Assembly (NCBI GenBank): GCA_016868315.1
Contig: VGHE01000002.1
Coordinates: forward strand, 1-64,000
DNA: 64,000 nucleotides
Reading direction: 5' to 3'
DNA from: Betaproteobacteria bacterium
Lineage (GTDB): Bacteria > Bdellovibrionota_B > Oligoflexia > Silvanigrellales > Silvanigrellaceae
The translations under genes and the position numbers were made by a program. The notes under the pieces are model-generated. The model worked only from the letters and a program-made list of their open reading frames with translations. It had not been told where the DNA came from and ran no database searches. Below, piece by piece: positions 1 through 64,000 of this stretch (position 1 is its first letter; the number at the start of each line of letters is the position of its first letter).

Positions 1-1080
1 GAGCGTATTCCAGGCATTCCCACCGGGCGCGACGTCGATTGGCAGCCGCTGGTCGACTACCGCCGCAACGGCGTGAGCGAAACCACCATCCACGGCGCTG
101 TGGCCTGGGCCAGCGGCGGCAAGCTGGTGCACAGTTTTGGCGGTAACGTGCTTTGTTACGGCCGCAGCATGATGAAGCCCTTCATGCTCAAGCCTCTTGC
201 CAAGGTTCTTGCAGAAACCACGACCTGGGAACAAAAGGCAATTGCTGTTTCAAGCCACAATGGCGGCACCGAGCATGTGTCTGCGGCCATGAGCCTGCTC
301 GATTCCTCTGATTGGGGCTTGATGCAAACTCCTTTGGATGTTCCGCTGGTGCAGTTCGGCCGGCAGGTGCGCAGGCCGCGGCGCTGGTATCACCCCTGTT
401 CAGGCGAACACGCAGCTCTCCTGAAAGCCTTCAAGCTCATGGGCTGGGATAGGGTGGGATACACCCTGCCACATCATCCTTTCTTCGCGGCCTACATCGC
501 GGAGCTGCGCAATTCTCTTGGGCGCAACTGGAATCCGCTGCGCCTTGCGCGCGACGGGTGTGGTTTGCCAACGGTTTCAAACACCGTAACCGAACTTGCC
601 ATGCTCTATGCCGACCTCGCTAAACGCAGGAACAACGACTGGATCTGGGAAGCCATGACGCGCCATCCTGACCTTGTGGGCGGCTTCAATCGCCTCGATT
701 CCACCATTCTTAAGGCCTGTGAAGGCAAGGTGATTGCCAAAGAGGGAGCCGATGGTTTGCTCGGTCTTTCGGTTGTGCACCCCGAATTTCCAGATGGCTT
801 GGGTGTGGTCATCAAAATTGCGCACGGGTGGAATCCGCAGGCGACTTGGTATGTGGCGCGCGGAGTTTTGGGTGTACTGGGTTTTGATTTCCGCAATCCT
901 TATGCATTGCATCGGCAGAAGGCTTTCCTTGTGGAGGGCATTGTTCCGCCGGCATTCGAAAGCAAGTTGCGCGAGGTGAAGACCTGGGACGATTGGGATC
1001 CCAACCGCGACGTCTACGATTACGACTGGACCGCATTCGCCGACCATGAACCGCAGCCGAATCAGGAGAATGTGCGATGA
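1..1080 (+). CDS. Asparaginase II family protein (5' end missing)
   Basis: The reading frame is open from the first base of the window, so the true start lies to the left; the GTG at 73 is internal. The product resembles the asparaginase II family, amidohydrolases that release ammonia from asparagine or related amides. Family-like blocks are visible: a SMMKPF segment matching the usual SxxKP block, CSGEHAALL, DGCGLPTV and KEGADGLLGL. There is no sign of export. The stop overlaps the next gene by 4 bases (ATGA), so it is co-transcribed with the two dioxygenase subunit genes. That context suggests the enzyme may remove an amide or amino nitrogen within an aromatic-amine pathway rather than act in general asparagine use. 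Family assignment is fairly sure; the substrate is unknown. Confidence 0.8.
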   Translation, partial: ERIPGIPTGRDVDWQPLVDYRRNGVSETTIHGAVAWASGGKLVHSFGGNVLCYGRSMMKPFMLKPLAKVLAETTTWEQKAIAVSSHNGGTEHVSAAMSLLDSSDWGLMQTPLDVPLVQFGRQVRRPRRWYHPCSGEHAALLKAFKLMGWDRVGYTLPHHPFFAAYIAELRNSLGRNWNPLRLARDGCGLPTVSNTVTELAMLYADLAKRRNNDWIWEAMTRHPDLVGGFNRLDSTILKACEGKVIAKEGADGLLGLSVVHPEFPDGLGVVIKIAHGWNPQATWYVARGVLGVLGFDFRNPYALHRQKAFLVEGIVPPAFESKLREVKTWDDWDPNRDVYDYDWTAFADHEPQPNQENVR

Positions 1081-1976
1081 AAAACCAAAACAACACAGGC
1101 CGGCCAGGTTCGATTGTTGCCGGAGTGCTGGCACCGCATCCGCCACACCTCGTGTATGCGGAAAATCCTCCACAGAACGAACCACGCGCAGAGTGTGGAT
1201 GGGAAGAGCTACGCTGGGGCTATGAGCGCCTCCGCAAGAGTCTGAGCGGCGAGGATTTCGATGTCATCATTGTGCATACGCCACACTGGCGCACGGTGGT
1301 CGGGCATCATTTGCTTGCAGTTCCGCATTTCAAAGGGCTCTCCGTTGACCCGGTTTTTCCGCATCTGTTCCGCTACAACTACGACCTCAAGGTCGACGTT
1401 GAGCTTGCAGAAATCATTGCAGCAGAGGGTGAGTCAGCAGGGCTGCAAACCTCACTCATGCGTAATCCAAAATTCCGAGTGGATTATGGCACCATTATTA
1501 GCTGCCACCTTTCGCACCCCACTTGGAACAAACCGATTGTTTCGATTTCCTCTAACGCATCGGCCGACTACTTCAGCACCGATGTCGGCCAACGAGAGAT
1601 GATTGCGCTTGGCCATGCCACCCGTGCCGCCATCGAAAAATCGGGGCGACGTGCACTTCTGCTTGCGTCGTGTTCCCTTTCACACCGGCACTTCACCGAA
1701 GAGCCGCAGGTTCCCGAGGATATGACTTACGAGCACATTTACAATCACAATCAGTACCTGTGGGACATGCGCATGCTCAAGATGATGCGCGCGGGCGAAA
1801 GCCGGCGAGTGATTGCCGAAATGCCTGATTTCACCGACCAGGCCATTTCCGAAACCCGTGCGGGCTGTTTGACCTGGTTACTTGCCGCCATGAATTTCCC
1901 AACCACACCGGCAACCGTGCATGCTTACGGCACCGTTATTGGCACCGGCAATGCTGTTGTTGAATGGAGAATGTGA
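1077..1976 (+). CDS. LigB-type extradiol dioxygenase, catalytic subunit (2-aminophenol 1,6-dioxygenase beta-like)
   Basis: Class III extradiol ring-cleavage dioxygenase of the LigB superfamily, 299 residues, predicted cytoplasmic and non-haem Fe(II)-dependent. His21 in APHPPHL, His70 in HTPHW and Glu259 in ISETRAG are placed as expected for the iron ligands of 2-aminophenol 1,6-dioxygenase beta subunits. A further His-rich block, SCSLSHRHF, fits the second-sphere histidine region. The start overlaps the preceding stop (ATGA) and the next gene follows within 4 bases, so the three genes are translated together. The likely reaction opens the ring of an ortho-aminophenol or catechol to a semialdehyde. 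The exact substrate cannot be read from sequence, and related LigB enzymes act on protocatechuate or homoprotocatechuate. Confidence 0.8.
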   Translation: MKNQNNTGRPGSIVAGVLAPHPPHLVYAENPPQNEPRAECGWEELRWGYERLRKSLSGEDFDVIIVHTPHWRTVVGHHLLAVPHFKGLSVDPVFPHLFRYNYDLKVDVELAEIIAAEGESAGLQTSLMRNPKFRVDYGTIISCHLSHPTWNKPIVSISSNASADYFSTDVGQREMIALGHATRAAIEKSGRRALLLASCSLSHRHFTEEPQVPEDMTYEHIYNHNQYLWDMRMLKMMRAGESRRVIAEMPDFTDQAISETRAGCLTWLLAAMNFPTTPATVHAYGTVIGTGNAVVEWRM

Positions 1977-1980
1977 AGCA

Positions 1981-2955
1981 ATGACAACACCAAAAGAAAA
2001 ACAACAACCGCAGATTGGTTTTGTTGCAGGCTTCATTGTGCCTGGCATGCCGCAGCCTCTCCTTGCGCCAGAAAAATCTCCGGGCTGGGGGCGTGTTCGT
2101 GCTGCGTTTGAGGTTCTTAGGGAACGCCTCGACGCGCTCAAGCCCGATGTTCTGGTGATTTATTCCACCCAGTGGCCCAGCGTTTTGGGACATCAAATTC
2201 AGGCTGATGCACGCCCCCAGGGTGTGCATGTGGATCACGAATTCCACGATCTCGGAACCATGGAATACAACTTCCCTGTGCATGTGCCCTATGCTGATGC
2301 CTACATTGCCTCGGGAAAAGAGCGTGGCCTTCACATGCGCCGAGTGTGCTTCAAAGGCTTTCCTATTGACACCGGGTCGTTGGTTGCCTTGGGGCTTTTG
2401 AATCCCGATAACCACGTTCCGTGCACGCTTGTTTCGAGCAACATGTACGCCGACCGTGCTGAAACAATTGTGCTCGGCAAGGCCGCTCGCGATGCTGCTC
2501 AAAAGCAAAAGCTCCGCGCTGTTGCAATTGCCTCAACCGCTCTTTCAAACCGTCTTTGGACAAAACCCATCGATCCCACAGAAGATGCTATCTCCTCGCA
2601 AAAGGACGATGAATGGAACCGCAAGTTGCTTGAAATCCTTGCACAGGGTCGCCTCGAAGATGTGGCACAGCTGGCGCGCCAGTTTGCTCGCGAGGCGCAT
2701 GCCGATTCCAAGCTCAAGGCTATCTGGTGGCTCTCAGCTGCTTTGGGGAGCAGCAACGATTTTCGCGGTGAAGTGCTTGCCTACGAAGCTCTCCATGGAA
2801 CCGGTGCAGCCGTGGTTGAACTGCGGCCTGGGGGTGTAAGTCGCGGCGAGCAGGAATTCGATGAAGATGATGTTGAATTCTTTCGCGGAGAGCGCTCGGT
2901 GCTCAGTCCTTCTTCTCCGGGCTCGAAGACTCCTGAGAAGGCTCGGCCTTCATAA
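1981..2955 (+). CDS. LigB-like non-catalytic dioxygenase subunit (2-aminophenol 1,6-dioxygenase alpha-like)
   Basis: Paralogue of the preceding subunit, 324 residues from ATG 1981. An in-frame ATG at 1921 lies deep inside the previous gene and is less likely. The LigB fold pattern is kept (VPGMPQPLL, VIYSTQWP, FPIDTGSLVALGLLNP), but the histidines that bind iron in the partner are replaced (VPGMPQ for APHPPH, STQWP for HTPHW). This is the relation known between alpha (structural) and beta (catalytic) subunits of 2-aminophenol 1,6-dioxygenase. The C-terminal 35 or so residues are acidic then Ser/Pro-rich and extend past the usual domain. The last 53 bases overlap the convergent gene at 2903-3490. 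Confidence 0.75.
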   Translation: MTTPKEKQQPQIGFVAGFIVPGMPQPLLAPEKSPGWGRVRAAFEVLRERLDALKPDVLVIYSTQWPSVLGHQIQADARPQGVHVDHEFHDLGTMEYNFPVHVPYADAYIASGKERGLHMRRVCFKGFPIDTGSLVALGLLNPDNHVPCTLVSSNMYADRAETIVLGKAARDAAQKQKLRAVAIASTALSNRLWTKPIDPTEDAISSQKDDEWNRKLLEILAQGRLEDVAQLARQFAREAHADSKLKAIWWLSAALGSSNDFRGEVLAYEALHGTGAAVVELRPGGVSRGEQEFDEDDVEFFRGERSVLSPSSPGSKTPEKARPS

Positions 2956-3490
2956 GTGCGAAGGGGTAGGTGATCTCCACTGTTTCTTCGCCCGGCAGGA
3001 TTGGAAAACGCCAGGTTTTGATTTTTTCAGCCAGGCATTTGCCGAGTTTCTCGTTTTTGTAGGTCGAGCGATCGGCGACATACTTCGCCGAAGAAACTTT
3101 TCCATCCAGTTCAATCTCAAATCTCACATAGACTTTACCTTCGACCTGGGAATCCGCACCCACCACGGAGAGGATACAGCTTTCGGTGTCTTCGCGGTTG
3201 CGGCTGAATACTTGCGAGATTTCGTCACGGTTCAAGGGTGTGGTGCGGCGCTCTGTGGCCTTTAAAGGGCGCGTGGTGCCGTCTGCGAGTTCACAGAGGT
3301 ATTCGGCCTCGCGCTTGAGCTGAACGTAGTTCAGGCACTCTTCAGGGTTGATTTGTGCAGGTTTGACGGCTGGTGCATCAATGGTTGCTGTGCCTTCGTT
3401 CTCGTTGAGGCCATCCGAAACGCATCCCGAGAACAGCAGTACGCCTGCACCAAGAGCCATCCAGCATTTCATGCGCTTCGTTCTCAGCAT
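2903..3490 (-). CDS. Lipoprotein with AgmX/PglI (TonB-like) C-terminal domain
   Basis: 195-residue predicted lipoprotein. A hydrophobic signal ends in LLFSGC, with Cys at about residue 23. The C-terminal half (about 105-185) reads like the AgmX/PglI or TonB-C fold: a VRFEIELDGKV strand, a KCLAEKIKTWRFP helix and a VEITYPFAL strand. Such domains occur in gliding or energy-transducing proteins of delta-type bacteria, but there is no transmembrane energy-coupling helix here, so it is probably a periplasmic, membrane-anchored scaffold. The start has only a weak ribosome site; a second ATG at 3472 would also give a valid signal. It sits 11 bases behind the lipase gene and is likely in its operon. 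The 3' end overlaps the convergent dioxygenase gene by 53 bases. Confidence 0.6.
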   Translation of the reverse strand: MLRTKRMKCWMALGAGVLLFSGCVSDGLNENEGTATIDAPAVKPAQINPEECLNYVQLKREAEYLCELADGTTRPLKATERRTTPLNRDEISQVFSRNREDTESCILSVVGADSQVEGKVYVRFEIELDGKVSSAKYVADRSTYKNEKLGKCLAEKIKTWRFPILPGEETVEITYPFALMKAEPSQESSSPEKKD

Positions 3491-3501
3491 GATTCAACCC
3501 G

Positions 3502-4740
3502 TCATTCTACAAAGTCAGTGAAACGATTGAAGGCTGGAGCCTTCGGGGGATTGAGTTGACAATGGCTCGCAAAGGGAATGTGGTCAAAGAGCATCCGCCA
3601 ATTTGCAAACACAGCCTGCGGCACGTTGCGGCCTTGGGTGCGCTCAAAAACAGTTTTCCAGTAGGAGACATCTTCTTCTTCGGCGTAGACACGCGGTTCA
3701 CTCAGACCTCCGCGTCCATTCTGAATCAGCACCTTTCCGACGTGCTTGTATTGCAGAGCTTCGAAAACCGTACGCACGGCTTCCTGTGAGCCTCCAGGGA
3801 AAACTCGGCTGAAAGCATCCGCTGCAACAGGTGGGGGCGGCAAACGGGGAACGATGTCTTCGTTGTTTACGAAACGCCAAATGCGGTTCGGCAGAACCTT
3901 TTCTACGAATTTGGCGTAGGTCTCATCGCCGAGGCGTGGAATAGCAAAAATGTAGATTTGGTCAACGGGCAGACCCATCTGCGCAAGGCGCACTGCACTC
4001 ATGACGGCTTGCGCTCCACCCATGCTGTGACCTGTGAGAAGAATTGGTTTGCCGCCCGCAGAATGTTTTTGAACGAGTTCTACGAGCCTTGCCCAGCTGC
4101 GGTCGAGAACATTGAGAAAACCGATATGAACCTGACCCGGAATGCCACGCATGGTTTCGGGCTTGCTCGCGAAGGTGAGGTCGGTCAGATAATCGACCCA
4201 TTCGGAAGTCCCTGCGAAACTCACCACGGTGTAACTTTCGTTCGAGCCTACGAAGGCCTGAAAGCCACTGCTCTGTTCGTTGATGAGGTCAACATTGTTG
4301 AAACCCACCTTGCTCAAATGATAAAGAGCATCATCGCCTTTGCGATAGGCTTGTACGCTCAGCCACGAGAGCCAGTAAGCATTCTTAGCGTTGAACTCTT
4401 GCACACCAGGGGTGATCTCAAGCTCCGAACCCCGCGGGCTTGTGCAGCGTCTCGGATCCCAATGCAGCCTCCAGCGGCGCTTGCGTGCTCCTTCATCGCC
4501 CACCATCGTGGAGTCTTTGAGGCTCCCATCGAGGTAATTGAGGCCGGAATCGTATTTCGGATTTTTTTTGTTGAAGAACCAAAGCAGACGTGACTCTGCA
4601 GTCTGAGCAGAGGGCTTTGGATCTTGAGTGCCACACGCAGTAAGCATAAAAGAAACACCGGTGAGGCATGCTCCCGGAAGGCAGACGCGCGGCAGAAATA
4701 AGCACCAGCGTGAAAACGGCGTTGTGCGCCTCGCCAGCAT
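3502..4740 (-). CDS. Class 3 (fungal-type) lipase lipoprotein
   Basis: 412 residues from ATG 4740, chosen over an upstream ATG because GGAGGG lies at the right distance and the protein then begins with a lipoprotein signal ending FMLTAC. The second half has the Lipase_3 alpha/beta-hydrolase core: nucleophile elbow TGHSMGGA (Ser239), an oxyanion region around YTVVSFAGTSEW, and NEDIVPRLPP, where the catalytic Asp and following proline loop usually lie. It should hydrolyse acylglycerols or phospholipids from the cell envelope or surface. It is followed by the AgmX-like lipoprotein gene 11 bases downstream. The first 100 residues after the signal are not recognised. Lipid class and localisation (inner or outer membrane) are not decided by the sequence. 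Confidence 0.8.
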   Translation of the reverse strand: MLARRTTPFSRWCLFLPRVCLPGACLTGVSFMLTACGTQDPKPSAQTAESRLLWFFNKKNPKYDSGLNYLDGSLKDSTMVGDEGARKRRWRLHWDPRRCTSPRGSELEITPGVQEFNAKNAYWLSWLSVQAYRKGDDALYHLSKVGFNNVDLINEQSSGFQAFVGSNESYTVVSFAGTSEWVDYLTDLTFASKPETMRGIPGQVHIGFLNVLDRSWARLVELVQKHSAGGKPILLTGHSMGGAQAVMSAVRLAQMGLPVDQIYIFAIPRLGDETYAKFVEKVLPNRIWRFVNNEDIVPRLPPPPVAADAFSRVFPGGSQEAVRTVFEALQYKHVGKVLIQNGRGGLSEPRVYAEEEDVSYWKTVFERTQGRNVPQAVFANWRMLFDHIPFASHCQLNPPKAPAFNRFTDFVE

Positions 4741-4824
4741 GCGGTTCCCTCCATGGAATCGAGCGTAGAAAATTTCAATTTGTCTGAAAGCGTAACAGTT
4801 TGAAAATATCAATGTCAGTGAGTG

Positions 4825-4856
4825 CCCGTCAACGGCATCTCCAGAACGTTGACGGG
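4825..4856 (-). terminator. Hairpin after the five-lipoprotein operon
   Basis: A 10-bp perfect inverted repeat (CCCGTCAACG / CGTTGACGGG, 12-base loop) lies just after the stop codon of the last operon gene. No U-run follows in the minus direction, so it could be a weak terminator or a 3' stabilising stem. Confidence 0.45.
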
Positions 4857-4860
4857 GTGT

Positions 4861-5913
4861 TTATTTGGCTAGGCTGCTCTTTAGTTCAGCAAGCTGCTTA
4901 TCCACGGCGGCGTATTGTGCATCCATTTGTGCGAGTTTTTGGCGTTTTTCAAGAACTTCTTGAGCGATAGTTGCGACCTGAGCACTGAGCTCGTCGTAGC
5001 GAGCCTGTTTGTCTTTTGCGCCAGGGCAATCGAAGTTTGCAGCGGTGGCGCGCTGCTGTTGCAGTCCAATGATACCTTTCACCGCAGCATCAAGCAGCGT
5101 TCCAACGCCGGGTACCAAAGTATTTACGACCGCTCCGGCAACTGAGCTGATGAGTTTCATCCATCCGGCGTTGCGCTGCGCAGCGGCGATACGGTCGGCT
5201 TCGTCGAGAACACAGGTCGTGGCAATCGCGTTCATCGATTCAATGGTGTCTTTCATCTCGTTGAAAAGCGCATACATGTTACCTTCGGCCTGGTACATGC
5301 CACTTAGGATTTCAACCTCTGCTTTGGCACGTGTGTTGGTGTAGGTCAGGGGTGATGTGATTTGCAGAGCGTAGCTGCATCCACCCGCACCTGTCGACGA
5401 GTTGCTCGCACTCACACAGGGATTGATAACGTAATAGAAGTTGCCGCTGCGTGCGCCGTAGTCGTTGATTTGGGGTGTGCTCGCGTTAATCGAAATGGCT
5501 TCGCAACTCGAGCCCTCAGTGCGCATGCGCTCGAACGACTCTTTGGCAATGCGCGTGTACTCAGGGTCTGATTTGGCGACCGATGAGAGCTCTTTGAGCC
5601 CATTTCCATAAACCAATTTGAAGCTCGCCGCGCAGCGCCAGACTTCGGCGTAATCAGCACCGTTAAGAGTCATGGTGAGCGAAGGATAGGCGCCCTTGGC
5701 GATACCTGTCTGTTCGCGTGTTTCCACCGAGGCTGTAGCATTCGCCTTGCGCGGATCCATTTTCACCGCCGCACCACTGGGCGCGAGGTTACTTGATTTT
5801 CGAGTTGGCGGAGGCGTGTCCACGCACGCAACCAGGAGAACAGCTGCTGCTACCGCAACCCATCCTGTGCGCAAGCTCAAACCGACACTGCGTTGGTTGA
5901 TTGCTATTTTCAT
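4861..5913 (-). CDS. Tandem-paralogue lipoprotein, third copy (unknown function)
   Basis: 350-residue predicted lipoprotein (signal ending LLVAC). Not recognised as a known family, but it shares a plan with the two genes upstream. There is an ADYAEVWRC block, a YYVINPC block, then a Cys about 18 residues before a Gly/Val-rich hydrophobic stretch (about 252-287) that looks able to insert into a membrane. Next comes a DCPGAK motif, and a C-terminal coiled coil of about 55 residues. GGAGAA precedes the ATG, and the start overlaps the previous stop in TGATG, so translation is coupled. It is the last gene of the operon. Function unknown; a membrane-associated envelope complex is an inference. Confidence 0.75.
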   Translation of the reverse strand: MKIAINQRSVGLSLRTGWVAVAAAVLLVACVDTPPPTRKSSNLAPSGAAVKMDPRKANATASVETREQTGIAKGAYPSLTMTLNGADYAEVWRCAASFKLVYGNGLKELSSVAKSDPEYTRIAKESFERMRTEGSSCEAISINASTPQINDYGARSGNFYYVINPCVSASNSSTGAGGCSYALQITSPLTYTNTRAKAEVEILSGMYQAEGNMYALFNEMKDTIESMNAIATTCVLDEADRIAAAQRNAGWMKLISSVAGAVVNTLVPGVGTLLDAAVKGIIGLQQQRATAANFDCPGAKDKQARYDELSAQVATIAQEVLEKRQKLAQMDAQYAAVDKQLAELKSSLAK

Positions 5914-6980
5914 CAGGGTTCTCCATAGATTTTAAGGCGTTCGTTGTAATCTTTCGATTCAACCTCGAGCTGCTCTTTAAGCTGCTTCATGCGTGCCATA
6001 CTGAGGTCTGCACCCGGGCAAAACTCTGGTGGAAGATAATCTTCGGAGCGTGCAGTAATCTCGTTAAAGATACCCGAGAAACCGCTCAGACCTCCAAGAA
6101 TAGATTTTGCGAGTCCATCAGAGAGTAGCTTGGCTCCCAGGTCGATCCCAACTCCAATGATCTTGCCCAGTGCCTCGCGCCTGTAGCGAGATGCCTTGGT
6201 TGCACCGCGCTGCTTTTCGCAATCTGAAATCTGCCCGTCTGTGAGCTTCGCAAGGTAAACAAACTCGCGCCCCATGGCGTCGACCTTATCCCGCTGTGCG
6301 CGCATTTTTTCCTTGGCTTCGAAAGCGAGATTTTTCTCTACGTTTGTATGTCCTCTGAGCTCAGTGGTCTTGCCGACCTGGCGTGTACAGCCATTCGAGA
6401 GGAACTCGGGATCACTTGAAGAGAGGCGACTCTTTTCAACACAGGCGCGCGCTACATAAACGTAATCACCAGTGTTGGCGTAGAAGTCGATCACTTTGTC
6501 ATTCGAAGTACCTGTGGTGATGTAAGCACAAAAGGGGTTGCTGGCTATTTTCTGCCAAAAGTCTTTGCTTTGGTATATGGCGTCTGCCTGCTTTGTGTTG
6601 GAGGCTCCAATTTCGATGTTGCCTAATTCACCGAGGTCTGCGTTTGAGCGGCAACGCAACACCTGAATGTAGTCGGCCTGAGGTGGGAAAGAAAAGCTTA
6701 CGATTGGGAAGCGATTGCGACCGTAATTGAAGAATGCCGCACCAAGCATGTTGAGCCGCATGCCTGCACCATCAAGCGCTTCCAGTGATATAGAACTCTT
6801 TACACTTCCAACGCTTGCGTCAGCTGCATTGGCAGCAGTTGGTTCGGAAGCACCCTTCTTTGCAGACGTCTGCGGCCTTGAAGCAGGTTGGGAGCATCCG
6901 GTAATCCCTGTAGACAAGGCTGCAGCACTGACGAGCGCAAAACAACTGATGCGCATCGGAGTGGAGAGTCTCTTACTCAT
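5913..6980 (-). CDS. Tandem-paralogue lipoprotein, second copy (unknown function)
   Basis: 355 residues with a lipoprotein signal ending STGITGC. It shares with its neighbours an ADYIQVLRC block, a DYVYVARAC block, a Cys 17 residues before a Gly/Leu-rich hydrophobic stretch (about 271-308), an FCPGAD motif and a helical C-terminal tail. The pattern of paired cysteines suggests disulfides and therefore a periplasmic or surface location. It overlaps the gene before it by 4 bases (ATGA) and the gene after it by one base. GGGAG lies 7 bases before the ATG. No known family is recognised; the similarity to its neighbours is by motif order rather than by close identity. Confidence 0.75.
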   Translation of the reverse strand: MSKRLSTPMRISCFALVSAAALSTGITGCSQPASRPQTSAKKGASEPTAANAADASVGSVKSSISLEALDGAGMRLNMLGAAFFNYGRNRFPIVSFSFPPQADYIQVLRCRSNADLGELGNIEIGASNTKQADAIYQSKDFWQKIASNPFCAYITTGTSNDKVIDFYANTGDYVYVARACVEKSRLSSSDPEFLSNGCTRQVGKTTELRGHTNVEKNLAFEAKEKMRAQRDKVDAMGREFVYLAKLTDGQISDCEKQRGATKASRYRREALGKIIGVGIDLGAKLLSDGLAKSILGGLSGFSGIFNEITARSEDYLPPEFCPGADLSMARMKQLKEQLEVESKDYNERLKIYGEP

Positions 6981-8392
6981 GGCTTGTCTCCCAGTTTGGC
7001 ACGCACGCTTTGAGCTCTCGCTTGAAGCTGGATAATGGCGCGTGATGTTTCCTCTTCAGCCAACTTGATAGTTTCCTCGAGTTTGGCTCCCAGTCCTTCA
7101 ACGCAAATACCCTCAAGTGCAACGCGGCGGTCAGCACTAGTGAGGTCGAAGATCGCATCGGCCAGCGAAGGCAGCGCATCTGTAATTGTGTCCCAGGGGA
7201 TTGGGTTTCCTGAAGCACCAGATTGAGAGAGCTTTTGAACTGCTTTGTCGGCGGCACCGCCTGGTTTGGAGGTGTCGGCTTTAGGATCTTTGGATGCCGG
7301 ACCCACCGGCGCTGTGACACCCTCGGTGACCGGTTCGCCGGCGTAGGACGTCAGTTTGAGATTCTTTTCACGCGAGATCATCCTAAGTGCCTCGGCCTTT
7401 TTCTTAAGGGCTTCACGCATCACACTGAGGACTTTGGGAATGTGTTTGGCATCTTGTGCCACAATTATTCTGCGGTCAGCGCTGCTGCCCGAGAATGCAA
7501 GTTCCTGGCTGGAAGAAAGCGCATAGATCGGAGGCTCCAGTGCTCCTCCACTTCCCGAACCGCCGCTCGATCCGCCGCTCGAACCGCCGCTCGAACCGCC
7601 GCTCGATCCACCGCTCGATCCACCGCTCGATCCACCGCTCGAACCGCCGCTCGAGTCCGACGCTTTCGCCGGTGGCTTCTCGGTGAGTTTTTTGCCAATT
7701 GCACCGACGATTCCCCCACCCAAGCGGGAAATAGAACCCACCAATGCGCGTTCAGCTTCGAGCAGGTTCTTGGCGCCTTCAGTTGCCGGTTTGCATTTTT
7801 CAGCGCGCTCCTCGCGCAGCTTCAAGACTTGCTTAAGCCTTTTGTCGAGCTCCTTCACGTCGCGTTCAATCGCCTCAAACTCTTCTTGAAGAAGAGTTTT
7901 GTCTTTGTTGGCAGAGGCCCACTGTGTGTATTCCTGGCTGTACCATGAACCACAGTTGCTTGAACCTTTGGAGCGCGTCGGATTCACGCATGCACGCAGC
8001 TGCACCACAACGCGCGAGCCATCGGGCGCGTTGGCCAGAGTCCCTTTGCTTTCGAAGATGTTCTTACTCTCGGTGCACGCGCCCGTTGCTTCCACGCAAG
8101 TCTTTGCCTCGATGTAATCCGTAGAACCGGAATAGCGGAAATCGAGAACGGGTTGAAGTGTTCCTCCCGTGCGTGGATCGGCATACTGGCCAACGACAAT
8201 ATCGGAAATGCGCAGCTGTGCCGCGTCAACCGATGGGAGCGCTGGGACTGTATCCAGGTTGAGCGCTGCGCTCGAAGTTGGACGACTTGGTGCGGCAGGA
8301 TTGCTGAAGCAGCCCTGCAGTCCAGGTGTCATGAGCACGACCGTTAGAAGGGTGCCTGGAAAATGTAGTCTTGAAAAATTTCTCAGTTTCAT
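6977..8392 (-). CDS. Tandem-paralogue lipoprotein with Ser-Gly repeat tract (first copy)
   Basis: 471 residues, lipoprotein signal ending GLQGC. The N-terminal part has the same blocks as the two following genes (TDYIEAKTC, SRVVVQLRAC), then an acidic/basic helical stretch (about 160-210) and a Cys 17 residues before a hydrophobic Gly-rich segment (GGGIVGAIG). Here the segment is followed by eight SSGG repeats (bases 7559-7654) acting as a flexible linker, then a second half of about 170 residues with a helical C-terminus. The start overlaps the vWA lipoprotein stop by 4 bases. The repeat tract is prone to length change by slippage. No known family is recognised. Confidence 0.75.
   Translation of the reverse strand: MKLRNFSRLHFPGTLLTVVLMTPGLQGCFSNPAAPSRPTSSAALNLDTVPALPSVDAAQLRISDIVVGQYADPRTGGTLQPVLDFRYSGSTDYIEAKTCVEATGACTESKNIFESKGTLANAPDGSRVVVQLRACVNPTRSKGSSNCGSWYSQEYTQWASANKDKTLLQEEFEAIERDVKELDKRLKQVLKLREERAEKCKPATEGAKNLLEAERALVGSISRLGGGIVGAIGKKLTEKPPAKASDSSGGSSGGSSGGSSGGSSGGSSGGSSGGSSGGSGSGGALEPPIYALSSSQELAFSGSSADRRIIVAQDAKHIPKVLSVMREALKKKAEALRMISREKNLKLTSYAGEPVTEGVTAPVGPASKDPKADTSKPGGAADKAVQKLSQSGASGNPIPWDTITDALPSLADAIFDLTSADRRVALEGICVEGLGAKLEETIKLAEEETSRAIIQLQARAQSVRAKLGDKP
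7559..7654 (-). repeat. 12-bp tandem repeat, eight units, encoding SSGG
   Basis: Eight near-identical 12-base units (plus strand WCCRCCGCTCGA) run without interruption from 7559 to 7654 and encode (SSGG)8 on the minus strand. Units differ only at the first and fourth bases (A/T and G/A), all silent for Ser or Gly. The unit length is a multiple of three, so gain or loss of units keeps the frame and changes only the linker length. Confidence 0.95.
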
Positions 8393-9567
8393 TTTCTCGT
8401 GCTCTCCTGCGCAGTTTTCACGACGATGGTTTGAGTCACTTCACCCGACTTTTCGCATTTGCGTGTCACCTTCAAAGAAAAGCTCACGCCCTGCAAAACT
8501 TTCGGCAGGCTCGTTTCCTGAAGACCGTTCTTGTCTTTGACTTCGATTGTCTTTTTGAAGATCGAGAGGTTGGATGCGTCGAACCCTTCGAGCTTCGCAA
8601 TAATGCAATTCTCGTTGCTCGTTGCAGGTGTCGATGAGCGGTTTACAATGGCCTCGCCCCAGCCTCCCAAGCTTGTGGGCATGAGCGCCTTGACCGGGTT
8701 AATTGCGGCCACCGAGCTGAGTGCATTGAGTTGTTCAAACGCATGGGGTGCATATTCAGAAAGTCCACGCGCAAGTTTGTCCGAGGCAGCATAGCTGAAT
8801 GTGAGTTGTCCGCCTTTGGCCGATGCATCGGCCTTTAAGTCAGACAGCAGTTTTGCGGCAGGCTCAACGTCGAATCCCGCAGTTCCCTTGGCCGTAGAAG
8901 AGGTCAGCAAAATAAAAATCTTGCTCGAATTGGCTCCCGACTTCAAATACGTGGCAGCCTGTTCGATAGCAGGAAAGACACCCTTGGCGGCATCGTTTTT
9001 AATCCACGCGGTTGAGGTAGGATCAATGACGCTGAGTGCCCGTGCGGTCCACTCGGCGTTGCTGCCCACGAGAAGGTCGATTGTTTTGGGAATATCAGCA
9101 CCCTTTTCCACAGCGGTTACAGCGCCACGGAATGCGAACGCTCCGATCGAGCCAATTCTCTGTTCCGCCTGGAGCTTCTTTAAAGCAATATCCAGCTCTT
9201 TCTTTGCGCCTAGAATAAACGGAATCATATTTTCAGAGGTGTCGAGCACAACAGCAACATCGAGTTTTGCGAGCGATGAAGAAGAGCTCGAAGAATTCGA
9301 TACATTCGGACAATTGGAAGGAATACCGAGAGCCTTGATGGGGAGGCCATCACTGACACGGTCTGCATCTACGAGCTCTGTGAAGCAGTCGACATTCACG
9401 CGCCCCTCTTTGCTCGCAGCCTTACCATCCGAGCTGGTGTTCATGCCGGCGGGCTTAAGTTTGACCTCGGCAGCAGCGTCGTTCGATGACTTGAACTGGG
9501 TGCCGGGTGCGCATGCGCCCAGCACTCCCATTCCCACTCCAAGCAAAGACAGCATTTTTGAGTTCAT
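8389..9567 (-). CDS. Lipoprotein with von Willebrand factor A-like domain
   Basis: 392 residues, lipoprotein signal ending VLGAC. From about residue 98 the protein reads as a vWA fold: strand LDVAVVLDTSENM at the metal site, helix, GAFAFRG strand, then KIFILLTSSTAKGTAGFD. The metal-binding motif is DTSEN rather than the usual DxSxS, so metal binding may be altered. The last 70 residues are beta-rich with a Cys pair. Such proteins usually hold partners together at the envelope. It is the second gene of the operon, 44 bases after the first and overlapping the next by 4 bases. The start has a GAAGAAGG ribosome site. Confidence 0.7.
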   Translation of the reverse strand: MNSKMLSLLGVGMGVLGACAPGTQFKSSNDAAAEVKLKPAGMNTSSDGKAASKEGRVNVDCFTELVDADRVSDGLPIKALGIPSNCPNVSNSSSSSSSLAKLDVAVVLDTSENMIPFILGAKKELDIALKKLQAEQRIGSIGAFAFRGAVTAVEKGADIPKTIDLLVGSNAEWTARALSVIDPTSTAWIKNDAAKGVFPAIEQAATYLKSGANSSKIFILLTSSTAKGTAGFDVEPAAKLLSDLKADASAKGGQLTFSYAASDKLARGLSEYAPHAFEQLNALSSVAAINPVKALMPTSLGGWGEAIVNRSSTPATSNENCIIAKLEGFDASNLSIFKKTIEVKDKNGLQETSLPKVLQGVSFSLKVTRKCEKSGEVTQTIVVKTAQESTRK

Positions 9568-9611
9568 CGCCTTCTTCCCCTTATTTCAGCGAGTGAATCT
9601 GCAGGTTCTTT

Positions 9612-11033
9612 TTAGCCTGCAGGGCAACTCGTGCTCCGCATCAATTCGCGGAACTTGGGGTTGTCTTGAATCTTCTCAACCTTGCCTCCAGCCGGCCATT
9701 CGCGATTGTCGCGGCTAAAGGTAAAGTTGATGTTGTTGTTCTCATAGAGCAGTTGGTCGTTCACCAGAATCTTGATGGACGCCATGCTGCGGCGGTTGGT
9801 CTCATAGCGACGGTAGCTTCGACCGGTGCAGGTTCCCCAACCAAATAATCCACATCCATAGGAGTAGGTATACTCTTCGTTGTCGAACGAGTTTCCTTCG
9901 CGGGTGATGCGCAGAAAGTTGAGTTCCTGGATTTCTTTGTCTGAGAATGCCGCGCTGACAAAACCACCACCAGGCTTGAACACACCGTTCTCTTCTGCAA
10001 TAGAATGGGTGATACCGCGACCGAAATAGAAGTTGTAGCCTTTGGCGTTGCCCTCATTTTTCAGCTGTCCACCATTACCAAGCGAGGCACGCGCCACAGC
10101 AGCGCCATCGATTTTGACTTCTAGCTTCTCAATTTTTGCAAACGCCCAGCAGCCTAATTTCTCTTGACCCGTGAGTGCGAGTCGCAGGCTTTGATTGCGC
10201 GCAGTTTCGCGTGCGTGCTCTTCGTCTACACCCGGAGGAATTGCTCCTGCGGCCTTGGGTGCAGGGGCAGCCGCTTTTGCTTCGGCAAAGAGTGCTTCAA
10301 GCTCTGAAGTCGGAACAACGCACTTCGGGCTGGCCAGGTATTTATCGAGAGAGGAGAGGCTCACGGAATAGCTTCCGCCACTAAAGCTGAGATCTGGTCT
10401 CTTGAAAACAATTTCATTGTTGACCGAAAGTTCAAACACACCAAATTCATTGAGGCGGTTGCGGGTCGAGTAGCATTGGCTCTTGTCATCGGGCACAACC
10501 ACGACTTCGAGGTCGGAGAGCTCAATTAACTTGGGCGAACGGAGTTTGCCTTGAATGCTGGCCGGATTCACACGCAGATTTGGATTACAGCTGTCCGGTG
10601 ATTTTGGTCCCCAAACAAGTTTTTGTCCCGTGCCTCCTCCGAGCTCCTGCGTGCGCCAGGTGCCGCCTTTTGTAGTCAAATAAATTTTAGTGCCTGGTGG
10701 CGGTTGGACGTCCAACTTGAACTCTACGGGCACCTTCGCGTCATCGCCAACACCGGAAACGCAGCCAAGCACCTTCTCGCTGTCGCCAGGAATAAGCGGA
10801 ACCGCGAGCGGGCACTCAATCCGTTGCTTTTGAACACGCAAGCACATTGCGTCGTTTTCTGTTTTGAGGGTATGGAGCTCCGAGAATCTCAGTGCGGGTG
10901 TCTTTGTGAGCGAATTCTTGCTGTCCGCAGCAGCTGATATCTGAGCTTCGCGTTGAGCCTTCTTGGCAGCTTCGGGCAAATCCGCGGAGCAACCAATAAG
11001 CAACAAGGGGAGCAGTTGGAGTCCCTTTTTCAT
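9612..11033 (-). CDS. Cysteine-rich lipoprotein, first gene of operon (unknown function)
   Basis: 473 residues from ATG 11033, preferred over an upstream start because GGAGGA lies just before it and the signal then ends LLLIGC. The mature protein is predicted to be beta-rich, with many cysteines (YGCGLFGWGTC among them), an Ala/Pro-rich linker near residue 250, and a C-terminal third rich in Asn, Tyr and Arg. I do not recognise a family. It opens the five-gene operon that includes the vWA and the three paralogous lipoproteins, so it is probably part of the same envelope assembly. The upstream AT-rich region holds the likely promoter. Confidence 0.7.
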   Translation of the reverse strand: MKKGLQLLPLLLIGCSADLPEAAKKAQREAQISAAADSKNSLTKTPALRFSELHTLKTENDAMCLRVQKQRIECPLAVPLIPGDSEKVLGCVSGVGDDAKVPVEFKLDVQPPPGTKIYLTTKGGTWRTQELGGGTGQKLVWGPKSPDSCNPNLRVNPASIQGKLRSPKLIELSDLEVVVVPDDKSQCYSTRNRLNEFGVFELSVNNEIVFKRPDLSFSGGSYSVSLSSLDKYLASPKCVVPTSELEALFAEAKAAAPAPKAAGAIPPGVDEEHARETARNQSLRLALTGQEKLGCWAFAKIEKLEVKIDGAAVARASLGNGGQLKNEGNAKGYNFYFGRGITHSIAEENGVFKPGGGFVSAAFSDKEIQELNFLRITREGNSFDNEEYTYSYGCGLFGWGTCTGRSYRRYETNRRSMASIKILVNDQLLYENNNINFTFSRDNREWPAGGKVEKIQDNPKFRELMRSTSCPAG

Positions 11034-11128
11034 GAAATCCTCCGACAAATATCACTGCGAGCAAAACAACTGAAAGCTTTTCGGAATTTTTCAGGTCATC
11101 TTTAGAAAATATGGATAACTTGCTGGAT

Positions 11129-11140
11129 TTATAATTATAA
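11129..11140. promoter_or_regulatory. 12-base palindrome with TATAAT on both strands
   Basis: TTATAATTATAA is a perfect palindrome giving a TATAAT hexamer on both strands, about 100 bases upstream of the lipoprotein operon start. It could be a -10 element for the minus-strand operon, although no good -35 lies at 17 bases, or an operator site. Confidence 0.3.
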
Positions 11141-11287
11141 CTACGAAAATATTAAGTTTTTTTAAGCTAAAAATCGTTGACTTTGCACTGTTGTGGCTCT
11201 GAATGTCGCTTCCACACTCAAAACCAAGGCGGCACGGATTAGAAAGCACAATTTAACAAGCTCAAATTTTCAAGATTCGGGTTTGAG

Positions 11288-11317
11288 TTGACTTTTTTAA
11301 AACGAAGACTCTAGCTT
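11288..11317 (+). promoter_or_regulatory. Candidate sigma70-like promoter of carA
   Basis: TTGACT at 11288-11293, an 18-base spacer and TAGCTT at 11312-11317, about 35 bases before the carA start. The right arm of a CTCAAA/TTTGAG inverted repeat abuts the -35, which could let a repressor bind there. The -10 is poor, so this is tentative. Confidence 0.35.
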
Positions 11318-11351
11318 CATGCAATTTAACTTCAGCATGAGGTAATCGGCC

Positions 11352-12491
11352 GTGCGTGCAAGCTTTCTAATGGACGATGGTACGTTTGTGGTTGGAAACG
11401 CACTGGGTGCTGCATGTGAAACTGTGGCAGAGGTTGTTTTCAACACGGCCATGAGTGGCTACGAGGAAGTTCTCACCGACCCCTCATATGCAGGGCAATT
11501 TGTTCTTTTTACCACCAGCCACATTGGCAACACTGGAATCACGGGGTTCGATGCTGAGTCTCGTACACTCTGCGCTGAAGGATTTTTGTGTCGTGATTTT
11601 TCACTGGCGCGCGACAACTGGCGTGCACGGGCTACCCTTGAGGAGTTTCTGAAAGAGAAGGGGAAGTGCGCTCTCACGGATATTGATACCCGCTTTCTCG
11701 CGCAGCGTTTGCGCCAGCGAGGATCGATGCGGGCCATTCTGTCGACCTCCGATTTCGACCGCGTTTCACTTCAGCAGAAACTTGGGCGAAGCATCGATAT
11801 TTCCCTGAGAGACCTCGTTTCACAAACGAGGTCTTTTTCTTGGGCACAGAGCCGGAATGAGAATTTGTCTCGATCAGGTGAAAAAGAATTTCGTATTGTT
11901 GCTGTGGACTGCGGAATGAAACGAGGAATATTCGACGACCTTGAGGCCTTGGGTCTGGATATCCACGTTGTGGGTCCAGACGCCCGTGTTGCTGATATTC
12001 AGGCCATCCGTCCGGATGGCCTTTTTTTTGGGAATGGTCCTGGCTGCCCGAGGCAACTTGCGCAGCACTCAGGTGTACTTGAGCTTATTCGCTTCTTCGC
12101 CCCCCAGTTGCCGACGTTCGGAATTTGCTTGGGGCACCAACTGATTGCGCTCGCATTTGGCGGTGAGACGGCCAAGCTCGAGTTTGGTCACCATGCCGTC
12201 AACCATCCCGTTCTCAGTCTGGTGGAGTTGGCTGGTTTGCCCGCAGGTACGGTGATGATCACCTCTCAAAATCATAATTATCATGTTCTTGAATCATCTA
12301 TCGCAAGTGAGTTTGTGGTGACTCATAAACACATGAACGATTCAACGGTGGCTGGGATGCGACATCGCAGACACCCGATTTTCTCGGTTCAGTTTCACCC
12401 GGAATGTAATCCAGGTCCAGAAGATGCAAAGCCTCTTTTCCAAGTCTTTCTGCACATGCTGAAGGAGCATCGCCATGCCCGCGCGCACTGA
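11352..12491 (+). CDS. carA: Carbamoyl-phosphate synthase small (glutaminase) subunit
   Basis: 379 residues; hydrolyses glutamine and channels ammonia to CarB. The N-terminal CPSase_sm domain (to about 130) begins ASFLMDDGTF and includes NTAMSGYEEVLTDPSY. The class I glutamine amidotransferase domain follows from about 180, with nucleophile Cys259 in FGICLGHQ and His349/Glu351 in FHPECNPG. The usual NGPGDP loop reads NGPGCP, an unusual Asp-to-Cys change. The GTG start at 11352 has GAGGT 8 bases upstream; ATG 11370 would cut the first strand. The gene overlaps carB by 17 bases. Two terminator-like hairpins lie inside the coding region (11810-11841 and 12001-12029). Confidence 0.95.
   Translation: MRASFLMDDGTFVVGNALGAACETVAEVVFNTAMSGYEEVLTDPSYAGQFVLFTTSHIGNTGITGFDAESRTLCAEGFLCRDFSLARDNWRARATLEEFLKEKGKCALTDIDTRFLAQRLRQRGSMRAILSTSDFDRVSLQQKLGRSIDISLRDLVSQTRSFSWAQSRNENLSRSGEKEFRIVAVDCGMKRGIFDDLEALGLDIHVVGPDARVADIQAIRPDGLFFGNGPGCPRQLAQHSGVLELIRFFAPQLPTFGICLGHQLIALAFGGETAKLEFGHHAVNHPVLSLVELAGLPAGTVMITSQNHNYHVLESSIASEFVVTHKHMNDSTVAGMRHRRHPIFSVQFHPECNPGPEDAKPLFQVFLHMLKEHRHARAH
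11810..11841 (+). terminator. Terminator-like hairpin inside carA (first)
   Basis: A perfect 11-bp stem (AGACCTCGTTT, loop CAC, AAACGAGGTCT) runs directly into TTTTTCTT on the sense strand. It has the form of a Rho-independent terminator but lies in frame within the linker between the two CarA domains. Confidence 0.55.
12001..12029 (+). terminator. Terminator-like hairpin inside carA (second)
   Basis: AGGCCATCCG, TC, CGGATGGCCT form a 10-bp inverted repeat (about 8 bp once a loop is allowed), followed by eight T on the sense strand. It lies in the glutaminase domain at the codons for RPDGLFFGN, about 190 bases after the first hairpin. Confidence 0.55.
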
Positions 12492-15400
12492 CGTCAAAAA
12501 GATTCTCGTTCTCGGTTCAGGCCCAATTCAAATCGGCCAGGGGTGTGAGTTCGACTATTCTGGAACTCAAGCTTGCATTGCTCTGCGCGAGCTTGGCTAC
12601 AGCGTGGTTCTTGTAAATTCTAATCCGGCAACCATCATGACCGATGCATCGACCGCCGATCGCGTTTATATCGAGCCGCTCAGCGTCGAAAGTGTGCTCT
12701 CGATTTTGGAAATTGAGAAGCCAGATGCTCTCTTGCCCACGGTGGGAGGCCAAGTGGCTCTGAACCTTTTCCTCGAACTCAATAGGCTGGGGCATCTCAG
12801 CCGCTTGGGAATAAAAGCACTGGGTGTGAGCGCCGAGACGGTTATTCTCACTGAAGATCGGCGTGCCTTTCGAAATATGCTTGTTGAATTGGGTTACGCG
12901 GTCATCCGCGGCGATGTTGCTTCAAGTGCTGCACGGGCGCTTGCAATTGCGGCTGAGCTCTCATTTCCGCTGGTTGTGCGCTCTTCCTTTACTCTGGGTG
13001 GTGCCGGTGGTGGGGTTGTGCATTCTTCCGAGGAATTCAATGCGCTCTTAGAGCGTGTTTTTCTGCCGAATGTGAGCGCCGAGGTTGTGATTGAGGAATC
13101 GATCGTCGGTTGGAAAGAATACGAGCTTGAGGTCATGCGCGATGCTGCTGGTACCTTTGTGGTCGTGTGCGGTGTGGAGAACATCAATCCAATGGGCGTG
13201 CATACCGGCGACAGCATCACCTGTGCGCCCTGCATGACCCTCACCGACCGGGAATATCAACAGCTCAGGAACCAGGCTAAAAATATCTTCGAGCGAGTTG
13301 GTATGGAAACAGGTGGTGCGAATATCCAGTTCGCCATTCATCCAACCACAGGGAAAATTGTTGTCATAGAAATGAACCCGCGAGTGTCGCGCAGCTCTGC
13401 TTTGGTCTCCAAGGCAACGGGTTATCCCATTGCACGTCTCGCTGCAAAACTGGCTGTGGGAATGGTGCTCGCCGACCTCAAAAATGAAATCACAGGGCAG
13501 ACTACGGCAGCCTTTGAGCCTGCAATTGACTACGTCGTGGTTAAAATACCACGCTGGGATTTTGCCAAGTATCGGGGAGCCTCGCAGACCTTAGGCGTAC
13601 AGATGAAATCTGTAGGAGAGGTTCTTGCCTTCGGACGAACCTTCCGTGATGCATTTCAGAAAGCCTGGCGTTCGCTCGAGTTGGGTTACGACGGTTGGCC
13701 CGATGCACCCGAGGGAGTGGATTGCCGCGCGCAGTTCTCGGCACCCACACCACTCCTTTTTCCCGCCATCAAGTCAGCACTCCGTGCCGGGAGTTCGGTT
13801 GAAACGCTCCACATCCAAACGGGAATTTCAAAATGGTTTCTGTTTCAAATGCGTGAGCTTTTTGAGCTTGAAGAGCGACTCAAGCATGAACCTCTGTCTC
13901 TGAAACTTGTTCACAAGGCTAAGCAAGATGGCTTTACCAATGCAGCCATTGCCCGCTTCTCCGGAGTGAAAGAATCCGAGGTCGAGGCTCTTCTGAGTGA
14001 AAATGGCTTGAAGCCAACCTTCAAAATGGTTGACTCTTGCGCTGCCGAGTTTGAGGCAGTCACTCCTTATTTTTACAAGACCTGGGATCAACACAACGAC
14101 AACATTCCCTCCGCCAAGAAAAAAATAGTCATTCTTGGTAGCGGACCTAATCGTATCGGGCAGGGGGTTGAGTTTGATTATTCCTGCGTGCACGCCGTTC
14201 GTGCAGCGCAGTCGCTGGGCTATGAGGTCATTCTCATCAACTGTAATCCAGAAACGGTGAGCACAGACAACCTCGTGAGCGATAAACTCTTTGTTGAGCC
14301 ATTGCACGAAGAGGACGTCCTCGACATTCTACGTGCAGAGTGGCCTGAAGGTGTGTTTGTGCAATTTGGAGGACAAAGCCCTTTGAAGCTTGCGCCTGCA
14401 ATTCTCAAGGCGGGCTTTCGGATTCTCGGAACACCGCAAGAGGTCATTGAGCTCGCCGAGAACAGGATGGCTTTTGGAGAGTTTGTGTCGCGTGCGGGGG
14501 TTGATGTGCCTGCCTGGGCAACCGGCACCGAGCACAACGACTGTCTTGCGAAAGCGCAGAAGCTGGGCTTCCCGCTGCTTGTGCGCCCGTCATATGTCTT
14601 GGGCGGGCAAGCTATGCGTGTTGTTTGGAACGAGCAGGAACTGCAGGAATCCCTGAGTGCCGCACTCGACGTTTCGCAAGGCAAACCGGTCTTACTTGAT
14701 CGCTATCTTGCTGGAGCAATCGAGTATGATATTGATTTGGTTTGCGATGGGCAGGATGTTTTTATTCCCGCCATCATGGAGCATGTCGAGGAGGCTGGCA
14801 TTCACTCCGGTGACTCTGTTAGCATCATTCCTTGTTTGCGCACGGATGCACAAACCCAAGCCGAGATTCGGCGTGTGTGCACAAATATGGCTCTGCAGCT
14901 CGGTGTGTGCGGGTTGCTGAACGTGCAATTGGCACGGCATGCCGAGAAACTCTTTGTTATTGAGGTAAACCCGCGCAGTTCGCGCAGTGTACCATTCGTA
15001 TCCAAGGCCACGGGCATTCCTCTGGCAGAGTGGGGAACGCTTGTCGCACTGGGAGTTCCATTGGCCTCGCTGACTGCTGAGAAACGACCGCCGGCAAACC
15101 CGTGCTATGCGGTAAAGGCGCCGGTGTTTCCGTTTCATAAGTTTCCCGGTGTGAGTCCTCGACTGGGGCCTGAGATGCGCTCCATTGGGGAGGTCATGGG
15201 GCGAGCTTCGAGCCCTGGACTCGCGTTGGCTCGGGCATACCAAGCTGCAGGATGGCAACTCAAATGCCGGGGGCAGGTTTTCATTCTGTGCGAGCCACAG
15301 CAGCTGCACAAGTTGGATGCTCCCTTGAATGTTCTTGTTCGTGAAATTGGCTTGAAGTTGTCTTTGGGTGGCGATGAGGAATCTGCATCCCAGGCACTGA

Positions 15401-15603
15401 TGCAGGGAGAACTCGCGCTGGTTTTCTTCTGTACTGAAAATGCAAGTGATCACCTCAGAATGTGTGCTGAGCGAATTGGAGCATTGGCCATCCAGCACGG
15501 TATTCCATTTCTGGATTCGCCTTTTGCACTCGATTCTTGGGTTATGGCTTTGTCGGCAAAAGACAAAATTGAATCTCCTTTTCCACTTCTTCAGGAGCAT
15601 TGA
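12475..15603 (+). CDS. carB: Carbamoyl-phosphate synthase large subunit with reduced allosteric domain
   Basis: 1042 residues; makes carbamoyl phosphate from bicarbonate, ATP and ammonia. Two homologous halves are clear: GSGPIQIGQGCEFDYSG near residue 12 and GSGPNRIGQGVEFDYS near 555, each followed by an ATP-grasp domain (ENINPMGVHTGDS and HVEEAGIHSGDSVS). The last 120 residues should be the MGS-like allosteric domain, but the ATxGTA block and the following VNK...EGRP segment that binds UMP or IMP in the E. coli enzyme are missing, and the protein is about 30 residues shorter. The ATG at 12475 has GGAG 8 bases upstream and overlaps carA by 17 bases. Catalysis should be intact; regulation is probably altered. 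Confidence 0.95.
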   Translation: MPARTDVKKILVLGSGPIQIGQGCEFDYSGTQACIALRELGYSVVLVNSNPATIMTDASTADRVYIEPLSVESVLSILEIEKPDALLPTVGGQVALNLFLELNRLGHLSRLGIKALGVSAETVILTEDRRAFRNMLVELGYAVIRGDVASSAARALAIAAELSFPLVVRSSFTLGGAGGGVVHSSEEFNALLERVFLPNVSAEVVIEESIVGWKEYELEVMRDAAGTFVVVCGVENINPMGVHTGDSITCAPCMTLTDREYQQLRNQAKNIFERVGMETGGANIQFAIHPTTGKIVVIEMNPRVSRSSALVSKATGYPIARLAAKLAVGMVLADLKNEITGQTTAAFEPAIDYVVVKIPRWDFAKYRGASQTLGVQMKSVGEVLAFGRTFRDAFQKAWRSLELGYDGWPDAPEGVDCRAQFSAPTPLLFPAIKSALRAGSSVETLHIQTGISKWFLFQMRELFELEERLKHEPLSLKLVHKAKQDGFTNAAIARFSGVKESEVEALLSENGLKPTFKMVDSCAAEFEAVTPYFYKTWDQHNDNIPSAKKKIVILGSGPNRIGQGVEFDYSCVHAVRAAQSLGYEVILINCNPETVSTDNLVSDKLFVEPLHEEDVLDILRAEWPEGVFVQFGGQSPLKLAPAILKAGFRILGTPQEVIELAENRMAFGEFVSRAGVDVPAWATGTEHNDCLAKAQKLGFPLLVRPSYVLGGQAMRVVWNEQELQESLSAALDVSQGKPVLLDRYLAGAIEYDIDLVCDGQDVFIPAIMEHVEEAGIHSGDSVSIIPCLRTDAQTQAEIRRVCTNMALQLGVCGLLNVQLARHAEKLFVIEVNPRSSRSVPFVSKATGIPLAEWGTLVALGVPLASLTAEKRPPANPCYAVKAPVFPFHKFPGVSPRLGPEMRSIGEVMGRASSPGLALARAYQAAGWQLKCRGQVFILCEPQQLHKLDAPLNVLVREIGLKLSLGGDEESASQALMQGELALVFFCTENASDHLRMCAERIGALAIQHGIPFLDSPFALDSWVMALSAKDKIESPFPLLQEH

Positions 15604-15605
15604 AC

Positions 15606-16550
15606 GTGAGCTTATTTCCGCACAAATCTTTTTTGAGCTTAAACGATGTGAGCACTCCAGAACTGCGCGAGCTGTTACAAATGGCGCGTGAATTGAAGCA
15701 AGAGAAACGTGCAGGCGTCTTTCCGCAGCGTCTCAAACACAAAAATATCGCGCTTTTGTTCGAAAAACTCAGCACACGCACGCGCTGTTCATTTGCTGTT
15801 GCCTGCAAAGATGAAGGCGCACAGGTTGAATTTCTAGGGAAAGATGACATTCATTTTGGCAAGAAGGAATCGCTTGAAGATACCGCTCGCGTGTTGGGGC
15901 GTTTCTTTGATGGTTTGGTCTACCGTGGCTATGCTCAAAAAACAGCAGAGACTCTCGCTCAACTTTCTGGTGTTCCCGTGTGGAATGCTCTGACCGATGA
16001 AGAGCATCCAACTCAAGCTGTAGCTGATCTCATGACCCTCGAGGAGCACTTTTCACACCTTGCTGGTCTGCGAGTCGTTTATTTAGGCGATGCTGCAAAC
16101 AATGTTGCGAACTCGCTGATGGTGGCCTGTGCAATGGTTGGTGCACACTTTGTGGTTGCGGCACCTGAAAAGTACTGGCCTGCCAAAGAATATGTCGCAC
16201 AGGCAATGCTGCACTGTGAGAAGACCGGATCAACTTTAACCTTCGAAAACAATCCAACAGCAGCTGTACGGCACGCAGACGTTTTGTATACCGATGTCTG
16301 GATTTCAATGGGATTTGAAAATCAGCCGGGAGCGGGCGATCGCATAACTGAATTGCGACCTTACCAAGTCAATGCAGAACTCATGAAGGCTACGGGCAAG
16401 GCTGAAACAGTTTTCTTGCACTGCTTGCCAGCAAACAAGGGATTTGAGGTGAGCCATGAGGTGTTCGAAGGTGAACGAAGCCTAGTGTTTGAACAGGCTG
16501 AAAACCGCCTCCACACCATCAAAGCGCTGCTCTTACGTGGTTTGGTTTGA
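15606..16550 (+). CDS. argF: Ornithine carbamoyltransferase
   Basis: 314 residues; transfers the carbamoyl group to ornithine to give citrulline. Carbamoyl-phosphate binding STRTR starts at Ser56, then HPTQ in EEHPTQAVADL, the ornithine-side WISMG loop and FLHCLP with Cys273. The GTG at 15606 is chosen because GGAG lies 8 bases upstream; a TTG at 15600, which overlaps the carB stop, would leave only 2 bases. Being directly behind carB, the enzyme gets its substrate from the same operon, which ties carbamoyl phosphate synthesis to arginine formation here. It ends 15 bases before a convergent gene, and no strong terminator is seen in the gap. Confidence 0.95.
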   Translation: MSLFPHKSFLSLNDVSTPELRELLQMARELKQEKRAGVFPQRLKHKNIALLFEKLSTRTRCSFAVACKDEGAQVEFLGKDDIHFGKKESLEDTARVLGRFFDGLVYRGYAQKTAETLAQLSGVPVWNALTDEEHPTQAVADLMTLEEHFSHLAGLRVVYLGDAANNVANSLMVACAMVGAHFVVAAPEKYWPAKEYVAQAMLHCEKTGSTLTFENNPTAAVRHADVLYTDVWISMGFENQPGAGDRITELRPYQVNAELMKATGKAETVFLHCLPANKGFEVSHEVFEGERSLVFEQAENRLHTIKALLLRGLV

Positions 16551-16565
16551 TTCCGGCTTAGCTTT

Positions 16566-17159
16566 TTAGCTCTGGGGAAGAACGAGAAGATTGCCAGAGA
16601 GTGTGCAGCGGTTGCTGTTTTCTCGCTGCAGACTCACACCATGGCGCAAGTGACTCGGAAACACGATGAGGTCGCCCTCGGCGACCTGCAAAAAAGTGGA
16701 TTCGGCAATTTCCATGTTCTCAACCAAATTGAAAACCTGGTGCAAACCTGCGGCCGAATAATTCACAGATCGGTCGTTCTGAAAGAAGAAATGCGCATCA
16801 GTTTGTGGTTTCAGGTTTACAAAATAACAAAAAGAAAGGTTGTTGTTTGGGCTGGCATGGTGATGTAGCTCCTGCCAATGACCTTTATTGTAGACGTTCA
16901 TCCAAAGCGACTCGATACGGAATTCGAGTGGACCACGCGTTCCCAGAGCGTCGCACATGGAGCTGACCACGTTTTTGAGTTCGGTGAGAAAATCAGAGTA
17001 GTCAATCTCGTTGCTCTCTCGCGTGGTTTGTACCTCACAGTTCCACTCTTTGGTGGGCTTGGAATTGCTGAGAGCCTGAGGGAAAAGCTTGCCTTTGAGT
17101 TCAGAGTGCGCAGCCATGCGTGCGTGAAAATAGAAGTCCGGCATAATCTTCTTTAGCAT
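16566..17159 (-). CDS. 2OG-Fe(II) oxygenase-like protein
   Basis: 197 residues, no signal peptide. The pattern fits small 2-oxoglutarate/Fe(II) oxygenases of the putative phage-related type (TIGR02466-like): WMNVYNKGHWQELHHHASPN with the first metal histidine, SFCYFVNL strand, then GDLIVFPSHLRHGV carrying the distal histidine and NRCTLSGN with the Arg that would bind 2-oxoglutarate. The start has AAGGAA upstream. It lies 24 bases after the barrel-like protein gene and could be the last gene of that cassette. A hydroxylase acting on a protein or small molecule is possible; the substrate is unknown. Confidence 0.6.
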   Translation of the reverse strand: MLKKIMPDFYFHARMAAHSELKGKLFPQALSNSKPTKEWNCEVQTTRESNEIDYSDFLTELKNVVSSMCDALGTRGPLEFRIESLWMNVYNKGHWQELHHHASPNNNLSFCYFVNLKPQTDAHFFFQNDRSVNYSAAGLHQVFNLVENMEIAESTFLQVAEGDLIVFPSHLRHGVSLQRENSNRCTLSGNLLVLPQS

Positions 17160-17183
17160 CGAGCCATTCCTTCAACTGCAGAA

Positions 17184-18662
17184 TTACTTTGTAAAATACC
17201 CAACGCCTACAAGAAAAACAGGTGTGGTAAAGTTTTCTTTTTTTGCAGAAGCACTCGAGCTTGTCTGAACTTGGTCGATGCTCAAACCACCTTTAACCTG
17301 CAAGGTGAACAGGTCTTTCTTAGCCGCCCCCATGGGATAGCGGAGCTCTGTGTAGGCCGATGGCAAATACATGCTCCAGGAGCCTTCGCGCCCGACGCTG
17401 TTGCCTGAATCCTTTGAAGTCCACTTCTGTGGGATGCCGGCGACAAAGTCTGCGCCGAGATAAAGAAACGGTAGAGGTGAAAAATCTCCACCCAATCCAA
17501 ATTCCAGACCCTGCAACGACAGGCTGAGCTCAGTGTTACCGCTACCCACATTGGTTTCCCAGGCTGCGTTGGTATTGCTCATTGTGTAGCCGAGTGTGCC
17601 CCACCACTGCGATAGCGATCCGCTCTTTGCGCGTGACTTGTAAATCAGCGCGGCTTTGATTTCGTTTGTGGTCAATTTGAAGGTTTGGGTTTCGTCGGTC
17701 GATGCAACGCGACCAACGACAGTTGAGGGAAGACTTTGTGCGTATGAGAGCCTCACGCCCAGCTTATTGTCGAGAAACTTCGGCATATCCTCGGGGAGAA
17801 AACCCTCCAGTCCCACTGCGAAGGATTGAGTCTCCTGATTGAGGTCGAGCCCGGTCATGACGTTTGCAGCACTTGACGTTGCTGCCACGAAATTCAAGTG
17901 CATCGCAATAAGATGATTCCGCCCAAGAATGGGCTTGGGGGCAATGACCGCTGCGATATCGCTTTGTGCATATTTCGTATTGAAGTCGGACTCTCGCCAA
18001 AGGGTTAGGCCAACCAGATCCGAGGCCTCTTTGACAGCCTCAGGTTTAACAACCTTCGCAGCAGCACTTGTTCTGCCGTTGTTGATGGCTGTGACCTCAA
18101 CGCGTGCGGCGACTTCGCCAGCATTCTTGCTTTCAACAAGTAAGACCTGGCCTTTTTTGAGATCGCTGAATTCTTTCGGATTGAAGCGAAGTTTGCCATC
18201 AATAATTCCACGGATAACGGTTTTGGGGATTTTGTTTTCTGTGGGAGCGTTCTTTGTGGAGTCTTTGCTCACGTTAATTTCAGTGGGCTCTTGACGGTCT
18301 TTTGTGTCTTTTGATTCGCTTTTACTCTTCGGCTTCAAGCGGCGCGGATCCTTTGGATTCCGCACAGGCTCTTTCCCTGAAGGCTTGTCATCACCTTGTA
18401 GTGCCGGCTGAGCAGGCGACTGGGTGTTCGGCTGAGGAGCTGCTTGTTGAGGTGGCTGTTGAACAGGTGCTGGGGTCGGTGTGGGTGCTGGGGTCGGAGC
18501 CTCTGTGTCTGCAAAAGTCCCGGGGTTGCCCACGGGCGCCGAACCACCGAGCGGCGAAGGAAGAGAAAAATCCTGTGCACGAGCATGCAGCAGAAATGAA
18601 ACTGCCGCAGCCCAGGTCATCGCTCTTCTTTTGCGCGCGTTGAGCCGCACATGCTCCCCCAA
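17184..18662 (-). CDS. Proline-rich secreted protein with outer-membrane-barrel-like C-terminus
   Basis: Up to 492 residues. The start is uncertain: TTG 18662, GTG 18650 and ATG 18620 are in frame. A signal segment (TWAAAVSFLLHARAQ) is followed by a long Pro/Gln/Thr-rich and then Lys/Ser-rich disordered region (about 35-145), a small domain (about 145-230), and from about 245 a run of alternating beta strands with aromatic girdles ending VFLVGVGYFTK. The layout suggests an outer-membrane barrel with a periplasmic or surface linker. It lies 64 bases after the 701-residue lipoprotein gene. No family is recognised by name. Confidence 0.65.
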   Translation of the reverse strand: MGEHVRLNARKRRAMTWAAAVSFLLHARAQDFSLPSPLGGSAPVGNPGTFADTEAPTPAPTPTPAPVQQPPQQAAPQPNTQSPAQPALQGDDKPSGKEPVRNPKDPRRLKPKSKSESKDTKDRQEPTEINVSKDSTKNAPTENKIPKTVIRGIIDGKLRFNPKEFSDLKKGQVLLVESKNAGEVAARVEVTAINNGRTSAAAKVVKPEAVKEASDLVGLTLWRESDFNTKYAQSDIAAVIAPKPILGRNHLIAMHLNFVAATSSAANVMTGLDLNQETQSFAVGLEGFLPEDMPKFLDNKLGVRLSYAQSLPSTVVGRVASTDETQTFKLTTNEIKAALIYKSRAKSGSLSQWWGTLGYTMSNTNAAWETNVGSGNTELSLSLQGLEFGLGGDFSPLPFLYLGADFVAGIPQKWTSKDSGNSVGREGSWSMYLPSAYTELRYPMGAAKKDLFTLQVKGGLSIDQVQTSSSASAKKENFTTPVFLVGVGYFTK

Positions 18663-18726
18663 TACGGACTAAATCTAATTTTAGGGTAAACGCACACGCT
18701 GTCCAGACAGTTGAGTCAATCGGGAG

Positions 18727-20832
18727 TCAGTTGGGGCGCCAGCAGACCAGTGATGGTGTGTTTGTTGAATCGGGGGTGCCAGCAACGCAGGGTGGAATGG
18801 TCAGTGTTCCCGTGCCTGCGTTTCCTGCATCATCGAAGAAAGTTGCAGTCAGAGATGCGTTCGCCGCTGTGTTAGCCGGAAAACTAATCGAATCTGAGGA
18901 GAGAGCCATTTTGTCGGTAGCGCAGGAAACTGCGCGCGAGACCATGTTGCTGTAGTTGGTGCTCGCTCCCACGTAAAATTTGGAGATTTGAGTTCCGGTT
19001 GTTCCCGAGCCATCGGGGTTGGCAATGTCGGGGTCACCGGAAGAATTTACGTTCTGACATTGATTGTTTCTGAAAGCGAAAAAATGTGAGCTGACGTTTG
19101 CGGGGGTCAATTGAACGACCGTTGCGGCGTCGATGACCGGAACGGTTGTTGTGCCTGAGATGATCGCCGTAATGCTACCAAGTGGCGCGGAGGAAACCAA
19201 AGGTCGACCAAAGTCTAAGTGCAGATTGGTAATCCTGTTCTTGTAGCTTGTTGCATCGGTGTCGTCTTTGCTCTCGTTCGAGTAGCGATCGGTGTGGAAA
19301 AGTTGCATCACTTTGTTCCCACCAATGTCATTGAATGCATAGCTGACGTCTTTGAAGTAGAAGGTGTTGCCGCCGGTGTTGCAGTCCTGGAACTTTACTA
19401 TTTTTGCGTCGCCGTTGGGATTGTTAATTCCATTGTTGGTCACAAGCACGCCGATTTTCTTGCCCGGCGTACATGCATTAAAGCGCACTGTGAACGGAAC
19501 ATCATTGAATCCAGAAATCTTATTTGTTACCCCTGCCGGGCTTGTGACCGTAAACAGTGCTTTGTCGACCTCGGGCATTTCGCCTACGAGTTTGTCGCCC
19601 ACAAGTGTTTTGACAAACTCAGTGCGGCCAGCCGCACGATCGTCATCGTTCAAACGCGCTTTGAGGCTAATAAAGAACGAACCATTTTGGGTTCCACCAG
19701 CGTACACCTGAGGCAAGTTCACCAAAATTCTATTGGCAAAGGTGAGGAACTCCTGAGGTGTGAGAGCCTCTGCGTCCGCAGATGTTCCCTTGTAAACTGT
19801 CACAGTGACCCCACGCAGAAGGGAGCTTTTGTTTGTGAGTTGAAGTTCAATTTGGTTTTTGTTGGTAAATAGAGTGCCAGCCGGAAAGACCCCTTCGCCC
19901 GCTGTAGAAACAAAGACATCCTTGGGAGCATTCACCTCCCAATCGATCTGCGCATTACTGCGCTGTTCAGGGGTGCAGGGGGTCAGTGCAATTTCGAGTG
20001 TTGAGAGTGTGGTTGCGTGTGTTGCTGGTTGGCTGGCTTGGGTGCAGTAGTCGGGGTGATTGACGCTGACCTGGAACTTCGTGTCTTTGTTCGCAGTCGG
20101 AATAGGCCACACGGTTGCCAGGCCATCCGTCCCTGTTTGTGAACTGATTGGAATGTAGTTGGGCTGCTGTGAAAAATCGAAGGGGCGCACATCCTGTTCA
20201 TTCACGCCAAACACATTCAGTGGAACGACACTCACCGCTGCGTTTGGGATAACCGCACCCTGTGCATTGATCACCTTCACCTTAAGTGTACCAACCTTGC
20301 TGTTGGCAAGACTGCTGCTGCCGATATTCAAAGTTCTGTTCGTGCTGAAGCTTGCGGTCATGGGTAGACCAGCGACCCGCTGGTTGTAGAAACTGATTTC
20401 GCCTGAGCTGTTGTTGCTGACTTCTGAATGTGCCTCAAGTCGAATGTAGCCAGTTTCATTTTGTTCATAGCCAAGGGTTGAGAGTCGTTCGAGAGGTCGC
20501 ACTGTTCCCATCAGTGCATTGATTTCCGGGGTTGATGTTCCGAGCCTGCGGATAAGGTTTTCACGTCTGAATTCAAACGAAAACTTTCCTGTGGATTTGT
20601 CGAACTGAATCTCACTGAGGGGCTGGCGCTGACCGTTGCGGTCAATCCAGTTAAAAGTGAATTTGGACGTTGTGAAAAGCTGCGAATTGCTCTCTGGAGC
20701 GACGAGCAAGCCCTCCACGAGGAAGGTTCCTCGCAGAGGGATTTCACGCGTACGGCTGCCACAGGAGCACAGGAAGGCCAGAGTCAGAACTCCGATTGCG
20801 GACTTCCCTGTCCGAACCAGAAGTAATCTCAT
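18727..20832 (-). CDS. Large lipoprotein with carboxypeptidase-regulatory/Ig-like repeats
   Basis: 701 residues, lipoprotein signal ending FLCSC. The mature protein is beta-rich, Ser/Thr/Asn-rich and low in Lys. One segment (about 180-290) reads like a carboxypeptidase-regulatory or Big-1-like domain (LKVKVINAQGAVIPNAAVSV...TGTDGLATV). The C-terminal part (about 400-701) resembles Ig-type folds with paired cysteines. This is the composition of a surface or adhesin-type protein. Its start overlaps the stop of the giant coiled-coil lipoprotein by 4 bases, so the two are made together. The exact role is unknown. Confidence 0.65.
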   Translation of the reverse strand: MRLLLVRTGKSAIGVLTLAFLCSCGSRTREIPLRGTFLVEGLLVAPESNSQLFTTSKFTFNWIDRNGQRQPLSEIQFDKSTGKFSFEFRRENLIRRLGTSTPEINALMGTVRPLERLSTLGYEQNETGYIRLEAHSEVSNNSSGEISFYNQRVAGLPMTASFSTNRTLNIGSSSLANSKVGTLKVKVINAQGAVIPNAAVSVVPLNVFGVNEQDVRPFDFSQQPNYIPISSQTGTDGLATVWPIPTANKDTKFQVSVNHPDYCTQASQPATHATTLSTLEIALTPCTPEQRSNAQIDWEVNAPKDVFVSTAGEGVFPAGTLFTNKNQIELQLTNKSSLLRGVTVTVYKGTSADAEALTPQEFLTFANRILVNLPQVYAGGTQNGSFFISLKARLNDDDRAAGRTEFVKTLVGDKLVGEMPEVDKALFTVTSPAGVTNKISGFNDVPFTVRFNACTPGKKIGVLVTNNGINNPNGDAKIVKFQDCNTGGNTFYFKDVSYAFNDIGGNKVMQLFHTDRYSNESKDDTDATSYKNRITNLHLDFGRPLVSSAPLGSITAIISGTTTVPVIDAATVVQLTPANVSSHFFAFRNNQCQNVNSSGDPDIANPDGSGTTGTQISKFYVGASTNYSNMVSRAVSCATDKMALSSDSISFPANTAANASLTATFFDDAGNAGTGTLTIPPCVAGTPDSTNTPSLVCWRPN

Positions 20833-23800
20833 TTTGCTGCAACCGGTTTGGTGAGGGTGTCGTAGCCGAAGTACACGTCATAGCTGCGACATCCACCGCT
20901 TGGGCACATTGAACCAAAGAACTTACCTTTGTAGAGAACAAGGTTGCGGGCGATTTTGTTGTTGTGGTGAATACGCTCATCTGCGTGCGTGTCTTCGTAG
21001 CCCACACCGATTCCGGTGATGCCAAGTGCCTGGAGCGGCTTGAGCTCACCTTTCTGTGTTACGGCATCGCCGTTGGCGTCAACCCAAACAAGCAGTTTGC
21101 TGTAGATTTTATCCTTTTTGTCGATCACTCCGTCGTTGTTGTAATCGTGTTGAGCCAGTGCAAGATAACCGTTGCTGGCCTTTCCACCCGTCTTGAGCAG
21201 AGTTGCATCTCCGAACAGCTCACGACCTGAATCAATTTTGCCATTTCCGTTCAGGTCGAGTGCCAGCAAACCAGATCCATTTTCAATCCAACCCACTTTG
21301 CTCCTCTTGCCCGAACCTTCGAGGTCGAACATTGCTCTGCTCAACTGAGGCGCCACGGTTGAAATGTTGCCCTTACCGGTCAGGTCGAGAACAATTGGGC
21401 TCGTGTACCACTGCACACCTTGGTAGCCGTAGTTGTAGTACGTACCGCCCCAGTTTGTGGAGTACGAAACACCACTGCTGCTTGAGCTGCTCGAGGTGTA
21501 GCGGTTCACATTGTGAGTACCACCGTTCATGCTATGCAAGCATGTTGCTGCATTCTGGCCACCCTGCTTGTCAGGAGTGTTGTCATCAATCATCGCGGTG
21601 ATTTTGGCGGTCTCAGTGAAGCCTGCCTGACCGTTGGTTTTGGCCAGGAACATCGACGCTGGAATTTCATACACAAGTCCGTTGGCTGTGTCGGCCACGC
21701 GGAAGTCTTCAGCGTTCACAATGATATTTCGCCCTGACTCAATATCTTCGATCTTCCACTTCACAGCATTACCGAAGATGCGCAAACCAATCATTGTCTT
21801 GCGATCCGCAGGGAAAGGCGCACCTGCAGGGCGGCGCAAAATGGCCTGACCTGTCGCATCAAGTGGGCTTAACCAGGGCGAGCGCAGGACACCCACAAAA
21901 GCCTCTTGCATCGTGGTGTCAACGCTTGTTGAGGTCGAAGATGTTACAGTGCGCTGAACCTGTGTGCTCGTTGAACTCGTATAGCCCAGGAACTGCCAAC
22001 TGGTACCTCCGCGCCACCACGACCACCAACGGCGTCCATCCCAATAGCGACCACGTGTGTTCAGCCAGTGCACGGCGCCATAAGTGGCGAAGTTGGTGGT
22101 CTGGTTGATGGTCTGGGTGTGAACGTTAGTGTTGGTGTTGGTTGTGGTGGTGATGGTTCGTGTCGAACGGCATTGGCCGTTGTCGCCCATGTTGCCGTTG
22201 CCTGCACTCACACCGGAGTCGCAACGCTGCAGTGGCTGACCTTCATTGGCATAATTGAAGAAGTGCGAAGTTGCCTTGCAGCCCTTCGGCAGGAACAGTG
22301 CCGGATCGGCCTTAGTCAACTCAGCTGCTTCAAGCTTAGCGACTTCAGCCTTGGCTTTGTCAACGAGGTCGGTGTAACCCAGGCGCGCTGCCATTGCAGC
22401 AATCATACCGAAGTTCATACCTACGGCGTTTCCGATTTTACCAACCTTGCCTTCGAGATCTTTCACTTTGTTTTGAACGGTTTCAAATTGGTTGATTTTC
22501 TCGCGCAGGCTGCTGAGCTGGGCGGTGATGGTTGCGCCTTCCTTGTTCGCAGTTTCTGCGACGCCAGACAGGTGGCGGTAGTTGCTTTCCACCGATTGAA
22601 TCTGCCCGTTCACTTGGATGAGCTCACGAATAACCTGAGCTGCCCCTACAGTGAAAGCGGGTTGCGCGGAATCTCCGGCTCGAACGAAGTTCATCGCCTT
22701 TTGGGTGTCGTTGTTGAACGCAGGCTTTAGGTATTCTGCAGCTCTATTTTCAATGGCCTCTGCGGGCTCTTTCAGAGCGGCATAAGCAACATCAAGTCGT
22801 CTTTCGTCAATCACTTTCTTCAGAGTCAAACGTTCAGCAAGATTTTTCCGCAAGCGCACACTCATGTCGCTGCTGCCAAACAACACCTCTTTCGACCAAT
22901 CGTTGATAGCATTGCGGCACTTGAGTTCCGGGCGGGTCGCTTCATCGTAAGAGCTTCCCACGCTCAGGTTTGGCGCTGCCGACACTGCCAGCGCAGACTG
23001 GAAGCTTTGCCCGTCAGTCAGAGGTTTCTGACCTGCGAAGACTTTATCGAACTCCAAGTCGCCCGAACGGGGGGCAGAGAGCATCATCTGAACATAAGTT
23101 CTCGACAAATGCGCCCAGAATTCCTTACCGCCAACACTTGAGAAAAGGTGGCCGACCATGCCTTGGTAGGAGCTGTCTGTGATTTTGGCTTCGTAGCCCA
23201 TAACAACGTCAGCACAGACATTGGGCTTGAGAACCTTCTCAATGAAGCTCTTGTTCATTGCATGCAGATCGGCCACTTTCTGTTCATCGCCAGAAACTTC
23301 GGCGTAGTCGATGGCGAGCAGGAACTCGCTCTCAATAACTCCAAAGATTTTCTGCAGGTCGTTGACCTTGTTCGAAAGAATTTCGTGCCAAGGTGCACCC
23401 AAGCTGACACTGCCGCTCTGTGCATTCGTTCTGGCCACAGCTTGCACAAATTCTTCCGATTTCTTAGCAGCCGAATCACGGACAATTGCATTCGAAGAAC
23501 TTGAGAGGCCTTTATGAATGAGGCGGCCGAGTTCCATCAACAGACCGTCGCGCTTTTGTTTTGATTCAGCGAGCTGCGATGCGGTTGCGGTGAACTGCTT
23601 TTGAGTGTCGATACCCAGACCCTGCATGATTGCAGTGGCGTCAGCGCGCACTTTGGCAAGGTCTTCTTCCATCTGGTTTTTGAGATTGGAGAGCATGCTC
23701 TGGGTTTTCTCATCCAATTTTTTCAGATCTGCGCTCACACCCGCAATGGCTTGCTCGTTTGCCAAGGACATGTTCAATGCCTGCGAAGCAACAGCGCTTA

Positions 23801-25511
23801 CGCGTTCGACCTCCTGTTGGAGGCTCTTGAGGTCATTCGCAATCAGCATGCGTTCTTTCTGTTCAGCTGCAATAGCTTTATTGAGCTCTGCGGTTGCATC
23901 TTTACGTGCAGAGCGAATGTCATCGTTGAGCTCGCTGTCGCGGCGTTCGAGCTCAACAATTTTCACTGCAAGCGAATCGCGAGTCTCGCGCGCAAAAAAT
24001 TCTGCGTTGGTGAGCTTGGAGTTCAGGCGGCCAATGCTCTCTTCGAGCTTGCCCTGGTTGAATGCCTGGCTGACCAGCAGTTCGCGGCGCACATCGCTTG
24101 CAGCCTTTTTTGTTTCCGCAGATAGCTCTTTCACTTTTTCTTTGTATTCAGTGACGTGTGAAACAAATTCTCCGCGCAGAGAAGAAACATCGGCTTTCAC
24201 CGATTCAATCTTTGCGTTAAGTGTTGTGCGCGTTTGGCGAATTTTTTGGTCGAGCCGCTCATCATTCTCGTCGACTTTTTTATCGAGGATGTTGAGCGAG
24301 TTGGAAAGACCATTCACGACGTTGGTGAGCATCACCAGGTCGACCGATTTAGCATAGGTCGATTCAATGTGCTCGCGCAGTGATTGCATTTCTTCCGAGC
24401 GGCGGCGTGCTTCGGCATTGATCTTCGCATTGACCTGTTCACGCAAAGCGTTATCACCGGCGACCATGGCCTCAACGAGTTTGAGGTTGCTCGAGACCAA
24501 TTGTTTGCGCAATGCTTCATCGTTTGCGTGTGCCTCGGCAGCTTTAGCTTCAATCGTCTTGCGGAGCTTAGTTTCAGTATGCTTGCGCGCAATTGCGATA
24601 AGTGCCGAACGCTCGCCCGCATTGTTGTTCAAATGGTTTTCAAGTGCTTGCCGTTCAGCTTCGGGGAGCGCACCGTCTGCTGATTTCAGGAAGCTGATGC
24701 GATCAATACGTTCCTGTAGTTTCGGATTGCTGTAGGCGCCCATACTGGCGTCGTGAGCTGCCACTTCCATTGTTTTCTGAGCTTCAAGTGCCTCAAGTGC
24801 AGTGAGCAGGTCTGGTTTGATGGAATCAATGCTCTCCGCACGCAACTGCTCTTCAGTTTTGTTCATGCGGTCATCCAAAGCCTTCAGCGATTTGGCCTGG
24901 TCAACAATCTGCTGCCCTTGCTTGGCCAACTCGGCCTCTGCGGTTGAGATCCGGCTGCGCAAGCTCGTTATTTCAGATTGGAAGTTCTTGATGATTGCAA
25001 ACTTGCTCGCTGCAGGGTTCTCCGCATTCAGGTTATCCTCGATTTCCTTGATGGCATCCCGACGCTCTTGGGTTTCTTTGTTGATTTGGTCTGTCAGCTC
25101 TTTCTTTTGGTCAGCAAGTTTTTTGTTGAACTCATTGGTCAGTTTTTCGTCCAGTGCTTTGATTTCTGCAGCAAGCTGGGTTTGCAAAGCTGCAAGCTTT
25201 TTTTCGAGTTCGAGAACGTTTGAGCGGATGTCCGCGTCGGCCGCCTTTCGCTCTTTCGATTCTTCGGCGAGGCTTAGTTTCCAGAACTCGGTGGCCTCGC
25301 GCAGCTCTCTTTTCAATTTGTCGAGTTCAACGGTGACCTTGGTATTTTGGGCTGTGGTACCGGCTGCGTTACTGGCTTTCTGTAGCTTGGCCGCTAATGA
25401 GGTCGCCGAGTTAACTTGCGTCTGCCGATTTCCGCAACTTGCACCAATCACACCCAGCGCAGATAAAACCACCGGCAGCGACGCATAGCGAATCATTTTA
25501 GTGTGTTTCAT
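20829..25511 (-). CDS. Giant coiled-coil lipoprotein with RTX-adhesin-like calcium-binding C-terminus
   Basis: 1560 residues from ATG 25511, which has GAGGAG 7 bases upstream; a start 12 codons earlier is unlikely. The signal ends GASC. Residues about 50-680 are almost continuous coiled coil (Lys/Glu/Ala-rich heptads). A helical middle follows, then a Thr/Asn/Ser-rich region with a tryptophan cluster (DGRRWWSWWRGG). The last 195 residues resemble the EF-hand-like end of type I secreted hemolysin or adhesin proteins: SPIVLDLTGKGN, LDLNGNGKIDSGRELFGD, YNNDGVIDKKD and VWVDANGDAVTQKGEL. It is an unusual fusion of a lipid anchor with such a domain. It is first in the cassette that continues to 16566. 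Confidence 0.75.
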   Translation of the reverse strand: MKHTKMIRYASLPVVLSALGVIGASCGNRQTQVNSATSLAAKLQKASNAAGTTAQNTKVTVELDKLKRELREATEFWKLSLAEESKERKAADADIRSNVLELEKKLAALQTQLAAEIKALDEKLTNEFNKKLADQKKELTDQINKETQERRDAIKEIEDNLNAENPAASKFAIIKNFQSEITSLRSRISTAEAELAKQGQQIVDQAKSLKALDDRMNKTEEQLRAESIDSIKPDLLTALEALEAQKTMEVAAHDASMGAYSNPKLQERIDRISFLKSADGALPEAERQALENHLNNNAGERSALIAIARKHTETKLRKTIEAKAAEAHANDEALRKQLVSSNLKLVEAMVAGDNALREQVNAKINAEARRRSEEMQSLREHIESTYAKSVDLVMLTNVVNGLSNSLNILDKKVDENDERLDQKIRQTRTTLNAKIESVKADVSSLRGEFVSHVTEYKEKVKELSAETKKAASDVRRELLVSQAFNQGKLEESIGRLNSKLTNAEFFARETRDSLAVKIVELERRDSELNDDIRSARKDATAELNKAIAAEQKERMLIANDLKSLQQEVERVSAVASQALNMSLANEQAIAGVSADLKKLDEKTQSMLSNLKNQMEEDLAKVRADATAIMQGLGIDTQKQFTATASQLAESKQKRDGLLMELGRLIHKGLSSSSNAIVRDSAAKKSEEFVQAVARTNAQSGSVSLGAPWHEILSNKVNDLQKIFGVIESEFLLAIDYAEVSGDEQKVADLHAMNKSFIEKVLKPNVCADVVMGYEAKITDSSYQGMVGHLFSSVGGKEFWAHLSRTYVQMMLSAPRSGDLEFDKVFAGQKPLTDGQSFQSALAVSAAPNLSVGSSYDEATRPELKCRNAINDWSKEVLFGSSDMSVRLRKNLAERLTLKKVIDERRLDVAYAALKEPAEAIENRAAEYLKPAFNNDTQKAMNFVRAGDSAQPAFTVGAAQVIRELIQVNGQIQSVESNYRHLSGVAETANKEGATITAQLSSLREKINQFETVQNKVKDLEGKVGKIGNAVGMNFGMIAAMAARLGYTDLVDKAKAEVAKLEAAELTKADPALFLPKGCKATSHFFNYANEGQPLQRCDSGVSAGNGNMGDNGQCRSTRTITTTTNTNTNVHTQTINQTTNFATYGAVHWLNTRGRYWDGRRWWSWWRGGTSWQFLGYTSSTSTQVQRTVTSSTSTSVDTTMQEAFVGVLRSPWLSPLDATGQAILRRPAGAPFPADRKTMIGLRIFGNAVKWKIEDIESGRNIIVNAEDFRVADTANGLVYEIPASMFLAKTNGQAGFTETAKITAMIDDNTPDKQGGQNAATCLHSMNGGTHNVNRYTSSSSSSSGVSYSTNWGGTYYNYGYQGVQWYTSPIVLDLTGKGNISTVAPQLSRAMFDLEGSGKRSKVGWIENGSGLLALDLNGNGKIDSGRELFGDATLLKTGGKASNGYLALAQHDYNNDGVIDKKDKIYSKLLVWVDANGDAVTQKGELKPLQALGITGIGVGYEDTHADERIHHNNKIARNLVLYKGKFFGSMCPSGGCRSYDVYFGYDTLTKPVAAK

Positions 25512-25765
25512 CCTCGGACTCCTCTTCCGCTGACTATGGATAGACATACCGGTTGGGTCGGCTCGATTGATGCAACTCTTGAGGGCGCACGAAGGAATGG
25601 CTAGCGATTGTTTTTAAAAGACTGTAATTATTTGTTTTTATTGTTGACAAACTGGACTAAGTTCTATCGGGGGCTTACTGCCCCCGATAGAACTACGGTT
25701 CTTTTTTTTTTTAACTCACTTTAATTGCGAGGTTTTTCCTGAGGGAGAGCCGCTTTGAATGCAGC
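25512..25765. other. AT-rich gap upstream of the giant lipoprotein gene
   Basis: About 250 bases between two minus-strand genes. It must contain the promoter of the giant lipoprotein gene; TTGTCA followed by an A-rich stretch on the minus strand near 25630-25650 is a candidate, but no convincing -10 at 17 bases was found. The gap also holds the plus-oriented hairpin at 25660. Confidence 0.6.
25660..25712 (+). terminator. Orphan plus-strand intrinsic terminator
   Basis: A perfect 15-bp stem (AGTTCTATCGGGGGC, loop TTACT, GCCCCCGATAGAACT at 25660-25694), then ACGGTTC and eleven T on the plus strand. The genes on both sides are on the minus strand, so no annotated transcript enters it in the direction of the T-run. 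It may end an antisense RNA or sRNA, or work weakly for the minus-strand gene that ends at 25766. Confidence 0.75.
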
Positions 25766-26437
25766 TTAGAAGAATTCCTTCAAGACCGCGTCGAGTCCGG
25801 CAGCGGCCTGGCCTGTTGAGGCGACCATCGCCACTGATTTTTCAAAGTGTTGGTGGTCGACAGACGCTTTTTCAAATCCAAATCGCTCATAGTAGCGGAT
25901 GCCGATTTCTGAATGGAGTGCAAAGCACATATCAGATTGTTCAAAGCGTAGCAGAGCCATCACCGCAAACATCAGCAGTGTTGCGTGCCCTTGTTTTCGG
26001 TGTTCGGGGTGTGTGGCTAACCAGGCTAATCCGGTGAGCTCAGGTGTAAAGCGCAGTGTATTGAGTGTCGCAAGTGGAGCGCCTTCGAGATTCTCCAAGA
26101 CGTAACGCTGCCCACGCAGGTGGTTTTTGTTCGTGGCGTAGGAATCAACAAATTCGTTGAGTGTGCGGCCAGCGCCCCACGCATCGAAGCCAAAGGGCAA
26201 AACATTGGTGCTTTCGTCGAGCGCCAAAGGACGGATGCGGGCGAGCGGGGTGAACCGCTTGCTTCCGCGCGGACCGCCGTTGTCATCGAACATGTTACTC
26301 GGTCGAATCCATAAATCATTGCGCGGATTGTCGTACAGCGCGAGATACACCGTATGTGGTTCGAAAGTCTCGGAGTGAAGTGATTTTCCGAGCGCCAGGT
26401 AATGCATACCTTTGTGGTGTTGATAGAGAGTCCACAT
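25766..26437 (-). CDS. DUF1653-GNAT acetyltransferase fusion
   Basis: 223 residues, cytoplasmic. The first 55 residues match DUF1653 (YQHHKGMHYLALGKSLHSET...VYLALYD...LWIRPSNMF), a small domain of unknown role. From about residue 85 the protein is a GNAT N-acyltransferase, with the acetyl-CoA loop HPEHRKQGHATLL near 155 and the C-terminal YYERFGFEK typical of the fold. GGAAGG precedes the ATG by 10 bases. The gene stands 69 bases behind the SDR gene. What it acetylates is unknown; fusion to DUF1653 suggests that domain has a substrate-recognition role. Confidence 0.75.
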   Translation of the reverse strand: MWTLYQHHKGMHYLALGKSLHSETFEPHTVYLALYDNPRNDLWIRPSNMFDDNGGPRGSKRFTPLARIRPLALDESTNVLPFGFDAWGAGRTLNEFVDSYATNKNHLRGQRYVLENLEGAPLATLNTLRFTPELTGLAWLATHPEHRKQGHATLLMFAVMALLRFEQSDMCFALHSEIGIRYYERFGFEKASVDHQHFEKSVAMVASTGQAAAGLDAVLKEFF

Positions 26438-26506
26438 GATTTTGCGCCTTCCATGGCATCGTGGCGTTAGCGTGCGTGTGTCGACTGTTTGCAGTGTACC
26501 ACATTC

Positions 26507-27301
26507 TCAGATCGCGCCAATGCGGCCACCGTCGACCTGAAGACTCACACCCGTAATGTACCCAGCCTCACGGCTGGCGAGGAACGCAAGCGCAGCCGCC
26601 ACTTCCTCGGGACGTGCAAATCGATGCATGGGAACCTGCTTGAGCCAGTTCTCGCGAATGACCTCGGGGCTGGTGGCCGAGCGGGTTGCGGATGCCTGTG
26701 CCAAAGCTGAGAGGCGTTCTGTTTCGGTGTAACCTGGTAGAACGTTGTTTACCGTAATGCCATGCGGAGCGAGCTCTTGAGAGAGGGTCTTTGCGAAGCC
26801 CGCAACGGCGGCGCGAATGGTGTTGCTCACACCCAGATTGGGGATCGGTATGCGCACTGAAGTTGAAATGACGTTGATAATTCTGCCAAAGCGTTTCGAT
26901 CTCATGGCCGGGGCGAGCTTCTTGCAGAGCTGGAGCTGAGCCAGCACATGTGTATGCAGCGCACTTTCAAAAGCCGACGGCTCAGCCTCAAGCAGTGGCC
27001 CTGCGGCAGGGCCTCCGGCGTTGTTGATAAGAATATCGATTGTTCCCCAGGTGCTCAGAATGTTCTCGAGAGCAGAATCGAGTTCCACGGCATGTGAAAC
27101 ATCGGCTGCAACGCAGAGGTGCTGTTCTGGCGAGGTAAGGGTCGAGCGAACCTTTTCGAGTGCCTCACGATTGCGCGCAAGCAACACAACACGCGCTCCC
27201 TGTTGCGCCAAAAGCTGCGCAGTGGCTTTGCCAATGCCCTGTGATGCGCCGCAAACCAGAGCGTTGAGCCCACTCAAATCAAAAAGAGCCGCTGAGGTCA
27301 T
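26507..27301 (-). CDS. Short-chain dehydrogenase/reductase with atypical catalytic site
   Basis: 264 residues. The Rossmann cofactor motif GASQGIGK and NNAGGP are standard for classical SDR enzymes (FabG-like). The usual YxxxK pair is replaced: where SxxxNYxxSK is expected the protein has LGVSNTIRAAVAGFAK, so Tyr is Ser and Lys is Arg. The end (PGYTET and GVSLQVDGG) is normal. A subgroup of SDR proteins with this SNxxR pattern is known, but its catalysis is not settled. The gene starts 5 bases after the flavin monooxygenase stop and is in the same operon. It may oxidise or reduce an intermediate of that pathway. Confidence 0.85.
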   Translation of the reverse strand: MTSAALFDLSGLNALVCGASQGIGKATAQLLAQQGARVVLLARNREALEKVRSTLTSPEQHLCVAADVSHAVELDSALENILSTWGTIDILINNAGGPAAGPLLEAEPSAFESALHTHVLAQLQLCKKLAPAMRSKRFGRIINVISTSVRIPIPNLGVSNTIRAAVAGFAKTLSQELAPHGITVNNVLPGYTETERLSALAQASATRSATSPEVIRENWLKQVPMHRFARPEEVAAALAFLASREAGYITGVSLQVDGGRIGAI

Positions 27302-27306
27302 AATTT

Positions 27307-28527
27307 TTACTTTCCGTTTACAAGGGGGGCGACAAAGCGTTGGAAGTCGCGCATCGATGTAATGACCTCCTGGCTGTTGTGATTGAAGAAATCAAACCAC
27401 AGCATCAGGCGGTCGTCTGTGTGAAAGCGCTCTTTGAGCTGTGTTGCGATTTCAACGGCATTTCCCACAAGCGCGTTGTTGACTGCATTTTCGATACGCG
27501 CTGGGTCGAGGGTGCCTTCAAGAGCATTCCAGTAGGTGTTCAGCGCTTTTCGAGCCTTCTCGTGGGCTCGTGCGCTCTGCTGGGCTGAGCTCAAACCGGG
27601 AGTGGCATCGAGAAAAACCAGAACAGTGCGCGGCATGAAGGAGCGACGCCAGGTTCCACCTGCGGGGTGAAAGGTCGCGGGCATGCGGGCATGCGCACGT
27701 TCAATTTCCTCACCCGGGGTGATGGACAAGTTAAGCACACCACAGGGCATCAGCGTATTGGCGAAGTCTTGAATTTTGGACTCGTGCGAGCCCACGTAAA
27801 GTTGCAGCGCATCGAATGGAGTTTCTTTCGGAATCACTCCCGTGCGTGCAAACGTCCAGCGGTTGTCAAAGCGGATTTGAGTTGCATCTGGTTGTCCTGC
27901 AGCTTCGCAGACGCGAGTCCAGTCGGAGTCGCTGCGCATGTCTTGGCGAGTGAGAAGTGTGGGCGTCACGTCGGCCGATGAGAACACGTCGCCCCGCAAG
28001 AATCTGAGAAAGATTTCGAGCGCCTCAGAAAAAATCTTGCCTTTTAGAGCAGGCCAAGCGTTTTTTTCAGCCTCATTGCGCGGAACGATTCCAAATGGCG
28101 CGCTTGAAAACGGGAAACGACCGGCAGCGACTCCAAGGTGGATTTTGCGGTGTGCATCGGGGGTAAATTGATGCAAGCTCAAGAACGACTTGAGCGCTTC
28201 AGCGTGGGCAATGGGGCCGCCGTTGCAGAACAGGCTTTTAATAGCAGCACCGATTTCAATTTTGTTGGTGCGGGCAAAAATGTGGGGCGCGAGCAGCAGT
28301 ACGTCGGTGTTGAGACCAATCTCGCCTACAAAATTTGGAATCACGGCACCTGGATTGTGCTTTTGCACCTCGCACGAGAGATGGCTTTCAGCAATCCACG
28401 CAACACCATAGCCAAGATCATCTGCTGCTTCGACCTGCTCAAAAAAATTGCGAAACATCTCACGTTCGTTAGGCATCACGCCATTCACGGGTGTCTGGCA
28501 AATGGAGAAGAAAACATCGAAGAGCAT
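27307..28527 (-). CDS. Luciferase-like (LLM class) flavin-dependent monooxygenase
   Basis: 406 residues from ATG 28527; AGG lies about 8 bases upstream, while the GTG two codons earlier has too short a spacing. The protein has the bacterial luciferase TIM-barrel pattern: VEAADDLGYGVAWIAESHL near residue 35, VLLLAPHIFARTNKIEIGAAI near 80, and HLGVAAGRFPF in the FMN-binding region near 135. Such enzymes oxidise organic substrates with reduced FMN and oxygen. It is the first gene of a two-gene operon with the SDR and is divergent from kynurenine formamidase with about 50 bases between. A role in tryptophan-derived or other aromatic catabolism is an inference from this context. Confidence 0.8.
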   Translation of the reverse strand: MLFDVFFSICQTPVNGVMPNEREMFRNFFEQVEAADDLGYGVAWIAESHLSCEVQKHNPGAVIPNFVGEIGLNTDVLLLAPHIFARTNKIEIGAAIKSLFCNGGPIAHAEALKSFLSLHQFTPDAHRKIHLGVAAGRFPFSSAPFGIVPRNEAEKNAWPALKGKIFSEALEIFLRFLRGDVFSSADVTPTLLTRQDMRSDSDWTRVCEAAGQPDATQIRFDNRWTFARTGVIPKETPFDALQLYVGSHESKIQDFANTLMPCGVLNLSITPGEEIERAHARMPATFHPAGGTWRRSFMPRTVLVFLDATPGLSSAQQSARAHEKARKALNTYWNALEGTLDPARIENAVNNALVGNAVEIATQLKERFHTDDRLMLWFDFFNHNSQEVITSMRDFQRFVAPLVNGK

Positions 28528-28581
28528 TGACACGACCTTTCCCAGCTGGTCACATGCAGTGGAATTGTGAGGTGAGAGCCG

Positions 28582-29229
28582 ATGCAGGGTCTTCTATACG
28601 ATATTTCACCAAAACTCACGCCCCGGACAGCCGTATTTCCGGGCGATACTCCCCTGAGCCAGAAAACGCTTTTGAGCTTTGAGCAGGGGCATCACTTGAT
28701 GCTTTCAGCTTTGGAAAGCACTGTTCATATTGGCGCACATGCCGACGCCCCCTGCCACTATCATGCATCTGGGGAAGATATTTCGCGACGCGATCTGCGC
28801 CGCTATCTGGGTTTGTGTCAGGTCATTCATGTCCAACTGAGCCATCCCCAGCAGCGGATTTCTCCTGAGCATCTCGCCGGACGAAGTATCACGGCTCCTC
28901 GGGTTTTGTTTCGCACACAAACCTTCCCAAATCCTGAGCGCTGGCGCGATGACTTCGCCTCGCTGAGTCCAGAACTCGTTGTTTGGCTTTCACAGCGTGG
29001 GGTGTGCACGGTGGGTATCGACACGCCGTCGGTGGATCCCCACGACTCCAAGCAGCTCGAGAGTCATCAGGCACTCTTTGAGCATGACCTTGCCGTTCTC
29101 GAGGGACTTGTTCTCGATCAGGTACCCGAAGGCGAATATACGCTCATTGCTTTGCCCCTCAGCCTTGAAGGCTTCGACGCTTCGCCTGTGCGTGCCGTGT
29201 TGCTGCCTGCTCGGACCGCCATCGTCTGA
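28582..29229 (+). CDS. kynB: Kynurenine formamidase (cyclase family)
   Basis: 215 residues, close to the usual length. The metal-binding signature HxGxHxDxPxH appears as HIGAHADAPCHYH (His49, His53, Asp55). The second block is GIDTPSVDPHDSK, with a downstream ESH. These fit the manganese- or zinc-dependent hydrolase that converts N-formylkynurenine to kynurenine and formate; other cyclase-family members act on isatin or cyclic amides. GAGG lies 10 bases before the ATG. No tryptophan 2,3-dioxygenase or kynureninase is in the window. The gene is divergent from the monooxygenase-SDR pair, which may share its regulation. Confidence 0.8.
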   Translation: MQGLLYDISPKLTPRTAVFPGDTPLSQKTLLSFEQGHHLMLSALESTVHIGAHADAPCHYHASGEDISRRDLRRYLGLCQVIHVQLSHPQQRISPEHLAGRSITAPRVLFRTQTFPNPERWRDDFASLSPELVVWLSQRGVCTVGIDTPSVDPHDSKQLESHQALFEHDLAVLEGLVLDQVPEGEYTLIALPLSLEGFDASPVRAVLLPARTAIV

Positions 29230-29288
29230 ACCAAAAGTGTTGCGGCATGAATGTTGCTCAGCCCTGGGTAGGAGAGAGGGGGTGCGTC

Positions 29289-30068
29289 ATGTTCCGCATC
29301 AATCTGATGACCAGTTTGCAACACAGAGGCCGAAGATCACTAGGAGTTTCAGTACCACGCATTCTGCTGGCAGCCGCCACGGGCGTTGTGGCTTTTGCCT
29401 TGTGGGCCTGTGGTTCCAGTAATTTCCGTGGTGCCGGCTCCGAGAATCCCGCTCCCCCGCCCACGGGCAACGAGTTGGAAAAGTCGCCTCCTGAGTACGG
29501 AGAACAGCAGAAAGCACCGGAAAGAGAGGAAACTTCTCCCGATCCGCGTCGCAGTATCGTGCTTCAAGTTACGGGACTTCAACCCGAGGCCTGGTGGAAC
29601 AACTGTCTAAAAGTTGAACTGGGTGGAAAATCGTTCGACATCGCCTGCACCAGGGAAAACAGTGTGGTTGGAAAAGTCGTGCGTATTCCTATTCCTGATG
29701 GTGTGAATTGTCCTGTGTTGAATCTGAAAATCGAATCGTTCGTGAACGTGGGCACAGAGTGCGCAGAGCGGAGGAAGATCGGTCAGACCTGCAATGGTCC
29801 ATTTGAATCGACGCCGCGCCACGTTCGGTCACACGACAAGGCCTCCGATCGCGTTCATTTTGTGCTCACCGAGGCGGCGCAATCTGGGAATGGTAAATTG
29901 ATCCGGGTGCACTTCGAGGATCAACCGACAGAGAGTATCACCCTCGCGAAAAATGACCCGACGCGCACACGCGAGCTTGGGATCGACTTCAATGATGCTG
30001 TTTTCGACATCAAAACGCTGGAGCTGCCCTTTGAAATTCAGGGTGCAGCAGGTACAAAGTGTCGTTGA
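29289..30068 (+). CDS. Predicted lipoprotein, unknown function
   Basis: 259 residues from ATG 29289, with GAGAGGGGG just upstream; an earlier ATG at 29247 has no such site. The signal ends FALWAC. A Pro/Glu-rich linker (about 30-65) leads into a domain that appears beta-rich, with paired cysteines (EAWWNNCLKVELGGK, ECAERRKIGQTC). No family is recognised. It lies 60 bases before the Dam methylase gene and is not clearly linked in function. Confidence 0.65.
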   Translation: MFRINLMTSLQHRGRRSLGVSVPRILLAAATGVVAFALWACGSSNFRGAGSENPAPPPTGNELEKSPPEYGEQQKAPEREETSPDPRRSIVLQVTGLQPEAWWNNCLKVELGGKSFDIACTRENSVVGKVVRIPIPDGVNCPVLNLKIESFVNVGTECAERRKIGQTCNGPFESTPRHVRSHDKASDRVHFVLTEAAQSGNGKLIRVHFEDQPTESITLAKNDPTRTRELGIDFNDAVFDIKTLELPFEIQGAAGTKCR

Positions 30069-30128
30069 CAGAACGGTCTCCCGAAATGGTGTTGGAGTCG
30101 TTCGGCTCTGCACCTCAAGGAGACACCC

Positions 30129-30956
30129 ATGCTTTTCAACATCAGCGATCGGGCACGTCCGGTTCTGAAGTGGGCAGGGGGTAAGTCGGCTCTTCTGGAG
30201 CAACTCGTTCCACATTTTCCGCAGAGCTTTGACCGCTACATCGAGCCTTTTTTGGGCGGTGGAGCGGTTTTTTTTAGTTTGTGTCCGGGAGTTCGTGCGC
30301 TGTTGAACGAGCTCAATCCTGAGCTCTTCAATCTGTATTGTGTCATCCGTGATAAGCCCGACCAGCTTATGCAGCAGCTCGATGAATTCGCCCAACGCTA
30401 TTCCAAAGAGTTTTATTATGAGCTGCGCTCTCAAGCGCCGCGAACCGCAGTTGCTCGCGCTGCGCGCACGCTCTTTCTGAACAAAACGGGCTTCAATGGG
30501 CTCTACCGGCAGAATGCTCGTGGTCAGTTCAACGTTCCTTTTGGTCACCGTAAGAAGTGCCCAGCACTGTATAATAGCGAAAATATCCGTGTGGTCAGCC
30601 GCCGATTGGCTGAAGCAGAAATCAATAATGCAGACTTTGCAACGGTCATTGCGCAGGCAGGAGAAGGTGATTTCCTTTACTGCGATCCGCCCTACGAACC
30701 TCTGTCGGCCACCTCATCGTTTAATTCCTACACGAGTGTTGGATTCAATCGCAGTGAGCAGAAAAGATTGCACGACGAGCTTGCCAAGGCTGTTGCGCGA
30801 GGCGCACACGTAGCACTCTCGAACTCTGTGGCACCCTATGTCGTTGAGCTCTACGCCCACTGGGATGTGCGTCGCGTGAAGGCTCGACGTACCATAAATT
30901 CTATTGCAGGGCGTCGGGGAGAAATTGATGAGTTCTTGGTTTTGATGAAACCATAA
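30129..30956 (+). CDS. dam: Dam-type DNA adenine methylase
   Basis: 275 residues of the class D12 N6-adenine methyltransferases. The SAM site PVLKWAGGK lies near residue 12, then IEPFLGGGAVFF, and the catalytic DPPY at Asp186 in YCDPPYEPLS. NKTGFNGLYR and the C-terminal RRTINSIAGRR block are typical of Dam/MboIIA-type enzymes that methylate GATC. AAGGAG precedes the ATG. No restriction endonuclease lies nearby, so it is probably an orphan housekeeping or regulatory methylase rather than half of a restriction system; the recognition site is not proved by sequence. Confidence 0.9.
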   Translation: MLFNISDRARPVLKWAGGKSALLEQLVPHFPQSFDRYIEPFLGGGAVFFSLCPGVRALLNELNPELFNLYCVIRDKPDQLMQQLDEFAQRYSKEFYYELRSQAPRTAVARAARTLFLNKTGFNGLYRQNARGQFNVPFGHRKKCPALYNSENIRVVSRRLAEAEINNADFATVIAQAGEGDFLYCDPPYEPLSATSSFNSYTSVGFNRSEQKRLHDELAKAVARGAHVALSNSVAPYVVELYAHWDVRRVKARRTINSIAGRRGEIDEFLVLMKP

Positions 30957-30988
30957 GAAGCGTCCGTTCTTTTGTGCCTAAAGAGAAT

Positions 30989-31555
30989 TCACTTGCTTTT
31001 CAAACATGACTCGAGAGAGCCGCTGTCCTTCAATTTGCCAATCAAGCGATTTGAAACATTGCTGCCATTGCTGTCGGAGAATATTTCGGAATGCTCCATT
31101 TGTGCAACAGCTGCAAAAAGTTCAAACTGAATCTCGTTGCTGCAGCCAATTATTTCTGCGAGTCCGCGTAAATGTGCTCCATCCCCTTGCGCAGCCTGTT
31201 TGTTGAGCTCGTTGAGATTCATTGAAACATATGCTTCGCGCTCAATCTTTTTCGCCTCTGCAGAACTCAGCTCAGCATCATTGCAATTGGAGGTGCCCGA
31301 GGTGAGAGCCCCTGTGTATGAGAAATTTAAGAAATTCAAGTTCGTTGTTGCGCCGAGCATTTGCAGGAATGTATTATTTCTGACTTTCTCTTCGGCGAAG
31401 ATAACGCTCGCAGGTCCACAGCCCGCCATTCCATACGCAGGAGCTTTGTATTTTTGATTCGACTTGTTTTGCGTAGCCTGTGCATGCAGCTGCATTGGTA
31501 AAAGGGCTATAATTGCGGGGGCAAGTTGCTTTAGGAGAGTTTTCACGGAGTTCAT
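30989..31555 (-). CDS. DUF3015 family secreted protein
   Basis: 188 residues, signal peptide ending LHAQA. The DUF3015 pattern is clear: YGMAGCGPASVIF, LTSGTSNCN, then REAYVSMNLNELNKQAAQGDG, LRGLAEIIGC and HSEIFSD. The family is periplasmic or secreted and of unknown function. The start overlaps the upstream DUF3015 gene by 4 bases, so the two are made together. Its closest relative in the window is the product of 43259-43795, which is also second in a DUF3015 pair. Confidence 0.85.
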   Translation of the reverse strand: MNSVKTLLKQLAPAIIALLPMQLHAQATQNKSNQKYKAPAYGMAGCGPASVIFAEEKVRNNTFLQMLGATTNLNFLNFSYTGALTSGTSNCNDAELSSAEAKKIEREAYVSMNLNELNKQAAQGDGAHLRGLAEIIGCSNEIQFELFAAVAQMEHSEIFSDSNGSNVSNRLIGKLKDSGSLESCLKSK

Positions 31556-32187
31556 CGTGTTGCTCCTTTCGATGGAGGAACAGCGATGTTCTTACAGCCT
31601 TGAGCTAGATCTGCATGTTTGGCAAGTGTTTCACGCATTGTGTCTAATGCTGCTACTGCACCCGGTGCGGCGAAAATACGTTCGTGTTCTGCTTGTGCCA
31701 CTTTGCGCAAGGATTCTTGCTGCGAAGAGGGGCAACCAAAGAGTTCGAGGAGCGTGCTCAGATGAGTTCCGTCACCCTGTGCGACTTCTCTCGAGAGGGA
31801 CGCATAGTTGACAAACATAAACCGCTCTTGCTCCGTGGCTACAGCAAGTTCTTGCGCATCGGGCTTACAGTTTGATGTGCCAAGACTCATGGCTATTGCG
31901 GGGTGGGCACCAACAATTACTGCTACAGCTGTCGCGCGGCGACCACCTGCTTCAAGCATTGCAACCGCGAGTGGTTGTCCTCCGGCAATCATGTATACGA
32001 CCGTAGCCGCACTCACAGAAGGAGCCATGAAGTTTATTCCCGCGGCAAGAAGCTGTGAATCTTCTTTTTTCACGAACACTGAACCTACGCCGCAGCCCGC
32101 AGCACCGTAATTTCGTTCAGCCCACGCCGAGCTGAAGGGCAGCATGCACGTAAGGAACAGGGCAGGGTAGAGCAGAGAGCTTCGCAT
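31552..32187 (-). CDS. DUF3015 family secreted protein with hydrophobic insertion
   Basis: 211 residues from ATG 32187 with GGAG 8 bases upstream. The signal peptide ends SSAWA. DUF3015 blocks: YGAAGCGVGSVF, LGTSNCKPDA, FVNYASLSREVAQGDG, LFGC and AEHERIFAAPGAVAALDTMR. Between the first two blocks lies a hydrophobic Ala/Val-rich stretch (about residues 50-95) absent from the relative at 42744-43259. This stretch could span or lie in a membrane, which makes this copy odd. First gene of the minus-strand pair. Confidence 0.85.
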   Translation of the reverse strand: MRSSLLYPALFLTCMLPFSSAWAERNYGAAGCGVGSVFVKKEDSQLLAAGINFMAPSVSAATVVYMIAGGQPLAVAMLEAGGRRATAVAVIVGAHPAIAMSLGTSNCKPDAQELAVATEQERFMFVNYASLSREVAQGDGTHLSTLLELFGCPSSQQESLRKVAQAEHERIFAAPGAVAALDTMRETLAKHADLAQGCKNIAVPPSKGATR

Positions 32188-32262
32188 CCTTGATGCTCCT
32201 GACAAAAACCGTTTTTAAAAACTTGTTGTGTGCGCCAACCCTAGCGGGCAAGTGATTTATTT

Positions 32263-32829
32263 TCAAGCAGGCAAGCGTTTGAGTCGGCGTGGAGCGCGGC
32301 GCACCGGCATTTTGGACTTTCTTTCATCAAGCATCTTTAATTTTGTGCTGGATTGAGTTGGTTTGAGCTTTACTTCAAGAATCCAACCCTTGGTTTTGTC
32401 GGTGTACAGGAACGAGTGTTCATCGTGCGGTACAAGTCGGAACATGCCGGCGTTGAGTGCGGCAACTTCACCGCCCACGCGGGCACCATCGTTGTTGGCC
32501 GAGATGCGCAGCATTTGAGTTTTACGAAAGTGGTTGGGCTCGCTTTCGAGAACCACTCGAATCCCGCGGCCGCGCAAAGCAACTGAGGTTGAGCCGCGCA
32601 GGTTGACCTTCACTTCCTGGGCGCTCAGTTCGGTTTTGCGGTCGGGTGAAAGCAGGCGTGCCGATGCGAAGTACGCATAGGTTTCGTCTGCAGCTTCGGT
32701 TGAAGGCTGTTTTTTCGGGGAGTTGTCTTGAGCCCTGGCAATGCTCAGCGGAGCGGCTGTGGCGAGTGCAAAGCAGGCCAGGCGCGACACCTTAAGGGTC
32801 TTCTTGATCTTGGCAAAGAAGTTCAACAT
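32263..32829 (-). CDS. Small secreted basic protein, unknown function
   Basis: 188 residues with a signal peptide ending LSIARA. The mature protein is predicted to be mostly beta strands (VKVNLRGSTSVALRGRG, MLRISANNDGARVGGEV) and ends in a strongly basic tail (PVRRAPRRLKRLP). I do not recognise a family. It is 75 bases upstream of the DUF3015 pair on the same strand and could be in the same operon, and it is divergent from ettA. Confidence 0.6.
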   Translation of the reverse strand: MLNFFAKIKKTLKVSRLACFALATAAPLSIARAQDNSPKKQPSTEAADETYAYFASARLLSPDRKTELSAQEVKVNLRGSTSVALRGRGIRVVLESEPNHFRKTQMLRISANNDGARVGGEVAALNAGMFRLVPHDEHSFLYTDKTKGWILEVKLKPTQSSTKLKMLDERKSKMPVRRAPRRLKRLPA

Positions 32830-32901
32830 AACCGTTGGGCTCTCTTTCTGCCCCGAATGGGGTTGCTTAATATTGCCTCAAAATAGCCCAGGAGTCCCCG
32901 A

Positions 32902-34572
32902 ATGGCAAATTACATCTTCAACATGGTGAACTTGCGTAAGGTCATCAATGGCAAGGAAATCATCAAAGGCATGTACCTTTCCTTCCTTCCGGGGGCCAAG
33001 ATTGGAGTCATTGGCAACAACGGTGCCGGTAAATCGACTCTTTTGCGCATTATGGCGGGCGTCGACACGAACTTTTCGGGCGAGGCCTTTCCAGCTAAGG
33101 GCATCAAGGTGGGTTACCTGCCTCAGGAGCCTGAGCTGAACGCTGAGAAAAATGTTCAGCAGAACATCGAAGAGGCTTTCGCAGAAACCAAAGCCCTTCT
33201 GCAGAAATTTGAAGACCTCAACATGAAGATGTGTGAGCCACTTGATGATGCTGAAATGCAAAAGGTCATCAACGAGGCTGCGCGAGTTCAAGATCAACTC
33301 GATGCCTGCAATGCCTGGGAACTCGACCGCACCATTGAAATAGCCATGGATGCATTGCGCTGTCCGCCCGCAGAGGCCGATGTAAAAAATCTTTCGGGTG
33401 GTGAAAAACGCCGCGTTGCGTTGTGTCGCCTGCTGCTCTCCAAGCCCGACATGTTGCTTCTCGATGAGCCCACCAACCACCTCGATGCTGAATCGGTGCA
33501 GTGGCTTGAGCGCCATTTGAAGGAATTCCCCGGAACTGTGGTGTGTGTAACGCACGACCGCTACTTCCTGGATAACGTCACCGAATGGGTTCTTGAGCTC
33601 GACCGTGGTGAAGGAATTCCGTGGCACACCAACTACAGCGCCTGGTTGGAGCAAAAAATCAAACGCTTGGGTGAAGAGGAAAAGCAAGAATCCGTGCGCC
33701 AGAAGACCCTCAAGCGCGAGCTCGAGTGGGTTCAAATGAGCCCGAAGGCGCGTCAGGCCAAAGCCAAATGGCGTGTTTCGGCATATCAGCAGATGGTCAA
33801 TGAATCGAACGAGCAATACGAAACCATCAAGGAGTTGCCCTTCCCACCCGCTCCACGCTTGGGTGATGTGGTTGTTGAAGCAGAGAATCTGACCAAAGGC
33901 TTCGGCGATAAGCTTCTGTTTGACAACCTGAGCTTCAAACTTCCTCCGGGAGGCATTGTGGGTGTGATTGGTGCCAACGGTGCAGGTAAATCAACCCTTT
34001 TCAAAATGATTGTGGGTCTCGAGAAACCCGACGGTGGTGCTCTGCGTCTCGGTGATACCGTCAAGGTGTCCTACGTCGACCAAAACCGTGAAACTCTCTC
34101 GGGCAACAAAACCGTGTTCGACGAGCTCTCGGGTGGTCGCGATCTCCTTCCCGTGGGTAACCGTGAAATTGCATCGCGCTCCTATATTGCGAGCTTTGGG
34201 TTCCGCGGCTCAGACCAGCAGAAGCTTGTGGGCAATCTTTCGGGAGGCGAACGCAATCGTCTGAACCTCGCCAAGCTCATTATGAACGGCGGAAACCTGC
34301 TGCTTCTCGACGAACCGACCAACGACCTCGATGTGGACACCCTGCGTGCACTTGAAGATGGCCTTGTGAACTTCCCCGGCTGTGCAGTGGTCATTTCCCA
34401 TGACCGCTGGTTCCTCGACCGCATTGCAACGCACATTATGTCGTTCGAAGGCGACAGCCGCGTGGTTTGGTTCGAGGGGAACTACCAAGACTACATCGAA
34501 GACAAGCGCCGCCGCCTGGGTGATGATGCGGTCAATCCAAAGCGCATCAAATACAAGCCCCTGATTCGCTGA
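32902..34572 (+). CDS. ettA: Energy-dependent translational throttle protein EttA (ABC-F)
   Basis: 556 residues, the family length. Two ABC domains: Walker A GNNGAGKST and GANGAGKST, signatures NLSGGEKRRVAL and NLSGGERNRLNL, Walker B LLLLDEPTNHLD and LLLLDEPTNDLD. No transmembrane region. Between the domains lies the charged P-site tRNA-interaction linker (ELEWVQMSPKARQAKAK), and the arm region in domain 1 is present. EttA binds the ribosomal E site and gates entry into elongation according to the ATP/ADP ratio. AGGAG precedes the ATG. It appears monocistronic, ending in a hairpin. Confidence 0.95.
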   Translation: MANYIFNMVNLRKVINGKEIIKGMYLSFLPGAKIGVIGNNGAGKSTLLRIMAGVDTNFSGEAFPAKGIKVGYLPQEPELNAEKNVQQNIEEAFAETKALLQKFEDLNMKMCEPLDDAEMQKVINEAARVQDQLDACNAWELDRTIEIAMDALRCPPAEADVKNLSGGEKRRVALCRLLLSKPDMLLLDEPTNHLDAESVQWLERHLKEFPGTVVCVTHDRYFLDNVTEWVLELDRGEGIPWHTNYSAWLEQKIKRLGEEEKQESVRQKTLKRELEWVQMSPKARQAKAKWRVSAYQQMVNESNEQYETIKELPFPPAPRLGDVVVEAENLTKGFGDKLLFDNLSFKLPPGGIVGVIGANGAGKSTLFKMIVGLEKPDGGALRLGDTVKVSYVDQNRETLSGNKTVFDELSGGRDLLPVGNREIASRSYIASFGFRGSDQQKLVGNLSGGERNRLNLAKLIMNGGNLLLLDEPTNDLDVDTLRALEDGLVNFPGCAVVISHDRWFLDRIATHIMSFEGDSRVVWFEGNYQDYIEDKRRRLGDDAVNPKRIKYKPLIR

Positions 34573-34602
34573 TGTTAGTAAAACACTTGTTTTTACAGTA
34601 AT

Positions 34603-34638
34603 AAAGGTGTTCGGTCTGCTTGCCAGCCGGACACCTTT
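34603..34638 (+). terminator. Hairpin after ettA
   Basis: AAAGGTGTTCGG pairs with CCGGACACCTTT (12 bp with one G-U), closing a loop of 12 bases, 31 bases after the ettA stop. The sequence after it is TTTCAGTTAAC, so the U-tract is poor, but position and stem fit a terminator. Confidence 0.55.
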
Positions 34639-34696
34639 CAGTTAACTGACACGCAACTGTTGCTTAGAAATCACAGTCAGACGGGGATTTGAGTTC

Positions 34697-36916
34697 ATGC
34701 TTCAATTCACGCTTGCGCGAGATGCACTTCTTGTGGGCTATGGAGCCGCGCGGGCGTCTGATGTCTCCCCGCTTGAAACGCCACCTCAGCCAAAGCCGGG
34801 TGTTCGCCCTTCGCTGTTTTTTGCCCCGACCCGCGATACCGCCGGGTTGTTGAGTCGCAAAACTTTCACACATCTTCTTCTTGTTCGAAAAGTTCAGGTC
34901 GATGGCCATGCGCGTGCATTGCTTTTGCCCTTTCCCACCAATGAGTGGGTTGCCGACTCTCAGTTAGAGACTCTTGTTGCTGCCGACCAACCGATGGGTG
35001 TGGCCACGTGTGTGGCTTTGGAAAGCAACCTCCACCCTGAAGCCGATATCTCCACAACGCGGTTCTCCTTTGAACACCCTGAATTGAAGAAGCCTGTTTC
35101 CGTCCAGATCGAGGGATTTATCTGTGAGAACACGCTGCGCGAGCAGTTCGTTCTTGAACACGTCCCTGCCGAATTTGCATGCTATGTGGTGCATTGGCAC
35201 CAACCAGAAATTGCAACCTCACAACAGGGTCAAACGACCTACGCGCACCTGCACAATGGCGCGTTGATTTCTTTTCGGCATGGACACTTTTTCTCTGCGA
35301 AACTTGAGCAGAACAACTCGCCGGTGCGACCAGCGTTTGCATCCTGTGTGCAGATGCAGGCCGAGCAATGCGCTGTGCGCGAATTTGCGTGCCGCCTGTC
35401 TGCACTTCTCACCACGGTGAAACAACTTGGAAGTGGCGCTCCTGCTGCGGTTCGCTCTCAAGTCCTACACACATGGCAATCACTGCAAAGCGAACCCATT
35501 GCCACGGGCACGAGCCAAGGCCTCATGGTTTGGCCGGTCGATACCCATCATGCATTCGAGCTCAATACGGGTTGGTGTACGTCTTTGGGAGCTGCTGTCG
35601 CACGCTGTCCACTCCCTTTTGCGGCGGCTCGTTCCGCTGTTTTGGCGAGCGATGCTGCCTGGCTCATGAAAATGAAAGAGCGTCGCAGTCTCGACCTGCC
35701 CGACTACGTTGCCGGCCTCTACCAACGCTCGTTGCTGACTCTGAAACAAATGCAAGACCCAACCGGTGGCATTATCGCAGCTCCTGAGTTTCAATTCGAA
35801 TTCACCGCATGTGGTGGCTACGGATATTGCTGGGGGCGTGATGCTGGCTTCATTTCGCTGGCCATGGACACCGCAGGACTCTACGAGGAATCGGCGCATT
35901 TTTATCGCTACATGGCCAAGTGTCAGTCTGAAAATGGCAGCTTCCTGCACCGCCACGATATGCATGGTCACCTGGGCCCGAGTTGGGGTCTGCTTCAGCC
36001 CGACGAAACCGGCAGTGTTCTTTTTGGCCTCTGGCAGCATGTTAAAATTTCCGGCCGCAAGGAAACTGCGGCGGAGTTGCGTGGAATGGTGGAGCGCGGC
36101 GCGCAGTGGCTTGCTTCCTATCGCTATGGCGACACCGAATGGCTGGGCGAGGGCTTTGATCTTTGGGAAGAACGTGAGGGCGTGCATCTTTATTCGGTCG
36201 CTGCTGCAGTGGCCGGATTGCGTGCTGCGGCTGATTTGGCAGACACGCTGAAGTGGCCTTCTCCCGTGTCCGCCTGGCGCGCACGCGCCGATGTACTCTC
36301 GAAGCTGCTCGAGGAGCACCTTGTTGCTGGGCAGCACTCGGGTGAAACATCCTTCGCTCGCACTCTCTTTTTGAAGAACACTGCACAGCATCCAGGCTTG
36401 AGTCAGCCCGCAGCGGAGTCCACATCGCAAGGGTTGTTGGATCCCAAACGTTGGGTCTCCGACTTTGTGGTCGATATTTCTTTGTTGGGTGTGGTCGAGC
36501 CTTTTGAAGCTGTCTCTGAAAAATTTGCAGAGCTCACCTTGCCAGCACTGTGCAAGGCGATGCGCAAAAAACTCTGGCGCTCTGGAGTGGGTGGCATTGG
36601 TCGCTATGAAGGCGACCACTACCGCGACGGCCAGCCCTGGATTCTCACCACACTCTGGCTTGCACTCGCGGCAGTCCGCTGTGGTGACAAACCTCTTGCG
36701 GCTGAGTGTCTCGCCTGGGTGTTGGCTCATGTGCCACGTGAAGGCCAACTTCCTGAACAAGTTGACCCACTCACGGGAGAACCCGCTTGGGTGATGCCGC
36801 TGACTTGGTCACACGCCATGTTTGTTCTTGCTTGTGTGCATGTTCCTAAAGATGTCTGGACAAGCGCTTTGCAGAATCTCAATTCATTTGAATCTAAACA
36901 GAAGAAAAACCGCTGA
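34697..36916 (+). CDS. GH15 family glucoamylase-like glycosidase
   Basis: 739 residues without a signal peptide, so cytoplasmic. The N-terminal 300 residues form a beta-sandwich as in prokaryotic glucoamylases, and the (alpha/alpha)6 barrel follows. GH15 signatures: GGYGYCWGRDAGF, DLWEEREGVHLYS with the proposed general acid at Glu491, and PEQVDPLTGEP with the proposed general base at Glu687 before PLTWSHAMF. It should release glucose from alpha-1,4-linked oligosaccharides (or trehalose-like substrates, which some family members use). It is the first gene before a MalEFG-type importer, 8 bases from the next gene, which supports a role in using imported oligosaccharides. Confidence 0.9.
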   Translation: MLQFTLARDALLVGYGAARASDVSPLETPPQPKPGVRPSLFFAPTRDTAGLLSRKTFTHLLLVRKVQVDGHARALLLPFPTNEWVADSQLETLVAADQPMGVATCVALESNLHPEADISTTRFSFEHPELKKPVSVQIEGFICENTLREQFVLEHVPAEFACYVVHWHQPEIATSQQGQTTYAHLHNGALISFRHGHFFSAKLEQNNSPVRPAFASCVQMQAEQCAVREFACRLSALLTTVKQLGSGAPAAVRSQVLHTWQSLQSEPIATGTSQGLMVWPVDTHHAFELNTGWCTSLGAAVARCPLPFAAARSAVLASDAAWLMKMKERRSLDLPDYVAGLYQRSLLTLKQMQDPTGGIIAAPEFQFEFTACGGYGYCWGRDAGFISLAMDTAGLYEESAHFYRYMAKCQSENGSFLHRHDMHGHLGPSWGLLQPDETGSVLFGLWQHVKISGRKETAAELRGMVERGAQWLASYRYGDTEWLGEGFDLWEEREGVHLYSVAAAVAGLRAAADLADTLKWPSPVSAWRARADVLSKLLEEHLVAGQHSGETSFARTLFLKNTAQHPGLSQPAAESTSQGLLDPKRWVSDFVVDISLLGVVEPFEAVSEKFAELTLPALCKAMRKKLWRSGVGGIGRYEGDHYRDGQPWILTTLWLALAAVRCGDKPLAAECLAWVLAHVPREGQLPEQVDPLTGEPAWVMPLTWSHAMFVLACVHVPKDVWTSALQNLNSFESKQKKNR

Positions 36917-36924
36917 GGAGTCTG

Positions 36925-38283
36925 ATGATGTTAAATCGAGCGAATCACATTCAATGTTCCAATGGATCCGGGACTTCTGGTTCGAACTCAAACGCATCCG
37001 GTGGCAAACCCAAAATCATTTTCTCTGTAATTGCCATTGTTGCAGCCGGCATCATCGGATTGCAGGTTCTTTCGAGCCGCAACAAGGGGCAACAGGGCAC
37101 AACAACGTCTGCAGGAAATGCTGCTGACGCCGTGGAAATCACCTTGTGGGATCAGGAAGAATCAGAGAATACTAAAGTGATGGACGACTGGATCGCCCGC
37201 TTTACCAAAGAAAATCCTAATATTCGTGTTATCCGCCAAACATATCCCAACGAAGATCTCCGCACCAAGTTCACCACAGCAGCAACGGCCGGACAGGCGG
37301 CTGAGCTCGTTTGGGGCCCCAACGATATCGCTGGTGTGTTCTCAACCGCGAAGCTCATTCAGCCTGTGGAGAGTTTCGTTGAGCTCAGCAAATTCACACC
37401 TGTGGCCGCAGAAGCTGCAACCCTCAAAGGGCAGGTTATGGGAGTGCCCACCACCTATGGCAACCATCTGGTTCTGTTTTTCAATAAGAACCTTGTAAAC
37501 ACTGCTCCCGCAACCACTGCGGAGTTGATTGAAGAAGCCCGTAAACACACCGATGCCAAAAACAACCAATATGGTTTGGTCTTTTTTCAGAACGAACCCT
37601 TTTGGCTCGTGCCATTCGTAGGTGCGTTTGGCGGCTGGCCGCTGAATGTTCAAGCCGATGGCTCGGCTCAGCCTGAGCTCAACTCCGAGGCCATGAAAAA
37701 CGCTCTTGCGTATATTTATCGCCTCAAAAAGGTCGAGAAAATCATCCCCAACGAATGCGATTACGATTGTGCTAAGGGTTTGTTCCTCGAAGGTAAAGCT
37801 GCGTTCACCATCAATGGTGATTGGAGTGTCAAAGAGTTCCAAGCCAAGTTGGGTGAAAAACTCGGAATTGCAGCACTTCCCGTTCTGACCGAAACTGGCA
37901 AGCCCATGACACCCATGGTGAGCGGCCGTTACGTTATGGTCAACGCACAGTTGCCCGAGAAAAAGAAGGATGCGGTCAAGAAATTTCTCGCTTTCCTGAC
38001 CTCACGCGAAATCCAAATTGAAGTTGCAGAGCGCCTTGGCCGCATTCCTGCAACCACCGAAGCCCTCACCGATTCAAGAGTTGCAGGCCTCGCAGCTATT
38101 CAGCCACTGATTGCAGCGGCTGCGAATGGTCGCCCGATGCCCGCTCAAACTGAAATGCGCGCTGCGTGGGATGCTATGCGTCCTGTTCAGCAAAAGATTA
38201 TGTCGGGCGATTTGACCGCTGAGGCTGGCGTGAATGTCATGCAGCAAAGCGCGTTGGAAAAGCTTGCATCGCTCAAGAAGTGA
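36925..38283 (+). CDS. Maltose-type ABC transporter substrate-binding protein, membrane-anchored
   Basis: 452 residues resembling MalE-type sugar-binding proteins: VEITLWDQEESENTKVMDDWIARFTKENP at the start of the mature domain, GQAAELVWGPNDIAG, GVPTTYGNHLVLFFNK and AAFTINGDWSVKEF. A hydrophobic helix (about 29-50) carries no cleavable lipobox, so the protein seems anchored by an uncleaved helix rather than a lipid. GAGGAG is well placed for either ATG 36925 or 36928. It follows GH15 by 8 bases and precedes MalF and MalG homologues. The ligand is probably a maltodextrin, judged by neighbours. Confidence 0.85.
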   Translation: MMLNRANHIQCSNGSGTSGSNSNASGGKPKIIFSVIAIVAAGIIGLQVLSSRNKGQQGTTTSAGNAADAVEITLWDQEESENTKVMDDWIARFTKENPNIRVIRQTYPNEDLRTKFTTAATAGQAAELVWGPNDIAGVFSTAKLIQPVESFVELSKFTPVAAEAATLKGQVMGVPTTYGNHLVLFFNKNLVNTAPATTAELIEEARKHTDAKNNQYGLVFFQNEPFWLVPFVGAFGGWPLNVQADGSAQPELNSEAMKNALAYIYRLKKVEKIIPNECDYDCAKGLFLEGKAAFTINGDWSVKEFQAKLGEKLGIAALPVLTETGKPMTPMVSGRYVMVNAQLPEKKKDAVKKFLAFLTSREIQIEVAERLGRIPATTEALTDSRVAGLAAIQPLIAAAANGRPMPAQTEMRAAWDAMRPVQQKIMSGDLTAEAGVNVMQQSALEKLASLKK

Positions 38284-38295
38284 GCCACACCCAAC

Positions 38296-39525
38296 ATGAC
38301 GACTTTGTCTTTGTTGCCCGCTGTTCTTGAAGTTATCCGTCTGCTTCTCATTGTTGCAGTTGCTGTGGCCGGTTTGGTTGGCTTTCTTTGGGCCAACTAC
38401 AAAACCTGGCACTCTGAATATTACCTTCCAGGTGCAGCTCTGCTTGCGTTGGTTGTGGCAGCTGAACTGCATCTTGTGTTTGAAGCATCTCTAGCCATCT
38501 CTGTTGTTCTGGGCGCATTACCGCTGCTTTTGGCCGTGCTTTTTAAATACGCTATTCGCGGCCGTTGGATGGTGCCTTTTTTGTTCGCGGCACCCGCTTC
38601 GGTCGGGGTTGCACTGCTCTTTTTGTACCCGCTGGTTTTTGAAATTTATCTGTCCTTTCACCGCCTGAATCTCGAAACACTCGGCGACTGGATTCGCACA
38701 GGAGCCATTGATTTTACCGGTTTCGAGAATTTCATTGAGGTTCTGCAGGTTGGCAGTGAGACCAAGGAAAGCTTCTGGATTGTGACCGCCCGTACTTTTG
38801 CCTGGACTGGTATAAATCTGGTCTTTCACGTGTTTTTTGGCCTTGTGTTGGCTCTTTTTCTCAACCAAAAAATCCGAGGTGTGGGTGCATATAGAACCAT
38901 TCTGATGCTGCCTTGGGCTATTCCGCAGCTGATCGCTGTTCTGGCTTGGCGTGGTGAATTTCATTCCACATTTGGTTACGTGAACAATCTGATTCGCATC
39001 GTGAACGATGTTTTCAGTTTTGGAGTGGGCGAGGGCAGAATTGCACCGCTCGAATGGGTTGGATTTCGTCCGCAGGAGTGGTGGACCAATCCGCAAGCAC
39101 TATTTGCCTCTATCTGTATTGTGAATATCTGGCTGGGTATCCCTTTCATGATGATGGTCTCTTTGAGCGGCTTGCAGTCGATTTCCAAAAGCTACTATGA
39201 GGCGGCGAGTCTTGATGGTGCCAGTGCGTGGCAACGTTTTCGGCACATCACACTGCCGTTGCTCAAGCCCATTATGGTTCCTTCCATGATTCTTGGGATG
39301 ATCTGGACGTTCAATAACGTGAACGTTGTTTACCTGATGACCGCTCAGCGCGGTGGCTCCGAGGGCGCCGATATTCTCGTGAGCGACCTTTACAAGCAAG
39401 CTTTCGTCTATAATCGCTACAGTTTCTCGGCAGCTTATGCGATCGTTATTTTCTTGATCCTGTTGGTTCTCACAGCCGTCTGGATGAAATCCTCGCGCAT
39501 GACTGAAGATCCTGGGCGAAACTGA
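38296..39525 (+). CDS. Maltose-type ABC transporter permease (MalF-like)
   Basis: 409 residues, about nine predicted helices. Like MalF it has extra N-terminal helices before the conserved permease core. The EAA loop that contacts the ATPase is YYEAASLDGASAWQRFRHI...LPLLKP near residue 305. It starts 12 bases after the binding-protein stop and is part of the glucoamylase-importer operon. No ATPase gene is in this operon. Confidence 0.9.
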   Translation: MTTLSLLPAVLEVIRLLLIVAVAVAGLVGFLWANYKTWHSEYYLPGAALLALVVAAELHLVFEASLAISVVLGALPLLLAVLFKYAIRGRWMVPFLFAAPASVGVALLFLYPLVFEIYLSFHRLNLETLGDWIRTGAIDFTGFENFIEVLQVGSETKESFWIVTARTFAWTGINLVFHVFFGLVLALFLNQKIRGVGAYRTILMLPWAIPQLIAVLAWRGEFHSTFGYVNNLIRIVNDVFSFGVGEGRIAPLEWVGFRPQEWWTNPQALFASICIVNIWLGIPFMMMVSLSGLQSISKSYYEAASLDGASAWQRFRHITLPLLKPIMVPSMILGMIWTFNNVNVVYLMTAQRGGSEGADILVSDLYKQAFVYNRYSFSAAYAIVIFLILLVLTAVWMKSSRMTEDPGRN

Positions 39526-39546
39526 TGTTCGATAAGGAAAAGTACC

Positions 39547-40389
39547 GTGTCGTCTTTGGATAAAGTAAGTTTAAGGCAATCTATCGTCACTCACGCCTTT
39601 CTTTGGATTGCGTGTCTTGTGGCGCTTTTTCCGGTTTCGCGCATCATCACCATCTCATTGCGTCCGGGCAATCGGCTGTTGTCCTCTGATCTGAGCCTGA
39701 TTCCAGCCGATGCGACTCTCTCGAGTTATGTGAAGATTGTTACCGAAAAACCATTTTTGCAGTGGCTCTACAACAGTTTGCTTATCACCGTGACAACAAG
39801 CCTGATTGGCGTGTGCCTCGCTGCAACTGCGGCCTATGCGTTTTCGCGCTACAAGTTTCCCGGCAGAAAATCAGGGTTGTTGTTCCTCATGACAACCCAA
39901 ATGATTCCGGGCGCAATGTTGCTTCTGCCTATTTATCTTGTGCTCACCAAAATCGGCCTCAACAACACCTACACAGGTCTCGTTGTTGCTTATTCGGTGA
40001 CCACTCTGCCCTTCTCGATTTGGATTCTCAAAGGGTATTTTGACACCGTACCCAAGAGCCTCGAAGAGGCTGCGCGCATTGATGGTTGCACCGAATTTGG
40101 GGCGTTCTACCGCATTCTTTTGCCCCTCTCGAAGCCATCGTTGGCAATCGTTTTTCTTTTTAACTTCACCCAGGCGTGGAATGAGTATCTTGTGGCTTCA
40201 ACCATCCTTCAAGACTCCCGCCTACGGACCTGGCCGCTTGGGCTGTATGAGTTGCAGGGTAACTTCAACTCCGAATGGGGTTTGTTTGCAGCTGGCTCAG
40301 TGCTGATTTCGGTACCGGTCATCCTACTCTTCCTATACTCAAGTAAGTACATGATATCAGGATTGACTTTGGGCGGAGTTAAGGGCTGA
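39547..40389 (+). CDS. Maltose-type ABC transporter permease (MalG-like)
   Basis: 280 residues, six predicted helices. The EAA loop EEAARIDGCTEFGAFYRI...LPLSKP lies near residue 180 and the protein ends SGLTLGGVKG, as MalG proteins do. The GTG start at 39547 has AAGGAA upstream. It forms the inner-membrane channel together with the preceding MalF-like protein and is the last gene of the operon, followed by a terminator. Confidence 0.9.
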   Translation: MSSLDKVSLRQSIVTHAFLWIACLVALFPVSRIITISLRPGNRLLSSDLSLIPADATLSSYVKIVTEKPFLQWLYNSLLITVTTSLIGVCLAATAAYAFSRYKFPGRKSGLLFLMTTQMIPGAMLLLPIYLVLTKIGLNNTYTGLVVAYSVTTLPFSIWILKGYFDTVPKSLEEAARIDGCTEFGAFYRILLPLSKPSLAIVFLFNFTQAWNEYLVASTILQDSRLRTWPLGLYELQGNFNSEWGLFAAGSVLISVPVILLFLYSSKYMISGLTLGGVKG

Positions 40390-40400
40390 AATTCCTTGGA

Positions 40401-40435
40401 TGGGGCATGTTTTTTTGATTGAATGCCTCATTTTT
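40401..40435 (+). terminator. Intrinsic terminator of the glucoamylase-importer operon
   Basis: TGGGGCAT pairs with ATGCCTCA (8 bp, one G-U) around a 14-base T-rich loop and is followed by TTTTT, 11 bases after the MalG-like stop. Confidence 0.65.
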
Positions 40436-40486
40436 GAGTGTTAGAGCTCGGTCGTTCTTGGATAGCACACGCTGAGGAGGTCTTTT

Positions 40487-41041
40487 ATGGCACGCACTGC
40501 TGCCTTGTTGGCAAGTCTCGTTTCCGGTTTTGCTTTTGCTGCTCCTGGTTTCGTCGTTGATTCGGTCACTGGCCCACGCACCGACGCCATTGTTCTGGAG
40601 CGCGTTGTGTACACGGGCGCGTGCCCTGGAAACACGCTTAACCCCGTGCGTGGCTATTTCTTCGATCCTGAAGTCTCAACTGTTCAAGGCCGTCGCGTGA
40701 GAATCGTGAACGTCACCCCAGGCATGAGCGCCGATCCCTATCCTTACACTGATCGCCAGTATCAGTCGGGCGGACGCTCCGAGAAAATCGACTTCTTTCC
40801 CCGCTCGCAGCACGGACAGCGTTACTTCTCGGTTGCCGAAGGTCTCAACGATTTCGAAGTGACCTATTCCGATGGCGGACGCGTTGTTGAAACCAAATTC
40901 TTCCAGTTCCCAGTCATGATCACAACCCGCTATCAGTCGCGTTACCCTGTGTGCCGCGTTGAACAGCGTTGCGGCCCTGGTCCGAACGGCGGCGCGGTCT
41001 GCTATCCGCAAACCATCTGCGATTGCCAATATCTGAACTGA
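40487..41041 (+). CDS. Small secreted protein, unknown function
   Basis: 184 residues with a signal peptide ending GFAFA. The mature protein appears beta-rich, has a long tract of polar and aromatic residues (ADPYPYTDRQYQSGG), and ends in a Cys-rich segment (PVCRVEQRC, CYPQTICDCQY) likely held by disulfides. GAGGAGG precedes the ATG. It has no recognised family. The following gene starts 1 base after its stop, so the two may be translated together. Confidence 0.65.
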   Translation: MARTAALLASLVSGFAFAAPGFVVDSVTGPRTDAIVLERVVYTGACPGNTLNPVRGYFFDPEVSTVQGRRVRIVNVTPGMSADPYPYTDRQYQSGGRSEKIDFFPRSQHGQRYFSVAEGLNDFEVTYSDGGRVVETKFFQFPVMITTRYQSRYPVCRVEQRCGPGPNGGAVCYPQTICDCQYLN

Positions 41042-41042
41042 G

Positions 41043-41882
41043 TTGAAACTCACATTCGGTCGCTGCATTGGTATCGATTACTCCGGGGCTCAGCATGCAC
41101 ATGCTGGGCTGCCGGGGTTACGCGTTTTTGAGGCTGAAATATCTGATACCGATGCTCTAGAGTGTCGACCAGATTCGCAACAGCCGAAGCGGCATTGGAG
41201 TCGCGCAGAACTTGCGCAATGGCTTGTCGAGCAAATTCTCGTGACACACCAGTCGGCGAAATTTCCACTGCTCATTGGCATCGATCACGCCCTGTCATTT
41301 CCCTTGGCCTACTATGAAAAATATCAGCTCCAGAAAAACTGGAATATCTTCCTTGAAGATTATTGTGCGCATTGGGGTGCATTAGTCGGTTCCACCAGCG
41401 TGCGCGAAACTCTTCAATCCCAGCAGCAGCAAAAGCAGCTTTTCGACGGACGTTGCGGTGAATCACGTTGGCGTCGTCTTGCTGAACAGAGATCCAAAGG
41501 GGCCAAATCGGTATTTCATTTTGGCGTACCCGGTGCTGTTGCGAGCTCAACACATGCTGGTTTGGTTTGGATTCAATTCTTGCGCACGCATCCGCGCGTG
41601 GGACCTCTGATTCACTTCTGGCCGTTCGATGGTTGGATTCCAGAGCATGGCAAAACAGTTGTGACTGAAATTTATCCTGCATTGTGGAATAAGTTCATCT
41701 CGAAAGATTCTCTCACTCAGGATCAGCATGACGCTCGTGTTGTTGCGCTGGGCTTGCGCGAGGCCATGGTGAGTGGCGAGCTCGAAGCATGGTTCCAACC
41801 CGAACAGTGGAACAACATCCATTTGTCTGAAGTGGAGCGCAAACAGGCTCTAGTTGAAGGTTGGATCTTGGGGTTGAGTTGA
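41043..41882 (+). CDS. DUF429-like RNase H-fold protein
   Basis: 279 residues, cytoplasmic. Acidic motifs in the order of the DUF429 family are visible: CIGIDYSG near residue 8, LLIGIDHALSFP near 75, VTEIYPALW near 208, and QHDARVVALGL near 228. The fold is RNase H-like; the function of the family is unknown. The start is TTG at 41043, 1 base after the preceding stop, and it has no clear ribosome site, so coupled translation is likely. The next gene is convergent. Confidence 0.55.
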   Translation: MKLTFGRCIGIDYSGAQHAHAGLPGLRVFEAEISDTDALECRPDSQQPKRHWSRAELAQWLVEQILVTHQSAKFPLLIGIDHALSFPLAYYEKYQLQKNWNIFLEDYCAHWGALVGSTSVRETLQSQQQQKQLFDGRCGESRWRRLAEQRSKGAKSVFHFGVPGAVASSTHAGLVWIQFLRTHPRVGPLIHFWPFDGWIPEHGKTVVTEIYPALWNKFISKDSLTQDQHDARVVALGLREAMVSGELEAWFQPEQWNNIHLSEVERKQALVEGWILGLS

Positions 41883-41967
41883 TACTGAAGCGATCGCCAT
41901 TCAGAAGTCAAATTCCAAATTCGCAACTAAAAATTTCGCTTCTCAACCCAACCACTTTTATTTCGTC

Positions 41968-41982
41968 GCGCCAATGAGGCGC
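41968..41982 (-). terminator. Short GC hairpin after the lysozyme-like gene
   Basis: GCGCC and GGCGC form a 5-bp stem (7 with flanking pairs) 12 bases beyond the lysozyme-like stop. No U-run follows on the minus strand, so termination is uncertain. Confidence 0.3.
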
Positions 41983-41993
41983 AATACAACCTC

Positions 41994-42512
41994 TTACTTG
42001 CCCAGACGGTCATCAAGGCGCGCGCGGCATGCTTCAACTCTGGTTTTGAGGGCAGGCACTGCACCACCGCAGTCCCAATCCTTCCAGCCCGCCCGCGAGA
42101 GGCGTACGAAAGCACAGTTGGCATTCACCTGAGGATCTTCAAGATTGTAGCCACACGTGCGACCACTGGCGTTCCATGCGGGTTGGGTGGGGTGCTTTAC
42201 ACCCCGGCCACCCTCGCCTCCCGGATATGTTTCGTTGATTTGAAAGAGTCCAACATGAACACCCAAGCGCGCATTTGCACGGCCACCCGACTCACACAGA
42301 ATGATACAAGTTGCGCGATTTCGATCCCACAGCGGAAAACCAGCGTTGTCGACGTAGGTACGCAATTGCAGAAGCTTGCCATCGGTCATCAAGAGGTCGT
42401 CGTTGGCGCCGTTCACGGTCGATTCAGAATTTTTGAGATCAGTTCCCGTTGAGCAGGCGATAGCTGCGCAAGATGCGAGGGCGAGCGAGAAAAAGAGCTT
42501 CATGGATTTCAT
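41994..42512 (-). CDS. Lysozyme-like lipoprotein (putative peptidoglycan hydrolase)
   Basis: 172 residues, lipoprotein signal ending CAAIAC. The domain has the pattern of lysozyme or transglycosylase folds: CIILCESGGRANA with the candidate catalytic Glu, HVGLFQIN, NASGRTCGYNLEDPQVNANCAFVRL and GWKDWDCGG. The four or more cysteines suggest disulfides outside the cytoplasm. It probably cleaves peptidoglycan glycan strands in the periplasm or in other cells. It stands alone between a convergent DUF429-like gene and a divergent DUF3015 pair. Confidence 0.7.
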   Translation of the reverse strand: MKSMKLFFSLALASCAAIACSTGTDLKNSESTVNGANDDLLMTDGKLLQLRTYVDNAGFPLWDRNRATCIILCESGGRANARLGVHVGLFQINETYPGGEGGRGVKHPTQPAWNASGRTCGYNLEDPQVNANCAFVRLSRAGWKDWDCGGAVPALKTRVEACRARLDDRLGK

Positions 42513-42743
42513 GATTCAGATCCTCCCGGTTGGCCGTGTATCCAATGAAAGGAGGCAAACGCAAGAGTATTTTTTAAAACTCTGTTATTTTGGGAGTATG
42601 TCAATCTTTTCATTGCTGCGGCCGGGTTCTAAGCCCCGCTTGCAAAGGGTCAATACCCTGACACACCAAAGCATTTTGAGCATTTCACAACCGCTCATCC
42701 TTGCTAATCTTAAACCTGCATCATTCACCTTAAGGAGGTTATC

Positions 42744-43259
42744 GTGAGGTTATTGCAGAAGTCTCTGGCTGCAGCTGCAGTTGCGCTGCTGGTGCTGCCA
42801 ACGGTCGCTCAGGCTCAGCGTAAGTACGGCATGGCGGGTTGTGGTTTAGGTTCGGTTGTCATGGGTGCCAAGGGTTCCCAGATTTCAGCTGCCACAACAA
42901 ACGGTACGGGCGTTCAAACGTTCGGCATCAGTTCTGGTACCTCGAATTGCAATCCAGATTCGAAGGCTGCTGTGAGCGAAGCGCAGGAAACATATATGTT
43001 CAACAACTATGCTTCTCTTTCGAAAGAGACAGCGCAGGGCTCTGGAGCGACTCTCGCAGGCCTGGCAACCGTCTTGGGTTGCGGCGAGGCTCAGCAAGCT
43101 GAGTTCAACAAGTTCGTTCAAGAAGAGCACCGCACCATTTTCTCGGCACCAGGCGCAGTTGCTGCTCTGGAAACCCTGAAGGAAACGCTCGCTAAGAATG
43201 AGCAGCTTGCACAAAACTGCAAACATGCATCTAACTCGAATACGAAGGGAGCTCACTAA
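42744..43259 (+). CDS. DUF3015 family secreted protein
   Basis: 171 residues, signal peptide ending VAQAQ. The GTG start has a perfect TAAGGAGGT just upstream. DUF3015 blocks: YGMAGCGLGSVVMG, SSGTSNCNPDS, MFNNYASLSKETAQGSG, VLGC and EEHRTIFSAPGAVAALETLK. It is the short-form counterpart of the 31552-32187 protein, sharing its C-terminal APGAVAAL block but lacking the hydrophobic insertion. Its stop overlaps the next start by one base (TAATG). Confidence 0.85.
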   Translation: MRLLQKSLAAAAVALLVLPTVAQAQRKYGMAGCGLGSVVMGAKGSQISAATTNGTGVQTFGISSGTSNCNPDSKAAVSEAQETYMFNNYASLSKETAQGSGATLAGLATVLGCGEAQQAEFNKFVQEEHRTIFSAPGAVAALETLKETLAKNEQLAQNCKHASNSNTKGAH

Positions 43260-43795
43260 TGAAAATTTCAACTCTCGTCGTCGTTGGAGCAGCATTGCTT
43301 CTTCCTGTGTCCGCGCTCGCTCAAGGCAAGAAGGGAAGCTCATACACACCTCCACCCTACGGTATGGCTGGTTGTGGTTTGGGTTCATTGTTCTTCGGCA
43401 AAGCTGAAGACAATAAGGCCGGCCAACAGATCGTTGCAGCTTATTTGAATGACGCGGTTTTTCCTCAGACGTCAGCTATCACGTCGGGAACATCGAATTG
43501 CGAGGACTCAGCTGGCGGCTCGGCAGAGGCTCTGCGTAAAGAGCGTGAAACATACGTTTCCGTGAACCTCAACGACTTGAGCAAGGACGCTTCAAAAGGT
43601 GACGGCAACTATCTGCGCGGATTGGCTGAAATGATTGGCTGCGGCAGCGATCAGCAGTTTGCTGCGTTTGCAGCAGTTTCCCAGAAAGATCATGCACAGA
43701 TCTTCTCGGACTCCGACGCGTCGAACGTCACAGGTCGTTTCATTGCTAAGGCAAGAGAAACTGAAGATCTTCGTGGTTGCGTTGTCGGCAACTGA
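43259..43795 (+). CDS. DUF3015 family secreted protein
   Basis: 178 residues, signal peptide ending SALAQ. It has the family blocks YGMAGCGLGSLFFG, TSGTSNCED, YVSVNLNDLSKDASKGDG, LRGLAEMIGC and HAQIFSDSDASNV. It is the counterpart of the 30989-31555 protein. Together with the previous gene it forms a copy of the minus-strand pair 11 kb away, in the same gene order. A strong terminator follows. Confidence 0.85.
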   Translation: MKISTLVVVGAALLLPVSALAQGKKGSSYTPPPYGMAGCGLGSLFFGKAEDNKAGQQIVAAYLNDAVFPQTSAITSGTSNCEDSAGGSAEALRKERETYVSVNLNDLSKDASKGDGNYLRGLAEMIGCGSDQQFAAFAAVSQKDHAQIFSDSDASNVTGRFIAKARETEDLRGCVVGN

Positions 43796-43836
43796 ATCTC
43801 ACTGATTCACTGCTCTGCAACTTGACCAAATGAGGG

Positions 43837-43868
43837 ACTCCGGGTGAACATGCCCGGAGTTTTTTTTT
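43837..43868 (+). terminator. Intrinsic terminator after the DUF3015 pair
   Basis: ACTCCGGG, an 8-base loop, CCCGGAGT and eight T: a perfect 8-bp stem 41 bases after the stop, in the plus direction. Confidence 0.85.
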
Positions 43869-43886
43869 GTTCAAGGAAGTGCGTTT

Positions 43887-45860
43887 GTGATGGTTTTCGG
43901 AAGCCTTGCATTCCTCATTGTTCATGCGTTGCAGGCGGCTCTGTTTTTCTTTCTCTGTCTTGCGCAAGCAGAGCGGGTTGAGGCATCAGAAATTTCACCG
44001 ATTTCGGCCGGAAAAGTTCAGCAGCAGGACGACTCACAGCAATTCGCAATGCTGGCTCAAGAAGAGCAGTGGAAGAAGATTCTTCTCTATGCTCCGACGT
44101 GGATGTTTGGCGAAAAGAGTTTGGTCGATGATCCAGGATTTTTTATGGCCGAAGATGGCAAAAGCAATCCGGAGTCCGAGCTCAAGGCAACATTGAAGGC
44201 ATTCGAAGAAGGCTCTTCTGCAGAACGTCAGGAAATGCTGTGCAGATTTCCCGCGCGCCGCGCGTGGCTTGAAAAAAAGTTAGGCCGTGCCTTTGCGGAT
44301 CCTCAAAAAGAAAATGCTTCGGAGGTTTGCCGGCGTCTCGCGAATTTCCGAAAAACAGTAGATGCCAACAGAGTTTCGCTCATCTTCTCTTCCTTTTATC
44401 CTGGAAATCCGGCTTCGCTGTTTGGGCACACACTTCTCAAATTAGCCAAAGTTCAAAGTTCAGTGGAGAGCAGGAATGAGTTGCTGGATTTTGGGTTAAA
44501 CCATGCAGCTCATCCAACAACATTCAATCCCATGCTTTACGCTCCCATGGGATTGGCAGGTGCATTTCCAGGTTACATCAGCCTGCTGCCCTACTATGTG
44601 AAGGTTCAGGAATACAACAACGCCGAGAGCCGTGACCTCTGGGAATATGAACTCAGCCTCGAGCCTCATGAGATTCAGATGCTGTTGCTTTCTGTTTTTG
44701 AGCTATCGAGCTACCGCATTGATTATTTCTATTTCGATGACAATTGTTCTTTAATGATGCTTGCGTTGCTGGATGTTGCCCGCCCGAGTCTGCAGCTTGT
44801 GAAGAAGTTCAATGCCTGGGTCATCCCAGGCGACACCATTCGTGTCGTTCATAATCAAAAAGGCCTGGTTTCGAAGGTCAATTTCAGAGCTTCAAACGTG
44901 CGCAGATTCCTGACCCTCGAGACAAGGCTTTCAGCGGAGGAGCGCGTACTTTTTAATTCTCTTGTGGAAAGCAAACGTTCAAATAGATTTTCTCTCTCAG
45001 CCCTCGATGGTTTTTCTCCAGAAAAGAAAATGTCGATTGTCGATACTCTTCTTGAGTATATCGATGCCGACGAGCAACTCGTGGGCACAATGGAGCCTCA
45101 GCGCTGGAAAGCGGAGCGACCCCTTATTCTGAGCTACAGAGCGCAGCTCGGAATTGTTTCAGCACCTTTGAACGTTGCCAAACCTGCAATCGAGGCTCCA
45201 CACGAGGCTTATCCTCCAACGCGCATTTCGGCGGGAGGAATCTCTGTGTTTAAGAATGGAGCTTCGCGGCGCGATGGTGTGCTGCTCGGATGGAGGCCAG
45301 CTTTGCACAGTCTCGACAACCCTGTTGCGGGCATGGGTGCAGATCTTGGCATTTCCTTTTTTAACCTTGAATATCTCGCTCAGCGGCATGGAGTTTGGTT
45401 GCGGGAGTTCACGCTTCTCGGGATTGAAACTCTGCCGGTTGAGAGGCCTCAGTTTCGCTCCACCTCATGGGCTTTGAACCTTGGCTACAGGCAGGCCTGT
45501 TTTGCAGATTGCGGGCGAACGAGTTTGGGCGGTGAGATCGGGCGTTCCTGGAAACTGCTCGGAGAGGGTGGACGGTTTGCACTCCGAAGCACGTTCAGGG
45601 TTGGTGAAAGCGCCCACGCCGGATTTTTTGTGGAGCCTGGCGTGTCGAGTGTGTTAAATATTCCCTTTTCCACCAATAAACGCTGGATATCTCGAGCTGC
45701 TTTCACAAGAACTCAAGGTTTGAAACGCACTCCGGTTTGGAACCGTGAAATGCGCTCATCGCTGGTTCTCAGGCCAACCACTCCACTGGAGTTCGATGCG
45801 AGCATCGCTCTGCAAAATGAAGAGTTGAGTTTTTCTGCGCGTGGCCATTGGTATTTTTAA
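43887..45860 (+). CDS. DUF4105 (Lnb N-terminal periplasmic-like) membrane protein
   Basis: 657 residues. A hydrophobic N-terminus (about 5-28) would serve as signal or anchor. The central DUF4105 domain is recognised by LIFSSFYPGNPASLFGHTLLKL near residue 170, PGYISLLPYYVKVQEYNN and DYFYFDDNCSLM, where the histidine and cysteine may form a hydrolase-like site. The last 200 residues are beta-rich and end in HWYF, like an outer-membrane barrel. Start GTG 43887 or ATG 43890, with AAGGAAG upstream. It lies after a terminator, so it probably has its own promoter or depends on read-through from the DUF3015 pair. Function unknown. Confidence 0.8.
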   Translation: MMVFGSLAFLIVHALQAALFFFLCLAQAERVEASEISPISAGKVQQQDDSQQFAMLAQEEQWKKILLYAPTWMFGEKSLVDDPGFFMAEDGKSNPESELKATLKAFEEGSSAERQEMLCRFPARRAWLEKKLGRAFADPQKENASEVCRRLANFRKTVDANRVSLIFSSFYPGNPASLFGHTLLKLAKVQSSVESRNELLDFGLNHAAHPTTFNPMLYAPMGLAGAFPGYISLLPYYVKVQEYNNAESRDLWEYELSLEPHEIQMLLLSVFELSSYRIDYFYFDDNCSLMMLALLDVARPSLQLVKKFNAWVIPGDTIRVVHNQKGLVSKVNFRASNVRRFLTLETRLSAEERVLFNSLVESKRSNRFSLSALDGFSPEKKMSIVDTLLEYIDADEQLVGTMEPQRWKAERPLILSYRAQLGIVSAPLNVAKPAIEAPHEAYPPTRISAGGISVFKNGASRRDGVLLGWRPALHSLDNPVAGMGADLGISFFNLEYLAQRHGVWLREFTLLGIETLPVERPQFRSTSWALNLGYRQACFADCGRTSLGGEIGRSWKLLGEGGRFALRSTFRVGESAHAGFFVEPGVSSVLNIPFSTNKRWISRAAFTRTQGLKRTPVWNREMRSSLVLRPTTPLEFDASIALQNEELSFSARGHWYF

Positions 45861-45921
45861 GCTCTCTATTAGCGACAAGCCAACGCAGATTCAGATGGGT
45901 TCTAGGCTTACAAATTCCTCT

Positions 45922-46359
45922 TTAGCTGAGAACTTTTTTGAGTGTCTCAGACAAGGATTTTCCATCCACGCGCCCAACGAGCTCGCCCTGGAGCGATTTC
46001 ATTAATACTCCGAATGTTCTCTCGCTGGTTTTTCCCAGAAACTCTTTGATGTAGGTTTCGAGCTCTGCACCGCTGAGAGCTTTGGGCAAGTAGCGCTCGA
46101 CCACGGCCAATTCGGCTTTGAGCGGGGCTTGGCGATCGGCAGGGTACTCGGCCATGCTCTTGACCAGCTGCTTCTGGTAACTCGCAATAATCTGAACCAC
46201 TTCAACCTCGGTGCGGACGCGTCCTGGTTCTTTCAGGTCATTGATTTCTGCGTTTTTGATTTCATTGAGCACCATCCGGACGACCCCGAGCAGCTCTTTG
46301 TCGCCTTCTTTCATGGCCTTCTTCATGTCTTCTGTCAGGCGCGCACGTGTTTCGCTCAT
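45922..46359 (-). CDS. YqeY/GatB-C-terminal-domain-like protein
   Basis: 145 residues from ATG 46359; an upstream ATG at 46377 is excluded because it lies in the hairpin before the ribosome site. Family signs: LLGVVRMVLNEIKNAEI near residue 28, YQKQLVKSMAEY, LPKALSGAELETYI, and a C-terminal GRVDGKSLSETLKKVL. YqeY resembles the tRNA-binding tail of GatB and is a small helical cytoplasmic protein of unsettled role. Its AGGAG ribosome site forms part of a terminator-like hairpin (46360-46402), so translation may be controlled. Confidence 0.85.
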   Translation of the reverse strand: MSETRARLTEDMKKAMKEGDKELLGVVRMVLNEIKNAEINDLKEPGRVRTEVEVVQIIASYQKQLVKSMAEYPADRQAPLKAELAVVERYLPKALSGAELETYIKEFLGKTSERTFGVLMKSLQGELVGRVDGKSLSETLKKVLS

Positions 46360-46402
46360 AAAAAAACTCCTGTTCAATGCCCCTGGGCGGGGAATGAACA
46401 GG
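46360..46402 (-). terminator. Terminator hairpin overlapping the yqeY ribosome site
   Basis: On the minus strand CCTGTTCA and TGAACAGG form an 8-bp stem with an inner CCCC/GGGG stem, followed by AG and seven T, which run directly into the yqeY ATG. The 3' arm and the following AG form the AGGAG ribosome site. The hairpin is positioned to end the amylase transcript and would also hide this site. Confidence 0.7.
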
Positions 46403-46450
46403 ATGTATCAAAATCAGCCTCCGCAAGGAAGGCGCACAGCGTCGATTAGA

Positions 46451-49400
46451 TTACTGCTGCTGGACGAAAAGCACTGAGCGCTCGCGACCAATTGAAACCG
46501 TAATGCGGCCTTGATCGTCGACCGGGTACACTCGACCCGAAACCAACTCCATCGCGCTGCGACCCGGCAAGAAACGCGTATAAAGCGTGACCGTTTGTGC
46601 GTCGCTGTTCCAGTGTTGGTTCGAGAGAAAATATGCAAAGTTCTTTTCGCCGAACGAGCGCTCGTAGCCCCACAGCCAGGCCGAGTCGGACTCGGGTTGA
46701 CCCGTTGTGATAAGACGATTGCTCGCTTGAACCCTGAGGCTTGTGTTCATCTTTCCACGCCGCAAGGCAGGATGTGCATTTCTCGCTTGGATGATGCGCT
46801 GGTACATGGCCAACATGTCTTTGTCTTGTTCGACTGAAAACTTCACACTCGGGTTTTCAAGACACCACGTTCCCGGGTGGGTGACGCATTGGGTTTCATA
46901 TTGTTGGCCTTGCGCCAGGTCATCCCACACCATGGGTTTGCGGTCAGTTGGGTCATCTGCGCCCCACATCCCCACTTCTGCACCGTAGTAGATAAGAGGA
47001 GAGCCGACGTAGGACATCTGGAATGCGACCATCCCCTTGTAAAACTCTTTTTCAAGCAAGCCAGGTTTGTCGTTTGAGTACAAAGCACCGCGGTCGGGTT
47101 TGTTCACTGAATCGTTGTCCCAGCTGTTGCCATCTTGAGGACGCGGCGAAAGTGAGCGGTTCTGCCAAATGGTTTTGCTCAGGAAGCGATCAGTATCGTG
47201 GCTGTCGAGCATCGTCCAGAGCGCATGCTTTGTGTGCTCACGGTAGCCATTCAAACGTTGCTCAACAAAATTTCGCGCTGCACTGGGTGTGAAACGTTGT
47301 TTTTGGTCGAGATTAATGAACCAGCTTTCTGCCAGTGTGCGGCTGCGGTAGTTCATGATGCCGTCGGCTTGGTCGCCCTGCAGCATGTCATAACCGTCGT
47401 ACCAATCTTCTGCGATAATAAGTGCGTCGTTGCGAACGTTTTTAAGATGCTTGCGGAAGAGTTTCCAAAACGAAGCTGGCACATCTGCGTAAACATCGAG
47501 GCGAATGCCGTCGACGCCCTTGAAAGGGATGCCATCAATTTCACGCGGCGTGAACCAGCGATCGAGAATCGCAAAAATATACTTTTGCAGGCCCGGATGC
47601 AGAGCTCCGTTGGGAAATCCCTGGCGGTGATTGATGAGCGGACAGAATCCAGCCCATGAGTCGAAACGGATTTTGCTTGCAAAAGGAAACTCGCGCGCAT
47701 TCGGATAAAATTCCGAGAGCTGGCAGGATTTCGCATAGTAGTTGGCTTCGCCTTCGTACGCGGTTGAGAACCAGTCGTAGTAGGGTGATGCTTTGCCGCG
47801 GCGAGCGACGTCTTCGACTAGAGGACCATTCGATGCCGAGTGATTGAATACGCCATCAATAACAACGCGTATACCCTGGCTGTGGAGTTCGCTGACCAGT
47901 TGGATGAATTCTTTGTCCGCGCGGGTGAATCCCCAGGTGGATGGGTCGTCGAGCTTTTCACTTGCCAAAAGACGCTTATCGTCTTCGTGTAAATCAGGCT
48001 TGCCGTCGCTTCCAACAGCCATTGGCCCGAGCTTCGCATCAATGTGGCGGTAGTCTTTGGTGTCGTAGCGGTGCAGTGAATCGGAATCAAAGACCGGATT
48101 GAAATATATACCCGTGATGCCCATTGACTTCAGGTAGGGGAGCATTTGCCGGACGCCACGGAGGTCGCCTCCATAACGACGCGTAAAAATGATTTGGCGT
48201 TGAACTTCGCGTGAGTCGAGTTCGGGCTGGAGCTGGCGCACGATGCGCTCCATATTCCGTTCGAACGGCGTGAAACTGAACCAACTGCTTGTCCAAGGGT
48301 TGATGCTGCGGTTGACCTGGTTGAGCGCATTGCGGCTGCGTTCCCATTCCGTGGGGTACTGACCAAGCACATCGTTGCTTGGGTCACCGTTGCGGAAGCG
48401 TTCGGGGAAGATTTGATACCAGGTTGTGTCGATCGCCCACAAAGGAACCTGATAGAGGTCGGAGCCGTTGATTTGTTGCTGACGCGAGTCGTAGCGGAAA
48501 CTAAATGTTTCTGCCCGAGAGCTCGGTGAGAAAGGATCGCCCGTCACAATGCCTTTTTGTCCGAGATTAAAAAGGGCAGACGCGTCATGCGCAACAATAA
48601 CGAAACTTGAATTTAGAGACTCGCGTGGCAGCGTGAGCAGACCTGAGTAGGTGGTGAAGCTGACGGAGTCGAGTGTGTATGTCGACTGCGGCGCCAATTC
48701 CATGTGCTGGCCGTCGGAGAAAAGCACCTCAATTTTTTCGGCATCACCAGACAACAATTTCACTTTGAAGCGCACAACACGTTCGCCGGCGTCAAGAGCA
48801 GCAACAGTTTGAGCATCGAGCTCAAGTGCTGCTTCATCGATGAAGCCGTCATTTTGGGACACAAATTTACGACCCAGCAGTGCGCGTGGAGAAGGAAGGT
48901 AATTGTTGTTGTAGGGGGCTAGCCCAGTTTGCGGTTGAGATGTGTCAGCAAGCCAGTCGAAGGTTTCATCTTCGTAGCGCACAACGAATTTGTAGAGCAC
49001 TTCCTGACTGCGGTCGATTTTGAGTGTCTTCAGAAAGGAGCCATCCGTTTGCGGGAGCATCCGAAAGTTTTCATCGAATGCCGTGCTCCAGCCTCGAAAC
49101 CCACCTGTCACGTAGACAGCTTTCACCTGACGATTTTGCGCAGGGAGTTTACTCAGGCGAAAATCCACTCGCCGCGGTACGACAAGCTTAGAGCGAACGA
49201 GCGAAACATCGCCGCGACCGTCAACGGCCACTGCGCGCACGATAGTTGGCTGAGACACCCTCAGAACTTGTCCGAATGTGCGGGTCGTACCTGCGGGGCG
49301 GTTGCCCGTGAGAAGCGGAAGTGAGCCATCGGTAGTGTAGTAGATTTTGAGGCCTTCTGAGCCTTCAAAGCTGACCTCAACCTCTCCCGTACTTTCCACA

Positions 49401-49651
49401 GGTGTGGATCTGATGGTTGGAGGAGTTGCAGCGACCGAACTCACGCGTGCAGTGCGTTGTTCCAAGGCGCTTTTCGAGTCCCTTGAACTCAAAAACCACT
49501 CGTATCGCGGTTCTGCTGCACTCTGTGCAGGCACAGGAGCGATTGTGCTGCTCACCGAAGAGCGGCAGGCAACCATGGCCATAATACACAAAGAGGTGAT
49601 GATCTTTCCCTGAACAAATCTCTTTGAGACAAAACATTTAGCTAATTTCAT
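46451..49651 (-). CDS. GH13 alpha-amylase/neopullulanase-type lipoprotein
   Basis: 1066 residues, lipoprotein signal ending AMVAC. Before the catalytic barrel lie a chitobiase/FN3-like beta-sandwich (about 75-165, with LKIYYTTDGSLP), a glycogen-debranching-type N-domain (about 175-265), another beta domain to about 410, and the barrel from about 425. Catalytic regions: DGVFNHS, GIRLDVYAD (Asp719), IIAEDW (Glu748) and LDSHDTDR (Asp819). It should hydrolyse starch, pullulan or maltodextrins outside the cytoplasm. It overlaps the ATPase gene stop by 14 bases, which links it to uptake. The length is large for the family because of the N-terminal modules. Confidence 0.9.
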   Translation of the reverse strand: MKLAKCFVSKRFVQGKIITSLCIMAMVACRSSVSSTIAPVPAQSAAEPRYEWFLSSRDSKSALEQRTARVSSVAATPPTIRSTPVESTGEVEVSFEGSEGLKIYYTTDGSLPLLTGNRPAGTTRTFGQVLRVSQPTIVRAVAVDGRGDVSLVRSKLVVPRRVDFRLSKLPAQNRQVKAVYVTGGFRGWSTAFDENFRMLPQTDGSFLKTLKIDRSQEVLYKFVVRYEDETFDWLADTSQPQTGLAPYNNNYLPSPRALLGRKFVSQNDGFIDEAALELDAQTVAALDAGERVVRFKVKLLSGDAEKIEVLFSDGQHMELAPQSTYTLDSVSFTTYSGLLTLPRESLNSSFVIVAHDASALFNLGQKGIVTGDPFSPSSRAETFSFRYDSRQQQINGSDLYQVPLWAIDTTWYQIFPERFRNGDPSNDVLGQYPTEWERSRNALNQVNRSINPWTSSWFSFTPFERNMERIVRQLQPELDSREVQRQIIFTRRYGGDLRGVRQMLPYLKSMGITGIYFNPVFDSDSLHRYDTKDYRHIDAKLGPMAVGSDGKPDLHEDDKRLLASEKLDDPSTWGFTRADKEFIQLVSELHSQGIRVVIDGVFNHSASNGPLVEDVARRGKASPYYDWFSTAYEGEANYYAKSCQLSEFYPNAREFPFASKIRFDSWAGFCPLINHRQGFPNGALHPGLQKYIFAILDRWFTPREIDGIPFKGVDGIRLDVYADVPASFWKLFRKHLKNVRNDALIIAEDWYDGYDMLQGDQADGIMNYRSRTLAESWFINLDQKQRFTPSAARNFVEQRLNGYREHTKHALWTMLDSHDTDRFLSKTIWQNRSLSPRPQDGNSWDNDSVNKPDRGALYSNDKPGLLEKEFYKGMVAFQMSYVGSPLIYYGAEVGMWGADDPTDRKPMVWDDLAQGQQYETQCVTHPGTWCLENPSVKFSVEQDKDMLAMYQRIIQARNAHPALRRGKMNTSLRVQASNRLITTGQPESDSAWLWGYERSFGEKNFAYFLSNQHWNSDAQTVTLYTRFLPGRSAMELVSGRVYPVDDQGRITVSIGRERSVLFVQQQ

Positions 49652-50762
49652 TCACACGTCCGCCTTCTTCCGTTGAATCGAACCAGTGCATAACTTTGCG
49701 ATCAATAGTTGTTGCGAGTACCGAGCCTCGTGAGGCTGCTTCCATGACTTGCAAACGCTTTGGGTTAGCCGAGCGAATAATGACCTGCTGCCCGGCAATG
49801 TTGGCCACAAGATGTGTTTCGTGGCCGTGTGGCTCAATGAGAAGAACCTCCGGCTTGCAGTCAATTTTGCCCTCTGCCTCACGGCCTTCTTTGGCAAGAA
49901 CTTTGAGTGCTTCAGGGCGCAGACCGAGCGTGTATGTTCCAGATTTTTTGGGTGTCGGAGCATCTGAGAAATCGAACTTCAACCCATTGAACGAGAAAAT
50001 CTTCTGCCCGCCAGAAATCTCAAGATTGCCTTTGAAGAAGTTCATGCTTGGGTTGCCAATGAACGATGCGACGAAGGTGTTCACCGGAGTGTTATAGAGG
50101 TCGAGCGGTGAGCCCAGCTGCTGAACTTTGCCTTTGTTGAGCACGGCAATGCGATCTGCGAGGGTCATGGCTTCAACTTGGTCGTGCGTCACGTAAACGA
50201 CCGTTGCTCCCACTTTCTGGTGCAGAGCCGCAAGCTCAATGCGCGTTTGGCTGCGCAGCTGAGCGTCGAGGTTCGACAGTGGCTCATCGAACAGGAACAG
50301 AGCGGGCTTACGCACAATGGCACGACCAATTGCAACGCGTTGGCGTTGGCCGCCCGAGAGTTGACTTGGCTTGCGATCGAGCAAGTGGTCGATATTCAGC
50401 ATTTTGCTTGCAGTTTGAATGCGCTCGTCGATTTCCTCTTGAGGACGTTTTTTGATGCGCAGACCGAAGCTCAGGTTTTCCCTCACGGTCATGTGCGGAT
50501 AAAGCGCATAGTCTTGGAAGACCATGGCAATATCGCGCTCGGCAGGAGCGAGCTCGTTGACAACTCGGTCACCGATCTCGATGGCTCCCGAAGAGATATC
50601 TTCCAGTCCGGCGATCATGCGCAGCAGGGTGGACTTTCCGCAGCCGGAGGGACCCACCAGGACGAGAAACTCACCGTGTCCAGCTTCGATGTTCACGTTC
50701 TTCAGTACTTCAACTTTATTGTCGTAGACCTTGTTCAGATCTTTGATGACCAGTTTGGCCAT
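49638..50762 (-). CDS. Sugar ABC transporter ATPase (MalK/MsmX/UgpC type)
   Basis: 374 residues. Walker A GPSGCGKST near residue 38, Q-loop in MVFQDYALYPHM, signature LSGGQRQRVAIGRA near 137, Walker B LFLFDEPLSNLD and the switch histidine in VVYVTHDQVEAMT. The C-terminal OB-fold regulatory domain (about 240-374) is typical of the CUT1 sugar family and contacts EIIA or partner subunits. It is encoded with the GH13 lipoprotein, not with permeases. Neither importer operon in this window has its own ATPase, so it may be shared. GGAG precedes the ATG. Confidence 0.95.
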   Translation of the reverse strand: MAKLVIKDLNKVYDNKVEVLKNVNIEAGHGEFLVLVGPSGCGKSTLLRMIAGLEDISSGAIEIGDRVVNELAPAERDIAMVFQDYALYPHMTVRENLSFGLRIKKRPQEEIDERIQTASKMLNIDHLLDRKPSQLSGGQRQRVAIGRAIVRKPALFLFDEPLSNLDAQLRSQTRIELAALHQKVGATVVYVTHDQVEAMTLADRIAVLNKGKVQQLGSPLDLYNTPVNTFVASFIGNPSMNFFKGNLEISGGQKIFSFNGLKFDFSDAPTPKKSGTYTLGLRPEALKVLAKEGREAEGKIDCKPEVLLIEPHGHETHLVANIAGQQVIIRSANPKRLQVMEAASRGSVLATTIDRKVMHWFDSTEEGGRVNEIS

Positions 50763-50842
50763 GAGGACTCCAGCTTAAGAAAAACGATTCGAGACGGAAG
50801 TGTTGCTGAAAATTGGTACTTGAGTGGTCGCTTGAACGCAAG

Positions 50843-53152
50843 TCATGGAGCTCTCTCCAGAAGGAGGTTCAGCGCGCGATGTGCTTGAATGATGCCGCAT
50901 TTGGAGGCTGAAGTCGAAGGTTTGTTCGGCAACGCAGCTGCACAAAGCAATCTTTCGGTTTCGGCATTTTGTTGTTCTCGTGACCATTTAGGATGGAGTT
51001 CCCGGAGAGCGCCAAGCAGTAGCGCACCCAATGAGGCTGCCACCGGTGAGGCCATACTGGTTCCTGATTTTTCTCCCAGCTGAGCTCCGGGAAGCGTGCT
51101 GGTGATGTCCGCGCCGGGTGCGAATGCAAAAACAGCCTTCTCCCCCCAGTTGCTGAACCGGGCGCGTGAGTTATTTGCGGTTGATGCACCGATAGAGAGC
51201 ACTCCGGGAAAGCGCTTTGGCACAGGCGGAGCGGAGTTGGTGTTGAGTCCATCGTTCCCTGCGGAAGAGAATATCAAAATGCCGGACGCTTTTGCTGCCG
51301 CGAAAGCATCGCGGAGAGCCTGAGTTTCTGGTCCACCACCCCAGGAGCAGTTGAGAATATCAACACGTCCGCCGACGGCAGCAGAAATCGCACGCGCGAG
51401 GTCGATGCTGTTGCTCTTGCCGCTCGAATCAAGCGCCTTAAAAATACGCAAGCGGGCGTTCGGGGCTCCGCCCAATATTCCTTTGGTTGACCAAGTATTA
51501 CTCACAAGCCCAGCGACGTGTGTGCCGTGACCAAAGTCATCACTTGGTTGGCCATCTTCATCGACGAAGTCGTAGCCAAAAACATCATCGATGAGTCCAT
51601 TGCTATCGTCGTCGATGCCGTTCTCTGGAATCTCCTGAGCGTTTTGTTCGAGCACGCTCTGAAGCAGAGGGTGTTTGGTGTCCACACCGCTATCAACAAT
51701 AGCAACCACGACTTTTCGCAGTCGGAGGTTTTTGTTTTCAATTTCTTTCAGTGCAGCAGGAAGGCCAGAGGCTTGCACCCACCAGCTCGACTTGGGCACT
51801 GGCAGGCTTTCGGATGGTGCAGCGGGGCTCCACTCGCTTGCCAGCGAGAGGGGTTCGAATTCAACCTCGGGTTCAACAGCAACCCAGTGCTTGGGCCAGA
51901 CCTCGGGGAGTCGTCCTTCGTGAATAATCACTTCACCTAAGTGCCCAAAGTTCTGTGCGTGGGTGCGATAGGAAAAGAGTGGTTTATACTGTGCAGATGA
52001 TGTTGAGCTTGCCGCTATGTTTGCTGCATTGCCGCGGAGCCAAACGAGGTGGCGCGTTTTGTGCCGTCCCTGCGATTCTTTACGTGCAGCCAAACGCTCA
52101 GCAAAAACGAAGCGCGCCAGCGAAGCTTCTTCTGGCAAAGATCGAACGTCTGCATCGATGTCGCCCACGAGAATAAACTGACTCTTGTCAGGAACCAGTG
52201 CGACACCGAGCGAGGTGGCTTCGCTCGCGAGCAGTGGCGCACTGATGCGCGAGTAGTTAAGCCCGCGTCCGACAAACGTTCCCCAACTGCCTGCCACAAT
52301 CCAACGTTGGTCATCGCCGAGCCAGGCACCGCAGCCGCCCGCTTCAGAGCATGGACTGATGGAAATTTTTTGAGGGGTAGTCCACTGCGGGAAATCGCTG
52401 CCCGGCAAGAGGCTGCTTATGGCGGTTTGTTGTTCGCCTGTGCGAAGAACATTGCCCCCTCGTGCAAAAAGTGTGTCGCGATTTTCGAGGTCAGCGAAGG
52501 GTGATTTTACGCGTCGCACTTCAGCTTCACCCGTGTCTGTTTGTGGCAGGGTGACCTGCGCTGCTGCACCATTTTCGCCAAGAACAAAAAACGAATCGCT
52601 GATGGCAAGAACATGCGTCCAGCGGCCCGAAATCTCCGGAAGCTGAAAAGCGAGCTCGGAACCGAAAGCAACCCATCCGGAGTTCAAACTCACCGCTAGC
52701 CACTGACCTGAATTCGGGTTCACGGCGCAGCGTAGTTCACGCGGCTTGCTCAGCCGCAGACGTTTCGCAAGTGATTCGATTTTCTGTGTAGATTTGCCTT
52801 CGCTGTCGATATCCAAAATATGAATTTTTGTTTCAGTGCACACAATTGCGCGCGTGTTTTCAGAGCTTGTGTTGCGGCGCTCAAGCAGTCCGCCAGTAAC
52901 CACGGAAGGCTCGGCTGGAAATTCTTTGCTTAGCTTGAGGGCAGCTTCGAATCCTGCGCGTCGGAGGAGAAGTTTGTTGTCGCCCGCAAGAAGGTAGTCG
53001 CCAGCTTGGTTGGCATCTGCAAACGCTCTGGAACCGGGAGATGTGTAACCCCCAATCGCAAAAGCAGTGGGCGTAACTGCGAACAGAGCCAAAAAGGCTA
53101 AAAGTAACGGCAAAATTTTTGGAGAGCATGGGGTCAGTTTGAACGGTTTCAT
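50843..53152 (-). CDS. Subtilisin-like serine protease (S8) with long N-terminal domain
   Basis: 769 residues from ATG 53152, with AAGGG 9 bases upstream. The signal peptide ends VTPTAFA. The first 430 residues are beta-rich, with repeated GxWxxVxxxxxW-like spacing, compatible with a propeller or sensor domain. The protease domain follows: Asp487 in VAIVDSGVD, His542 in GHGTHVAG and Ser699 in GTSMASPVA, with SSAGNDG at the oxyanion Asn. A calcium-like acidic stretch, NGIDDDSNGLIDD, is inside the domain. It is likely periplasmic or secreted and acts on proteins. It lies 30 bases after the DUF6209-like gene and 80 bases before the ATPase gene. Confidence 0.9.
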   Translation of the reverse strand: MKPFKLTPCSPKILPLLLAFLALFAVTPTAFAIGGYTSPGSRAFADANQAGDYLLAGDNKLLLRRAGFEAALKLSKEFPAEPSVVTGGLLERRNTSSENTRAIVCTETKIHILDIDSEGKSTQKIESLAKRLRLSKPRELRCAVNPNSGQWLAVSLNSGWVAFGSELAFQLPEISGRWTHVLAISDSFFVLGENGAAAQVTLPQTDTGEAEVRRVKSPFADLENRDTLFARGGNVLRTGEQQTAISSLLPGSDFPQWTTPQKISISPCSEAGGCGAWLGDDQRWIVAGSWGTFVGRGLNYSRISAPLLASEATSLGVALVPDKSQFILVGDIDADVRSLPEEASLARFVFAERLAARKESQGRHKTRHLVWLRGNAANIAASSTSSAQYKPLFSYRTHAQNFGHLGEVIIHEGRLPEVWPKHWVAVEPEVEFEPLSLASEWSPAAPSESLPVPKSSWWVQASGLPAALKEIENKNLRLRKVVVAIVDSGVDTKHPLLQSVLEQNAQEIPENGIDDDSNGLIDDVFGYDFVDEDGQPSDDFGHGTHVAGLVSNTWSTKGILGGAPNARLRIFKALDSSGKSNSIDLARAISAAVGGRVDILNCSWGGGPETQALRDAFAAAKASGILIFSSAGNDGLNTNSAPPVPKRFPGVLSIGASTANNSRARFSNWGEKAVFAFAPGADITSTLPGAQLGEKSGTSMASPVAASLGALLLGALRELHPKWSREQQNAETERLLCAAALPNKPSTSASKCGIIQAHRALNLLLERAP

Positions 53153-53182
53153 GCGCACCAGCCCTTGCGTTGGTCTGCGTTT

Positions 53183-54607
53183 TTAGGGGTTGAGTTCGAT
53201 GCGTCGCGGCTCGACAACACCCATTTTGTTATCGCTCTCGCGTCCGGCTTGGAGCCAAAACAAACCGTCGGTCGAAAATCTGAATGTAAAGTCAAGCGCA
53301 CTCCATGCGCGAGCACGAAGCGAGGCTGCGGGAAGAATCCAGCGGTACCGAAAGTTCTGCCCATTGCGCCCCACAAAGGTCAGCCATTGGGTTGTGCTGA
53401 GGCCAGTGTTCGTTTTCCACTGAACTTGCGCCTGAATAGACTGCGGCTGCGCTGAAAATGAAGTAGTTAGCCCAGGCACCAGAACCTCGGAATCAATGGC
53501 TATGCATTGATTCTCGAGCTCGTCAGAGCTGAGGGTTTCGACGTCTGCAAGGCTGCGTGCGGGAGAAAGAGCGTCACAACTTTGCGTTGGACTATTGAGC
53601 CACTGAAAGCTTCCCGCCCACGCGGGTGATGAGGTCACTGCGGGGGTAATAGAAAATTCATAGTTTTTACCGAACCTACTGTCGTAGCCACCTTCACAAC
53701 TCCGACCGCGTGATTTGAACCACAGTTGAGCGCGGGTCGCGTTCTCAGGGATATCAAAGCGCGCGGGCTGAGGCCCCATGGAGCCGCCTTGCGGTGTGCT
53801 CAGAACCGCAGAGAACTCTTCGCCACTGGGGAAAAACCTAACATAAGCCTCGGTTTGCCATGCGGGCAGGCCGTTGTAGCTGCTGCCATGACATTGTGGG
53901 AGGCGGCTGAGATCATATTCAACGACCATTGCCTGTCCGGGGTGAAGGTCGCCGCGGACGTCGGTGCTCCAGTCGCCGAGGAAGCGCAAGGTGGCAGAGC
54001 CACGACCCGCAGTTTGACAAGTGGTGTTCTTGGTTTTTGCAGTCCAAGCGTTCTGTGTGTTCAGTGCGTAAGTATCGACATCTTCGCCATGGTCGTTGTG
54101 GTCGAAAATACGGCGTCCGTCGCTACTCTGGAGGAAAGGGATGAGTTGCAGTGCCTCATTGTGGCGCGGAAATGAAATGGTATCCGGGCTGTCGGCTTTG
54201 AGGGTGTCCGCGGATATTCTGAACGAATGGCGCTGAAGAGTGGCGGAGGCACCCGGGACGGCCTCTCCGGGGGCAACATGCCAATTGGTGTCGCGCTGCG
54301 AACGATAAAGCAGGTAAACTTGAGCGCCTGTTTTGAGTGGGGCTGCTGCTGTGTCGACGCTGGCCTCGAAAACATACCAGGGCTGACCTGTAGCATCGGT
54401 TTCGGTTTCAGGGAGTCGTGAGTCTTTTTGCCGCACCACGCGAGCCTCACGCAGAACAACTTGGCAGGAGTGGTCGGCGCTGTCGGTCGAGAGTGCTTTG
54501 AAGATTTCAGCGTGTGCCAGAGGCGCGCACATCGGTAGAAGTTCTGCAGCAATGGCGAGCAACAGGACAAGACCCGAACGCTTTTTGTCGGCAACAGTGG
54601 TGAGCAT
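53183..54607 (-). CDS. DUF6209-like secreted protein
   Basis: 474 residues, signal peptide ending PLAHA, with GAGGGGG before the ATG. The central region (about 215-310) resembles DUF6209 proteins of myxobacteria and relatives: MVVEYDLSRLPQCHG, GLPAWQTEAYVRFFPSGEEF, ATRAQLWFKSRGRSCE and YDSRFGKNYEF. Other parts appear beta-rich, with several paired cysteines. The function of the family is unknown. It is first in a likely operon with the subtilisin-like protease, so it may be a companion or substrate of it. It is divergent from the aminopeptidase gene. Confidence 0.6.
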   Translation of the reverse strand: MLTTVADKKRSGLVLLLAIAAELLPMCAPLAHAEIFKALSTDSADHSCQVVLREARVVRQKDSRLPETETDATGQPWYVFEASVDTAAAPLKTGAQVYLLYRSQRDTNWHVAPGEAVPGASATLQRHSFRISADTLKADSPDTISFPRHNEALQLIPFLQSSDGRRIFDHNDHGEDVDTYALNTQNAWTAKTKNTTCQTAGRGSATLRFLGDWSTDVRGDLHPGQAMVVEYDLSRLPQCHGSSYNGLPAWQTEAYVRFFPSGEEFSAVLSTPQGGSMGPQPARFDIPENATRAQLWFKSRGRSCEGGYDSRFGKNYEFSITPAVTSSPAWAGSFQWLNSPTQSCDALSPARSLADVETLSSDELENQCIAIDSEVLVPGLTTSFSAQPQSIQAQVQWKTNTGLSTTQWLTFVGRNGQNFRYRWILPAASLRARAWSALDFTFRFSTDGLFWLQAGRESDNKMGVVEPRRIELNP

Positions 54608-54756
54608 AATAAGACCCCCTCAGGTCATCGTGGCTTTCTCGGTGGCCTACCACAGAAAGTGGGGTGCAGCAAAAACCCCAGATTCACTTGCCCGGAGTCT
54701 GCACCTGGGCGATAAATCAGCCCTTTGAGAAAGACTGCGTCATTGAGGAGATATCC

Positions 54757-57513
54757 ATGATTTTGGGCTCGCACCTAGAAAAAATGATCGAATCACAGAC
54801 CCGGACATCCTTTCAGCCCAGTGGTTCAGGGAGTGCGAGTCAAACATCAGCGGCCAAAAACTTCCCTGCGCTCCGCAGTGCGGGAAACTATTACGAGCCG
54901 CACCGCTACTGCCGACAAATTCACCTCACCCTTGCGGGTCGTCTCAGCTTCGAAGACGATCGCTTTGAGGCGTATGCATATCTTGTAGTCAGGGCGCTTT
55001 CTGAAGGTGCAAGGAACGTTTCCTTCGACGCACGTGAGATGCAAATTCACGAGGTCAGTTACAGCAAACTGACTACCTTCGATATTATGAACCCCTACGC
55101 AATTGAGACAACTGCTTTTGATGACACTGAATTCAACTACAACGACGCCGTTCTCACGGTAAATTTCAACGAAGCCCTGCGCCAAGGCCAATTGGTCGCG
55201 GTGCGAGTGCATTATTCGATCGTTAAGCCCAATGCAGGTTTGTATTTCGTTCACAAGAAAAAAAGCACCGACGCGGCCTATGACTGCATCTGGACGCAAG
55301 GGCAAGACACAGATTCTCCCTACTGGTTCCCGTGCCAGGATGACCCGCGCATGAAAATGACCGTTCTTCAGAGAATCAGCTTTCCTGCGCAATGGAAGGG
55401 TCTCGGCAATGGCCAATTGTTGAGTGATACAGCCGACACCACGTGGAGAACGCAAGAGTGGATTTTGCGGCATCCGCATGCTCCCTATTTGGTTGCATTC
55501 GCGTGTGGCGAGTTCCACGAACAGCGCACAACCTGGCGCGGACGCGATGTCACCGTCTTGGTTCCGCAAAAATTTTCAGAGTGCGCTTCGGCGCTCTGTA
55601 CAGACACTGCAAAAATGATGGAGTTCTACTCGAACTATTGGGGCTATGAGTACCCTTGGAGTAAATACGGGCAGGCGTTTGTCGCTGATTTTTTATACGG
55701 CGGCATGGAAAATACGACAGCCACTTTCAATACCGACAACGTCATTGGTCCACAGGAATTTCTGGTGGGCAGCGAGTCACGCAATTTTCTTGTGATGCAT
55801 GAGTTGGCGCATCAGTGGTTTGGCGACACAGTGACCTGTGAAACCTGGTCTGAAGGTTGGTTGAATGAGGGTTTTGCGACCCATTCTGAAGTCCTTTGGG
55901 AAGAGCATTGCAACGGCAAAGCCTCGGGAATCTTTTACCTCAAGGAAAATTTTCAAGAGGGCTATCTCTCGGAGTCCAAAACATACCAGCGCCCCATTGT
56001 GTTCAATCAATTTGAATTCGTCTCAGAGATATTTGATGCACATTTGTACGACAAAGGCGCACTGGTTCTAAACCATCTGCGCGACACCGTGGGTGAAGAT
56101 GCGTTCCGTCGTGCAGTAGGACACTACCTCACAAAACATCAGTTTTCACCTGTCAGTACCCAGGATCTGATCCGTGCAATCGAAGAGTCCATAGGATTCA
56201 ATGCACGCAAATTTTTCGACACTTTTGTCTTCCGCGCAGGCCACATCGAGCTTGAAGCAGAGGTCAAGAAAACTGACGTTGTTGCAAACGGTCTTGAGGT
56301 TCATCTGACCCAGAAGCAGGATGGGGCAGCTGATGCTCCGGCGGAATTCCAAACCCGGATTTTCATTCAGTATGAAGATGGATCAGGTGAAGAAAAACCG
56401 CTGAGTGTAAACAAAACAGACGAGAAAATGATTGTCTCGGCCTCTGCACCAGTTGCGTTTGTTATTGTTGATCCAAATTGTTCTATGGTCGGTTCAGTCA
56501 AACAGAAGATCTCGAAGGACTACGCGAGAAAGATCCTCAATGCCAAAGACTCCAAGGGGCCGCTGAGCTACTTCAAGTGGCTTGCGGTGCAGTCATTGTG
56601 TGAGGGCTATGTTGCTGCAGAAGACAAAGACTTGATTTTGAACTGGTTGAAGACCGAACAGCTCTGGCGGGCGCGCGCGTCAGCATATGGAATGCTTGTT
56701 GAAGCCAACACAACTTTGGCAGCTGAAATTCTGACCACCAGCGTCGAACGCCATCCGCTGGCACGAGCAGAGTGGGTTGCTGCTGTCAGCAAATCTTCTC
56801 TGGAGAACAAGCAGGGCTGGCTGAAGGAGCTCAAGGAATTTGCAGGGTCAGCTGCGGAGCCCCTTTCTGTGCGTGATGCAGCTCTTTCTGGAATCGTTGA
56901 GCTCATGAGGAAAACTCCATCACTGCGCAACGCGGCAGAGAAGCAAACCCTATCGGCCTGGGCGTGGGGTCTGGCTCGAGGCAGCTCGCATCTGGGATTG
57001 GTCGAAGCCGGGGCGCTGCGCGTCATTGCGGAGTTGGTGCAACCCCAAGAGCTTCTTCCACTGCAAGAAATGATCGGCAACCACCTGCTTCCCTTCCGTG
57101 TCCGTATTGCTGCGCTCAAAGCGGTGGGTACACTTTCGAGTCGCTTCCCCGAGCAGCGCCCTGAAACCCGTCCGTTGTTGCAGCAGTTCAGCGAAAAGCA
57201 TCAGCCCGTGCGTTTGATTGCCGCTCTTCCCGAAACATGGGTCGAATCCCAGGACGCTGCACTGGCTGCCGACTTTGATTCCTACATCCACCGCAAAAAC
57301 TATGGACTGTTATCCATGTTGATACCGCGTGCGCGCCGTTCGCAGGACAGGTTTAATCGTCGCATTTCGCCCAACGCGGCCGCCGATAAATTCGCAGAGC
57401 TTGCGGATTTAAAGGAAAAGTTCAGCAAGCTTTCGAAGGAGCTCGAAGAACTCAAAGAGCTCGTGAAAAAGTCGGCAGAAAAACCGGCGCAGCCCTCAGC
57501 CCCGCAAGGCTAA
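54757..57513 (+). CDS. M1 family aminopeptidase
   Basis: 918 residues from ATG 54757, with GAGGAG 7 bases upstream; the open frame reaches back to 54664 without a better site. Gluzincin signature HELAHQWFGD with His348, Glu349 and His352, and Glu371 eighteen residues later (WLNEGFATH). The amino-terminus-binding motif reads GGMEN in place of GAMEN. The second half has HEAT-like helices and ends in a coiled coil with a Pro/Ala tail. It removes N-terminal residues from peptides in the cytoplasm; no signal is seen. The family name is sure; whether it is the PepN orthologue is not. Confidence 0.9.
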   Translation: MILGSHLEKMIESQTRTSFQPSGSGSASQTSAAKNFPALRSAGNYYEPHRYCRQIHLTLAGRLSFEDDRFEAYAYLVVRALSEGARNVSFDAREMQIHEVSYSKLTTFDIMNPYAIETTAFDDTEFNYNDAVLTVNFNEALRQGQLVAVRVHYSIVKPNAGLYFVHKKKSTDAAYDCIWTQGQDTDSPYWFPCQDDPRMKMTVLQRISFPAQWKGLGNGQLLSDTADTTWRTQEWILRHPHAPYLVAFACGEFHEQRTTWRGRDVTVLVPQKFSECASALCTDTAKMMEFYSNYWGYEYPWSKYGQAFVADFLYGGMENTTATFNTDNVIGPQEFLVGSESRNFLVMHELAHQWFGDTVTCETWSEGWLNEGFATHSEVLWEEHCNGKASGIFYLKENFQEGYLSESKTYQRPIVFNQFEFVSEIFDAHLYDKGALVLNHLRDTVGEDAFRRAVGHYLTKHQFSPVSTQDLIRAIEESIGFNARKFFDTFVFRAGHIELEAEVKKTDVVANGLEVHLTQKQDGAADAPAEFQTRIFIQYEDGSGEEKPLSVNKTDEKMIVSASAPVAFVIVDPNCSMVGSVKQKISKDYARKILNAKDSKGPLSYFKWLAVQSLCEGYVAAEDKDLILNWLKTEQLWRARASAYGMLVEANTTLAAEILTTSVERHPLARAEWVAAVSKSSLENKQGWLKELKEFAGSAAEPLSVRDAALSGIVELMRKTPSLRNAAEKQTLSAWAWGLARGSSHLGLVEAGALRVIAELVQPQELLPLQEMIGNHLLPFRVRIAALKAVGTLSSRFPEQRPETRPLLQQFSEKHQPVRLIAALPETWVESQDAALAADFDSYIHRKNYGLLSMLIPRARRSQDRFNRRISPNAAADKFAELADLKEKFSKLSKELEELKELVKKSAEKPAQPSAPQG

Positions 57514-57542
57514 TTTTGCCTACCTCGGTGCCCTGAAATTGT

Positions 57543-57588
57543 GAGATTCTCAAGAAGGTTTTTGCCGGAATTGAGAGTCTCTTTTTTT
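57543..57588 (+). terminator. Intrinsic terminator after the aminopeptidase gene
   Basis: GAGATTCTCAA pairs with TTGAGAGTCTC (11 bp, one G-U) around a 17-base loop and is followed by seven T, 30 bases after the stop. Confidence 0.8.
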
Positions 57589-57623
57589 GTTCGCGTGGCA
57601 TCAATCACTCGGGGAGTGCGGGA

Positions 57624-58853
57624 ATGCTCAAGAAAACTGTTGAGTCGCTTGCGCGTGAACTCGAAACCGAACGTTTAGGTAATATTCGTCGGCTGGCGCT
57701 GATACGCTTTTGGACTGTGGCATCCTTTTTTGGGCTCCATTTGATTCTCGGATGGGGCCTTTCCATGCCAAGTTTTCGCGGCAAGGAGATCCTGTTTAGC
57801 GGTTATCTCGCTGTGAGTGTGCTTCTTTGGTACGCCTCGCTGCAGAATAAGTCCGTACGCAATGCGAGTACCTTTGCCATTCCCTTGCTGGATTTGCCTT
57901 TTACCTTCTTGATTCTGGAACAATGGGCAGAAGGGAAAGGGATGCAAGGGCAAATTGCAACAGGTTTGCTTGGACTCTCGTTCATGTTGTTTTTCATCAA
58001 TCTTTCTGGTTTTTACTTCAGCGCCTTGCAATCTGTTGTCACAGCTATCGTAGCCGTTGCACTGACAGTCGTTCTGCATGCTGAGACCAGTGTTCCTCCC
58101 GATTCCCGGGTGGTTGCAGTCGTTCTTTTGTTGGCAGCAGTTATTGCCACTCACATCAAGTCGAGCCGCCTCCACGTTTTGGTTAAAAGATCTTTCGATG
58201 AGCATATGCGGCTCGAAAAATTAACCCGATATTTCTCGCCCTCGGTTGCACAGGTTTTGCAATCGAATCAGGAAGACATTCCGCAGAGTGGTCGTGAGTT
58301 GGATGTCACTGTGCTTTTCGCAGATATTCGCGACTTCACGAAGATCAGTGCGAGCCTGAGTGGCCAGGACGTGGTTAGGCTCCTCAATGAAGTTCACGAG
58401 CATTTGGTGAAGTGTATCTTTGAAACCGAAGGCACACTCGACAAGTATATTGGGGACGGAGTGATGGCCTACTTTGGCGCACCAGTTGGACATGTGCGTC
58501 ATGCCGACCAAGCGGTGGAATGCGCGCTCAAGATGCGCCACGCGGTCTGTGAACTGAACGCAATCCGTGTAGCGCGCGGCGAGCAGCCGCTACGCATTGG
58601 TATAGGACTCCATTCAGGTGTGGCCGTGGTGGGTGATGTGGGCGCACAGTTCCGACGTGAATTCACGGTTATTGGCGACACAGTGAACACAGCTTCGCGG
58701 ATTGAATCTCTGACCAAAAAACATGGTGTCGATATTCTACTCAGCGAGGATGTGCGTACTCGCCTCGCAGTGACACGTGAGCTCGTTTTTCAGGGCGAAG
58801 ACGTGTTGCGTGGGAAGAACTCGAGCATGCGCACCTACGCCCTCTCAACCTAA
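57624..58853 (+). CDS. Membrane-bound class III adenylate cyclase
   Basis: 409 residues. About six hydrophobic helices (residues 25-190) form a membrane sensor region, followed by a short linker, FSPSVAQVLQ, and the class III catalytic domain (about 215-405). Metal-binding aspartates are Asp234 in FADIRDF and Asp278 in DKYIGDG. Lys274 before it and FTVIGDTVNTASR fit ATP rather than GTP as substrate. The product should be cAMP, made in response to an unknown signal. The ATG has GGGAG upstream. The 3' end overlaps the convergent GH31 gene by 9 bases. No CRP-type receptor is seen in the window. Confidence 0.9.
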   Translation: MLKKTVESLARELETERLGNIRRLALIRFWTVASFFGLHLILGWGLSMPSFRGKEILFSGYLAVSVLLWYASLQNKSVRNASTFAIPLLDLPFTFLILEQWAEGKGMQGQIATGLLGLSFMLFFINLSGFYFSALQSVVTAIVAVALTVVLHAETSVPPDSRVVAVVLLLAAVIATHIKSSRLHVLVKRSFDEHMRLEKLTRYFSPSVAQVLQSNQEDIPQSGRELDVTVLFADIRDFTKISASLSGQDVVRLLNEVHEHLVKCIFETEGTLDKYIGDGVMAYFGAPVGHVRHADQAVECALKMRHAVCELNAIRVARGEQPLRIGIGLHSGVAVVGDVGAQFRREFTVIGDTVNTASRIESLTKKHGVDILLSEDVRTRLAVTRELVFQGEDVLRGKNSSMRTYALST

Positions 58854-60932
58854 AAAGCTCTGCATCCAGCGCGAATTTTTGCGCAAAAAGACCGGACATT
58901 CCGGGGTGCGGGTGAGTGTATGGACTGCTTTCCCGTGATAGTCCTTGCGGTCAACAAGGCATATCCACTCGCCTTCGGGCAGGTAAACACTGCGCCCACC
59001 TGTAGCCGATAGAAACGGTGCAACCAGTACATCTGCAGACCCTGCGAAGAATTGATCTTCAATTGTCCAGCACACCGGATCAGTGGTGTTGTGCAGCCAC
59101 AGAGGTTGAATGAAGGATTGCTGTGTGCGCACGCATTCTTGACCGCAGCTAACGAAATAGGCATGCAGTTTCTTGCGCAGAGCAACGCCATTTTTAACTT
59201 GTTCGAGTGCCGTTGGGCCGAACTCCCACGGTTCTCGAGGCGATGTGCCGTGCATGCGTGCATGGCTTCCCCACAGGCCAACTTGTGTCCAGCGTGTGAA
59301 AAGCTCGGCATCGGGCATCGATCCGTAAAACCCACCAATGTCGTGCGACCAAAACACAGCCCCACCCACGGCCTGCGAAAGAGCTCCTCGGAGTGATGCA
59401 CGCAAAGCATTCCACGATGTTTGGCTGTCACCTGCCCATTTGACCGGAGTCTTTGCCATTTTTGTGTAACCAGAGCGCGCCCAAAGGATTCCCTGATCAC
59501 CACATTCTTCGCGCACCACTTCCATGACGCACAGGTTGTAAAGATCCGAGTAGACGTTGCGCAGTTGCTTACCGGTTGTGCCGTCGCTGAACACGGCGTC
59601 GTGAGGAATTTCTTCGCCGAAGTCGGTTTTGAAACAGTTCACGCCAGCCCGCAAATAGGGGCGGTGTTGCTCCTTCCACCATGCACGTGCTTTGGGGTGA
59701 GTGAAGTCTACGAGGCCTGCAACCGGTGGCTGTGGAAATCCCTCGAGACCTGTAGGAACCCATTGGTAGGGATACACATCACCCTGACTGGTTTTTGCAA
59801 AGAAACCGTTTTTAACGCCTTCAGCGTAAAGTGTTTCAGTTGCTGACGACACGTAGGGGTTTTCCCACAAACAAACCTGAAAGCCCTGTTCGCGGAGCCA
59901 GGGAATGAAGGTTTGATAAGGACTCCAGCGGCTCGTATCCCAGACAAAGTCTGTTCGTGTCTGAGCACGCATCCATGCGCGTGCATCGAGATTGATAACC
60001 GACGCTCCGAGATTGCTCTTACGATTATTTTCAATGACTGTGCGCACCTCTGCTTCGTCTTTGTAGAAGCATCGCGACAGCCAAAGGCCGTAGCTCCAGT
60101 CGGGAACGCTTGTGACTCCACCCATCAATGCGCGCCACTGTTCGATGGCCAACTTCGGTGTTGTGGGTTGTGCCAGATAAAGCCCAAGAACTTGCCCGTC
60201 GCTCGAAAAGGTTGTGATGTCATGGCGCCGCGAGCCAAAGTCGATGCGGCCAGGCTCACACTGCAGCATCGCAAACGAAAGACCGGTGTCTGTTAAGAAA
60301 AAGGGTGTGCTTTGATAGCGCAATTGGCCGTTTACTCCGAGTGCATCGGAGTTCATGACGTCATAGAGTCGTCCGCGCAGATTTGTTCCGCCGAATTGCT
60401 CGCCGCCACCCATTATGTACTTGCAATCCCCCATATCGAACGAACAGCCGAAGCCGTCTGCGTGTTTAAAAAGAGCAAAACTCATGGGGACATCGCCAAC
60501 GAAAAGATCCAGGCCGCAGCTGTTCCAGCTTTGTGTTCCTGTGGGCGTGCTGATGCTCAGTGAGGGTTGAGTTTTGTTGAGGCGCAAAGTGCCAGCAGTA
60601 GACTTCAAAATCCAATCGTTGGTATCGGCCACAATATGTATTTTGTTGGACATGGTTGCACTGAGAAGGTCGTGTTCGCGGGTGGATTCACCTATCCAGA
60701 TCATCCATGCTGCAGGACTTGTATCCAGTGCACCGATGCGCAGTTGTGCCTCGCTTCCATCTTTGAAAGTGAGCTTGAACAAAGAGAAGTTTCTGCTGTC
60801 TTGCTTGCCCAGTGATTCGCATTGGACTGCTGCTGTGTGCCGAACTGCACCACGCGCTCGTGCCGTCAGTGAAGGCCACTCGGGCGTGAGTGGAAAGTTG
60901 ATGTCCGCTGCCATTTCCTCGTTGATACGCAT
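58845..60932 (-). CDS. GH31 family glycosidase (alpha-glucosidase/alpha-xylosidase)
   Basis: 695 residues, no signal, so cytoplasmic. The GH31 nucleophile motif is CFKTDFGEEIP with Asp437, and the acid/base lies in VKWAGDSQTSW. GGAVFWSHDIGGFYG and GLWGSHARMHG are also typical. The KTDFGE block is close to that of the alpha-xylosidase YicI, so isoprimeverose-like or alpha-glucosidic oligosaccharides are both possible. GGGAG lies before the ATG within the end of the permease gene, and the 1-base spacing shows co-translation with the importer. Its substrate is probably what that importer brings in. Confidence 0.9.
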   Translation of the reverse strand: MRINEEMAADINFPLTPEWPSLTARARGAVRHTAAVQCESLGKQDSRNFSLFKLTFKDGSEAQLRIGALDTSPAAWMIWIGESTREHDLLSATMSNKIHIVADTNDWILKSTAGTLRLNKTQPSLSISTPTGTQSWNSCGLDLFVGDVPMSFALFKHADGFGCSFDMGDCKYIMGGGEQFGGTNLRGRLYDVMNSDALGVNGQLRYQSTPFFLTDTGLSFAMLQCEPGRIDFGSRRHDITTFSSDGQVLGLYLAQPTTPKLAIEQWRALMGGVTSVPDWSYGLWLSRCFYKDEAEVRTVIENNRKSNLGASVINLDARAWMRAQTRTDFVWDTSRWSPYQTFIPWLREQGFQVCLWENPYVSSATETLYAEGVKNGFFAKTSQGDVYPYQWVPTGLEGFPQPPVAGLVDFTHPKARAWWKEQHRPYLRAGVNCFKTDFGEEIPHDAVFSDGTTGKQLRNVYSDLYNLCVMEVVREECGDQGILWARSGYTKMAKTPVKWAGDSQTSWNALRASLRGALSQAVGGAVFWSHDIGGFYGSMPDAELFTRWTQVGLWGSHARMHGTSPREPWEFGPTALEQVKNGVALRKKLHAYFVSCGQECVRTQQSFIQPLWLHNTTDPVCWTIEDQFFAGSADVLVAPFLSATGGRSVYLPEGEWICLVDRKDYHGKAVHTLTRTPECPVFLRKNSRWMQSFLG

Positions 60933-60933
60933 T

Positions 60934-61767
60934 TCAGGCTCCCTTCACTCCACCCTGCGTGGGCGCTGCAATCATGTGTTGATGAAGTTTGAACGACAAA
61001 GCGAAAACTGGCAGGAGCAGAATACATGCTCCTGCGCACAGTGGTCCCCATTCCGTGCCGAATCCCGTGACATAGCCATTGAGCGTGAGCGGTGCTGTTT
61101 TGACCTGCGAACCCGCAAGAATCAGCGAGAACAGAAAATCATTCCAGCTCATGAGAAAACAAAAGAGAGCCGCTACAACCAGACCAGGCTTGGTGACGGG
61201 CAAAACTACGTGTGAAAAAGTTTGAATCCGCGATGCGCCATCCAGTGCCGCGGCCTCCTCGAGAACGCGTGGCACCGCATCCATGAAGGGCATCAGTATC
61301 CAAGTGGCCAATGGGAAATTCAATGCTGTGTGCGCAAGTATCAGCCCCCAGACGGTGTCGTGCAGCATGAACTGTTTGAGCACCAGGAAGAGCGGCAGAG
61401 CGAGTGCCACGGGAGGCAACAAACGCGCCACGAGCAATGTGGTCAGTAGGTGCTTCTTTGCTTTGCTCTCCCAACGGGTCAAAGCGTAAGCCATAAGAGA
61501 ACCGCAGAAGACGGAAAGACTCATGGTACCGCAGGCTATGAAAATCGAATTGAGAAGATCGGGTGCAAGACTCTGTTCTGCAAAAAGTCGGTAAAAATTG
61601 TTTAGAGTCCAGCCATCCCAGGTGAACATGCCAAACTCCAACAAACTGCGTTGGGTTTTAAACGCGGTTTGAAGAATCATGACTACGGGGGCGATTTGCA
61701 GGAATAAAAGCACTGTAATGATCAGTTTTGCATGAGAAGGGAGTTTGCCCTGCGCGATTGTTGCCAT
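60934..61767 (-). CDS. Sugar ABC transporter permease (MalG-like)
   Basis: 277 residues from ATG 61767, with AGGAGG 8 bases upstream; an earlier start at 61794 would lie inside the neighbour. Six predicted helices, EAA loop LEEAAALDGASRIQTFSHV...LPVTKP near residue 180, and the end APTQGGVKGA as in MalG proteins. It begins one base after the stop of its partner permease, in the second importer operon. Confidence 0.9.
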   Translation of the reverse strand: MATIAQGKLPSHAKLIITVLLFLQIAPVVMILQTAFKTQRSLLEFGMFTWDGWTLNNFYRLFAEQSLAPDLLNSIFIACGTMSLSVFCGSLMAYALTRWESKAKKHLLTTLLVARLLPPVALALPLFLVLKQFMLHDTVWGLILAHTALNFPLATWILMPFMDAVPRVLEEAAALDGASRIQTFSHVVLPVTKPGLVVAALFCFLMSWNDFLFSLILAGSQVKTAPLTLNGYVTGFGTEWGPLCAGACILLLPVFALSFKLHQHMIAAPTQGGVKGA

Positions 61768-61768
61768 T

Positions 61769-62656
61769 TCACTTTCCTCCTGCGAGGGCTGCACGATTCT
61801 GCAGTCGGGTCACTCCCCATGCCAGGCTCATACCCAAAACGAGCAGCACTATTGAAGCGGCCGAGGCTGGACCCACCTGGAAGAAGTGGAACGCCTGTTT
61901 GACGACAAAAAGAGATAGCAAAGATGTTGAATCACCTGGGCCACCGCCGGTCATCACATAAACTTCGGTGAATACCTTGAGCGACTCCATGACTTTTAGA
62001 CCCATGGCGATTGCAAGTGTGGGGCGCAGCGCTGGAAGAATAACGTAACGGATGACCTCGCGCGTGTTGGCACCATCCATCTTCGCTGCCTCTTGCGCAG
62101 ACTTTGGAAGTGCTTTGAGGCCTGCGTAGATAATAAGGAACAGGAAAGGCCACATGCGCCAAATGTCTTGAAGAACGATAGCCCAGAACGCCCAGAAGGA
62201 GTCAGCCAATGGGGACATGGGTTCGTATCCAAGCGCATTGAAGATGGCACTCAGAGGCCCATCGTTGGGATCGTAGATATAGCGAAAGGTCAGACCCGAA
62301 ACCACAGGCAGTACAAACATGGGCAGAATCAACAAAACTTCCACAACTCGTGGCAGTGGCTTTTGCAAATAGAGAAATAAAGCAACCGCCGCCGCAATCA
62401 AAAGTTCTATAATGGTGGTGGTGATTGTGAAAAGCGCAGCCAAAGAAAGCGAGTTCCAGAAAGAGGCTTGGGAGATGAGTGCTTTAAAATGCTCAAGTCC
62501 GGCAAAGTGTGCCTGAGCATCGGCGCCTGCACCAACGCTGTTGGTTAGTGAGGAAAATGCACTTTGCAGCACAGGCCAAGCAATCAATAAGGTGAGCAAT
62601 GCACACCCTGGAAGAACGAAAGCCACAAGGGAGCGTTGTGAACGGGGAGAAAACAT
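61769..62656 (-). CDS. Sugar ABC transporter permease (MalF-like)
   Basis: 295 residues, six predicted helices, EAA loop AQEAAKMDGANTREVIRYV...LPALRP near residue 200. It is the shorter, standard CUT1 form without the extra N-terminal helices of the permease at 38296. Its start follows the binding-protein stop directly (TAAATG). It forms the channel with the next gene; no ATPase gene is in this operon. Confidence 0.9.
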   Translation of the reverse strand: MFSPRSQRSLVAFVLPGCALLTLLIAWPVLQSAFSSLTNSVGAGADAQAHFAGLEHFKALISQASFWNSLSLAALFTITTTIIELLIAAAVALFLYLQKPLPRVVEVLLILPMFVLPVVSGLTFRYIYDPNDGPLSAIFNALGYEPMSPLADSFWAFWAIVLQDIWRMWPFLFLIIYAGLKALPKSAQEAAKMDGANTREVIRYVILPALRPTLAIAMGLKVMESLKVFTEVYVMTGGGPGDSTSLLSLFVVKQAFHFFQVGPASAASIVLLVLGMSLAWGVTRLQNRAALAGGK

Positions 62657-63934
62657 TTAGTGTGCCCCCTGCCTTTGTGTGCCACTCAGTGCGAGCTCAT
62701 TCATACGCCCGAGTGCAGCTTGGATGTCCGACGCCGTTTCGGAGAGATTCTTTTGTCCTGCTATCCACCGTGTGAACGCCTTGCTCAAGTCGTCAGAGGT
62801 GGAGCGGTACTGTTTGTGGCGTGGTCGGAGAAAAGCAGTGTTGAAATTCAGGTGCGTGGAGCCCAGCCATGGAAACTTTGTTGCCAAATCAGAACGGGTC
62901 AGAAGGTCCGCACGTGCAGTGCTGAGGCCTTTTGGAATGAGTCCTTCGTTGACGTCTTTTGAGGTCCACCAGCGCACGAATGTTGCCGCGAGTTCTGCCT
63001 CTGCTGAGTTCTTGCGGATGCCTGCAATCCACGTTCCAGCGATTCCGTTTGCCTCGCTTCCGGGTGAAGGTGCGTAGCCCGTACGCCCTACCACAAGCGA
63101 CTTGTGTTCGTCCTCGAGGTCGAAGAAAAAACTGTTCCAAGTCATCATCTGAGCGACTCTGCCCTTGGCATAGGCCGACATGCGTTCAGTGTGATGCCAA
63201 GCCCTTGCAGCCTTTGGCGCTGTTTTTAGAAGGGCATCGTAGAGCTCGAGTGCACGCGCAACAGTAGGGGTATCGATGTGGGTCGCTCCGGGCTTATAGC
63301 CAAACCCTGCAAGCAGCCACAGCAGTTCGACCGTTGTTCCCTCAGACATTTTGGTGAACGGTGCAAACCCGTAGAGTTTCGGTGGTCGGTGAAAGAACTG
63401 AGCCAGTTCGAGCAGCTCTGTGAAATTGGTGGCAGGCTTCAGTGGGCGGTTGTACTGCTTTTGGAATTTGACCTGTTCGTTACTTTCTTCGAAGAGATCC
63501 TTGCGAAAAATATATTGATATACGTTGCCGTTAACTGGCAACCCGACCGTCACGCCTTGAAAACGAGCGGCTTCAATAGCCTTGCTCTCGAAGCCGGAGA
63601 GATCGTCCTGGGCACTGACTCTAGGCCATTGTTCAACGGGCAAAAGTGCTTCGTGGAACTGCGGGATAAAGGGTTCATCGACCGCGTAAACATCGTAGGT
63701 TCCGCCCGCTGCAAGGTCGGTCATCATTTTGGTGGCAACCGTGGAGGCTGGAATGTCGTCGAATTGAACGCGCACTGAGAACTCTTTTTCAAAGACAGGG
63801 AGAGCTGCCCTCAGAGCCGACGATTGCCGGTCTCGGAAGGTCAGAACTTTTAGCACGCGCTCTGGTTTCCGCGTGCAGGAGAGGCACACAAGGGTCAGTG
63901 CAGCCCCCAGGAAAAATTTATTTTTAAGGGACAT
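62657..63934 (-). CDS. ABC transporter sugar-binding lipoprotein
   Basis: 425 residues, lipoprotein signal ending LVCLSC. It reads as a CUT1-type binding protein: LPVFEKEFSVRVQFDDIP, LAAGGTYDVYAVDEPFIPQF, VTVGLPVNGNVYQYIFRKDLF and a C-terminal helical lobe. It lacks close similarity to the MalE-like protein at 36925, so its ligand is probably different; the linked GH31 enzyme suggests an alpha-linked oligosaccharide. Its start overlaps the end of an upstream frame (63924-64000). Confidence 0.85.
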   Translation of the reverse strand: MSLKNKFFLGAALTLVCLSCTRKPERVLKVLTFRDRQSSALRAALPVFEKEFSVRVQFDDIPASTVATKMMTDLAAGGTYDVYAVDEPFIPQFHEALLPVEQWPRVSAQDDLSGFESKAIEAARFQGVTVGLPVNGNVYQYIFRKDLFEESNEQVKFQKQYNRPLKPATNFTELLELAQFFHRPPKLYGFAPFTKMSEGTTVELLWLLAGFGYKPGATHIDTPTVARALELYDALLKTAPKAARAWHHTERMSAYAKGRVAQMMTWNSFFFDLEDEHKSLVVGRTGYAPSPGSEANGIAGTWIAGIRKNSAEAELAATFVRWWTSKDVNEGLIPKGLSTARADLLTRSDLATKFPWLGSTHLNFNTAFLRPRHKQYRSTSDDLSKAFTRWIAGQKNLSETASDIQAALGRMNELALSGTQRQGAH

Positions 63935-64000
63935 CGTGACCCACCGCAGCCTTGAGCAAGTGGAACCAATCCTCGTGCTCCAGCTGAACTGTGAGTGCAG
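63924..64000 (-). CDS. C-terminal end of an upstream gene (partial)
   Basis: A minus-strand frame open from the window edge reads ALTVQLEHEDWFHLLKAAVG then HDVP and stops at TAA 63924, overlapping the binding-protein start by 11 bases. The residue choice looks like real protein, and the overlap is typical of this operon. The family cannot be told from 24 residues. Confidence 0.45.
   Translation of the reverse strand, partial: ALTVQLEHEDWFHLLKAAVGHDVP

Follow-up and report, generated by a model that had tools for sequence, protein, structure and literature searches.

The carA operon and its two hairpins

The window, by which we mean the whole stretch of 64,000 nucleotides that was analysed, carries an operon with the gene order carA-carB-argF, in which carA comes first and the gene ends overlap (Table 1). 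CarA is composed of a CPSase_sm_chain domain (residues 6-130) and a GATase domain (residues 184-368) according to Pfam, and carB lies immediately 3' of carA in every relative examined. The match of CarB to its family model ends at residue 963 of 1042, and the MGS domain undetected in it is one that binds UMP or ornithine. In several other families of the phylum a divergent ORF of ~393-404 aa adjoins carA on its upstream side, for example at L227 in G016 (~1.2 kb, opposite strand). The window also contains, at 6977-8392 on the minus strand, a 471-aa ORF that starts like a lipoprotein and includes a long SSGG repeat.

Table 1. Genes and sequence features at the carA locus, with positions in the window.
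Feature	Positions	Strand	Description and basis
Putative promoter and start	11288..11328	+	TTGACT - 18 - TAGCTT, then CAATTTA; from its sequence, and conserved in congeners and g2
carA, carbamoyl-phosphate synthase small subunit	11352..12491	+	GTG start, 379 aa; ORF and Pfam CPSase_sm_chain and GATase
HP1	11810..11834	+	11-bp perfect stem, CAC loop; linker between N-terminal and glutaminase domains
HP1 U-tract TTTTTCTT	11834..11841	+	First T paired in stem; codons TCT TTT TCT same in three congeners
HP2	12001..12022	+	9-bp stem, GTCC loop; codes AIRPDGL directly before NGPG motif
HP2 U-tract	12022..12029	+	Eight T including one in stem; five or more T in a row past the stem in each of the nine species
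carB, large subunit	12475..15603	+	ORF; without MGS domain at C-terminus
argF, ornithine carbamoyltransferase	15600..16550	+	TIGR00658, 401.5 bits against a cut-off of 280.85

Transcription presumably starts at the A at 11323, which gives a leader of ~29 nt. The start motif CAATTTA is kept in g1 and g2 and reads GATTTA in G001. By a strict pattern, TTGAC...AATTT was found in six of ten family genomes, and the remaining g5 genomes have a related start (CCAATTTTTGG / CCAATTTTTGGCT) by sequence comparison, all at predicted start sites. The phylum-level search, which covered the same genomes as the class, found 44 carA genes, all of which were scanned; a leader terminator was absent in 43 of them. 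Considering the short presumed leader and the absence of a terminator in it, we consider that a classical attenuator is absent here.

Inside carA, the first-pass annotation had described two sense-strand stem-loops followed by T-runs, and both are indeed present at 11810-12029. The first, HP1 (AGACCTCGTTT-CAC-AAACGAGGTCT, then TTTTTCTT), has the perfect 11-bp stem that had been claimed. For the second, HP2 (AGGCCATCC-GTCC-GGATGGCCT), the eight T stood, and the supposed 10-bp repeat is best drawn as nine pairs with a 4-nt loop, as ten pairs would need a loop of 2 nt. The predicted folding energies are -18.2 kcal/mol for HP1 and -17.0 kcal/mol for HP2 (z -4.3 and -3.3 against dinucleotide shuffles). 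A GC-rich stem that runs directly into a U-tract, as in intrinsic terminators, was found in nine species for HP2 and in three for HP1. A generic terminator scan ranked HP2 first of 28 and missed HP1, probably because the stem of HP1 can be extended via G-U and A-U pairs into the T-tract. The two hairpins lie ~490 and ~680 nt into the presumed transcript, and Rfam and tRNA/tmRNA scans of the 64-kb window gave no matches.

Such a pair is rare by chance. When the synonymous codons of this carA were resampled, a pair of such hairpins appeared in 0.75% of trials and a hairpin as strong as HP2 in 0.25%. At the level of the single sites, HP1 would arise in 0.9% of synonymous encodings, and the HP2 peptide QAIRPDGLFF is prone to hairpins, with 5% of its encodings passing the filter. 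As a genome background we used 704 kb (~670 kb coding), which is 22% of the genome. Under the strict filter only six sense in-gene matches were found there. Among perfect hairpins followed by a T-tract on the sense strand of genes (~0.67 Mb coding), HP1 and HP2 rank as the strongest; the next perfect one belongs to rpsA, and the remaining matches are weaker. No such hairpin was found in argG of the same genome. A perfect 9-bp hairpin with T7 at G000:C2:261662-261690 (minus strand) was rejected as a third comparable in-gene match, as it lies shortly before the true start of rpsA and appeared in-gene through an over-long ORF call.

Conservation of the hairpins in the genus and family

The comparison covered the three members of the genus, in which the congener CarA proteins are 73% and 67% identical to that of the window, and the 14 genomes of the family. 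The stem-forming synonymous sites keep their pairing in close relatives, together with the T-tracts and amid changed surroundings, and the loss of pairing that the first-pass annotation had named as speaking against its proposal was not seen. All three congeners retain HP1 (codons GAC CTC GTT TCN CAA AYG AGG TCT TTT TCT), with changes in G001 and G002 confined to the loop and one G-U pair, within a linker whose remaining part is unrecognisable in the codon alignment. HP2 (codons GCC ATC NNN CCG GAT GGC (C/A)TT TTT) is shared by the three congeners and, at ~46-51% protein identity, by five species from a second genus, and it is kept in nine of nine family members with the same CarA type, down to ~46%. 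Its core, GCCATCC-NNCC-GGATGGC, occurs as a single copy, in carA only, in eight of the 14 family genomes, and G003 has a G-U variant. The five family genomes without HP2 have either no recognisable carA (G004, G009, G010, G013) or a divergent one (G005).

In the three congeners, synonymous codons are identical at 8/9 testable sites of HP1 and 8/8 of HP2 as against 42/205 (20.5%) in the rest of carA, and in eight family species at 6/6 sites of HP2 against a background of 7/123 (5.7%); these figures are effect sizes and not exact probabilities, as the species share ancestry. Identical runs of at least 11 bases in carA of the three congeners are solely the hairpin arms and U-tracts; in their carB genes no identical run of at least 12 was found, and a search of carB and argF for conserved partner blocks found none. 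The tolerated changes are those in loops, sense-strand G-U pairs (HP1 in G002, HP2 in G003) and a G-C to U-A exchange at the outer HP2 pair. The hairpin core is nearly constant, which leaves little room for covariation. In some relatives HP2 is weak: its stem is down to 7 bp in G006 and in G012, and the outer pair is unpaired in three of eight distinct sequences. Judged by codon comparison, these patterns show selection at the RNA level on HP1 and HP2, and a cis-acting function of the sense-strand RNA in the control of carB and argF is well supported by them.

The same patterns bear on what the hairpins may be. Both are near-perfect inverted repeats within a biosynthetic gene, and they could act at the DNA level, as operators at which elongating RNA polymerase is blocked, in the manner of PurR inside purB, an in-gene roadblock cited in PMC6245113. 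We consider this very unlikely, as the changes in loops and stems preserve RNA pairing through G-U and break DNA symmetry, HP1 and HP2 have no common sequence, and each is a single copy, which leaves no regulon. A repeated palindromic element of the REP or RPE type was rejected on the count of one copy per genome. It is also quite unlikely that a small regulatory RNA made from within carA has its 3' end at HP2 or HP1: such ORF-internal RNAs exist in E. coli, for example FtsO in ftsI (PMC7815308), but for either hairpin the upstream bases, in which a pairing region would be expected, lack conservation among the congeners.

The U-tract codons of HP1 are kept within a fast-changing linker in the three congeners. 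A stem-loop with a T-run can promote transcriptional slippage, and the T8 after HP2, found in several species, could on this ground be a programmed slippage site for a second CarA product. This idea is largely refuted and extremely improbable: neither a long homopolymer nor an alternative frame is conserved, as G002 and G003 have only T5, the out-of-frame extensions are short and of unequal length, and HP1 lacks a long T-run. Alternatively, the hairpins could slow ribosomes at domain boundaries for the folding of CarA or its assembly with CarB, with the T-tracts as incidental coding. The positions would suit this, as HP1 is within the inter-domain linker and HP2 lies, by its coordinates, where the N-terminal domain would have just exited the tunnel; however, conservation of a U-tract right after the stem is left unexplained, as is the sufficiency of single hairpins in g5 and g2, and we rate this reading as improbable.

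Finally, HP1 and HP2 could serve in mRNA processing or stability, for example as RNase III sites or by protecting a 3' end so that a stable 5' fragment remains, with no termination. With 7 to 11 bp the stems are short as RNase III substrates, and the conservation of the U-tract along with the hairpin, including TCT TTT TCT in the variable linker, also argues against it. On the other hand, a conserved sense-strand RNA structure holds whatever its function, and the in-gene stem-loop of E. coli arfA both terminates transcription and is an RNase III cleavage site (PMC3989581). We regard processing as unlikely.

Hairpins in carA of other families and phyla

Resampling was extended to the other carA genes, with a null that used each gene's own codons and is conservative for this reason. 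In the family, 13 hairpins were observed against 1.29 expected, and in the other families of the phylum 7 against 1.70. The inter-domain linker of these other families accounted for 6 observed hairpins against 0.54 expected, ~210-227 nt before the NGPG codons. Most carA genes in these families are without such a hairpin, and those found in the linker are of unrelated sequences and match HP1 by position only. The conserved pair G016/G052 keeps the hairpin codons CCG TCG .. TCT CCG GCG GTT TTT TTT unchanged between diverged flanks (89% protein identity; 146/321 synonymous codons identical). At this position G048, which belongs to their genus, forms its hairpin from a different stem. In a fold test of the 36 nt before the FFDP codons, 7 of 27 genes reached P <=0.05. 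Among 80 control carA genes from other phyla there was no clear excess (5 against 2.80 expected; linker 1 against 0.28).

Recurrence at the same place with different sequences is the expectation under selection for structure; the linker is also tolerant of protein change and is for that reason an easy site for building a hairpin. Chance together with protein and codon constraint could draw on the hairpin-prone HP2 peptide and on FF codons, which yield T-runs. Against this stand the hairpin synonymous identity, far above that of the rest of carA, and the excess over resampling inside and outside the family, and we hold chance to be a very improbable explanation. Kept nearly unchanged in relatives amid diverged neighbouring sequence, HP1 and HP2 are very probably real control elements of the whole operon.

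Probable ribosome gating, its possible signal and known systems

Textbook attenuators sit in leaders, and strong intrinsic terminators located in genes are generally seen as accidents or as something that genes avoid. Our favoured reading, which is the simplest one and which we consider probable, is that HP1 and HP2 are intrinsic terminators within the first structural gene, gated by the ribosome that translates carA, in a pyrBI-like attenuation that would sit within the gene and not in a leader. When the leading ribosome is close behind RNA polymerase, it would cover the 5' arms and block the hairpins, and transcription would read through to carB and argF. When the polymerase is ahead, because it transcribes fast or because translation of carA is slow or fails, HP1 would form, followed by HP2; the polymerase would halt at the U-tracts, and carB and argF would not be made. 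In such a system, carA itself would be the counterpart of the pyrBI leader peptide. Published measurements show that a ribosome close behind the polymerase silences terminators in coding regions, which become active once coupling is lost (PMC4824070; PMC5021804). This published silencing, together with the conserved pairing and U-tract and the absence of a leader terminator, leads to the ribosome-gated reading; we infer termination at HP1 and HP2 with the lag of the ribosome as the switch. The translation-coupled control through terminators proposed in the first-pass annotation is in this way partly supported by the comparison. At ~490-680 nt into the transcript ribosomes are normally close to the polymerase, and termination might therefore be rare. 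Compensation for a missing Rho was rejected, as rho is over the cut-off in 14 of 14 family genomes.

As to the signal, our guess is nucleotide (UTP) supply, and hence pyrimidine. Plentiful UTP would let the polymerase outrun the ribosome, as in the logic of pyrBI. Arginine starvation is a less sensible trigger, because stalled ribosomes would shut off genes that are needed. The pyrBI transcription start has AATTT. The carA start possibly resembles those of UTP-sensitive reiterative transcription, judging by its letters, and E. coli carAB has UTP-sensitive reiterative initiation (PMC6245113).

No gene for aspartate carbamoyltransferase (pyrB) was found over the cut-off in the family, and no argH over the cut-off in the genus of the window. 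From these two absences, the citrulline of the operon seems not to be routed to arginine in the usual way. An argG-MGS fusion (MGS = PF02142, 57 bits) lies outside the window at G000:C2:228561-234059 (L139:4561-10059), and downstream of it are genes for an amidohydrolase (PRK06886) and for dihydroorotate-dehydrogenase-like and orotate-phosphoribosyltransferase-like proteins. In G009, G010, G013 and G004, which have no CarA match of this kind, argG is kept, near a pyrE-like gene in the first three; the argG cluster is accordingly independent of the carAB-argF operon. The enzyme set suggests that the operon feeds pyrimidine, and not only arginine, synthesis. A possible, perhaps undescribed, route would lead from citrulline and aspartate through argininosuccinate to dihydroorotate, with the amidohydrolase releasing ornithine. 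If this route is real, carA-carB-argF feeds pyrimidines, and the AATTT-like start would fit UTP control. As a tentative and rather doubtful extension, the phylum may repeatedly build attenuators inside carA, from unrelated sequences in the same linker, with carA as a leader that senses nucleotide supply by a race between ribosome and polymerase; in the family of the window, it would control pyrimidine supply via citrulline and the ArgG-MGS fusion, and not via aspartate carbamoyltransferase.

Two terminator-like hairpins have been retained in a structural gene, one of them across divergence of about half of the protein. They offer a natural system for asking whether transcription-translation coupling serves as a regulatory signal within genes, and synonymous conservation of a hairpin and T-tract is a simple signature for finding further cases. 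If the hairpins are ribosome-gated, carB and argF would be switched off on the same transcript whenever coupling in carA is lost.

Among known systems, pyrBI of E. coli is similar in that an intrinsic terminator is overlapped by a translated frame before carbamoyl-phosphate/pyrimidine genes, as both hairpins here are within carA codons, and in its AATTT start. It differs in that its frame is a short leader peptide, whereas here it is carA itself, ~490-680 nt in and with two terminators; this operon, with its presumed ~29-nt leader, showed no leader peptide ahead of carA. The carAB operon of E. coli, controlled by ArgR, PurR, PepA and UTP-sensitive reiterative initiation, is the same operon and shares possibly a UTP-sensitive start. 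However, the portion of PMC6245113 cited here describes no in-gene terminator, and states that attenuation is unused in E. coli at the arginine-controlled carAB promoter P2 and at other arginine genes.

The Polynucleobacter carA motif, a candidate riboswitch, is likewise a cis RNA element tied to carA, but it is upstream of the gene and forms a long imperfect hairpin (PMC8632094), and the window had no Rfam match. The arfA stem-loop resembles HP1 and HP2 as an in-ORF structure that truncates mRNA, giving non-stop messages; it differs in lying near the 3' end, in being mostly cut by RNase III and in regulating a single gene through trans-translation (PMC3989581). Latent intragenic terminators, which are revealed by uncoupling through EF-P or antibiotics, are also silent under a close ribosome. 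Those terminators are incidental, whereas HP1 and HP2 are maintained by selection and, as far as sampled, are confined to carA.
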